DNA of 36,941 nucleotides, from positions 1 through 36,941 of the forward strand of contig JANWZA010000005.1 in assembly GCA_025054775.1 (NCBI GenBank), written 5' to 3'. The position numbers and the translations under genes were made by a program. This document shows, piece after piece, positions 1-36,941 of the stretch (position 1 is the first letter of the stretch; every line of letters starts with the position of its first letter). The stretch is from Microscillaceae bacterium (lineage in GTDB: Bacteria; Bacteroidota; Bacteroidia; Cytophagales; Microscillaceae). The notes under the pieces are model-generated. The model was not told the origin of the DNA and did no database searches. It worked only from the letters and a program-made list of their open reading frames with translations.

Positions 1-1761
1 GTGGTATTCTTTGAGGCGTTTGCCGTTGCGGTCAAGTAAAATTTTGAGGTCGTTTTTAATAGCAATTATTTCGTTTAAGGCAGACACGAGAAAATGCCCT
101 GAACCTACGGCATTGTCGCAAATTTTGAGGCTATTTACAATTTCATTAGCTTCGTGTCGGTCTTCAATATGGTTGTAGAGGTCTTCAAAAGTTTGGCACC
201 TCCAGCCTTTTACTTCATTGAATTTTTGCAAGACGGCTTTTCGTATCGTTTCACGGCACATATACATCGTGATAAAGCCGGGCGTAAAAAAAGAGCCTTC
301 CTTGTAGCCGTTAATTTTCTCAAAAATTAGCCCCAGCACTGCTGCATTTATGAGCGTTTTGTTTTGCTCTTGGATTTCCTCGTTGCCTTCTGCCCCAAAG
401 TCGTAAGCATCAAGGAATTGCAAAAGGTAGGGCAAAGTAGGGAGTTTGCCCACAAGTCGGTTGCCGTTTCGGTCTTTGAGTACGGTTTGTGGATGCAAAG
501 GAATAGATTTGTTATCTTGTAAGTTGCTGATAAACAGTGCAGTTTGTTCTAATTCAGTAGGTTCAAACAAAGCAGAGTTGAGGTAAGGTACTTTCTCAAA
601 GTCTTGTCTAATTTCTGCATTTCGCTCTTGGGGCTTGCGTGCCAACACTTGGAAAAATAAGCTATTCAAATCACCCAAATTTTTTATTTTGTTTGGGCTT
701 AAAAAAGCATATTCGGCATTTCCCTCGTGGTATTGGAGTAGTTGTGCCTCTAATAGTTTGAGAAACAAAATACGATTTATCCAAGTAATGGTTAGCTCTA
801 AGGCAATGCCAAAAAGTTGCTCTTGGGGATTGTCGCCAAACTGTTCGAGGTTGGGTAAATGGTTTAGCTTATCCAAGGTTTCAAGTTGGGTAATGGTATT
901 TTCTAGGATTGAACCTGGGTGCCTGTCTTTGGGCTGGTTTCGTTCGATGAGTTTTTTGCCGCCCTTTTGCACTTCGGTTAGCCCCATGATATGTAGCAAT
1001 TCGTTGTAAAAATCTTGGTCTAGGGTGTTGCTATCGTTGGCAAAGGGCAAATGGAGTAGGTGTTCAGGGGAGAAGATTTTGAAAAGCGGAATGAGTTGTT
1101 TGTCGTCTTCTTTGTTTTCGCTTTGTACCCAGGTTCGGTAGGTTCGCAAATCAAAATAGGTAAATTTGATTTCTGCTGTACTTTGGGCAACCCACGGCTC
1201 GGCAATTTGTTTGTAAAAAAATTCGGTACGATTATCTATCAACCTGCCTGCTTCAAAATCATTGAACTTACTTACTAATTCTTGGTTTTGGGCAATTATT
1301 CGCTCAAAAGTACTGCCCTCAAAAATAAACCATTGGTATAAGTTGGTAATAATTAAGTGCTTGATTTCTAAGTTATTATGTGTAAATCGTTCTCTTAAAA
1401 AATACAAAATCAATTCGTGAAAAGCCTTTGCGTTGAGGTTGTCAGGCGAGGGCATTTCACTATGGTTGGTAGGTTTTTTAGTTTCCATTAGCACAGCCAC
1501 AGGGCTTTGGGGAGTCTTATCGCGGTGAATAACCAAGTCGTTTCGTCCTTTAGTATTGATAAAGTAGTTAGGTTGGTAATAGGTTTGTTTCAAAAATTCG
1601 GCAAGCAAATTTTTGTGAAACTCCTCGCTTTCTTGCTCGTTTATTTGGCTAAACAAAACTCGCAAATGTTGCTTAAAAGCGTCTATTTGAGTACGTGTAG
1701 GTTTGAGCCGCAAAAAGGCTTTGTTAAGGGCATGGCGTATTTTGAGGGCGATGGCTATCAT
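1..1761 (-). CDS. Type IIG restriction-modification enzyme (Eco57I-like), N-terminal part, truncated by window edge
   Basis: The minus-strand frame is open for 587 codons from ATG 1761 to the left edge, so the C-terminus is missing. Residues 1-100 look like a PD-(D/E)xK nuclease: D75 in GRNDLVI and E93-x-K95 in VLMETKKP. A long helical connector follows. Near residues 545-560 comes CDNAVGSGHFLVSALNE, which matches SAM-binding motif I of gamma-class N6-adenine methyltransferases, where the usual start is DPAxGSG. Nuclease plus methylase in one chain is the type IIG design, which cuts and methylates the same DNA site without a separate specificity subunit. The catalytic NPPY motif and target-recognition part would lie outside the window. 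The gene is divergent from cysS and no partner gene is visible. The frame is open further upstream but has no better start; a TATTTTTG promoter match lies at 1812-1819. Asn in place of Pro in motif I is the only oddity. The family call is fairly safe. Confidence 0.85.
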   Translation of the reverse strand, partial: MIAIALKIRHALNKAFLRLKPTRTQIDAFKQHLRVLFSQINEQESEEFHKNLLAEFLKQTYYQPNYFINTKGRNDLVIHRDKTPQSPVAVLMETKKPTNHSEMPSPDNLNAKAFHELILYFLRERFTHNNLEIKHLIITNLYQWFIFEGSTFERIIAQNQELVSKFNDFEAGRLIDNRTEFFYKQIAEPWVAQSTAEIKFTYFDLRTYRTWVQSENKEDDKQLIPLFKIFSPEHLLHLPFANDSNTLDQDFYNELLHIMGLTEVQKGGKKLIERNQPKDRHPGSILENTITQLETLDKLNHLPNLEQFGDNPQEQLFGIALELTITWINRILFLKLLEAQLLQYHEGNAEYAFLSPNKIKNLGDLNSLFFQVLARKPQERNAEIRQDFEKVPYLNSALFEPTELEQTALFISNLQDNKSIPLHPQTVLKDRNGNRLVGKLPTLPYLLQFLDAYDFGAEGNEEIQEQNKTLINAAVLGLIFEKINGYKEGSFFTPGFITMYMCRETIRKAVLQKFNEVKGWRCQTFEDLYNHIEDRHEANEIVNSLKICDNAVGSGHFLVSALNEIIAIKNDLKILLDRNGKRLKEYH

Positions 1762-1811
1762 AGCTTGAACATTTTTGCTTGTTTCAAAGGTAAGAATTTG
1801 ATAGTTAAATG

Positions 1812-1819
1812 CAAAAATA
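1812..1819 (-). promoter_or_regulatory. Candidate -7 element (TATTTTTG) for the restriction-modification gene
   Basis: This is a full match to the Bacteroidota -7 consensus TAnnTTTG, and it is followed by C as often seen. It lies about 50 bases upstream of ATG 1761 and points towards it. No clear -33 TTTG box sits at the expected distance, so the match could be chance in AT-rich DNA. Confidence 0.35.
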
Positions 1820-1878
1820 CAACACAAAATTTCTAAAAATTAGCATTTGCAATTTTTTTCAAGATATTTCTGTAATTT

Positions 1879-1886
1879 TACGTTTG
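1879..1886 (+). promoter_or_regulatory. Candidate -7 element (TACGTTTG) for cysS
   Basis: This matches TAnnTTTG and lies 42 bases before the GTG start of cysS. The nearest TTTG upstream (1846-1849) is about 29 bases away, longer than the usual -33/-7 spacing, so only the -7 half is supported. With the element at 1812-1819 it makes a compact divergent promoter region. Confidence 0.35.
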
Positions 1887-1927
1887 ATTAGTCAAATGTA
1901 AATCTTAAATACCTAAAAAATAATCAC

Positions 1928-3472
1928 GTGGAAACGCAAACAACCCAGCAAGCAGTTTTTTTAGATAAAACAGTACTTCAAAAAGAATTGAAACTTTACA
2001 ACACTTTAAGCCGAAAAAAAGAACTTTTTGAACCCTTAGAACCTCCTTTTGTAGGAATGTATGTGTGTGGTCCTACGGTTTATAATGACCCGCACATCGG
2101 CAATGCGCGTCCTGCTGTTTTTTTTGATGTGCTGTATCGTTATCTGCAATTTTTAGGCTACAAAGTGCGGTATGTTCGCAATATTACTGACGTGGGACAT
2201 CTTACCGACGACTCAGACCGTGGCGAGGACAAAATTGCTAAAAAAGCCAAGCTAGAGCAAGTAGAGCCTATGCAAATTGTAAATAAATATACTAACCGTT
2301 ACTTAGCCGTCATGGATAAGCTCAACGTGCTAAGACCTGACATAGCCCCTACCGCCACAGGACATATTTTAGAACAAATTGAGTTTACACAACGAATTTT
2401 GAATGAGAATTTAGCTTACGTTACTAATGGCTCAGTATATTTTGATGTGCACGCTTACCAACAGAAATACCAATACGGTGAGCTTTCAGGTAGAATTTTA
2501 GACGAACTTTTGGCAAATACACGTGAACTTGACGGACAAGAAGAAAAACGCAACCCTGCTGACTTTGCCCTCTGGAAAAAAGCTACTCCCGAACACATCA
2601 TGCGGTGGAACTCTCCTTGGGGTGAGGGCTTTCCTGGATGGCATTTGGAATGTACGGTAATGAGTACCAAATACTTAGGTACTCAGTTTGACATCCACGG
2701 AGGAGGCATGGATTTGATGTTTCCGCATCACGAGTGTGAAATCGCCCAAGCACGTGCTGCAAATAAAGGGAAGCCTCCCGTGAAGTATTGGCTTCATAAT
2801 AATATGGTTACAGTAAATGGGCAAAAAATGGGCAAATCCTTAGGAAATTTTATTACCCTAGAAGAACTGCTTACAGGTACGCACCCACTTTTGCAACAAG
2901 CCTATTCGCCCATGACTATCCGCTTTTTCATTTTGCAAGCCCACTACCGCAGTACGTTGGATTTTTCTAATGAAGCTCTTTTAGCCGCTCAAAAAGCCTA
3001 CAAAAGATTGATTAACGGCTTGCGAATCGTAAAAAAAATGCAATACCCTGAAAGTCAGACCACAAATCTTAATGAAAAAGCCGAAGGAGAAATTAAACAA
3101 TACCTTGACACGCTTTTCAAGGCAATGAATGATGACCTAAACACAGCTTTAGCGATTGCTCAACTGTTTAATTTGCTCAAGAAAATTAACCAATTTTACC
3201 TAAATCCCACCCAAATAACTGCCATTAGCCAAGAAACTTTTGCTACTATGCAGTATGTTTTTGTTACGTTTATTGAGCAAATTTTGGGTATACAAGAAGA
3301 AAATACCGCAGAGGTAACAAAATTGATTGAAGCCCTGTTGCATTTCTACAAAGAAGCCAAAGAAACTAAAGATTACGCCAAAGTAGATAAAATTAGGGCT
3401 TATTTCAAAGAAAATAAATTGATAATCAAGGACTTAAAAACAGGGATTGATTGGGCTTACGATGAGGCTTAA
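1928..3472 (+). CDS. cysS: Cysteine--tRNA ligase
   Basis: Cytoplasmic class Ia aminoacyl-tRNA synthetase that charges tRNA-Cys with cysteine using ATP. The 514-residue product shows the HIGH-type motif HIGN at 56-59 and the KMSKS-type motif KMGKS at 300-304. It also has the zinc ligands expected for CysRS: Cys47 in MYVCGPT, the Cys in GWHLEC, and His/Glu in MFPHHECEIAQ. The C-terminal DALR-like helical region is present. The start is GTG at 1928: an in-frame TAG lies at 1889 and there is no in-frame ATG between it and the conserved core. This gives about 20 residues ahead of the usual LKLYNTLSRKK opening, so a later start is possible. Translation is probably monocistronic, since the next gene starts 60 bases downstream and is unrelated. 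Confidence 0.97.
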   Translation: METQTTQQAVFLDKTVLQKELKLYNTLSRKKELFEPLEPPFVGMYVCGPTVYNDPHIGNARPAVFFDVLYRYLQFLGYKVRYVRNITDVGHLTDDSDRGEDKIAKKAKLEQVEPMQIVNKYTNRYLAVMDKLNVLRPDIAPTATGHILEQIEFTQRILNENLAYVTNGSVYFDVHAYQQKYQYGELSGRILDELLANTRELDGQEEKRNPADFALWKKATPEHIMRWNSPWGEGFPGWHLECTVMSTKYLGTQFDIHGGGMDLMFPHHECEIAQARAANKGKPPVKYWLHNNMVTVNGQKMGKSLGNFITLEELLTGTHPLLQQAYSPMTIRFFILQAHYRSTLDFSNEALLAAQKAYKRLINGLRIVKKMQYPESQTTNLNEKAEGEIKQYLDTLFKAMNDDLNTALAIAQLFNLLKKINQFYLNPTQITAISQETFATMQYVFVTFIEQILGIQEENTAEVTKLIEALLHFYKEAKETKDYAKVDKIRAYFKENKLIIKDLKTGIDWAYDEA

Positions 3473-3532
3473 AGAGTAAAGTATTTAGGCATAAATTCGT
3501 ATATCTGCAAACAATTTTCAAAAATGTAAGGT

Positions 3533-4147
3533 ATGAAACGAAGTATTTTGCTTGTCAGTTTGTTGTGGGGTGTGTGGCTATTCAATTTTGCCTATGCCCA
3601 AAGTCCTGTTATGAAATTTATCAATGGAGAGAAAAAGAATTTCAAAACTACGCAATTAGCGAAGGCACAAGGGCTTTCGCTTGCTATAGACTACCCCAAA
3701 GAATGGAAAAACGAAGAGGACAAACAGCCCTATGTTTTGCAAAAATTTACAAGAACTTACGATAAGGTTACCGCCCAAGTAGCCATTTGCATGCAAATTA
3801 TCAAAAATGCTGACGAGATAACCCAACTCAAAGAAGCTATACAAAGCAATTCATTTGAGCAAATAAAGCCGTATCTTGCACTTATCAATCCTGAAAAAGA
3901 TATAACCTTTTCGCAGGGCATGACCTACAAAATAAAAGATGCCGATGGCTTTTGGCTCAAAGGTACAAAAAAAGTGGCTGATAATCAATTCATTTTTTAT
4001 AAAACTTATTTTTGGATTTTCAACGATAGGCTTATTATTTTGCCTTTTAGCACCACGGGCGAAACTGCCGAACAAGCAAGCAAAAATTTTAGCAAATACG
4101 AGTCGCTTTTCAAACTTATGTTAGAAAGTGTTTTTGTGGGAAACTAA
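3533..4147 (+). CDS. Exported protein of unknown function
   Basis: A 204-residue protein with a clear signal peptide (MKRS, then a hydrophobic stretch, then an AYA-Q cleavage site near residue 22), so it is probably periplasmic. The mature part begins with a Lys-rich segment. It then has LAIDYPKEWKNEE, a pattern like the opening strand of PsbP/DcrB-type folds (x-x-Y-P-x-x-W), and a mixed alpha/beta body. No catalytic motif and only one cysteine are visible. It follows cysS by 60 bases; a one-mismatch promoter element (TATATCTG, 3500-3507) suggests its own promoter. The next gene starts 284 bases later, so it is likely transcribed alone. The PsbP/DcrB similarity is by eye only. I do not assign a function. 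Confidence 0.8.
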   Translation: MKRSILLVSLLWGVWLFNFAYAQSPVMKFINGEKKNFKTTQLAKAQGLSLAIDYPKEWKNEEDKQPYVLQKFTRTYDKVTAQVAICMQIIKNADEITQLKEAIQSNSFEQIKPYLALINPEKDITFSQGMTYKIKDADGFWLKGTKKVADNQFIFYKTYFWIFNDRLIILPFSTTGETAEQASKNFSKYESLFKLMLESVFVGN

Positions 4148-4344
4148 GCATAACCCTGCTAAATCAAGATAAAGTAGCTAAAAGAGAAAAGCTAATTTTT
4201 AGAACTATTGAGCAAATTACCATCCAAAATACTGAAAGAAGTACAATTGAAAATTGTTGAGCCTTTTAAAATTTTTGAGATTTGTCAAAAATTTGATAAT
4301 TCCTTTGCCTAAAATTTATCCCTAAATAAAGTTTTGTCTCTTTG

Positions 4345-4379
4345 TTTGAACAAAACCTCGCAAAAAATCCTTATATTTG
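4345..4379 (+). promoter_or_regulatory. Candidate promoter of the DUF4175/DUF58 cassette
   Basis: TTTG at 4345-4348 (-33-like) and TATATTTG at 4372-4379 (a full TAnnTTTG match) are separated by 23 bases, slightly longer than usual. The expected start of transcription leaves a leader of about 45 bases before ATG 4432. This is the best-formed promoter in the left half of the window. Confidence 0.5.
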
Positions 4380-4431
4380 AAAGTTGAAAATCAATCTCTG
4401 CTCTTAATCCTTAACAAGAATAAGCGAAGTT

Positions 4432-7400
4432 ATGGAAATTTTGTTGAAAGAACTACATGCTTACAAGCAAAAATATTACCTTAATGAATTGCTCAAAGGC
4501 TTTTTGATAAGTACAGCCTTAGTCCTAACGGCTTTCCTTTTATTTAATACTTTGGAATATTTTGGCAGATTAAATACCACAGGTAGAGCTATCTTGTTTT
4601 ATACTTTTATTGGATTAGCCTCCTTTACAAGCATAGTGTGGATTCTGCTCCCTATTAGTTATTTGCTACACCTCAACAGCCAAATTTCAGACGAAGAGGC
4701 AGCAAAGCAAATCGGAGATTTTTTTCCAGAGGTGAGGGATAAATTACTCAATACTTTGCAGTTGAGCAAACAACCTATTGAACAAAATACCTTATTAGCC
4801 GCTGCCATTCAACAAAAGACCAAAGAACTCACCGTAGTCAAGTTCACAGATGCTATTCAGTATGAAAAAAACAAGCGATATTTGCCTTACCTTTTGCCTC
4901 CCCTCTTTCTCTTATTGCTTATCCTATTTATCAATGCGAACTTTTTTACTGAAAGCTCACACCGAATTATCAATTATCACAAAGTTTTCCAAACACCTGC
5001 TCCTTTTGAGTTTCAGCTAATTAGCCAAAAGTTACAAGCCTTTAAAAACGAGGACTTTACTTTCCAAGTCAGGCTCGTGGGAAAGTCTATTCCCCAAGAA
5101 GTGTATCTGTGGGCGAATGGTAAGAAATACAAATTAAGCCAAGATGCAAAAGACTTTAGCCAATTTAGCTATACCTTTAGCAAATTATCTAAAACTACTG
5201 ACTTTTATTTAGAAGCAGCAGGATTTAATTCTAATACATACCAAATTCAGGTGTTAGAACGTCCTGAGTTGTTGGCTTTCAGTGCGAATTTAACCTACCC
5301 TGCCTATCTCCGAAAACCTGCCGAGCGATGGAATAACATTGGCAATTTAATCGTTCCTGAAGGTACACAAATAGAGTGGCATTTTGAAACTGCTCAAGCT
5401 GACAACCTTTTGCTTAAATTTGAAAGCACCCCAAATACCCAAAATGCTCACAAAAAGAGCAAAGGTTTTACTTTCAAGAAAATTGCCCGCAGTTCAGAAA
5501 ATTATGAAATTCGCCTAAAAAATCAATTCTCTGAAAATAAAGAGCCTATCAATTACTTTATCAATGTTATTCCTGACCAATATCCTAGAATTGCAATGCA
5601 AGAATACCGTGATACAGCAATTTACAACTACATAAGTGTAGGAGGAAATATTGCTGATGATTACGGCTTCTCGCAACTTAAATTGTTTTATAGCATCATT
5701 CGTAAAGATAAACCTTCTGACTATCAAGCAGTAAATATTCCTATTCACTTAGAGCAGACTATTCAAAATTTTTACTATCAACTTGACCTCGCCCCACTCA
5801 ATTTGCAACCTGGAGATGCTATTACCTTTTTTGCTCAAGTTTGGGATAATGACGGCGTAAATGGTGCTAAATCAGCCAAAACGCAAACGTTTCATTTCAA
5901 AATACCCAAACCCGAAGAATTGAAAGAGGCAATCAATCATGCTATTTCGCAGACCACCCAAAATATGGATAAGGCATTGCAAAGAGCTAAAAACTTACAA
6001 AAAGATATCGAAAATCTAAAAATCCGCTTGCAAAGTAAAGCTAATACTGATTTCCAAGATAAAAAAGCCTTAGAGGAATTGATTAAAAAGCGAAATGAAC
6101 TTAACGAGGAAATTAAAAAATTACAACAAGAGGTAAAACAATTAGAGGAAAAGCAAGAGCGTTTTTCAGAAATTAATGAAGAGCTGGCAGAGAAAATGCA
6201 ACAACTGCAAGAACTGATGCGCGATTTACTTGACGAGGAGACCAAAAGATTATACGAGGAACTGCAGCGCTTGCTTGAACAGCAAAAAGATAAAGATAGT
6301 ATTTTGGAAATGCTCAACAAAATTGATAATAAAGAAGATAACCTAGAAAAAGAACTTGACCGTGCCTTGGAAATGTTTAAGCAATTACAATTTGAGCAAA
6401 AATTAGAACAAGCTATTAAAGATTTGAAAGAAATTGCCGAACAGCAAGATAAACTCGCCGATAAAACTACTGAAAAAAATCCAAACCAAGAGCAATTGCA
6501 ACAAGAGCAACAGGAACTCAATGAAAAATTTGAAAACTTAAAAAAAGAGTTAGACGAGCTGGAAAAAATGGATAAAGAACTGGAAAACCCTAATGGCATG
6601 AAAGATAAATCCGAACAAGAAAAAGAAATCCAACAAGAACTACAAAAGAGTAGCGAAAATTTGAAAAATAAAAAGAACAAGGATGCTCAAAAAGCTCAAA
6701 AAAATGCCGCCCAAAAAATGAAAAAAATGGCACAAGAATTAGAGCAAATGCAACAAGAAATGCAGTCAGAGCAAGATGCCGAAGATATAGACGCATTGCG
6801 TGCTATCTTAGAAAATTTAGTTAAACTCTCTTTTGACCAAGAAGCTCTCATGAAGGAATTTAGAGTCGTTAATACCTCTGACCCCCGCTTCGTTAAATTA
6901 GCCCAAGACCAACTCAAAATTAAAGAAGATGCTAAAATCGTAGAGGACAGCCTCTATGCCTTAGCTAAGCGAGTGTTTCAAATTAAATCATTCGTAACGC
7001 GTGAACTTAGTGAAATGAAAAATGCCATGAACGAAGCCACAGAAATGATCAAGCAACGCAAAATTAGCCAAGCTACTTCAAAACAGCAATTCGCTATGAC
7101 CGCTATGAATAACCTCGCTCTTATGCTAAGTGACGCATTGAAGAATATGCAAGACCAAGCCGCACAACAGCAAGCCAGTAGCAAAGCAGGCAAAGGTAAG
7201 AAGCAAAAACAAGGTAAACAGCCCAACCTCAGTGAATTACAAAAACAACTTAACCAACAAATTGAGCAACTAAAAAATAGCCAAAAAACAGGCAAGCAAC
7301 TCTCAGAAGAGTTAGCCAAACTTGCCGCCCAACAAGAGCGTATTCGTAGGCAACTTAGAGAATTAGAAAAAAAACAGGGTGCTAAAGGAGAGGAAGGCAG

Positions 7401-7734
7401 ACAACTCAGCAACCAACTTAAAGAATTGCAAAAGTTAATGGAAGAAACAGAAAAAGAACTAGTAAATAAAAATCTATCTGCCAAAACTATCCAACGCCAA
7501 AAAGAAATCGTTACTCGCTTGCTAGAATCTGAAAAAGCCCTGCGTGAGCAAGGAGAAGAAGAGCAACGCAAAGCCGAAACCGCTAAACAAAAAGAAAAAA
7601 CTATTCCCCCTGCTCTTAATCAATTCTTTAAGCAAAAAGAAAAACAAACTGAATTATTAAAAACCGTACCCCCTTCACTTAGCCCATACTATAAAAAGAA
7701 AGTTGATGAGTACTTTGAGAAAATAAACCGATAA
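4432..7734 (+). CDS. DUF4175-family membrane protein with very long coiled coil
   Basis: An 1100-residue inner-membrane protein. Two hydrophobic segments near residues 20-42 and 50-78 and a third near 152-170 anchor it. Residues about 175-490 look like extracytoplasmic beta-sandwich repeats. From about residue 500 to the end the chain is almost continuous Gln/Lys/Glu/Leu heptad coiled coil. This layout fits the large DUF4175 proteins of Bacteroidota. Nothing resembles an enzyme site. It ends 14 bases before the DUF58 gene, so the two are certainly co-transcribed, and the cassette continues with a BatD-like gene. That context suggests a structural or scaffolding role in an envelope complex related to the Bat (aerotolerance) systems, but the function is not established. 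Repetitive codons (caa, aaa, gaa) create long antisense frames here that are not genes. Confidence 0.85.
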   Translation: MEILLKELHAYKQKYYLNELLKGFLISTALVLTAFLLFNTLEYFGRLNTTGRAILFYTFIGLASFTSIVWILLPISYLLHLNSQISDEEAAKQIGDFFPEVRDKLLNTLQLSKQPIEQNTLLAAAIQQKTKELTVVKFTDAIQYEKNKRYLPYLLPPLFLLLLILFINANFFTESSHRIINYHKVFQTPAPFEFQLISQKLQAFKNEDFTFQVRLVGKSIPQEVYLWANGKKYKLSQDAKDFSQFSYTFSKLSKTTDFYLEAAGFNSNTYQIQVLERPELLAFSANLTYPAYLRKPAERWNNIGNLIVPEGTQIEWHFETAQADNLLLKFESTPNTQNAHKKSKGFTFKKIARSSENYEIRLKNQFSENKEPINYFINVIPDQYPRIAMQEYRDTAIYNYISVGGNIADDYGFSQLKLFYSIIRKDKPSDYQAVNIPIHLEQTIQNFYYQLDLAPLNLQPGDAITFFAQVWDNDGVNGAKSAKTQTFHFKIPKPEELKEAINHAISQTTQNMDKALQRAKNLQKDIENLKIRLQSKANTDFQDKKALEELIKKRNELNEEIKKLQQEVKQLEEKQERFSEINEELAEKMQQLQELMRDLLDEETKRLYEELQRLLEQQKDKDSILEMLNKIDNKEDNLEKELDRALEMFKQLQFEQKLEQAIKDLKEIAEQQDKLADKTTEKNPNQEQLQQEQQELNEKFENLKKELDELEKMDKELENPNGMKDKSEQEKEIQQELQKSSENLKNKKNKDAQKAQKNAAQKMKKMAQELEQMQQEMQSEQDAEDIDALRAILENLVKLSFDQEALMKEFRVVNTSDPRFVKLAQDQLKIKEDAKIVEDSLYALAKRVFQIKSFVTRELSEMKNAMNEATEMIKQRKISQATSKQQFAMTAMNNLALMLSDALKNMQDQAAQQQASSKAGKGKKQKQGKQPNLSELQKQLNQQIEQLKNSQKTGKQLSEELAKLAAQQERIRRQLRELEKKQGAKGEEGRQLSNQLKELQKLMEETEKELVNKNLSAKTIQRQKEIVTRLLESEKALREQGEEEQRKAETAKQKEKTIPPALNQFFKQKEKQTELLKTVPPSLSPYYKKKVDEYFEKINR

Positions 7735-7748
7735 ACCACGAAAAATCA

Positions 7749-8621
7749 ATGATAAAAAAAATCTTAAGTAAAATACGCAACTATGAAATCCGAATGAGAA
7801 AAGCCGTCAATGCGCATCTACGCGGTAGTTTTCATTCAGTTTTCAAAGGGGCAGGGTTGGAATTTGAAGATGTACGTATGTATCAGTATGGGGATGATGT
7901 ACGCCGTATTGACTGGAACGTGAGTGCCAAAGGAGAAGGAACCTTTGTAAAAGTTTTTAAGGAGGAAAAAGAACAAACCGTTTTTTTCCTACTGGATGTA
8001 AGCCGCTCACAAGAATTAGGTAAAGAAACCCAAACAAAAATAGATATTGGCAAAGAGATTTGTGGGGTGCTTGCCCTCGCTGCTGCCAAAGAGCAGAGCC
8101 AAGTAGGATTAATTTGTTTCAGCGACCAAAAGGAAAAATACATTAAACCTGACAAAGGAGTAAAAAAAGCTTATGAAATTATTTTGAATCTTTTGAAACT
8201 AAAGCCCAAGTCTTCACAAACTAATTTAACAACTTTTATCCAGTATGCCCTCAACCTCATTAAACGGCGAAGTATTGTTATTCTGATTTCAGATTTCATT
8301 GACCAAAACTATCACGATGCCCTGCGTGCCATGGCACGTAAACATGACCTCATAGTTATTCACCTTATAGATGCTACTGAAATGCAAATGCCCAAAATGG
8401 GAATTGTGCCACTCTTTGACAAGGAAAGTCAAAAAGTAATATGGGTGAACTCCTCATCCGAGGCTTTTCAGCAAGCCCTCAAGCAACGAATAGAAGCTAA
8501 TTGTAAAGAATTAGAAACTTTTTGCCGAAAAAATAAAGTCAATTATTTAGCTATTTATACGCATGAAGATTTCGTTCCTAAATTGGTACGGCTTTTCAAA
8601 ATACGTAATCGTGAAGCTTAA
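7749..8621 (+). CDS. DUF58 domain protein (VWA-like)
   Basis: A 290-residue cytoplasmic or membrane-associated protein. It carries the DUF58 signature MYQYGDDVRRIDWNVSA near residues 40-56 and a VWA-like metal-ion site, DVSRS, near residue 84, which fits the DxSxS MIDAS motif. DUF58 proteins normally work with MoxR AAA+ ATPases in complex assembly or metal-insertion roles. Here no MoxR gene is adjacent. The gene is 14 bases after the DUF4175 gene and overlaps the following gene by about 11 bases, a tight operon arrangement implying coupled translation. No transmembrane helix is present, unlike longer DUF58 proteins that have two at the N-terminus. The family call is strong and the role is inferred. 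Confidence 0.92.
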   Translation: MIKKILSKIRNYEIRMRKAVNAHLRGSFHSVFKGAGLEFEDVRMYQYGDDVRRIDWNVSAKGEGTFVKVFKEEKEQTVFFLLDVSRSQELGKETQTKIDIGKEICGVLALAAAKEQSQVGLICFSDQKEKYIKPDKGVKKAYEIILNLLKLKPKSSQTNLTTFIQYALNLIKRRSIVILISDFIDQNYHDALRAMARKHDLIVIHLIDATEMQMPKMGIVPLFDKESQKVIWVNSSSEAFQQALKQRIEANCKELETFCRKNKVNYLAIYTHEDFVPKLVRLFKIRNREA

Positions 8622-9546
8622 ATTTGGATTCATAATTTATTTACTTTTAACCTCAGCAAACTATTTTGCCCAAACTCCTATCCAACCCGCAAGTCATACT
8701 TCTCAAAGAGGGATAAACAAACCTGTGGGGAAGTTTTTAAGTGATAGTATCGGTATTGGGCTGAAAGTGGCTTACTCACTCTCATACAAACACCCTGCTG
8801 ACCAAACCATACTTTTTCCTGACTCTACTTTCAATTTCTTCCCCTTTGAACTAATTGAAAAAGTATATTACCCTACCCGCACCCAAAACCAACAAAGTAC
8901 GGATAGCGTAGTTTATTTCCTCACCACCTTTGAAACGCGCAAAGTTCTCCCTTTACAGTTACCTGTTTACTGGGTGCAAGGAAAAGATAGCTTACTTATT
9001 TGGGCGGAGAAGGACTCCGTATTTTTGCAGGAATTGGTAAAAGGCAACCCTGCTAAACTGAAACTACGTACCGAAACTAATTACTATCCTACCGAGGAAT
9101 TATTTGACTATCCGTTACTCATTACTGTCATTATTTCAGCCTTTTTATTGCTCTTACTGATATGGCTATTTTTGGGCAAGCATCTTATCAAAACTTTTCT
9201 ATTGTATCAATTCAGAACACGCCACAACCGCTTTTTGCGTGAATTTACTCGTCTTATGAACAAAATTACAGAGCAACAATCTACCAAAGACATTACCAAA
9301 GCCCTTGCCCTCTGGAAAAAACACTTAGAATATTTAGAGCAACGCCCTTTTAGTAGTTATACCTCTAAAGAAATTGCTCGCGAAATTCCCGATAATCGGC
9401 TTATTACCTCACTCAAAAATATTGATAAAGTAATCTACGGTGGAGAGCTATCAGAAGATATTGAAAGTTCACTACAATTTTTGCGCAGCTTTTCTAACTT
9501 CCGATTTGAGCAAAAACAAGAGCAATTACGCCAAGGAAAAACCTAA
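8611..9546 (+). CDS. BatD/DUF4381-like membrane protein
   Basis: About 311 residues when started at GTG 8611. Layout: signal peptide (residues 1-21, ending NYFAQ), an extracytoplasmic mostly beta region, one membrane helix at about 168-189 (YPLLITVIISAFLLLLLIWL) and a basic helical cytoplasmic tail of about 120 residues. That order matches the BatD-like or DUF4381 proteins that follow DUF58 genes in Bat-type operons. An ATG at 8563 is also in frame. It would add 16 residues that merely read the conserved 3' end of the DUF58 gene in another frame and would push the signal peptide inside, so GTG 8611 is preferred. Third and last gene of the cassette: an aconitase gene with its own promoter follows after 180 bases. 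Confidence 0.75.
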   Translation: MKLKFGFIIYLLLTSANYFAQTPIQPASHTSQRGINKPVGKFLSDSIGIGLKVAYSLSYKHPADQTILFPDSTFNFFPFELIEKVYYPTRTQNQQSTDSVVYFLTTFETRKVLPLQLPVYWVQGKDSLLIWAEKDSVFLQELVKGNPAKLKLRTETNYYPTEELFDYPLLITVIISAFLLLLLIWLFLGKHLIKTFLLYQFRTRHNRFLREFTRLMNKITEQQSTKDITKALALWKKHLEYLEQRPFSSYTSKEIAREIPDNRLITSLKNIDKVIYGGELSEDIESSLQFLRSFSNFRFEQKQEQLRQGKT

Positions 9547-9640
9547 ATCAATTAAGAATGCTCCTTATTCAGAATTTTTCTAAATTAGAGTAAATCATAA
9601 ATTTATTTCACGAAAAAGATAGTTTTTGGCTTTTAAGCCT

Positions 9641-9648
9641 TAAATTTG
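9641..9648 (+). promoter_or_regulatory. Candidate -7 element (TAAATTTG) for the aconitase gene
   Basis: Full TAnnTTTG match, 78 bases before ATG 9727. Immediately upstream lies the small palindrome GGCTTTTAAGCC (9628-9639), which overlaps the space between -33 and -7 and could be an operator or the weak end of the upstream cassette. No properly spaced -33 TTTG is visible. Confidence 0.42.
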
Positions 9649-9726
9649 TTTGGCTATTTGTTAAATAAGTATTTCAATTTTTATTCAAAAGATTTCTAAC
9701 TTCAAACTCCTAACATCTTAAAAACT

Positions 9727-11985
9727 ATGGCATTTGATATTGACATGATAAAAGCAGTCTATGCACGTATGGGCGAACGCATAGAAGCTGCTCGTAAAAT
9801 AGAAGGAAGACCCCTCACCTTATCCGAAAAAATTTTGTACGCTCACCTCTATGAAGGTATGCCCACTAAAGCCTACCAGCGAGGTAAAGACTATGTAGAT
9901 TTTGCTCCCGATCGCGTAGCTATGCAAGATGCTACCGCTCAAATGGCTTTGTTACAGTTCATGTCCGCAGGAAAGCCCAAAGTAGCTGTACCTAGCACCG
10001 TACACTGCGACCACCTAATCCAAGCTAAAGTAGGAGCAAAACAAGATCTTGAAACTGCTAACGTAAGTAATAAAGAAGTGTATGATTTTCTGTCTTCTGT
10101 ATCCAATAAATATGGTATCGGCTTCTGGAAGCCTGGAGCAGGGATTATTCACCAAGTAGTGTTGGAAAATTACGCCTTCCCTGGAGGCATGATGATTGGT
10201 ACAGACTCTCATACCCCTAATGCAGGGGGATTAGGTATGATAGCCATAGGTGTAGGTGGAGCAGATGCCGTGGATGTAATGGCAGGGATGGCATGGGAAT
10301 TGAAGTTCCCTAAATTGATCGGTGTCAAACTTACAGGCAGACTCTCAGGTTGGGCCTCTGCCAAAGATGTAATTCTATGGGTAGCGGGCAAACTTACTGT
10401 AAAAGGTGGTACAGGCTACATTGTAGAATATTTTGGCGAGGGAGCAGATACCCTCTCTGCTACAGGAAAAGGTACTATTTGTAACATGGGAGCTGAAATC
10501 GGAGCAACTACCTCCATCTTCCCTTATGATAAAAACATGTATGACTATCTTGTCTCCACTGACAGGCAAGACGTGGCCGATTTGGCTGAACAATATAAAA
10601 TCCACCTTCGTGCTGACGACGAGGTATATGCTAACCCTGAAAAATATTACGACATATTGATTGAGCTAGATCTTTCTACTCTAGAACCACACATTAACGG
10701 ACCCTTCACTCCTGATTTGGCTTGGCCTCTCTCTAAATTTGCTCAGGCAGTAAGAGAAAATAATTATCCTGCAAAACTAGAAGTGGGCTTAATCGGCTCT
10801 TGCACTAATTCCAGCTACGAAGACTTGACACGTGCCGCCTCGCTTGCTAAACAAGCCGTAGAAAAAAAACTTAAAGCCAAAGCCGAATTTACTATTACTC
10901 CCGGCTCTGAAACAGTACGATATACCGCTGAAAGAGACGGTATTTTAGAAGTATTTGGCAAGATGGGAGGTGTGGTACTAGCTAATGCTTGCGGACCCTG
11001 CATTGGGCAATGGTCAAGGCATATTGATGATCCTAACCGCCCTAATTCTATTATTACATCTTTTAACCGAAATTTTGCCAAAAGAAACGATGGGTATGCA
11101 GGCACACACGCTTTTGTTGCCTCTCCTGAAATAGTAACGGCTTTTGTTATTGCAGGTGATTTAACCTTCAACCCTATGACAGATACACTTATTAACGAAG
11201 AAGGAGAGCAGGTGAAACTAGACGAGCCACAAGGACTTATGGCGCCTCCAAGGGGCTACGCCGTAGAAGATCGAGGCTATCAAGCTCCCGCCGAGGATGG
11301 TTCAAAGGTACAAGTAATCATTGATCCCAAGTCCGAACGTTTACAACTGCTTGAACCATTCAAACCTTGGGAAGGTACTGACCTTATAGGGCTAAAACTT
11401 TTGATTAAAGTTAAGGGAAAATGTACTACTGACCATATTTCTATGGCTGGACCTTGGCTCAAATACCGTGGGCATTTAGATAATATTTCTAATAACTTAC
11501 TTATCGGAGCTGTAAATTATTTTAACAACAAAACTAACTCCGTAAAAAATCAACTCACAGGGCAATATGACGAAGTACCCAAAGTACAACGTGCCTATAA
11601 AGCTGCAGGTATCGGTTCTATTGTGGTAGGCGATGAAAACTACGGAGAAGGCTCCTCACGTGAACATGCTGCCATGGAACCCCGTTTCCTAGGGGTAAGA
11701 GCCATTTTAGTAAAATCTTTTGCCCGTATTCATGAAACTAATCTTAAAAAGCAAGGCATGCTCGCTCTTACTTTTGCTAATCCTGCTGATTATGACAAAA
11801 TTCAGGAAGATGATACTTTTGATATTTTAGGACTGACTACCTTCACAGAAGGGGTACCTCTTACTATCGTTCTGCACCATGCTGATGGCTCAAAAGAGGA
11901 GATAAAAGCAAACCATAGCTATAATTCACAACAAATTGAGTGGTTTAAGGCAGGCTCTGCTTTGAATTTAATCGGTAGAAAATAA
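9727..11985 (+). CDS. acn: Aconitate hydratase (mitochondrial-type)
   Basis: Interconverts citrate and isocitrate through cis-aconitate in the TCA cycle; cytoplasmic, with a [4Fe-4S] cluster. The product is 752 residues, the length of the mitochondrial ACO2 clade rather than the roughly 890-residue AcnA/IRP type. Cluster ligands are Cys359 ([11 protein letters not shown]), Cys422 and Cys425 (ACGPCIGQW). Other landmarks are DSHTPNAGG and the swivel domain with [17 protein letters not shown]. The ATG follows a 180-base gap and a TAnnTTTG element, so it is likely monocistronic, and a hairpin at 12005-12024 lies 20 bases after the stop. No unusual residues were noticed. Codon use is somewhat richer in GC-ending codons than its neighbours, as expected for a highly expressed gene (by eye). 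Confidence 0.97.
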
Positions 11986-12004
11986 GATTTCTGCTTATAG
12001 CCGT

Positions 12005-12024
12005 GATGATTTATCAAAATCATC
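12005..12024 (+). terminator. Hairpin after aconitase gene
   Basis: Arms GATGATTT and AAATCATC with a 4-base loop (ATCA), 20 bases after the acn stop codon. The stem can be extended by wobble pairs. The tail is only moderately T-rich (gtattattt), so it is a plausible but weak intrinsic terminator. Confidence 0.45.
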
Positions 12025-12231
12025 GTATTATTTGCTAAATAATGATAAAAATAGATTGCCCTATTTTTCCTGTAATAGGGCTGTAAAAGATACCATGTAA
12101 GATTCTTTGTGTAGAGATGGTAGCGTAAATAATTTCAGAGCTACTACAAGTGCAAAGGAAGTATTCTTGCTATCTAAGGTTTGATAGTCAGTATGTATGT
12201 AATTAGGGATAAGAAATATAACGATACTCTT

Positions 12232-12257
12232 GCAAGTCAGTAGCTCTACTGACTTGC
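12232..12257. repeat. Perfect inverted repeat, 12-base arms
   Basis: Arms GCAAGTCAGTAG and CTACTGACTTGC flank a two-base centre, giving a 26-base almost fully palindromic site. No T-run follows on either strand, so it is not a classical terminator. The core AAGTCAGTAG recurs once at 12451-12460 in the same intergenic region. It could be a regulator-binding site, a small-RNA stem or a mobile-element footprint; nothing decides between them. Confidence 0.6.
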
Positions 12258-12279
12258 GTATGTTTAATTCAAGCAGTGA

Positions 12280-12564
12280 AGCAAGCTTTTATTCAGCCAA
12301 AATGAAGGCGTTATCGTAGTGTTCAAATATGAATTAGGGTCTTACATAGGGGAAATGCTCAAAATGTTAGATTACATGCCTAATGCTTCTAAAAATTAAG
12401 TCGGCAAGACTTATGCAAAGCGGATTGAAAGTATGAATATTTTCTTGCAAAAGTCAGTAGCAAAAGATTAGCCCGAGAACGACCTTTTTTCTAAAAGAAA
12501 CTATGCCACAAGGCTTCTCAATTATGTTTCAGCAAAAAATTACTACTATTGTCATGTGTTCTAA
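12280..12564 (+). pseudogene. Possible decayed coding sequence (low confidence)
   Basis: One plus-strand frame has three consecutive open stretches of 39, 23 and 30 codons, broken only by TAA 12397 and TAG 12469 and ending at TAA 12562. The translation looks protein-like, for example VIVVFKYELGSYIGEMLKM, then TYAKRIESMNIFLQKS, then NDLFSKRNYATRLLNYV. Another frame just upstream (about 12190-12310) is also open for roughly 38 codons, which would fit a frameshifted older gene. I do not recognise the family and no start codon is obvious. In AT-rich DNA this could be chance. Confidence 0.22.
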
Positions 12565-12687
12565 GTCATCACTAGGCTTTGGTAACCAAATCGATTGTTC
12601 ACAGGGTTATGTTTGAAAATGACTGAGGCTCTAAAAAAGAGCTTAGGGCGTTAGCGTTGAGTGTAAGTTTTCAAAGGTTATAGTTTG

Positions 12688-13377
12688 TTAAAAATATTTC
12701 ATGTACTTGGTAGCTTGCTTTCCTGTATTAAAAATCAAATCCAAGATACTGACTTGATGCGTAAAAGGTGGATAAAGTTGTGGATATTCAGGATAGCCAC
12801 TATAGTCCAAGTAATGCAAACGAATACCTGCTTGCTCAAAAAGAGCTTCATCTAAATAGCTTTTTGCGGCACTTCCAGAGTAATAATCTGTGGCTTGGAG
12901 TTGTTGGCATAGATTTACAAGGCGTTCTGTTTTGCCCTCAATTAAAACAAAATCAGAGGAGAATCGCATAGGTGTTTTGATACCTAGGAAGTGGTTAATG
13001 TGTGTTAGAAAGTACCAATTGATTTGGCTTAAATAAGTTTCGTGGCAATTGTGGTATAAATTTTCAAAAAAGTCTTTATGTTCTTTGAAACAGGGGGCTT
13101 TGGCATACACTGTTTGCAGGGTTTTCCAATGTTTGGTATTCCAATTATGGTCGCTAATTTTTACGTCTTTAATGGCTTGAAAAAATTTACCTTTTACTTC
13201 CACAGGAATGGTAAGCCATTGTACACCTTGCGGTGTTTTAATAAGGTTGCGGTTTCGCCAATCACGCTTGGTATACTGCATATCATCGTATAAAATTACT
13301 TCATCAACTAATTGAATGGCATCAAAATACCCTTTCCAAGGAATGTAATTAGACTGGGTGATAAGTACTTTTTTCAT
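12688..13377 (-). CDS. WbqC-family protein
   Basis: A 229-residue protein opening with KVLITQSNYIPWKGYFDAI and continuing DEVILYDDMQYTKRDWRNRN, the characteristic start of the WbqC family. The C-terminal YPPFTHQVSILDLIFNTG is also typical. WbqC-like proteins occur in O-antigen and other polysaccharide clusters, but their biochemical activity is not firmly known. The start codon overlaps the gpsA stop codon by one base (TGATG), so it is translationally coupled to gpsA and is the last gene of the minus-strand run 15758-12688. No signal peptide or membrane helix was seen. The family call is strong; there is no polysaccharide cluster nearby to suggest a substrate. Confidence 0.9.
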   Translation of the reverse strand: MKKVLITQSNYIPWKGYFDAIQLVDEVILYDDMQYTKRDWRNRNLIKTPQGVQWLTIPVEVKGKFFQAIKDVKISDHNWNTKHWKTLQTVYAKAPCFKEHKDFFENLYHNCHETYLSQINWYFLTHINHFLGIKTPMRFSSDFVLIEGKTERLVNLCQQLQATDYYSGSAAKSYLDEALFEQAGIRLHYLDYSGYPEYPQLYPPFTHQVSILDLIFNTGKQATKYMKYF

Positions 13378-14399
13378 CAGTAGAGCAATTCTTTAAGTTG
13401 AGCAATTTCTTTGGCAGGGTTTGCTTTTTCATACAGAATACGATAAACTGTTTCCGTAATAGGCATTTTTACTTGATATTTTTGGTTAATTTCGTGAATA
13501 CATTTCACGGCAAAATAACCCTCGGCAATCATATTCATTTCTATTTGAGCCGAGTTTACGGTATAGCCACGCCCAATCATATTTCCGAAGGTACGATTTC
13601 GGCTAAATTGCGAATATGCGGTTACTAACAAGTCTCCCAAATATGCTGAATCATTTAGTCTACGGTGCTGAGAAGGGTGGATAGCTTGTAAAAAATCTTG
13701 AATTTCGTGCATAGCATTAGATACAAGAACTGCCTGAAAATTATCCCCATAGTTTAGCCCATGGCAAATGCCACAAGCAAGGGCGATAATATTTTTCATT
13801 ACCGCAGCGTATTCTATACCGTAGATATCTGTACTAACACTGGTTTTGATAAATCTGCATTCTAATAGTTTAGCTACTTTTTGGGCATTATCTTGATTGA
13901 AAGAAGCAATAGTTAAATACGACTGTTTTTCTAAAGCTACCTCTTCTGCATGGCAGGGACCTGCAATCACACAAGAACTGCCTTGTGAAAAGCCGTATTG
14001 TTGTTCAATTAAGTCAGTTACTAATAGATTCACCTCAGGAATAATGCCTTTAACTGCTGAAACTACGATCTTTGCTTCTAAATCTTTATTTTTCAGCCCA
14101 CTAATTGCATCTTTCACGAAAGCAGCAGGTACTACAATCAGTACAAATTGAGCATCAGCTACTGCCTCACGAATATCAAAAAAAATTCGCACTCGCTTGG
14201 TATGTATGTGTACATTACTCAGATAAGCAGGGTTGTGCCGATATTTTTTGATATGTTTAGCTATTTCTTTGTTGCGTAACCACCAATTTACTTGGGTCTT
14301 TTTTTCGGTCAAGATTTTAACTAAGGCTGTAGCCCAACTCCCACCACCTATTACGGCTACTGTGGGCATAGCTTCAGATTGTTTTTGCTTTTTTGCCAA
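13377..14399 (-). CDS. gpsA: Glycerol-3-phosphate dehydrogenase [NAD(P)+]
   Basis: Reduces dihydroxyacetone phosphate to sn-glycerol 3-phosphate, the backbone for phospholipids; cytoplasmic. Over 340 residues it shows the Rossmann glycine motif GGGSWATAL at 18-26, SAVKGI with Lys117, AGPCHAEEV, the catalytic Lys202 in AAVMKNIIALACG, and GDLLVTAYSQFSRNRTFG near the C-terminal domain. The first ten residues (MAKKQKQSEA) precede the usual beginning, so Met11 is an alternative start. In the motif usually written GPSHAEE, Ser is replaced by Cys149. It sits 32 bases after the lipoprotein gene and overlaps the WbqC gene, which fits one transcription unit. Confidence 0.96.
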   Translation of the reverse strand: MAKKQKQSEAMPTVAVIGGGSWATALVKILTEKKTQVNWWLRNKEIAKHIKKYRHNPAYLSNVHIHTKRVRIFFDIREAVADAQFVLIVVPAAFVKDAISGLKNKDLEAKIVVSAVKGIIPEVNLLVTDLIEQQYGFSQGSSCVIAGPCHAEEVALEKQSYLTIASFNQDNAQKVAKLLECRFIKTSVSTDIYGIEYAAVMKNIIALACGICHGLNYGDNFQAVLVSNAMHEIQDFLQAIHPSQHRRLNDSAYLGDLLVTAYSQFSRNRTFGNMIGRGYTVNSAQIEMNMIAEGYFAVKCIHEINQKYQVKMPITETVYRILYEKANPAKEIAQLKELLY

Positions 14400-14431
14400 T
14401 TTTGTTTAGGGATTTTAGGTATAAACTGTTT

Positions 14432-14836
14432 TCATTCTAATATTTCTACAATTTTAGGGTATTTTGCAATAAGTTGCAAAAAATAGAGATTCTTTTTACT
14501 TATTTTGCGAAAAAAAGTATGCTTGCCTTGAACGATTTTAGTTATTAGTGATTTACTATCTACTTGCATTTGGGCTAAAGGTTGTAGGTCTTGGTTTTTG
14601 AGAAAGATGAGTTCAATAGAGGGTTGGAAAGTTTGAGGTGTTATGCTAGTGTCTTGAAGGGGTATTTCATACACGTAAAATTCAATCCATTGGCGGTCTG
14701 ATAGGTGAATGGCTTGATTAGGCAATATTCGGATTTCTAACCTGTCTGTACCTGCCAAGGTTTGTCGCAAATCAATATTAGTTTGGCATGCAGTTAAACT
14801 AACTATCAAAATTATTCCTCTCCTAAAGATTCTCAT
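14432..14836 (-). CDS. Small predicted lipoprotein of unknown function
   Basis: A 134-residue protein with a short basic start (MRIFRRG), a hydrophobic stretch and a lipobox LTAC at residues 14-17, so Cys17 is probably lipidated and the protein membrane-anchored in the envelope. The mature part is beta-rich in appearance (LEIRILPNQAIHLSDRQWIEFYVYEIPL) with no further cysteines. That segment reads like a type VI-secretion-lipoprotein-like or carbohydrate-domain sandwich, but I cannot place it. It starts only two bases after the stop of the zinc-ribbon gene (14839) and is followed after 32 bases by gpsA. The tight spacing suggests it works with, or is at least co-expressed with, the zinc-ribbon membrane protein. 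Confidence 0.75.
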   Translation of the reverse strand: MRIFRRGIILIVSLTACQTNIDLRQTLAGTDRLEIRILPNQAIHLSDRQWIEFYVYEIPLQDTSITPQTFQPSIELIFLKNQDLQPLAQMQVDSKSLITKIVQGKHTFFRKISKKNLYFLQLIAKYPKIVEILE

Positions 14837-14838
14837 AA

Positions 14839-15276
14839 CTAGTAAAACCGAAAGCTAATAGCTACTCTTGTAAGCATAAGTAGTAAGGTGAGGGTAGCTA
14901 AAAATAATAGTAAAATTTTATTCTTAAAGTTATTCTGTTGGCTTTTATGCAATTTTTTTTGCAAGGTGGAAATTTGTTCAGCTAATATTTTTTTTTGTTC
15001 TTCAAGAATATTCACTTGCTCTTGTAAGTATTTGCGTTCTTCGGCTAATTTTTTTTGATTAGTTTGGCTGCGCTTGTAATTAGCTGTAATTTTTTTTAGT
15101 TCTTGTTCCAGTTCAGAGGGTGTGCCTTTTTGGTGTTCTAAGAGATATTGCACTTCGGCGAGGGTGAAGAGTCGTTCAAAACTGCACACTTGGCACACAT
15201 GTTCAGTTTCAGGGTTATGTGTTTCGCAATTTAGGCAGATCCAAGCCACGGTAGTTATTGAATTGTATTCATACAA
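14839..15276 (-). CDS. Zinc-ribbon, coiled-coil, tail-anchored membrane protein
   Basis: A 145-residue protein in three parts. Residues about 12-33 form a zinc ribbon of RanBP2-like spacing (WICLNCETHNPETEHVCQVC, a CxxC...CxxC pair). Residues about 50-115 are a strong coiled coil rich in Lys, Glu and Gln. A single hydrophobic helix near the C-terminus (ILLLFLATLTLLLML) would anchor it with the ribbon in the cytoplasm. The start is TTG at 15276: no in-frame ATG exists upstream or before the ribbon. A consensus TATCTTTG element ends only eight bases before it, so an mRNA from there would be almost leaderless. It follows the thioesterase gene by 35 bases and precedes the lipoprotein gene by two. 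Function unknown. Confidence 0.75.
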   Translation of the reverse strand: MYEYNSITTVAWICLNCETHNPETEHVCQVCSFERLFTLAEVQYLLEHQKGTPSELEQELKKITANYKRSQTNQKKLAEERKYLQEQVNILEEQKKILAEQISTLQKKLHKSQQNNFKNKILLLFLATLTLLLMLTRVAISFRFY

Positions 15277-15283
15277 ACATGAA

Positions 15284-15291
15284 CAAAGATA
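15284..15291 (-). promoter_or_regulatory. Candidate -7 element (TATCTTTG) inside the minus-strand operon
   Basis: Full TAnnTTTG match between the thioesterase stop (15312) and the TTG start (15276). Transcription from it would begin at or next to the start codon. An out-of-frame ATG at 15280 opens a three-codon frame that overlaps the TTG. It may be a real internal promoter for the zinc-ribbon/lipoprotein/gpsA part or a chance match. Confidence 0.33.
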
Positions 15292-15311
15292 AACAAAAAT
15301 TAGGCAAAATG

Positions 15312-15758
15312 CTATGATTTGGTTTTTGTTAAAGGTATTCTTTCAAATTCAGTAATCATTTGCTGAATATGATTAGGTATAGGCAAAGGCTTTTTTTCTT
15401 GAAGATGAGTATTTACGTAAATCAATTCACCGCTGGCGATATGGGTGTGTTCTCGCATAATTTCCAGTAGGATTTGTAGGCTAATATTGCCGATGTGAGC
15501 CACGCGTACATAAATATCTAGTAAATCATTGTAATGTGCTGGGGAGTGGTATAGAATTTGTGCCTTTCGCACAAAAAAATCCACTTCTGACTCCAAGAAG
15601 CTAGCAGGGTATTTCATACCGATGGCTTCGAAATAAGCTGATATCGCGACGTCAAAATAATTTAGATAATTACCGTTGAATACCACGCGTTGTGCATCTA
15701 CCTCAGACCAACGTACCTTAAGGCTGTACTTAAAATTGAACAGAGATAAGTCAGGCAT
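15312..15758 (-). CDS. Acyl-CoA thioesterase, hotdog fold (4HBT/YbgC-like)
   Basis: A 148-residue protein of typical hotdog thioesterase length. Near the N-terminus, VRWSEVDAQRVVFNGNYLNYFDVAISAYFEAIG matches the YbgC/4-hydroxybenzoyl-CoA thioesterase signature. Asp20 is the likely catalytic acid and NYLNYFD precedes the long central helix. It would hydrolyse acyl-CoA thioesters in the cytoplasm; the exact substrate cannot be read from sequence. It is the first gene of the minus-strand run ending at 12688. Its upstream region holds an A/T inverted repeat (15785-15820) and the palindrome CTCAATTGAG (15821-15830), plus a one-mismatch -7 element (TAATTTTA) within that structure. Confidence 0.9.
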   Translation of the reverse strand: MPDLSLFNFKYSLKVRWSEVDAQRVVFNGNYLNYFDVAISAYFEAIGMKYPASFLESEVDFFVRKAQILYHSPAHYNDLLDIYVRVAHIGNISLQILLEIMREHTHIASGELIYVNTHLQEKKPLPIPNHIQQMITEFERIPLTKTKS

Positions 15759-15784
15759 AGCTTAGATGAGTTAGGGGAGTGTGA

Positions 15785-15820
15785 AATAAAAAAACTGACC
15801 TAAAATTAAGTTTTTTTATT
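15785..15820. repeat. A/T-rich perfect inverted repeat, 12-base arms, followed by a palindrome
   Basis: Arms AATAAAAAAACT (15785-15796) and AGTTTTTTTATT (15809-15820) enclose 12 bases; CTCAATTGAG (15821-15830) follows directly. The structure lies 27-72 bases upstream of the thioesterase start and downstream of the sensor gene stop, so it may be a terminator for the sensor gene, a regulatory leader for the thioesterase operon, or both. Confidence 0.5.
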
Positions 15821-15907
15821 CTCAATTGAGTTTACATTAAGACTTGCCTGGTTAGGCTCCAACTTTTCAGTAATACAAATTATATAGTTTTTTTAATCCT
15901 TTTTCCT

Positions 15908-15937
15908 TATGCAAGGACAGTCCCTATGCAAGGGCAG
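15908..15937. repeat. Short tandem repeat, two 13-base copies
   Basis: TATGCAAGGACAG (15908-15920) and TATGCAAGGGCAG (15925-15937), one mismatch, period 17. Each copy with its flank can form a tiny hairpin (CCTT/AAGG and CCCT/AGGG). It lies about 50 bases beyond the stop of the sensor gene on the minus strand. Confidence 0.6.
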
Positions 15938-15985
15938 AGGAAAAAATGGGTTATAAAACTTGCCATAGTCTTGAATGTGATTACC

Positions 15986-18127
15986 TTAATTTAGGAGAAC
16001 ATATGGGTTTTGTGAGCTAAAAAATTCTTTGGGACGTGTTTGGTTGAGACTTTCGCATTCATTGAATAGAAACACGTAAATAATTTTATTACCGAGTTCT
16101 AATTTTCCTGCTAATGTTTCAATTAGCACAATATTCCCATTCTTGTCTATGAGTTTCCCCATGGACTTCTGCCCAAATGATTGATAATTAAGACTAAAAC
16201 GTTTGTCTTTAAGGTCAATTACGTTTTTGTAGTCTGTTTCAATCAATACATCTAGTACTTGTCCTTCAATATCCTTTTTCTTGTAGTTAAACCGTTTAAG
16301 AATATAATTGTTTACTTTGGTAATTCTAAATCGTTCGTCAGTGAGGATAATGCCTGCATAGGCTTTGTTAATAATAGCTTGATAGACAGCGGCCTCTTCG
16401 GAGATAGCGTCCAGTTTTCTCTCAACTTGATGTACCCAGTAGCGTTGTGTTTCGAGTTGCTGTTCCATTTCAGCTTCGCGCTCTTCGGCATTTTTGGCGG
16501 TTTCCTCCAGACTTTTGAGTAATTTTTTGGTTCTTTCATTATTTTGTATTGCAATAAGAGCTGTGGCAATACGTTGCGAAAGTTGCTCTACGAAATTGAT
16601 TTCAGGTTTGGTAAACTCTTTGAATGAGATAATTTCTATAACCCCGTGAACATCATCGTCAAGTTTTACAGGTACGATAAGCAGATTAGTAGGCAATGCT
16701 TCTCCCAAACCTGAAGTAATTTTAGCATAAGACTTGGGAACGTCATTAATAAAAATCGTTTCTCCTTCGCGCCATGCTGTACCCACTAATCCTTCACCCA
16801 TTTCTATTCGTTTTTGTTGATATTTTTTCCTTTCATAAGCATAGCATCCTTTAAGTTCAAGGTATGGCTCTTGTTCATTGTCTCGGTTTACTACGAATAA
16901 TCCGCCTTGGTTAGCATTGAGGTATTTCACCAAGGCCGATATAATTTCGTAGGCTTGTTGTTCAAGTTCTACTCCATGATTTTTCAGGATTTCACCAAAA
17001 ATAGCTAAACCTTCACTATGCCAAGTACGTTGGGCTTCTATTTTGGCTATCTCTTGCAACTGTTGGTTTCGCTCATTAATTTGCTTGATAGTTTTCTTGA
17101 GTGTAATAAGCATTGTCTTGAAGTTTTGTGCCAAAGAACCCAACTCGTCTTTACTCTTTATCTCATCTAAAAAAACTTCTTGATTTCTGATGCCTTTGGT
17201 AACGGACTTACTAATGCGGTTGATTAAAATAATTGGATTAGAAATATTAAAGGCAAAGTATACAGCTACTAAGGCTGCTAAAATGAGTAATACGAAAATA
17301 GAGACTACAATAATAGTAGCACTTTCTTTTACCAAACTTTCGGTACGTTGGTTTACCAAGTAGTGCATACTACTTACTTCTAGTTCAATCATGTAGCTGG
17401 CTTTGTTCAGTTTGCCACGAATACCAATCTTATCACTTAGGCCTATTTCTTTTTCTACAGCAACCAGCTTTTCAAACTCTTTCAAATACATATCAATTGC
17501 TTGAAGAATACTTGGCGAGTAGTAGTAGCGTCTTTTTATCTTTTCTGCTGTTTCACGAACTTTGAATACATAGTCTAAATCTTTACGAATAATAAAATCT
17601 TTTTCGTGTCTGCGTAAGGTGAGCAAAAGGCTTTCATCTATGGTATAGTTTTTCTCTAAATTATGCACTACCTCGCGCATTTTGCCTTCTAAGCCGTTAT
17701 CTTTGTAGCCACGTCGCTGTATTTTATCAATTAACTCGTCAAAGGTTTTGGCATAATTTCTATGCAATTCTAGTATGCTTTTAAGGTTAGCTTGTACTTG
17801 CAAATCTTGGGCAATTTTTTTTTGGCTCACCTCTTGCAGGAGGTGTTTGAAAGCACGTGAATTGCGTTTGAAGTTACTCAAATGTTCGCTCTCTCCTGTC
17901 TGCATGAAAGAGGGGTTTTTGGTATCATACAAGATAAAGTTCTGCTCGTCTTTTTTGATTTCAAGGTTGAGTATGAGGAGCTCGTCTAATTCATTACGCA
18001 GAAGTTGGTATTGTGCGATGTGTTGCATGTTGATGTAAGCTACTAATCCAATCACCCCTGCTAATAGCACTATACTGAAAAAAGCAAACAATAATTTGTG
18101 CCTTATCTTATGGAAGCGAATTTGCAT
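15986..18127 (-). CDS. Membrane sensor protein: periplasmic helical domain, HAMP, GAF, PAS; no output domain
   Basis: A 713-residue protein. TM1 is at about 11-31. A periplasmic all-helical sensor follows (32-269), including LLTLRRHEKDFIIRKDLDYVFKV, which resembles helical bimodular ligand-binding domains. TM2 is at 270-294, then HAMP (about 290-350) and a helical linker. A GAF domain spans about 370-530 (GGLFVVN, MGEGLVGTAWREGE, LLIVPVKLDDDVHGVIEIIS). A coiled coil runs 535-580 and a PAS domain about 577-690 (AYAGIILTDERFRITKVNNYILKRF). I see no histidine kinase H-box or ATPase, no GGDEF/EAL, no methyl-accepting tip and no DNA-binding domain. The family role is environmental sensing; the output must come from a partner protein or from dimer-mediated contacts. 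It stands alone, divergent from the NlpC/P60 gene. Confidence 0.88.
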   Translation of the reverse strand: MQIRFHKIRHKLLFAFFSIVLLAGVIGLVAYINMQHIAQYQLLRNELDELLILNLEIKKDEQNFILYDTKNPSFMQTGESEHLSNFKRNSRAFKHLLQEVSQKKIAQDLQVQANLKSILELHRNYAKTFDELIDKIQRRGYKDNGLEGKMREVVHNLEKNYTIDESLLLTLRRHEKDFIIRKDLDYVFKVRETAEKIKRRYYYSPSILQAIDMYLKEFEKLVAVEKEIGLSDKIGIRGKLNKASYMIELEVSSMHYLVNQRTESLVKESATIIVVSIFVLLILAALVAVYFAFNISNPIILINRISKSVTKGIRNQEVFLDEIKSKDELGSLAQNFKTMLITLKKTIKQINERNQQLQEIAKIEAQRTWHSEGLAIFGEILKNHGVELEQQAYEIISALVKYLNANQGGLFVVNRDNEQEPYLELKGCYAYERKKYQQKRIEMGEGLVGTAWREGETIFINDVPKSYAKITSGLGEALPTNLLIVPVKLDDDVHGVIEIISFKEFTKPEINFVEQLSQRIATALIAIQNNERTKKLLKSLEETAKNAEEREAEMEQQLETQRYWVHQVERKLDAISEEAAVYQAIINKAYAGIILTDERFRITKVNNYILKRFNYKKKDIEGQVLDVLIETDYKNVIDLKDKRFSLNYQSFGQKSMGKLIDKNGNIVLIETLAGKLELGNKIIYVFLFNECESLNQTRPKEFFSSQNPYVLLN

Positions 18128-18301
18128 AAACGCAAGATAAAACGGTGAACTACTATCTTTTTTTCATGTTAAAGTGAGCAAAAAAATTGTGCCAAGATTG
18201 TTTTTATTCGTAATTTTTTATTTATTTGCAATCGGTTTATTATAGTTAAATGCGAAAAGTAAAATCTATTGTAAGCTAATTTTTATATCCAGCTATGAAT
18301 T

Positions 18302-18964
18302 ATGTTGCTTAAATCTGTTTTGATTGGAACGATCTTGAGTTATCATTTAGCCTATTCTCCGCAGGTTAGTCAATTGATAGGTAATTTAGAAATAAAAAAT
18401 CAAACAAGCAAATTTTCTACTATTTTTTTTGAAAAAAAATCACCTCCTCCTGATACTACTCTTTTAGAAATTATACCTCAAAATTGTGAATATCCTATAG
18501 AAAATACCCATACCTCACTCCAACCACTTGAAAAGTGCTTAATTCCAGAATTATTAAATAAACAACTAAATGCTCGCAGAGATAGCTTAGTTGAATTAGC
18601 AAAGAAATATCTTGGTACACGTTATATGTGGGGAGGGAATACCCCCGCAGGTTTTGACTGCTCAGGCTTTGCTCAATACTTATATGCTAAATTTGGTTAT
18701 ACAATTCCAAGAATGTCAGGCGAGCAGTCCCTTCTAGGGCAGAGCGTAGAACCGCAATATGCTAAAAAAGGGGACTTAGTCTTTTACGGCTATCCCACAG
18801 GACATGGAAGATATGTGTTTACTCATACAGCCATTGTATATGATAATCAGCCTACAACAGGTGTACAAGTTATCCATGCTACTTTGTGGGGAATTGCCAT
18901 TACTTCTCTCCATTTTGACTACTACGGCTACTGCCGACTAATCTGTATTAAACGAATTATTTAA
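18302..18964 (+). CDS. Exported NlpC/P60 (C40) peptidase
   Basis: A 220-residue protein. An N-terminal hydrophobic segment (MLLKSVLIGTILSYHLAY) is a probable signal peptide or anchor, followed by a low-conservation stretch to about residue 90. The NlpC/P60 domain spans about 95-215, with catalytic Cys120 in GFDCSGFAQYLY, His175 in FTHTAIVYD and polar third residue His192. Such enzymes cut peptidoglycan stem peptides, usually after D-iso-Glu, in the periplasm. An ATG six bases upstream is out of frame and runs into a stop, so 18302 is the start. It is 22 bases ahead of a second, differently built C40 gene and then pyrF, suggesting one transcription unit. Confidence 0.92.
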   Translation: MLLKSVLIGTILSYHLAYSPQVSQLIGNLEIKNQTSKFSTIFFEKKSPPPDTTLLEIIPQNCEYPIENTHTSLQPLEKCLIPELLNKQLNARRDSLVELAKKYLGTRYMWGGNTPAGFDCSGFAQYLYAKFGYTIPRMSGEQSLLGQSVEPQYAKKGDLVFYGYPTGHGRYVFTHTAIVYDNQPTTGVQVIHATLWGIAITSLHFDYYGYCRLICIKRII

Positions 18965-18986
18965 CCTAATTTACAACGACTTACCT

Positions 18987-19778
18987 ATGCGGTTTGGGAT
19001 TTGCCTACTTGCTTGTATACCTCTTTATGCCAATGCCTCACAAAAAAGTGAAATGATAAATCAATTACTTTTTGGAGATGTGTTTGAAATACAAGAAATT
19101 AGCACCAACCAGAAATGGTTCAAAATTAGATTATGTTTTGACCATTACGAGGGCTGGGTGGATGCTACGCAATACACTGAAATTTCAGAAGCAGAATATG
19201 CTCAACTTTGCCAATCGGATCAAATCTATGTAGTAACTACTTCAATTGCCACACTCAAAAATTTGAAAGATTTGACTACTATCCACCTTTCTGTGGGAAG
19301 TACCTTACCTTTTTTTAATCCGAAAACTCAGACCTTGAAAGTAGGGAATCAAGTATTTAAGTGGCAAGCAGGAGAATATGCCCTCTTGGCACCGCAAAAC
19401 CGTGATTGGATTTGCCAAAAAAGTTTCTTATTTCTGAATATCCCTTACCTTTGGGGAGGACGAACTTGGGCAGGAATGGACTGCTCAGGCTTTACACAAA
19501 TCATTTTTAAGATAGCAGGCTATCGACTTAGGCGTGATGCCTGCCAGCAAGCAACACAAGGTGAAACCATTGATTTTCAAGACCGCCAACCCGCTGATTT
19601 AGCCTTCTTTGAACGCGAAAAACGCATCGTTCACGTAGGGCTAATATTGCCCGAAAACCAAATTATGCACGCCTTAGCCTCAGTACGGATTGATATATTA
19701 ACTGAAATAGGTATCTGGAATACTGACAAACAGGCTTATTCCCATTACCTGCACAGTATTAAGCGAATGATAAAATAG
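18987..19778 (+). CDS. NlpC/P60 (C40) peptidase with N-terminal SH3-like domain
   Basis: A 263-residue protein. The N-terminus (FGICLLACIPLYANASQKSE) looks like a signal peptide. However, it aligns by eye with the first SH3 strand of a common Bacteroidota C40 family (GIC-x-L-x-x-x-P-x-x-x-x, then SxKSEMxxQLLFG), so export by this segment is doubtful. SH3-like repeats fill residues about 1-135 (LLFGDVFEI, WFKIRL, GWVDATQY). The peptidase domain spans 140-250 with Cys166 (GMDCSGFT), His216 (VHVGLIL) and His228. It would cleave muropeptides, possibly in recycling if it is cytoplasmic. It is 22 bases after the first C40 gene and 23 bases before pyrF. Confidence 0.92.
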   Translation: MRFGICLLACIPLYANASQKSEMINQLLFGDVFEIQEISTNQKWFKIRLCFDHYEGWVDATQYTEISEAEYAQLCQSDQIYVVTTSIATLKNLKDLTTIHLSVGSTLPFFNPKTQTLKVGNQVFKWQAGEYALLAPQNRDWICQKSFLFLNIPYLWGGRTWAGMDCSGFTQIIFKIAGYRLRRDACQQATQGETIDFQDRQPADLAFFEREKRIVHVGLILPENQIMHALASVRIDILTEIGIWNTDKQAYSHYLHSIKRMIK

Positions 19779-19801
19779 CAATACTAAGTAATTGTTAGAC
19801 T

Positions 19802-20635
19802 ATGACTAAACAGGAATTGACAGAACAAATACTTCGAAAGCAGAGCTATCTTTGTATTGGATTAGACACTGACCTAAACAAAATTCCTTCACACTTACGA
19901 CACGAAAAATATCCTTTGGTGGCTTTTAATAAGCAAATAATAGACGCTACTGCCGAATATACCATAGCCTACAAACTTAATACTGCTTTTTATGAAGCCC
20001 AAGGTGCAAAAGGGTGGGAAAGTATGCAACGTACCTTAGAGCTAATTCCTAAGAATATCCTCACCATAGCCGATGCCAAGCGCGGGGATATTGGCAATAC
20101 TTGCGACATGTATGCCCAAGCCTTTTTTGAAGCTCTTACTTTTGATGCTATTACCCTTTCTCCCTACATGGGAAAAGATAGTTTAGAGCCTTTCTTAAAA
20201 TATGAAAACAAATGGCTAATTTTATTAGTTCTTACATCAAATGAAAGCAGTATTGATTTTCAGTTCTTACCATTACAGAATGGAAATTTACTATACGAAC
20301 AAGTATTAACGCAAGCCCAAAAATGGGCTAATTTTGAACGATTGATGTTTGTAGTGGGGGCTACGCAAAGTGAAAGTATAGCCAAAGTCCGTAAATTAGC
20401 CCCACTGAACTTCCTGTTAATACCTGGCATAGGTACGCAAGGAGGTGATTTGGAGGCAGTTTCAAAGCATGGTTTTAATGCTGATATAGGTATATTAGTT
20501 AATGTTTCAAGGGCTGTAATTTATGCAAGTAAGGATAAAACCTTTGCTCAAACTGCCAAAAAAGAAGCGCAAAACTTACAAGCTTTAATGCAAAATTATT
20601 TAGAAAAATATTACTTTACCCATTATTCAGTGTAA
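19802..20635 (+). CDS. pyrF: Orotidine 5'-phosphate decarboxylase (long, type 2)
   Basis: Decarboxylates OMP to UMP, the last step of de novo pyrimidine synthesis; cytoplasmic TIM barrel. The 277-residue length is that of the type 2 (roughly 270-residue) branch rather than the 230-240-residue E. coli form. Active-site landmarks are GLDTD at 20-24, the substrate-lysine segment YKLNTAFYE near 57-65, DAKRGDIGNT at 91-100 with catalytic Lys93, and the phosphate-binding PGIGTQGGD. ATG start 23 bases after the C40 gene. The TAA stop overlaps a TAnnTTTG element for the next gene. Confidence 0.96.
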   Translation: MTKQELTEQILRKQSYLCIGLDTDLNKIPSHLRHEKYPLVAFNKQIIDATAEYTIAYKLNTAFYEAQGAKGWESMQRTLELIPKNILTIADAKRGDIGNTCDMYAQAFFEALTFDAITLSPYMGKDSLEPFLKYENKWLILLVLTSNESSIDFQFLPLQNGNLLYEQVLTQAQKWANFERLMFVVGATQSESIAKVRKLAPLNFLLIPGIGTQGGDLEAVSKHGFNADIGILVNVSRAVIYASKDKTFAQTAKKEAQNLQALMQNYLEKYYFTHYSV

Positions 20636-20640
20636 ATTTG
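20633..20640 (+). promoter_or_regulatory. Candidate -7 element (TAAATTTG) for the YceI-family gene
   Basis: Full TAnnTTTG match followed by C, beginning in the pyrF stop codon. It lies about 100 bases before ATG 20739. No clear -33 box. Confidence 0.33.
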
Positions 20641-20738
20641 CATTTGTAATAACATCCATGAAGTTTGTCTAAAACAATAAAAAGTCTTTTGCTTAAAAGT
20701 AATTTCATATTGTTACAAAACCTTTTTTGAGAACAAAT

Positions 20739-21290
20739 ATGAAAATGCTAGCTTTTTTTATGGTTATTTTTTTAGGTTGGGTGAATCTTAATTTTTTGCC
20801 CAAACCTGAGGTGTTTTATACTAATAATGGTAGTGTAACGATGCTCATGTCCTTGAACATGGGTAAAACCATTGCCACAACTAATAGCGCTAATTCCGTG
20901 TATGAGCCTGCTACTGATAAGGTAGATTTTGTAGTTGATCTCAAAACCTTTCAGTTTTCTAACATCTTAATTGAATATCAGTTCAAAGAAACTTATTTGG
21001 AAGTTTCTAAATATCCTAATGTTACTTTCAAAGGCAGAATGCGTAGCAAAGTGGATATGCAAAGTAAAGCTATTCAAAAAGTATGGATTGATGGCTTTTT
21101 AGATATGCACGGGGTTATCCAAAAGCGTACTATACTAGCCGAAGTTAAGTGCTTGGACAATCAGATTTATGTAAAGTCAGATTTTACAATTCGCCCTGCA
21201 GAACATAAAATTGCTATTCCTGCTGCCTTCTTTACCGAAGAAAAAGATATTATTGATATTCACTTTGAAGGACACTATAGCAAAAAATAA
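20739..21290 (+). CDS. YceI-family exported protein
   Basis: About 183 residues from ATG 20739. A TTG 12 bases upstream (20727) is in frame but adds only four residues before an excellent signal peptide (MKMLAFFMVIFLGWVNLNF), so the ATG is preferred. The mature part has the YceI lipocalin-like pattern: VDFVVDLKTFQF, YLEVSKYPNVTFKGRM, then WIDGFLDMHGVIQKR and a final IDIHFEGHY strand. YceI proteins are periplasmic barrels that bind isoprenoid or lipid-like molecules; the ligand here is unknown. It follows pyrF by about 100 bases. It ends in a convergent region with a minus-strand gene. Confidence 0.88.
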   Translation: MKMLAFFMVIFLGWVNLNFLPKPEVFYTNNGSVTMLMSLNMGKTIATTNSANSVYEPATDKVDFVVDLKTFQFSNILIEYQFKETYLEVSKYPNVTFKGRMRSKVDMQSKAIQKVWIDGFLDMHGVIQKRTILAEVKCLDNQIYVKSDFTIRPAEHKIAIPAAFFTEEKDIIDIHFEGHYSKK

Positions 21291-21623
21291 ATGGAGTTTT
21301 AGCTACGTTTAAGACGTAAAAAAAATTTGGACGTAGTATTTTCCCTAGAGGAATTGTTTAGTTGAAATCTTAAAAAATATTAGAGGATTTTGCAACTTTC
21401 CAACTATCTTTTACTTATTTTGAGAAACTTTACTAATCTAATAAAAAAATTAAGTTAGTTCGGTTTTACCGCTCTATCTATTTTAACTTGCTTTAACTTG
21501 CATAAAAAATCTTAAAAAAACGCCAGTAGAATTACATTCATTCGAGGAAATACAAGAAAGTTGGTAATAATTTAGCATTACTACTAATGCTATTCTTGTG
21601 TTCCTTTTTATCTCAATGAAAGC
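21291..21623. other. Convergent intergenic region with hairpin
   Basis: 333 bases between the YceI-family gene and a minus-strand gene. A small stem (TACGT/ACGTA, about 21304-21318) follows the YceI stop and is trailed by A-rich sequence. A stronger hairpin at 21573-21592 sits near the far end. No open frame of interest. Confidence 0.5.
21573..21592. terminator. Bidirectional hairpin between convergent genes
   Basis: Perfect arms TAGCATTA and TAATGCTA with loop CTAC. An outer pair, ACAAGAA (21552-21558) and TTCTTGT (21593-21599), can extend it across a left-side bulge. The plus strand continues into a T-rich tract (ttcctttttat). It lies 32 bases after the minus-strand stop at 21624, so it may end both genes. 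Confidence 0.5.
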
Positions 21624-22064
21624 TTACTTCTCAAGAGCTTCTTCTAAACTATCACAATACTGAATATCAAACTTATCAAAATTAAAATCAGGATGTTCTT
21701 TTTTAATTTTTTCCCTTCCAATTTTTACACTTTGTCTGAAGAAGGAATCATTAGGTAATATTTTGCGATATGTGAGTAAACCATATATTGCCATTTCTGC
21801 TTTCCAAACGATGTGATACCATACCATAGAGGGCTGGTGAAATACCGTTAGCTTAGACTTATCAAAAATAAGCTTTTCTACTCTATGAGTTTTAATAAAC
21901 TCACCAATAGCTCCAAATAATTCCTTAAATTCTTTTTCGGGAATATAGTTTGTGGTGGCTTTGCAGACGATAGTTTTCTTATCTGCCAAAAAATAAGCGT
22001 CGGCAAAACGATTGTTAAAAATTTCCCACTTGTTCTTTTGGGTTTCTTGCATAATAGTGGTCAT
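21624..22064 (-). CDS. Small protein of unknown function, STAS/Sec14-like in appearance
   Basis: A 146-residue cytoplasmic protein without signal peptide. It has an alpha/beta pattern: FADAYFLADKKTIVCKATTNYI, a helix with FKELFGAIGEFIKTHRVEKLIFDKSKL, and a C-terminal DIQYCDSLEEALEK. The final DIQYCDSLEEALEK and the strand-helix order recall SpoIIAA-like or STAS-type proteins, where a last strand and helix follow the text ‘F.s.eeAl.wl’; this is a visual impression only. Met5 is an alternative start. It is transcribed alone, convergent with the YceI gene and divergent from dsbD. No clear promoter element was found in its upstream region. Confidence 0.7.
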   Translation of the reverse strand: MTTIMQETQKNKWEIFNNRFADAYFLADKKTIVCKATTNYIPEKEFKELFGAIGEFIKTHRVEKLIFDKSKLTVFHQPSMVWYHIVWKAEMAIYGLLTYRKILPNDSFFRQSVKIGREKIKKEHPDFNFDKFDIQYCDSLEEALEK

Positions 22065-22425
22065 GGCTTTTTTTCAAGTTTAACAAAAAGGTTTCTACTT
22101 CTTTAACCACGTTTAGGTATTTTTCGGGTAAATGTATCATAAAGAAGTCATAAAATAAACTAATTTTAAGTTCAAAAGGTTTTTACCTTAACATGAGTTT
22201 AAGGTTAAAGCTTTGATAGACAATTACTTATGAAAAGATTTTGAGTAATCAAAAAAGTGATTAAACTCTTAGATTGTAGTTTTCAAATATTTAATCTTAT
22301 TAGACTTATGCAAATATTGTTACTTATCCAAAATTTGGCCGCCTAACTCACGTTTTTTATAGTAATTTTGCACTCGAAAAAATCTATACTTTAATTTTGT
22401 TCTATCTATGCTTTAATTTTGTTCT
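22065..22425. other. Divergent intergenic region before dsbD
   Basis: 361 bases between two divergent genes. The dsbD side holds three copies of TAATTTTG (22363-22370, 22392-22399, 22414-22421), two of them inside a tandem repeat that runs up to the start codon. The side facing the 146-residue gene shows no recognisable element. Confidence 0.6.
22366..22399 (+). promoter_or_regulatory. Candidate dsbD promoter (TTTTG, 21-base spacer, TAATTTTG)
   Basis: TTTTG at 22366-22370 and TAATTTTG at 22392-22399 are 21 bases apart, a good Bacteroidota -33/-7 pair. The -33 part is itself the end of another TAATTTTG followed by C (22363-22370). Transcription would start about 20 bases before the ATG at 22426. 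Confidence 0.5.
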
Positions 22426-22426
22426 A
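22383..22426 (+). repeat. Two tandem 22-base repeats abutting the dsbD start codon
   Basis: Copy one is 22383-22404 and copy two 22405-22426, differing at one position (TATAC versus TATGC). Each carries TAATTTTG followed by TTCTA. The last A of copy two is the A of the dsbD ATG. Promoter duplication or a phase-variable spacer are the obvious readings. Confidence 0.85.
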
Positions 22427-24564
22427 TGCGACTTTCATATTTCGCCCTTGATATTTTTTTTATTATTAGTCTGATTTTTAATAGCTTGGCTCAAGCTCAA
22501 ATTCAAAAACGTGTTGCGTGGCAGGTAAGCATTAGCCCTCAGGAAGTAAAATTAGGTGAAACAATAGAAATTACTTTTACAGCACAAATTGATAAAAATT
22601 GGTATCTTTATTCTTCTGATTTTAGCCCAAACTTAGGTCCTACCGTAACTACTTTTGAGTTTAAGCCTAATGATAGCTATATGCTGGTAGGTAGTATCCG
22701 CCCTATCAATCCCCAAAAGAAATATGATGATATCTTTGAAGGTGAATATACCTATTTTAAGAATAAGGGTGAGTTTAAGCAAACTGTCAAAATCTTAAAG
22801 CCTAGCCCACAAATTCAGGTAATAGTACGCTATCAAGTTTGTTCTGATGTAACAGGGCAATGTATTCCAGGAGAAGACGAGTTGGAAATACCTACTATCC
22901 GAGTAACTGCTATCAAGAGCGAGAAACCAACTACCGAAAAAACATTTGATAACTTGAAAGATACGATTAAAAGTAATAATACTAAAATTGAAAAGAATAC
23001 AGAAGCCATCACAACTACCCAAATTGCTACCTCTACATCAACGAAAAAAAAAGAAAAAACCGATAAATCCAACAATAAGAACCTCAATACTGGGGCTTCA
23101 ATGAGTTTATGGGCATTTGTTCTACAGGCTTTTTTGGCAGGTTTAGTAGCTTTGTTTACACCTTGTGTTTTTCCAATTATTCCCATGACGGTATCTTTTT
23201 TTACTAAACAAAGTGGTACTCGTGCCGAAGGTTTTTGGAAGGCTGTGGTTTATGGTATTTCTATCGTGTTGATTTACACATTATTAGGCACATTAGTAAC
23301 AGTACTGTTCGGAGCAGGTATTCAAAATTGGTTAAGTACACATTGGTTACCTAATTTGTTTTTCTTTTTGCTTTTGCTCTTTTTTGCCTTTTCTTTTTTG
23401 GGAATGTTTGAGTTAGTTTTGCCGAGTAGTTTTGTGAATAAAATAGGTGCCCAAGCTGACCGTGGAGGTTATTACGGAATTTTCTTTATGGCATTTACCT
23501 TAGCTTTGGTATCGTTTTCGTGTACTGCTCCTATTGTAGGAACGGTGCTTATTCAATCTTCGCAGGGCGAGGTGTTTCGTCCTGTGGTAGGTATGTTAGC
23601 TTTTTCTACGGCATTAGCTTTGCCTTTTAGCTTGTTTGCAGCGTTTCCTTCGTGGCTCAAATCGTTGCCTAAGTCAGGTAGTTGGCTCAATTCGGTAAAG
23701 GTGGTTTTAGGCTTTTTAGAGTTAGCATTAGCTCTCAAATTTTTGAGTCAAATTGATTTGGTGTATCACTTACGCATTTTAGACCGCGAAATCTTTTTAG
23801 CCCTTTGGATAGTGATTTTCAGCTTTTTAGGATTTTATTTGTTAGGCAAAATCCAACTTCCTCACGATAGCAAATTAGAAAAAATACCTGTACCGAGGTT
23901 AATATTAGCTATAGCTACTTTTACTTTTGTGGTTTATTTAATTCCTGGCATGTGGGGCGCCCCTTTGAAAGCACTTTCAGGCTATTTACCTCCCCAAACT
24001 ACTTTTGATGCTTGGTATATTAGTGGGCAAGTAGGAAGCGTAAATAGTGCAAATATCTCTTCACAAAATAATTTAGGCGTGAAATATGCTAACCTTTTCA
24101 AATTACCACATAATTTGCGAGGCTTCTTTGATATAAAAGAAGCTCAAGAATATGCCAAAAAAGTAAATAAACCTATTTTTATTGATTTTACAGGGCATGG
24201 TTGCGCTAACTGTCGTGAAATGGAAACTCGCGTTTGGTCAGACAAAGCCGTTTTGCGACGCCTCCAAAACGATTTTGTGATTGTAGCTCTTTATGTAGAT
24301 GACAGAACAGATTTGCCTGAAAATGAGCAATATGTTTCAAGCTATGACAATAAACGTAAAACCACTATTGGAAGTAAAAATCTTGACTTTCAGATGAGTA
24401 AGTTCAATGCTAATGCTCAACCTTATTATTGCCTTGTAGATGCAGATTTGAACTTACTTACTGAACCACAGCAATATGACTTATCAATAGAAAACTTTGT
24501 GCAATTTTTAGATAAAGGTAAGAAAAATTATCAAACTCGGATTGCTAAACTGTCGCAAAAATAA
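22426..24564 (+). CDS. dsbD: Thiol:disulfide interchange protein DsbD
   Basis: Carries electrons from cytoplasmic thioredoxin across the inner membrane to periplasmic reductases. The 712-residue product has all three parts. First come a signal peptide (residues 1-24) and an N-terminal immunoglobulin-like domain with Cys139 and Cys146 (VCSDVTGQC). A Thr/Lys-rich linker covers about 165-225. The membrane core runs about 226-510, with Cys247 in LFTPCVFP and Cys366 in VSFSCTAPIVG. The C-terminal thioredoxin domain has the CxxC Cys593-Cys596 (GHGCANCREME). The low-complexity linker is longer than needed. The gene stands alone behind a repeated promoter-like sequence and is convergent with the phosphorylase gene, with a hairpin between them. 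Confidence 0.95.
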   Translation: MRLSYFALDIFFIISLIFNSLAQAQIQKRVAWQVSISPQEVKLGETIEITFTAQIDKNWYLYSSDFSPNLGPTVTTFEFKPNDSYMLVGSIRPINPQKKYDDIFEGEYTYFKNKGEFKQTVKILKPSPQIQVIVRYQVCSDVTGQCIPGEDELEIPTIRVTAIKSEKPTTEKTFDNLKDTIKSNNTKIEKNTEAITTTQIATSTSTKKKEKTDKSNNKNLNTGASMSLWAFVLQAFLAGLVALFTPCVFPIIPMTVSFFTKQSGTRAEGFWKAVVYGISIVLIYTLLGTLVTVLFGAGIQNWLSTHWLPNLFFFLLLLFFAFSFLGMFELVLPSSFVNKIGAQADRGGYYGIFFMAFTLALVSFSCTAPIVGTVLIQSSQGEVFRPVVGMLAFSTALALPFSLFAAFPSWLKSLPKSGSWLNSVKVVLGFLELALALKFLSQIDLVYHLRILDREIFLALWIVIFSFLGFYLLGKIQLPHDSKLEKIPVPRLILAIATFTFVVYLIPGMWGAPLKALSGYLPPQTTFDAWYISGQVGSVNSANISSQNNLGVKYANLFKLPHNLRGFFDIKEAQEYAKKVNKPIFIDFTGHGCANCREMETRVWSDKAVLRRLQNDFVIVALYVDDRTDLPENEQYVSSYDNKRKTTIGSKNLDFQMSKFNANAQPYYCLVDADLNLLTEPQQYDLSIENFVQFLDKGKKNYQTRIAKLSQK

Positions 24565-24580
24565 TTTTTTTGTCAAAAAC

Positions 24581-24615
24581 TCAACTGACGCAGGTTTAGG
24601 GCTTGCGTCAGTTGA
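24581..24615. terminator. Strong hairpin between dsbD and the phosphorylase gene
   Basis: Arms TCAACTGACGCA (24581-24592) and TGCGTCAGTTGA (24604-24615), perfectly complementary over 12 bases, with an 11-base loop. On the minus strand it is followed by GTTTTTG, so it best fits termination of the phosphorylase gene (stop at 24624). dsbD stops 17 bases to its left and could share it. Confidence 0.75.
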
Positions 24616-24623
24616 ACAATGAA

Positions 24624-26342
24624 TTATTTTCGCGGGGCAGGAGCATTATACAATAGTTTGTAGTATTCGTCTGCCATACGTGTGGAGGTGAAATAAGCTA
24701 ATACATCTTTGCGGCTTTGTTTTACAATTTCAATCCATTTATCAGGATTATCATAGTAGGTAGGAATTACCTCTTTTTCAAGAAGGTTGTATATATTGTT
24801 ACAATCCTGTTTGTCAATTTCTTCTATGGGTAGGGTTTCATCTACTATAGGGGCGACAAAACTATTGACACCATGCTTGGCAAACTCACAAATCCAGCCG
24901 TCAAGAATAGAGACGTTTACGGCGCCGTTCATAGCGGCAGTCATACCACTTGTACCGGAGGCCTCGCGCGGTCTGCGTGGGGTATTGAGCCAAACATCTG
25001 CGCCGCATTTGAGCAAGCGCGAGAGGGTCATTTCATAGCCTGTAAGAATAGCCAAATTAGGATAGTTTTTAGTAAATTCTACTAATTTATTAAAAATTTT
25101 TATTGCACTTTGGTCAAGGGGATAGGGTTTTCCTGCCCAAATAATTTGAATAGGATACTTAAGATTTTTTACTAATTTCTCAAATCGCTCTAAGTCTTTC
25201 AAAAGGAGATCGGCACGTTTGTAGCTGGCAAAACGTCTTGCCCAAACGATGGTCAGGATTTCAGAGTGAAATATTTTTCCTGTTTGGTCAGCTACTACGT
25301 AAAAAAGATCTTTTTTCATTTCGTGTTTTCGTTCGATAATGGCTTCTTTATCTCCTGACTCACAGGCACGTGCAAAGGCTTTATCTTCCCAAAATTTTTG
25401 GTCTTGGGCATTAGTAATAGCAATTATCTTGCAAATATCAGGGTAAGGTTTCCACATTTCTTGGGCAACTTTGCCGTGCAGTTGCGAAACACCGTTAGCA
25501 ATTTTAGAGAAACGCAAAGCTGTAAGTGTATAATTAAGGCGAGGCTCGTTATAGGTAAATTTCAAAATTTCTTCTTTGGAAAGGAACTTGCCAAAAAAGC
25601 ACATTTCGTTCAAAAAGTGGGCATCATGTTCCTCATTTCCAGCCAATTCAGGAGTGTGGGTAGTGAAGACAAAATGCTTTTTAAGTTCTTTGATATTGTT
25701 GTTAAATTTTTCATTTAGAAGATAAAAAGCCAAAGGCAGGGCGTGTCCTTCGTTAATGTGATAAATATCGGCTCCTCCTAAAATATCTACTAATTTGCCT
25801 CCTCCAATTCCCAAGACAATGCTTTGAGCTACGCGTGTCTGTACGTTGTTATCGTATAAACGTTCTGTAATGGTACGTGCAAGGTAGTCATTTTCAGGCA
25901 CATCAGTACTCAAAAAGTACATAGGTACAGTACCAAATACCTCAGGAGCGAGATAATAGACTTTTACCCAAACATTAGGGTTTTGATGTACTTGTACGGT
26001 AAGTTTGATGCCTGTATCTTGTAAGTAGCTGTATGATTTTTCTTTGAATAGTACGCCCATTGTATTGTCAGGGTTGCGTACTTGGTCATAATAGCCAAAT
26101 TTCCAAAGGATACCAATGCCGATAAGGTTTTGCTTCAAATCATAAGCACTTCTCATGTGCGAACCTGCCAAAAAGCCTAAACCTCCTGAGTAGATTTTGA
26201 AGTGTTGGTCAATAGCAAATTCCATACAGAAGTATGCTACCTTCTTTTTGTATTGCTCTGCGGGTGTGTAAGGATGCGCCCACTTTACAGCGGGTTTAGA
26301 GGTAGTTTCAACTGTTGTTTTTACTGCCGCTTTTCTTGCCAT
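24624..26342 (-). CDS. glgP: Alpha-glucan phosphorylase-family protein (short GT35) with Thr at the PLP-lysine position
   Basis: A 572-residue protein aligned by eye with the short archaeal/Thermotoga-type GlgP family, which releases glucose 1-phosphate from glycogen using pyridoxal phosphate. Landmarks are YSGGLGFLAGSH (51-62), INEGHALPLA (197-206), FTTHTPELAGNEEHD (226-240), the phosphate-contact segment ARRFASYKRADLLL (368-381) and WLNTPRRPREASGTSGM (451-467). The residue after GTSGM, which is the PLP Schiff-base Lys in phosphorylases, is Thr468 here. Some positions that are usually Asp or Pro (LAGDH, THTPVPAG) also differ. It may have lost phosphorolysis, use another residue, or belong to a diverged clade. 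No glycogen genes are adjacent. The N-terminal 30 residues are a Lys/Thr-rich extension. Confidence 0.88.
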   Translation of the reverse strand: MARKAAVKTTVETTSKPAVKWAHPYTPAEQYKKKVAYFCMEFAIDQHFKIYSGGLGFLAGSHMRSAYDLKQNLIGIGILWKFGYYDQVRNPDNTMGVLFKEKSYSYLQDTGIKLTVQVHQNPNVWVKVYYLAPEVFGTVPMYFLSTDVPENDYLARTITERLYDNNVQTRVAQSIVLGIGGGKLVDILGGADIYHINEGHALPLAFYLLNEKFNNNIKELKKHFVFTTHTPELAGNEEHDAHFLNEMCFFGKFLSKEEILKFTYNEPRLNYTLTALRFSKIANGVSQLHGKVAQEMWKPYPDICKIIAITNAQDQKFWEDKAFARACESGDKEAIIERKHEMKKDLFYVVADQTGKIFHSEILTIVWARRFASYKRADLLLKDLERFEKLVKNLKYPIQIIWAGKPYPLDQSAIKIFNKLVEFTKNYPNLAILTGYEMTLSRLLKCGADVWLNTPRRPREASGTSGMTAAMNGAVNVSILDGWICEFAKHGVNSFVAPIVDETLPIEEIDKQDCNNIYNLLEKEVIPTYYDNPDKWIEIVKQSRKDVLAYFTSTRMADEYYKLLYNAPAPRK

Positions 26343-26516
26343 GTTTTTTTGAAAGAAAATAAATTAGAAAATGTATGTGTTGTATGTATGATAAAGGGTT
26401 TGAGGTAATAATAAGAGTTTTAGATTTATCCAGGAAATTTACCAAATAATCATATAGTGATATGGTTTTGCAGAAGAAAATTAAAAACCTGCCTTACTTT
26501 CATATCTCTTCATATT

Positions 26517-26912
26517 TTACAGAAAGATACAAGCCTTTCCAGTTTTCTTTACTTTCCCAAATTTTATGGCATCTTCCCAAATATTCTCTCCTTCTAAAAC
26601 TTTTTTTGTTAGTTTTTTCATAGGTTCTGCAAGTGGAACGTTAATTTTGAGCGTTAGTTGTAGTTTGGTTTGCTTAGATAAATTTTTGACACTGAACATC
26701 AACTCTTTCAAGGATTGCAAATAGTCAAATTTATTTTTATCTATTTCAATTTGATTTTGTATGAATGGTAAACCTTTGGTGGCTACTACTGGAATGAGAA
26801 CAAAATAAATCCAGTAATCTTGTTCAAAGAATAACTTATCAATCACTTTCAATCCGTTCACGGCTATCCATTTATTGCCTTTTTGCATAGTTTTCACTTC
26901 TATTTTTCTCAC
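26517..26912 (-). CDS. Small protein of unknown function
   Basis: A 131-residue basic protein starting at GTG 26912; an in-frame ATG at 26888 is the alternative start and would remove eight residues. No signal peptide and no membrane helix. One hydrophobic segment (DYWIYFVLIPVVATKGLPFI) could be a buried strand-turn-strand. The remainder alternates strands and Lys-rich helices and ends KKTGKACIFL. I do not recognise the family. It lies 174 bases upstream of the phosphorylase gene on the same strand and is divergent from the CcoI gene. Nothing in its context points to a role, and the coding status rests on length and codon pattern only. Confidence 0.6.
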   Translation of the reverse strand: MRKIEVKTMQKGNKWIAVNGLKVIDKLFFEQDYWIYFVLIPVVATKGLPFIQNQIEIDKNKFDYLQSLKELMFSVKNLSKQTKLQLTLKINVPLAEPMKKLTKKVLEGENIWEDAIKFGKVKKTGKACIFL

Positions 26913-27269
26913 CTGAGCACATTTATTATATATTATATGGAAAGCCCATTAAAGCCTGAAAGTCGTTTTACCAATTCAATTTTAGCCCCTTGAAAGTTTC
27001 TAAGGAACACACTAGCCCTATGCCTACCTTTTCAACAGCTTTACTATATTCCATGTTTGTGTTGCTTTACCCAAATAAATGAAGTAATTTTTCTTAACCG
27101 CACTGCCATCGCGATAAAGTTTGTTGCAAAAATAGAAATTATTTTGCTTTTCAAGCCTAAAGGCTGACCAAAGTCATTTTTTTTGTGAAAAGAGAAATGT
27201 ACTTTTGTTTAAGAATAGGACAAAAATTGCCCTTAATCTTGTATTGAAAAAATGTAACTGCTTGAAACT
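26913..27269. other. Divergent intergenic region before the copper ATPase gene
   Basis: 357 bases. The right part contains the promoter element TACTTTTG (27200-27207). A small stem AGCC/GGCT (27154-27165) lies about 35 bases upstream of it. The left part shows only AT-rich sequence (tattatatattatat) near the GTG start of the 131-residue gene. Confidence 0.5.
27200..27207 (+). promoter_or_regulatory. Candidate -7 element (TACTTTTG) for the copper ATPase gene
   Basis: Full TAnnTTTG match 62 bases before ATG 27270. A T-run ending TTTTG at 27185 is too close for a normal -33 box, so only the -7 is well supported. Confidence 0.42.
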
Positions 27270-29711
27270 ATGCTCAAAACTCACGTAGGAACCGAACTAA
27301 AATGCTACCATTGCGGAGACTTCTGCCCTGATGATAGCATTTCGATAGAAGACAAGCACTTTTGTTGCTATGGGTGTAAAACGGTATATGAAATTTTAGC
27401 CGAGAGAGATCTTTGTACCTACTACGACCTCTCCGAAAATGGTAAAGGTGGAGTAGGTATTAAGCTAAAAAATCGCAACTTTGGGGAAAAATTTGCCTTT
27501 TTAGATAACCCTGACATAGCTCGCAAGCTTTTGCAATTTGATAGCCCTGAATTACAGAAAATTACACTCTATTTACCTGCTATGCACTGTAGTTCGTGCA
27601 TTTGGTTGTTAGAAAATTTGTACAAACTACGTGAGGGCATACAATTTTCAAGGGTAAATTTTGTACGAAAAGAAATTACGATTGCTTATAATCCCAAACA
27701 AATTTCCTTACGAACCATTGCCGAATTGCTTACCACTTTGGGCTATGAGCCACAAATTAACCTACAAAGTTTAGAGCAAAATCAACACAAACGCACTAAC
27801 CGAAGGCTTATCTACCAAATCGGTGTTACGGGCTTTTGCATGGGCAATATCATGCTTTTGAGTTTTCCTGATTATCTCGTTATCTACGATAAAGTAGAGC
27901 AATTGCATAAATTTTTATTCCTATTGCTCAATGTTTTGCTCTCTTTGCCTGTCTTTTTCTATGGGGCAGTTGATTACCTTACTTCGGCATACAAAGCCAT
28001 TCGCTCTAAAAATATTAACCTTGATGTGCCTATTTCTTTGGGTATTGTTTCGCTGTTTGGGCGTAGTCTTTATGAAATTTTTACTTTTACGGGCGTGGGC
28101 TACCTTGACTCGTTGGCTACGCTTGTGTTTTTGCTTTTAGTAGGCAAATGGTTTCAACAAAAAACTTATGCAAGCCTGTCTTTTGAGCGTGATTACAAAT
28201 CGTATTTTCCGTTAGCCGTGCAAATCAAAAATGCAGATAACAACAGTGAAAAGAGTACACGTTTAGTAACTGATTTACAGAAAAATGACGTAATTATTAT
28301 TCACCACCAAGAGTTAGTTCCAACAGATAGCATTTTACTTAGCCCACAAGCCTTGATTGATTACAGTTTTGTAACAGGTGAGTCTGAACCTATTGTAAAA
28401 CATCAAGGCGATTACATTTATGCAGGAGGCAGACAAATGGGGACTAATATTGAACTTGCTGTACAAAAGAGTGTGAGTCAGAGCTATCTTACACAACTTT
28501 GGAACAGTGATACTTTTCAAAAAAATACCTCCAAAGAGCAAATTAATCGTACTGTTAAATTATTTAGTGTGTGGTTTCTTTACCTTACCTTTGCAATTGC
28601 CTTATCAGCGTGGGCTTTTTGGTTTGTGGTAGATAAATCGGTAATGTGGAATGCTTTTACTGCTGTCTTGATTGTAGCTTGCCCTTGTGCTTTGTCATTA
28701 GCTATGCCTTTTACGTTTGGAAATATAATTCGCATTTTAGGCAAAAATCAATTTTATTTGAAAAATATTGAAGTCATTACGCGGCTTGCAAGCGTCAATC
28801 ATATTGTTTTTGACAAGACAGGCACACTCACTTGTAGCCAACAAAGTATTTTGCAATGGGTAGGAGAAGAATTGAATGAAGATTTGAAAAGCTATATTAA
28901 ATCGGCTTGTGAGCAGTCTATTCACCCTTTAAGTAAACGCATTGCTGAATTTTGGGCAAAAGTGCCAACCTATCCCATCAATCAATTCAAGGAGATACAA
29001 GGCAAAGGCATTGAGGTAGAAATAGAGGGTAATATTTTACAAATCGGTTCGGCAGCTTGGCTCAATGCTCAAAATTGGGGACGGAGTGAAACGAATACTC
29101 ACGTGTTCGTAGCTCTCAATGGTGAAATTTTGGGTTATTTTGATTTTCAACAACACTATCGTTCTGAATTACCGCAAGTTATTCAAAATCTAAAAGCCCA
29201 AGGTTTTACTTTTTCGGTGGTTTCAGGAGATAAATCTGTACACAGACAAAAATTAATTGATTTCTTTGGAGAAGATACTCCTATGCTTTTTGAGCAAAAA
29301 CCTGAAGACAAGCTCAATTACATTGCCAAACTACAAAAGCAGGGTAAAAAAGTGCTTATGGTAGGTGATGGCTTAAATGATGCAGGTGCTTTGCAACAAG
29401 CTGAGGTAGGTATTGCCCTTGCAGAGGATACACTTGCCTTCTCGCCTGCTTGTGATGCTATTCTTGCCGCAGAGAAGTTAGCTTTTTTACCTAACTTCAT
29501 GCGTGTGGCACGCAAGTCTATTTGGGCAGTAGAAATGAGTTTTTGGCTTTCTATTGTCTATAATTTTATCGGTTTAGCTTGGGCAGTCTCAGGAAATTTA
29601 TCCCCACTTTTCGCTGCTGTTCTTATGCCTATTAGCTCTATTTCAGTAGTAGGTTTAGGCGTATTATTAAGTAGTTATATTGCCCAAAAAGCAGGTTTAC
29701 AAACTCACTAA
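27270..29711 (+). CDS. ccoI: Heavy-metal (copper) P-type ATPase, CcoI/FixI type
   Basis: An 813-residue inner-membrane P1B-ATPase. The N-terminus has the cysteine-rich metal-binding region of CcoI/FixI proteins (CYHCGDFC at 12-19 and CCYGC at 32-36). An HMA domain with Cys107-x-x-Cys110 (MHCSSC) follows. Membrane helices surround the CPC ion motif at 471-473 (ACPCAL), the phosphorylation motif DKTGTLT is at 515-521, and the hinge motif GDGLNDAGAL begins near 699. CcoI pumps copper for assembly of cbb3-type cytochrome oxidase. The oxidase genes, which usually sit next door, are absent from this window, so the assignment rests on domain layout. The last 15 bases overlap the convergent ispH gene. 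Confidence 0.9.
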   Translation: MLKTHVGTELKCYHCGDFCPDDSISIEDKHFCCYGCKTVYEILAERDLCTYYDLSENGKGGVGIKLKNRNFGEKFAFLDNPDIARKLLQFDSPELQKITLYLPAMHCSSCIWLLENLYKLREGIQFSRVNFVRKEITIAYNPKQISLRTIAELLTTLGYEPQINLQSLEQNQHKRTNRRLIYQIGVTGFCMGNIMLLSFPDYLVIYDKVEQLHKFLFLLLNVLLSLPVFFYGAVDYLTSAYKAIRSKNINLDVPISLGIVSLFGRSLYEIFTFTGVGYLDSLATLVFLLLVGKWFQQKTYASLSFERDYKSYFPLAVQIKNADNNSEKSTRLVTDLQKNDVIIIHHQELVPTDSILLSPQALIDYSFVTGESEPIVKHQGDYIYAGGRQMGTNIELAVQKSVSQSYLTQLWNSDTFQKNTSKEQINRTVKLFSVWFLYLTFAIALSAWAFWFVVDKSVMWNAFTAVLIVACPCALSLAMPFTFGNIIRILGKNQFYLKNIEVITRLASVNHIVFDKTGTLTCSQQSILQWVGEELNEDLKSYIKSACEQSIHPLSKRIAEFWAKVPTYPINQFKEIQGKGIEVEIEGNILQIGSAAWLNAQNWGRSETNTHVFVALNGEILGYFDFQQHYRSELPQVIQNLKAQGFTFSVVSGDKSVHRQKLIDFFGEDTPMLFEQKPEDKLNYIAKLQKQGKKVLMVGDGLNDAGALQQAEVGIALAEDTLAFSPACDAILAAEKLAFLPNFMRVARKSIWAVEMSFWLSIVYNFIGLAWAVSGNLSPLFAAVLMPISSISVVGLGVLLSSYIAQKAGLQTH

Positions 29712-30569
29712 CTTGTCGCGCACTTCTTCCATAAGCCACATGGGCGTAGAGGTAGCACCACAGATGCCCACGCGGTCATTTGCTTGAAACCACGCAGGGT
29801 TAATATCCTGCACCTTGGAAACAAAATAGGTGTTAGGATTTACTTCTTTGCATACATCGTAAAGTACTTTTCCGTTAGAGGATTTAGAGCCTGCTACGAA
29901 TACGATTTTATCAAATTGTTTAGCGAAAGTTCTTAGTTCGGTATCTCTGTTGGATACTTGTCTACAAATGGTATCGTTAGCATTTACTTGAATACCTGCC
30001 CGTGTAAGAGTTTCTGTAATCTTGTAAAAACTCTCAGTGCTTTTGGTAGTTTGGCTGTAAAGGGTTATGCTCTTGGGCATATTTTCTATATCTAATTCGC
30101 TAATATCTTGAAAAACAATGGCTTCGTTATTAGTCTGTCCTAATAATCCAATAATTTCAGCGTGTCCGTGTTTGCCGTAGATGTAAATTTTTTCATTTTT
30201 GTCATACGAATTTTTAATGCGATTTTGTAGCTTTAATACTACGGGACAGGAGGCATCAATCAGTTCTAAATTATTTTTGAGAGCAATTTGATAGGTACTT
30301 GGAGGCTCTCCGTGAGCTCTAATGAGTACTTTTTCGTTGTAAATATTAGCGAGGTCTTGGTGAGTAATCACTTGTAGGCCTTTCTTTTCTAAGCGTTTTA
30401 CCTCCTCGTCGTTGTGAACTATATCGCCCAAACAATACAATTTGCCTTCTGCATCTAAAATTTCCTCTGCCATTTCTATGGCATACACAACGCCAAAACA
30501 GAAGCCCGAGTTGGCATCAATTTTTACATCAAGGTTTAGCGTGGTAGAAGTCATACAAAATAGTTGCAA
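29697..30569 (-). CDS. ispH: 4-hydroxy-3-methylbut-2-enyl diphosphate reductase
   Basis: Last step of the MEP isoprenoid pathway: makes IPP and DMAPP from HMBPP with a [4Fe-4S] cluster; cytoplasmic. The 290-residue product has the three cluster cysteines at 24 (SGFCFGV), 108 (DASCPVV) and 202 (ICRQVSNRD). It also has RAHGEPP, KHGHAEIIG with the catalytic Glu138, SQTTKST, and the end segment GATSTPMWLMEEV. The ATG at 30569 gives MQLFC before Met6; Met6 (30554) is nearer the usual start. A near-consensus TATTTTTTGC just upstream of 30569 would leave a very short leader, favouring Met6. It is convergent with and overlaps the copper ATPase by 15 bases, and lies downstream of the hydrolase gene. 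Confidence 0.96.
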   Translation of the reverse strand: MQLFCMTSTTLNLDVKIDANSGFCFGVVYAIEMAEEILDAEGKLYCLGDIVHNDEEVKRLEKKGLQVITHQDLANIYNEKVLIRAHGEPPSTYQIALKNNLELIDASCPVVLKLQNRIKNSYDKNEKIYIYGKHGHAEIIGLLGQTNNEAIVFQDISELDIENMPKSITLYSQTTKSTESFYKITETLTRAGIQVNANDTICRQVSNRDTELRTFAKQFDKIVFVAGSKSSNGKVLYDVCKEVNPNTYFVSKVQDINPAWFQANDRVGICGATSTPMWLMEEVRDKLVSL

Positions 30570-30673
30570 AAAATAGAAGGAAAGACAAAAAAGTACTTCT
30601 CAACTGTATAACCCTATAAGTTTTGAAAATGTTTGTGGAAAGGTAGAAAAACTTTGCAAATTTGTAAGATGTG

Positions 30674-31453
30674 TTAGTGCTGTTGTAAGAACTCAATGGC
30701 TTTTTGGTTAAAAAGTTCGGCTTGGTCAATATTTACTACGTGTCCGCAGTCAGGTAAGATAATGAGTTGAGCGTATTTGTGTTTTTTTACTAAATGTTTT
30801 ACTTGTGGCAAAAACATATAATCCTCATCTCCCATGATGTAGAGGGCAGGAATAGGCAATTCTTTTTCATTGAAATAACGAAGCAATGGATTTACCTCGC
30901 TGGTGAGGTGATACCATCGCAAAAACTCTTTTTGGTAAAGTTTTTTCGCTTCATTGATAAACATAAGCCTTGACTTCTTGTGGCGTTTGCGTGGCATAAT
31001 CACCCAAGCGAAGAATTTGTAAATCCACATATACGGTACGAACTGCTTTACCCAATTTCCCAGCCGCATTAAAATATTAGAGCGAATATTAAGGCGAATA
31101 ATCGCTCCTCCTAAAATCATAGACTTTATGCGATGTGGCTGAATCTCACCTATGGTACGTACAATAATACTGCCTAAAGAAATACTTACAAAGTGAGCTT
31201 GCTGAATGCCTACATGGTCCAACACTTCAATGACATCTTGGGCAATGGCTTTGAAAGTGTATTTGTTTTGCATATATTCCTGTAAAAAACTTTTTGACTT
31301 GCCATGCCCGCGCAAATCTACTAACAGCAAATTGAAGTGCTTCTTGAACTCTCGTAACTGCTTATACCAAATAGACGAACTTCCTCCTGCTCCGTGTATA
31401 AACACAACCCAATCCTTCTGTGGTGATAGCACATACTCCTTATAGAAAAGCAT
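30674..31453 (-). CDS. Alpha/beta hydrolase
   Basis: A 259-residue cytoplasmic hydrolase. It has the oxyanion-hole segment VFIHGAGGSSSIWYKQ (17-32), LLVDLRGHGKSK (43-54), the nucleophile elbow VSISLGS with Ser92, acid Asp211 in GDEDYMF and His238 in DCGHVVNID. The lid region (about 120-170) is basic and aromatic. The elbow reads Ser-x-Ser-x-Gly instead of Gly-x-Ser-x-Gly, which is tolerated in some families. The substrate is unknown. It has a good promoter of its own (31489-31520) and lies 104 bases upstream of ispH on the same strand. No neighbour suggests a pathway. Confidence 0.9.
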   Translation of the reverse strand: MLFYKEYVLSPQKDWVVFIHGAGGSSSIWYKQLREFKKHFNLLLVDLRGHGKSKSFLQEYMQNKYTFKAIAQDVIEVLDHVGIQQAHFVSISLGSIIVRTIGEIQPHRIKSMILGGAIIRLNIRSNILMRLGNWVKQFVPYMWIYKFFAWVIMPRKRHKKSRLMFINEAKKLYQKEFLRWYHLTSEVNPLLRYFNEKELPIPALYIMGDEDYMFLPQVKHLVKKHKYAQLIILPDCGHVVNIDQAELFNQKAIEFLQQH

Positions 31454-31488
31454 AGAAAATGAGCTGCTTGAGGTAATAGTTCACAGAG

Positions 31489-31520
31489 CAAAGTTAATAT
31501 TTTTTACGAGTTTTTTGCAA
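31489..31520 (-). promoter_or_regulatory. Candidate promoter of the alpha/beta hydrolase gene
   Basis: Reading on the minus strand, TTG (31518-31520) is followed after 21 bases by TAACTTTG (31489-31496) and then C. Both halves fit the Bacteroidota consensus. The leader to ATG 31453 would be about 30 bases. Confidence 0.5.
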
Positions 31521-31596
31521 TTTAGTATAGATTTTTAATTTCTAGAGGGCAAAACCAGATAAACTAACTAATTTTAATTTGATTATGTTGCCTATT

Positions 31597-33483
31597 TCAA
31601 GGCAAAATTGTTTCAAATTTAGTTGTGTTGCCTGCTTTGTCTGTTACCTCTAATACGAATTTTCCTTGCAAAGGCTTACTCTCGTCTTTTCGCTCTGACC
31701 AAATGTATGCATTTTTGCTTTCGTATTTCATAAGCAAAAACTCCCCATTGAGTGTAGCCCGAAAGTGGGCAATTCCTGAAAGATTATCGCTAATGTAACA
31801 AGCAATTTGCTTATCGCTTTTAGAAGCTAAGCGAATAGTAGGTGGTACATCATCTTTGAGCAAAGCAAAAGTACCAAAGGTATTGCTTTTGAAGGTGAGT
31901 GCAGAGTCTTGTTTCCATTCGGTTTCTTGGTAGTAGTTAATACCATTCTCTTGTAAGTAAATTGCCCATTGCTTGGCGGGTTGCGAAGGAGCAGGGCGTT
32001 TCCATGCCACTTCAAAATGATTGAAAACGGGTTGCAATGGGTTGCCAATTGTAAGTGTTTGCTTATCGCGTTTGAGTTCTAAGTAAAGCGTGTCAAAAAG
32101 TGTATTTTTATCAAAACGAATAGCCAAATCTTCTTCTTGGTACATAAAGTCGCGTTGTGAAGGGATAATCCAAGCAAAAGTAAATGGATAACGAATAGTA
32201 CCGATTTGAGCATAATCAGGCAATCCTTTTCGTAAGTCCCAACAGTAAACTGCCTTGCTTTGCGTTTGATATTTGAATGGCACTTTCTGCACAATTCCCG
32301 CAAAAGATAAAACTATGCTATCGGCTTTTTGTTTAGGGTAATGATATTCTATTAGCAGAAAATTCTCTTGTATTTGATGGCTTACACTTTGCTGATAAGG
32401 TGAAAAATCTACTTGAAAAATCGGTTTGGTGGGTTTGTACCCTTGTACTTCACCTTTCAAAATAGATATGTTACCTGCCGAGTCTTCAGCTTGCAATTCT
32501 ATAATATGTTTTTGGGTATCTCGCAAAGTAATTTTGCCTTTGTATTTGTTGGTTCGGTATGCCCCAAGTAAGTTGCCATCTTGCACGTAGCATCGCTGAA
32601 AGGCTTGGTATTTTTGCTTGTAAGTGGCATAATCTAAATGAACATTCATACAACGGTTATATAAGTGTGGAATTTGGTTCAAGTCATAACTAAAAATTTC
32701 CTGCCCATCTAATAGCAATTTGAGTTTAGTAGTGCCTACTGTAAATCCTGAATAATCAATCAAATCGTAGGTAATAACCTCTACACCAAATGTACCGTGT
32801 ACTTTGGGAATATTCGTAAAAATGTATTGCCCATTAGCTACTTTTTGCACTTGCAAAACATACTTTTCTCCGCTTTGGTTTACTAAGCTACTTGCCTCTA
32901 AAGGTTGAAAAGCAATTTGAGTGAAAACAGGAGGAATGTTATCATTTACTTCGCTCAAAGGGGTAAATTTGAGCGGATTAAGGGCAACATCATCCAAAGT
33001 ACGAATTTCGTAATGCAAATGTGAACCTACCGAAGCCCCTGTATTGCCTATGTAGCCAATTAAATCTCCTTTCTTGATAGGAAATAAATCTTTGGGTGGA
33101 AAAATATCTATGTCAAATCTTTCGGCTTCGTATTGTTTTTGTTTTACATAGGTAGCAAAAGGCTCAGCAAAAGCGTCTAAATGAGCATACAAGGTGCGTT
33201 GATTGCTCTCAGGGTGCATTAAAAAAATAAAATTGCCATATCCATAAGTAGAAGGGCGAAGCATATAGACGTAGCCATCAGCAGCAGCATAAATTTTTGT
33301 GCCTGTTATACCTACAATATCTAACCCTGCATGGAAATGATTTGCCCGAATTTCACCTATGCCGCCTGAAATGAGAGCTTTTTGCTTTGGATTGACAGGA
33401 AAAAGATAGTCATATTGGTAATTGAATTGAGCCTTTGCCGTAAGACAGAATGCCCAACATACCACAAAAAAATAGTTTTGCAT
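31597..33483 (-). CDS. Secreted M23 (LytM-type) peptidase
   Basis: About 628 residues from ATG 33483. A longer frame reaches 33588, but its extra 35 residues come before a clean signal peptide (MQNYFFVVCWAFCLTAKAQ) and are unlikely to be translated. The peptidase domain comes first (about 35-175). Its motifs are His51-xxx-Asp55 (NHFHAGLD), YAHLD with His101, and His155-x-His157 (GSHLHYEI), the zinc and catalytic ligands of M23. The remaining about 450 residues are beta-rich, with immunoglobulin-like repeats ending in LEVTDKAGNTT, likely a cell-envelope or substrate-binding part. It would cut peptidoglycan cross-bridges or similar peptides outside the inner membrane. All key residues are present, so it is probably active. 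Confidence 0.92.
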   Translation of the reverse strand: MQNYFFVVCWAFCLTAKAQFNYQYDYLFPVNPKQKALISGGIGEIRANHFHAGLDIVGITGTKIYAAADGYVYMLRPSTYGYGNFIFLMHPESNQRTLYAHLDAFAEPFATYVKQKQYEAERFDIDIFPPKDLFPIKKGDLIGYIGNTGASVGSHLHYEIRTLDDVALNPLKFTPLSEVNDNIPPVFTQIAFQPLEASSLVNQSGEKYVLQVQKVANGQYIFTNIPKVHGTFGVEVITYDLIDYSGFTVGTTKLKLLLDGQEIFSYDLNQIPHLYNRCMNVHLDYATYKQKYQAFQRCYVQDGNLLGAYRTNKYKGKITLRDTQKHIIELQAEDSAGNISILKGEVQGYKPTKPIFQVDFSPYQQSVSHQIQENFLLIEYHYPKQKADSIVLSFAGIVQKVPFKYQTQSKAVYCWDLRKGLPDYAQIGTIRYPFTFAWIIPSQRDFMYQEEDLAIRFDKNTLFDTLYLELKRDKQTLTIGNPLQPVFNHFEVAWKRPAPSQPAKQWAIYLQENGINYYQETEWKQDSALTFKSNTFGTFALLKDDVPPTIRLASKSDKQIACYISDNLSGIAHFRATLNGEFLLMKYESKNAYIWSERKDESKPLQGKFVLEVTDKAGNTTKFETILP

Positions 33484-33627
33484 AATACAGAAAGTAATAT
33501 TCCTCTCAAAAAAAGTAGAGTACTGCCCCATACTTATAGGAAACAATTGAGAATATATGGCTTGGTACAAAGGAAAACTTTTGGGCAAAAGAAATGAATA
33601 TTACCAACTTTGCAAAATTTTGTATCG

Positions 33628-33774
33628 AAGTTGTTTAGAATGGTAAAAAAGTTCTAATTAAGGGTTTTATTTTTAGGGGTATAATCTGAAATAGGCTTTT
33701 TATGGAAATCTTAAACAAAAATAGTATTCGTAAGTATACGCAGAATGAACAAAAAAATAAGTTCTAAACAACTT
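33628..33774. repeat. Distant perfect inverted repeat, 13-base arms
   Basis: AAGTTGTTTAGAA (33628-33640) and TTCTAAACAACTT (33762-33774) are exact reverse complements enclosing 121 bases without an open frame. It might be the ends of a very small non-autonomous element or a long-range stem, but there is no visible target-site duplication. Confidence 0.4.
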
Positions 33775-33879
33775 TTAAGTGTAAGTCTCATATTCAAAAA
33801 TAAAATTAACAGTTCTTTTTTTATAATTTCGTAGCTATTTTACAGGCTAATCATGCTCTTTTATTCTCCCTAGAGGCAA

Positions 33880-33891
33880 CTACCGCGGTAG
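33880..33891. promoter_or_regulatory. Palindrome CTACCGCGGTAG, possible operator
   Basis: A perfect 12-base palindrome with the CCGCGG core, unusual in this AT-rich sequence. It occupies the place where the -33 box of the promoter at 33909-33916 would be (17 bases upstream of the -7). A regulator bound here would control the DUF6913 gene and perhaps dapA. Confidence 0.4.
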
Positions 33892-33908
33892 AAAATTAGT
33901 ATTTTCAT

Positions 33909-33916
33909 TAGCTTTG
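33909..33916 (+). promoter_or_regulatory. Candidate -7 element (TAGCTTTG) for the DUF6913-dapA unit
   Basis: Full TAnnTTTG match followed by C, 53 bases before ATG 33970. No TTTG -33 box; the palindrome at 33880-33891 lies in that position. Confidence 0.48.
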
Positions 33917-33969
33917 CACTGAATTTTCAGAAAACGAAGTTAAAGTTATTGTTTGCATAGACTAAAACT

Positions 33970-34509
33970 ATGAGTAAACTTGGAAATTACCTCCTTAAAA
34001 TAAGGAATAAGTATTTTCATAAGAATAAAAATACTACTAACAGGCAAATTATTAGTTATTCCAAGGCGAATAATATAGGTATTTTATTTCACCTTAAACC
34101 AGAGGAGAACCATCATGCTCTTAATCAATTTGTACATGATTTAGAAAAAGAAGGAAAAAATATTACTGCTTTAACTTTTTTTGATAATCTTGGAAGCAAC
34201 CCATACAACTTTCAATTTGACTTTTTTCAAGAAAAGGATATTAGCTACTTTGGTAGTATTCAATCTGAACAAGTGAATAAATTTATTGCTCAACCCTTTG
34301 ACTATCTTTTTTGCATCACCTTAGAGGATTTTAGCCCTTTTGATAGCATTTTGCTAAACAGCCAAGCCAAATACCGCGTAGGGCTTTATCAACCTAATAA
34401 AGAAAATTACTATGACATGATGATAAAACTACGCGAAAATGATAGGAATATTAGCACCTTTATTAAAGAAATGTGGAAATATACCAAACTACTTTCAGGT
34501 CAAAACTAA
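33970..34509 (+). CDS. DUF6913-like protein of unknown function
   Basis: A 179-residue cytoplasmic protein: a basic N-terminus (MSKLGNYLLKIRNKYFHKNKN), then an alpha/beta body with IGILFHLKPEENHHALNQFVHDLEKEGKNITALTFF, DYLFCITLEDFSPFDSILLNSQAKYRVGLYQ, and a C-terminal helix. This matches my recollection of the Bacteroidota DUF6913 family, often found directly upstream of dapA; I could not check that. No catalytic motif is seen. The gap to dapA is 52 bases, same strand, and no clear promoter intervenes, so co-transcription is likely. The strand-rich segment with FDSILLNSQAKYRVGL looks like a nucleotide- or sugar-binding Rossmann half, but no function is claimed. Confidence 0.78.
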   Translation: MSKLGNYLLKIRNKYFHKNKNTTNRQIISYSKANNIGILFHLKPEENHHALNQFVHDLEKEGKNITALTFFDNLGSNPYNFQFDFFQEKDISYFGSIQSEQVNKFIAQPFDYLFCITLEDFSPFDSILLNSQAKYRVGLYQPNKENYYDMMIKLRENDRNISTFIKEMWKYTKLLSGQN

Positions 34510-34561
34510 CTATGTTTTTAGTATAATTGCTCTTTTATTTTTCTAAATAATTAATAAATAT

Positions 34562-35431
34562 ATGCAACTTTCACAATTAGAAGGTACAGGCGTAGCCTTG
34601 ATTACTCCTTTCAAATCCGATTTGAAAATAGATTTTGAGGCTTTAGAGAGAGTTCTAGCCCATACACAAGCCGTTGATTATTGGGTAGTTATGGGAACAA
34701 CTGCAGAAGCAGTAACGCTCTCTCTAGAAGAGAGAAAAGAGGTGTTAGCCTTTGTCAAGGCACATAACCCAACCCAAAAGCCTCTTGTATATGGTATAGG
34801 AGGAAATAATACTAGTGAATTATTGAAAATAATAGAAATCACTGATTTTCAAGGTATTGATGCGGTACTTTCGGTAAGTCCTTATTACAATAAACCTTCC
34901 CAAAAGGGAATTTATGAACACTTTATCAAAATAGCTGAAGCCTCTCCTAAACCGATTATATTATACAATGTACCAGGGCGAACTTCAGCAAATATGACCG
35001 CTCAAACCACACTAGCATTAGCAGAACACCCTAACATCATTGCTATTAAAGAAGCCTCAGGTAACTTAGAACAATGCATAGCAATTGCTCGTGCTAAACC
35101 TGCTGATTTTTTACTCCTCTCAGGAGATGATATGCTTGCTGTTCCTATGATTAGCATCGGGGCAAAGGGGGTTATTTCTGTGTTAGCCAATGCCTTACCT
35201 AATGAATTTAGTCAAATGATTCGCTTAGCCCTTCAAGGGCAATTTGAACAAGCAAATCAAATTTTATATCACTTCTCACTTGTAAATCCTTATATGTATG
35301 AAGAGAGTAATCCTGTGGGTGTAAAAGAGCTTATGCGGCAAATGGGCATTTGCCAAAATTATGTACGCCTGCCTTTGGTGCCTGCATCAGAAGCCTTACA
35401 AGAAAAAATTGCAGCTTGGCGAACACTCTAA
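34562..35431 (+). CDS. dapA: 4-hydroxy-tetrahydrodipicolinate synthase
   Basis: Condenses pyruvate with aspartate semialdehyde, the first committed step to diaminopimelate and lysine; cytoplasmic TIM barrel. The 289-residue product has the Schiff-base Lys163 (AIKEASGNLE), the catalytic-triad Tyr135 (ILYNVPGRT) with Arg140 for substrate carboxylate, PYYNKPSQKG (107-116), and GTTAEA at 45-50. The last is usually GTTGE; Gly to Ala is a mild change. It is preceded by the DUF6913 gene (52 bases). The following barrel gene has its own promoter, and an upstream-extended reading of that gene that overlaps dapA is not real. Confidence 0.95.
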   Translation: MQLSQLEGTGVALITPFKSDLKIDFEALERVLAHTQAVDYWVVMGTTAEAVTLSLEERKEVLAFVKAHNPTQKPLVYGIGGNNTSELLKIIEITDFQGIDAVLSVSPYYNKPSQKGIYEHFIKIAEASPKPIILYNVPGRTSANMTAQTTLALAEHPNIIAIKEASGNLEQCIAIARAKPADFLLLSGDDMLAVPMISIGAKGVISVLANALPNEFSQMIRLALQGQFEQANQILYHFSLVNPYMYEESNPVGVKELMRQMGICQNYVRLPLVPASEALQEKIAAWRTL

Positions 35432-35493
35432 TCAACTTTTGGCTATTCTTTTTCGTTTTGACTACAGAAAAAATTTATACATCAATTTTCTTG

Positions 35494-35501
35494 TATATTT
35501 G
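35494..35501 (+). promoter_or_regulatory. Candidate -7 element (TATATTTG) for the outer-membrane barrel gene
   Basis: Perfect TAnnTTTG followed by C, 65 bases before ATG 35566 and 63 bases after the dapA stop. It supports a start at 35566 and separate transcription. Confidence 0.52.
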
Positions 35502-35565
35502 CAAATACTTAAATCAATTTCTAGGTATTCTATCAATCACTTGTCACTTTTTGTTTTCAGTATTT

Positions 35566-36228
35566 ATGAAAAAATTTATTTTCGCTTTTGTAGTTATTTC
35601 AACTTTTGCCATTCAAGTTGTGGCACAAAGTGATTCTAAATTTAGGTTCGGCTTCCGTTTAGCTCCTATTTTTACTTTTGGACGTGTTACTGACGGAGAT
35701 AACAACTCCATTTCTGGACTTTCAACTAGTAGCCGTATGGGGCTTAACTTCGGACTCATGGGAACTTATAGCTTTAATGACAAATTAGGTATCTACTCAG
35801 GAGCGCAAATTGTATTAAAAGGTTTCAAATCTAAATTTACCAATATCAATGCAGAAACAGTTACTAGCGTTTCGGCAGTAGAAATTCCACTTGCTTTGCA
35901 CATGCGTTCTAACGAAATAGCTCCTAACCTTAAAATACGAGGGCTGTTTGGGCTTTCAGCAAATATTATTGCGGGAGCGAGAACAAAAACTACCATAAAT
36001 GGAAATACAGTTACACGTAATAGTACTGAAGGGTTTAATTTGTTCGTTCCCGATTTTTTAGTGGGAGCGGGAGTAGAATGGGTTTTACCTAATGTTGGTA
36101 CATTAGATTTGGGATTAAGCTACCACCACGGTCTAGCAAATCTTAACAGAACCAAAGACCAAAATGGAAATATTACCTCTAAATCACGACTTAGTTATTT
36201 AGCTATTGATTTAGGGTATTTCTTTTAA
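35566..36228 (+). CDS. Outer-membrane beta-barrel protein (PorT-like)
   Basis: About 220 residues from ATG 35566. The frame is open back to 35350, but that extension overlaps dapA and reads low-complexity non-coding DNA. MKKFIFAFVVISTFAIQVVAQ is a clear signal peptide and a promoter lies upstream. The mature chain alternates short amphipathic strands (FRFGFRLAPIFTFG, LNFGLMGTYSFN, LGIYSGAQIVLKG, DLGLSYHHGLANL) and ends in Phe (LAIDLGYFF), the usual barrel-insertion signal. It fits the outer-membrane protein beta-barrel families of Bacteroidota (PorT/OMP_b-brl type). Ligand or partner unknown. A strong hairpin lies 22 bases after the stop. Confidence 0.88.
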   Translation: MKKFIFAFVVISTFAIQVVAQSDSKFRFGFRLAPIFTFGRVTDGDNNSISGLSTSSRMGLNFGLMGTYSFNDKLGIYSGAQIVLKGFKSKFTNINAETVTSVSAVEIPLALHMRSNEIAPNLKIRGLFGLSANIIAGARTKTTINGNTVTRNSTEGFNLFVPDFLVGAGVEWVLPNVGTLDLGLSYHHGLANLNRTKDQNGNITSKSRLSYLAIDLGYFF

Positions 36229-36692
36229 CCTACTTGTAAAAGCCTAAACGAACTGCGGTAATCAAATCTTAAAAAGTTTGATTGCCGTAGTTACATCTTA
36301 GTAAGTAATGGCAAATTCACAAAGTAAGGGTTATTTTCTTTACCGTCGGCAAAAGGCTTTTTTAGGTATTCACTCAATGTCTGAAAATGCTACACAATTA
36401 GCAGAGCTACCGCGCTGAAAACGTGTAAAGAGAGATTAGTTCCTGCCCTAACTTTTGATTGAAAATACCCCATCGTACATAGCTTTTGCTTTTACGCTGT
36501 ATCTAGAAGCTGACCCTATTAGAAATTTATTTCATATTCTTATCTCACAACCTACAGATAAAAGTTTCCAAAACCATCAAACCAATATCTCCAATAATTT
36601 TCGGAAACTAAATATCATTTGTTTTTAGAGTATTGTTAATTTGGTATAGATTTATTTTTTTTTTGCAAAAAAATTACTACAACCCTGAAACT
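36229..36692. other. 464-base intergenic region before the transposase, possible remnant
   Basis: Begins with a terminator hairpin (36251-36292). The rest has no intact gene. On the minus strand (about 36300-36540) several short stretches in different frames read like protein, such as EYLKKPFADGKENNPYFVNL and SASRYSVKAKAMYDGVFSIK, but stops and frame changes separate them. The left end of the insertion sequence must lie somewhere in the last 100 bases before the transposase ATG; I could not define its inverted repeat. Confidence 0.45.
36251..36292 (+). terminator. Hairpin after the outer-membrane barrel gene
   Basis: Arms AACTGCGGTAATCAAA (36251-36266) and TTTGATTGCCGTAGTT (36277-36292) pair over 16 bases, two of them G-U, with a 10-base loop. 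No T-run follows, so termination efficiency is uncertain, but position and stem length fit. Confidence 0.55.
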
Positions 36693-36941
36693 ATGGAACG
36701 ATGTCCCAAATGCAAATCAACAAAATTTTGTAAAGAGGGTATAGTTAAAGGCAAACAACGTTTAAATAAAGACTGCAGTTTTCGTTTTACAGTAGAACAT
36801 ATAGGAAAACCTGAAAAACTAAAACGTGATGCATTAATATTATATTCTGAAGGTTTAGGATTTCGCTCCATTGGTCGCTTCTTAAAAGTGAGCCACGTTA
36901 CAGTCTTTAATTGGATTAAGGCATATGGAAAAAAACTTGAT
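36693..36941 (+). CDS. IS1-like transposase, N-terminal part, truncated by window edge
   Basis: 83 codons from ATG 36693 to the window end. The start MERCPKCKSTKFCKEG is a zinc-finger opening (CxxC) typical of IS1-type InsA proteins, followed by GKQRLNKDCSFRFTV. A helix-turn-helix comes next (LILYSEGLGFRSIGRFLKVSHVTVFNWIKAYG). In related proteins the second half of the finger reads R-Y-x-C-K-x-C. Here it is R-L-N-K-D-C, one residue shorter and lacking the third cysteine. Catalytic DDE residues would lie beyond the edge. The element was inserted downstream of the outer-membrane barrel gene. It may be active with a weakened finger or already degenerate. Confidence 0.85.
   Translation, partial: MERCPKCKSTKFCKEGIVKGKQRLNKDCSFRFTVEHIGKPEKLKRDALILYSEGLGFRSIGRFLKVSHVTVFNWIKAYGKKLD

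Follow-up and report, generated by a model that had tools for sequence, protein, structure and literature searches.

The window, as we call the whole 36,941-nucleotide stretch of DNA analyzed here, encodes a GT35 homolog in which the lysine that binds pyridoxal phosphate (PLP) in glycogen phosphorylases is replaced by a threonine. We put the odds at about even (a probability near 0.5) that this gene is part of a monophyletic GT35 branch that lacks the PLP lysine and would act in intracellular alpha-glucan metabolism, carrying out retaining GT-B glucosyl transfer with a diffusible phosphate-bearing ligand in the place of PLP. In the proposed mechanism, the Lys-free protein would be an enzyme performing retaining front-face glucosyl transfer, as GT-B enzymes do, and the second phosphate would be supplied by the diffusible ligand rather than by covalently held PLP. 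Glucose would probably then be moved by a chemistry other than the one that the database name implies. Judged by their sequences, the members of the clade are GT35 homologs that lack the defining PLP lysine, and a search of mainly open-access literature returned no published description of such a clade, which is weak evidence of its novelty.

The window protein is a member of the GT35/TIGR02094 homology family by both model score and GT-B fold. It scored 453.1 bits against TIGR02094, the alpha-glucan family phosphorylase model (cut-off, 191.7), and 56.7 bits against PF00343 (cut-off, 27), and it reached only 28.4 bits against TIGR02095, the full-length GT5/glgA model (cut-off, 328.45). A profile search of the window genome returned a single PF00343 match, the window gene itself. 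The N-terminal extension found in long Lys-type proteins, before residue 30 or thereabouts, is absent from it. An AlphaFold2 model built from 52 aligned sequences had a pLDDT of 90.4 and a pTM of 0.90. The first-pass annotation had reported an intact frame, a threonine following GTSGM where the PLP lysine is expected, and a retained ARRFASYKR segment, and all three observations held up (Table 1). A site alignment combined 116 Lys-free proteins, that of the window among them, with 21 Lys-bearing proteins and E. coli MalP and GlgP. In it, Thr468 occupied the same column as MalP K646, which a section of a review (PMC11046441) identifies as the PLP lysine.

Table 1. Features of the Lys-free GT35 gene, in window coordinates
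Feature	Position	Strand	Basis and remarks
Lys-free GT35 (TIGR02094) homolog, 572 aa, single gene	24624-26342	minus	Open reading frame without internal stop
GGLG loop, residues 53-56	26175-26186	minus	Alignment; invariant in Lys-free and Lys-type proteins
N311-A312-Q313	25404-25412	minus	Alignment; N311 (MalP N450) invariant
WARRFASYKR, residues 367-376, phosphate-site segment	25215-25244	minus	Alignment; R369, R370 and K375 correspond to MalP K534, R535 and K540
G435-Y436-E437, clade-specific	25032-25040	minus	Alignment
Lys445, candidate relocated lysine	25008-25010	minus	Alignment
GTSGMTA, residues 463-469 (GTSGM, 463-467)	24936-24956	minus	Translation and alignment
Thr468 codon, in place of the PLP lysine	24941-24939	minus	Translation and alignment

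The replacement is shared by a large set of relatives. Across all loci retrieved, 156 distinct proteins had a readable EA(S/C/A)GTSG motif; one distant locus (L155) was left out of the counts since its motif was unreadable. We took as close homologs those that aligned with the window protein across 450 residues or more at an identity of 50% or higher, which gave 129 proteins, the window protein included, with a lowest identity of 51.7%. The Schiff-base position in these was Thr in 105, Ser in 23, Ala in 1 and Lys in none, so that a lysine at this column was missing from 129 of 129, whereas all 27 of the more distant homologs with a readable motif (40.7% identity or less) had the lysine. The alignment placed no substitute lysine at the Schiff-base position, the result that the first-pass annotation had named as refuting its reading. 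This division argues that Thr468 is neither a chance substitution nor a sequencing error, and the intact frame together with the strong conservation of the clade rules out a pseudogene. The sample was not random, as the contig scan contributed the 80 best stretches out of 591 confirmed and the genome-search loci were best matches. Among those best 80 of 591, Lys-free carriers included Flavobacteriaceae, Chryseobacterium, Pedobacter, Hymenobacter, Algoriphagus and Akkermansia, along with Sulfurovum, Sulfuricurvum and two Halopseudomonas species. The impression, voiced earlier, that the threonine might be a trait of a Bacteroidota clade thus proved correct and too narrow, since by sequence the Lys-free proteins form one clade across Bacteroidota, Campylobacterota, Verrucomicrobiota and Halopseudomonas. 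The single alanine (GTSGMA) was found at L166:8726-10366, in the same genome as L144 and G483, and indicates that a hydroxyl at the Schiff-base column is not strictly needed in the clade. Three loci labeled as Sphingomonadales or Beijerinckiaceae (L049, L054 and L090; Alphaproteobacteria) had Chitinophagaceae-like sequences and possibly come from mislabeled or mixed bins.

In a quick tree of 67 rows, the Lys-free proteins formed one group (SH-aLRT, 100) on a stem of 1.2 changes per column, with two short Lys-type Bacteroidota proteins, L010 and L120, as its sister (SH-aLRT, 98). Forcing all 21 Lys-type rows together gave a slightly better fit, by 4.55 log units (p-AU, 0.64). A tree with all Lys-bearing GT35 proteins together, apart from the Lys-free clade plus GT5, was likewise unrejected (p-AU, 0.416), with a warning for long branches. 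A single loss of the lysine is favored by parsimony only, and an ancestral absence, in which the lysine was never gained in the Lys-free lineage, is not rejected by the tree tests. The interval from TN(A/G) to RRxxxYKR was 57 to 59 residues in the Lys-free clade, L010 and L120, compared with 76 to 102 in 18 other Lys-type rows (one row unmeasured) and 85 in both MalP and GlgP; the corresponding interval in GT5 was 50 to 53. The short interval groups the clade with L010 and L120, but GT5 is short too, and the interval therefore leaves the choice between loss and ancestral absence undecided. Within the clade, a Halopseudomonas row (L092, considered together with a second Halopseudomonas locus, L097) fell inside Bacteroidota, next to Pontibacter (84); the rows from Verrucomicrobiota (L077 and L094) were also placed inside, a nesting that suggests lateral transfer.

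The Lys-free proteins retain the residues with which PLP phosphorylases contact glucose and phosphate. Glucose contacts listed for potato Pho1 in a portion of PMC11465516 (N561, R647, Y651, E754, A755, S756 and G757) map by spacing to N311, R370, Y374, E460, A461, S462 and G463, and each of these, as well as K375 and T464, was present in 116 of 116 Lys-free proteins, with R369 an arginine in 115 and a lysine in one. Viewed by sequence, the Schiff-base lysine is gone, and the residues for the glucosyl group, for the phosphate of the substrate (R370 and K375) and at the former site of the PLP phosphate (R369 and T464) are kept. MalP K534 and K540 coordinate phosphates, and K554 is also named, in a section of PMC11046441; the K554 column varied in both the Lys-free and Lys-type classes of the site alignment. 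The near invariance of the glucose and phosphate residues suggests that the Lys-free protein would be an active enzyme. The GT5 synthases have G or S at position 369 and L at 464 (10 of 10), in contrast to R369 and T464, which stay GT35-like, and this retention suggests that a phosphate may still bind there.

The surroundings of the former anchor have changed in a clade-specific way. Conserved columns particular to the clade are 312, 313, 366, 367, 406, 407, 435, 437 and 445, with V366, P406 and Y407 among them. The Lys-type proteins have F (20) or Y (1) in the column of W367 (n = 21) and NG[IVT] where the Lys-free proteins have A or S at 312 and Q313. The residue before the pocket tyrosine is G in the Lys-free clade, N or D in 20 of 21 Lys-type proteins, and G in 10 of 10 GT5 synthases. 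When the columns were compared with 10 GT5 sequences, G435 and L440 were GT5-like, and V366, W367, P406, Y407, K445 and T468 were unlike GT5; at columns 366 and 367, the Lys-type proteins were closer to GT5 than the Lys-free clade was. Presumably, then, the phosphate site has been kept and the anchor region rebuilt, probably into a roomier one that might hold something of nucleoside size.

No glycogen gene lay near the Lys-free gene in the window, where the neighbors encode a DsbD-like protein, a heavy-metal P-type ATPase, LytB, aconitase, cysteinyl-tRNA synthetase and others. The window had no tRNA or Rfam family over threshold and no terminator-like site, and it had 14 promoter-like matches against 9.0 expected. 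Other features of the window were a protein with DUF7149 and DUF7814 domains truncated by the window end (1-1827, minus strand) and three open reading frames without a Pfam match (3533-4147, plus, 204 aa; 8563-9546, plus, 327 aa; 26517-26912, minus, 131 aa). Broad synteny was not found among the best 80 of 591 stretches, the commonest neighbor cluster occurring in 16 of 80 loci, and no recurring partner gene was seen in the Bacteroidota loci. In Campylobacterota, with gene names assigned by eye, the Lys-free gene was found with glgA, an ROK kinase gene and glgB (L099 and L171), with GAPDH, PGK and PFK-like genes (L084), with GH57, GalT-like, ROK and PFK-like genes (L115), with glgB and pgm (L109), and with pgm (L119). 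By family models, the order at L161 was Lys-type GT35, phosphoglucomutase, glucose-6-phosphate isomerase, Lys-free GT35 and a sugar-nucleotidyltransferase/mutase fusion, and L162 to L164 matched this order by sequence start. Family models at L166 identified a GalT-like protein, an ROK kinase and glucose-6-phosphate isomerase near the Lys-free gene.

Among 121 Campylobacterota genomes, 14 had a strong GlgA, defined as a GT5 match above 200 bits, and two more had a weak one. The Lys-free gene was present in 13 of the 14 genomes with a strong GlgA and in 0 of the other 107 (Fisher p = 1.4e-16, kinship ignored). It was the sole GT35 gene in 7 of the 13 carriers; the remaining 6 had a second, distant GT35, in five of which the lysine could be read. 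This co-occurrence, and the loci that run from Lys-type GT35 through pgm and pgi to the Lys-free gene, point to a role in alpha-glucan metabolism rather than to a mere spare copy of a PLP enzyme. The presence of a Lys-type GT35 in the same cluster at L161 to L164 likewise speaks against plain redundancy.

The analysis also covered 48 genomes that carry the Lys-free gene. No other TIGR02094 match was found in 40 of them. The other eight comprised one genome whose second gene was Lys-type (G005), three in which the residue of the second gene was unread (G409, G414 and G415) and four with a close second copy; in Bacteroidota, G113, G204, G314 and G405 had a second copy at 52 to 55% identity. The phylum sample contained, apart from the window genome, 41 genomes with a match at E below 1e-180 (37 with one match and 4 with two, both at 52 to 55% identity), and none of these 41 had a Lys-type match, only three candidates having been scored in some. 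A general mutual exclusion of the two types was considered and is ruled out by G005 and by 6 of the 13 Campylobacterota carriers, which have both. The absence of another TIGR02094 protein from 40 of 48 genomes, and of a second GT35 from 7 of 13 Campylobacterota carriers, counts against non-redundancy and fits a simple stand-in for phosphorylase.

Routes of glucan synthesis varied among the carriers. A PF08323 match was present in 46 of 48, several of these being fragments of 268 to 330 aa or weak, and a branching enzyme over the cut-off was present in 36 of 48; GlgE was found in 15, and a GT3 synthase in 8, of the 34 searched. The idea that the Lys-free protein replaces a synthase was dropped in view of the GT5 in 13 of 13 Campylobacterota carriers and of those 46 PF08323 matches. 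The window genome had a GlgC (431.6 bits) and two strong GT5 matches, in frames of 480 and 329 aa. Its best branching-enzyme (GH13) match, at 58.4 bits, was under the cut-off; branching may be done there by another family or be absent. Two genomes, G002 and G004, had the Lys-free gene and GlgE and had no GlgC over the cut-off, no full-length GT5 match and no GT3 match, so that ADP-glucose synthesis is not a constant partner of the gene. What constantly accompanies the gene is alpha-glucan metabolism, not any single synthesis route. As a separate observation, neither GlgE nor GT3, and neither a strong full-length GT5 nor a branching enzyme above the cut-off, was found in G125, which carries the Lys-free gene. 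A short orphan GT5 N-terminal domain was also seen beside or instead of a full GlgA, at C6:37679-38335 in the window genome and as frames of 268 to 330 aa in many Bacteroidota; a conserved GlgA-GT5 fragment in Bacteroidetes is mentioned in a passage of a review.

Several other explanations compete with a ligand-dependent enzyme. The first-pass annotation had offered two, that the protein lost phosphorolysis and kept glucan binding or that it uses a different chemistry. The former, a noncatalytic glucan-binding or regulatory pseudoenzyme of glycogen metabolism, is improbable in our estimation: a missing cofactor lysine usually signals a pseudoenzyme and a Lys-type phosphorylase does sit in the same cluster at L161 to L164, but the cleft residues, including those that touch nothing other than the transferred glucose and phosphate, show no variation across the 116 proteins or, for R369, almost none. 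Because of these residues, and of the Campylobacterota clusters with glycogen and glycolysis genes, an active enzyme with an altered cofactor site would be the likelier of the two, and a different chemistry is the part of that annotation we favor from the sequences.

An ordinary phosphorylase that holds PLP noncovalently and dispenses with the Schiff base also has little probability. Phosphorylase activity survives reduction of the Schiff base, R369, T464 and Y436 are kept, and the Lys-free gene is so often the sole GT35 of its genome; set against this, the changes at 435, 437, 406 to 407, 367 and 312 to 313 around the site are conserved, and the covalent anchor was never regained in 129 homologs. 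A hydrolase or glucan-to-glucan transferase, whose acceptor would be water or a sugar and which would need no phosphate, could account for the glucokinase-like ROK gene near the Lys-free gene in Campylobacterota L099, L115, L166 and L171, a neighbor that fits release of free glucose (the ROK assignment is model-backed for L166 only). We find that possibility hard to credit, however, given the retention of R370, K375 and the second-phosphate site, and GH13 or GH57 enzymes of the same clusters could provide the glucose. Most improbable by far is a relocated PLP lysine, in which K445 (116 of 116 Lys-free proteins; V, T or I in Lys-type) forms the Schiff base, as in the model it occupies the eighth position of a helix that starts at 438, directly following the G-Y-E that faces the cleft, and its side chain is therefore probably directed away from the cleft.

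If the Lys-free protein indeed uses a diffusible ligand, our tentative first choice is a nucleotide sugar, with NDP-glucose made or used at the end of the alpha-glucan. It is supported by the retention of a site for the second phosphate, by G435 and by the occurrence of the gene beside a Lys-type phosphorylase; only some of the clade-specific columns are GT5-like, and G002 and G004 have no GlgC over the cut-off, both of which weigh against it. The second choice, a more doubtful one, is orthophosphate or pyrophosphate, that is, PLP-free phosphorolysis, for which the adjacency of pgm and pgi and the many genomes without another GT35 speak. More speculatively still, a GT35-fold enzyme with a nucleotide sugar in the PLP pocket would be a surviving link between the glycogen synthases and the glycogen phosphorylases and, in the boldest form, would have retained a pre-PLP state, a reading drawn from the unrejected tree with p-AU 0.416 and the short, GT5-like interval.

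The assignment may have practical consequences. The NCBIfam model would label the Lys-free proteins as "alpha-glucan family phosphorylase", and theirs is the sole such gene in 40 of 48 genomes; if they are not PLP phosphorylases, pathway reconstructions that assign PLP-dependent glycogen phosphorolysis to these bacteria are built on the wrong enzyme. Part of a review (PMC11046441) proposes that a proto-GT35 enzyme acting on NDP-sugars adopted PLP in place of a nucleoside monophosphate, and that proposal becomes testable with purified protein from a GT35 clade that naturally lacks the PLP anchor.

Comparison with known systems places the protein nearest to the phosphorylases. The best solved chain was the Segatella copri glycogen phosphorylase 9l6i (Foldseek E, 4.5e-48; Z, 34.7; rmsd, 2.3; 539 aligned residues; 33% identity). 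Phosphorylase chains spanned Z values of 34.7 to 31.6, with GT5 chains within 1 to 4 Z units of them; E. coli MalP (31.6), Arabidopsis starch synthase IV (6gne; 31.4) and E. coli glycogen synthase (2qzs; 31.0) were all tied by the rule of the tool. The 9l6i protein and other TIGR02094 members with the PLP lysine have glucose and phosphate residues in common with the Lys-free clade, which differs from them in having Thr, Ser or Ala for the lysine, its own pocket columns and a shorter length of about 550 aa. The short Lys-type proteins L010 and L120 resemble the clade in length (roughly 540 to 575 aa) and in their intervals of 57 and 59 residues, but they keep the PLP lysine and are only 40 to 42% identical to the window protein. 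E. coli MalP and GlgP, of the TIGR02093 type, share the GT-B fold and catalytic residues with the window protein; they are about 800 aa long, and MalP, at 20% identity, has the PLP lysine K646. The GT5 synthases (GlgA, 2qzs; SSIV, 6gne) are like the Lys-free clade in their GT-B fold, absence of PLP, glycine before the pocket tyrosine and short interval, but they are 17% identical to the window protein, have G or S at 369 and L at 464, and are unlike it at other clade-specific columns.

The GT4 trehalose phosphorylases are retaining GT-B phosphorylases that need no PLP, and they thus offer a precedent for PLP-free phosphorolysis. They belong to another GT family and act on another substrate than GT35. 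In a section of PMC8950772, these retaining enzymes are thought to share the front-side mechanism of GT35.
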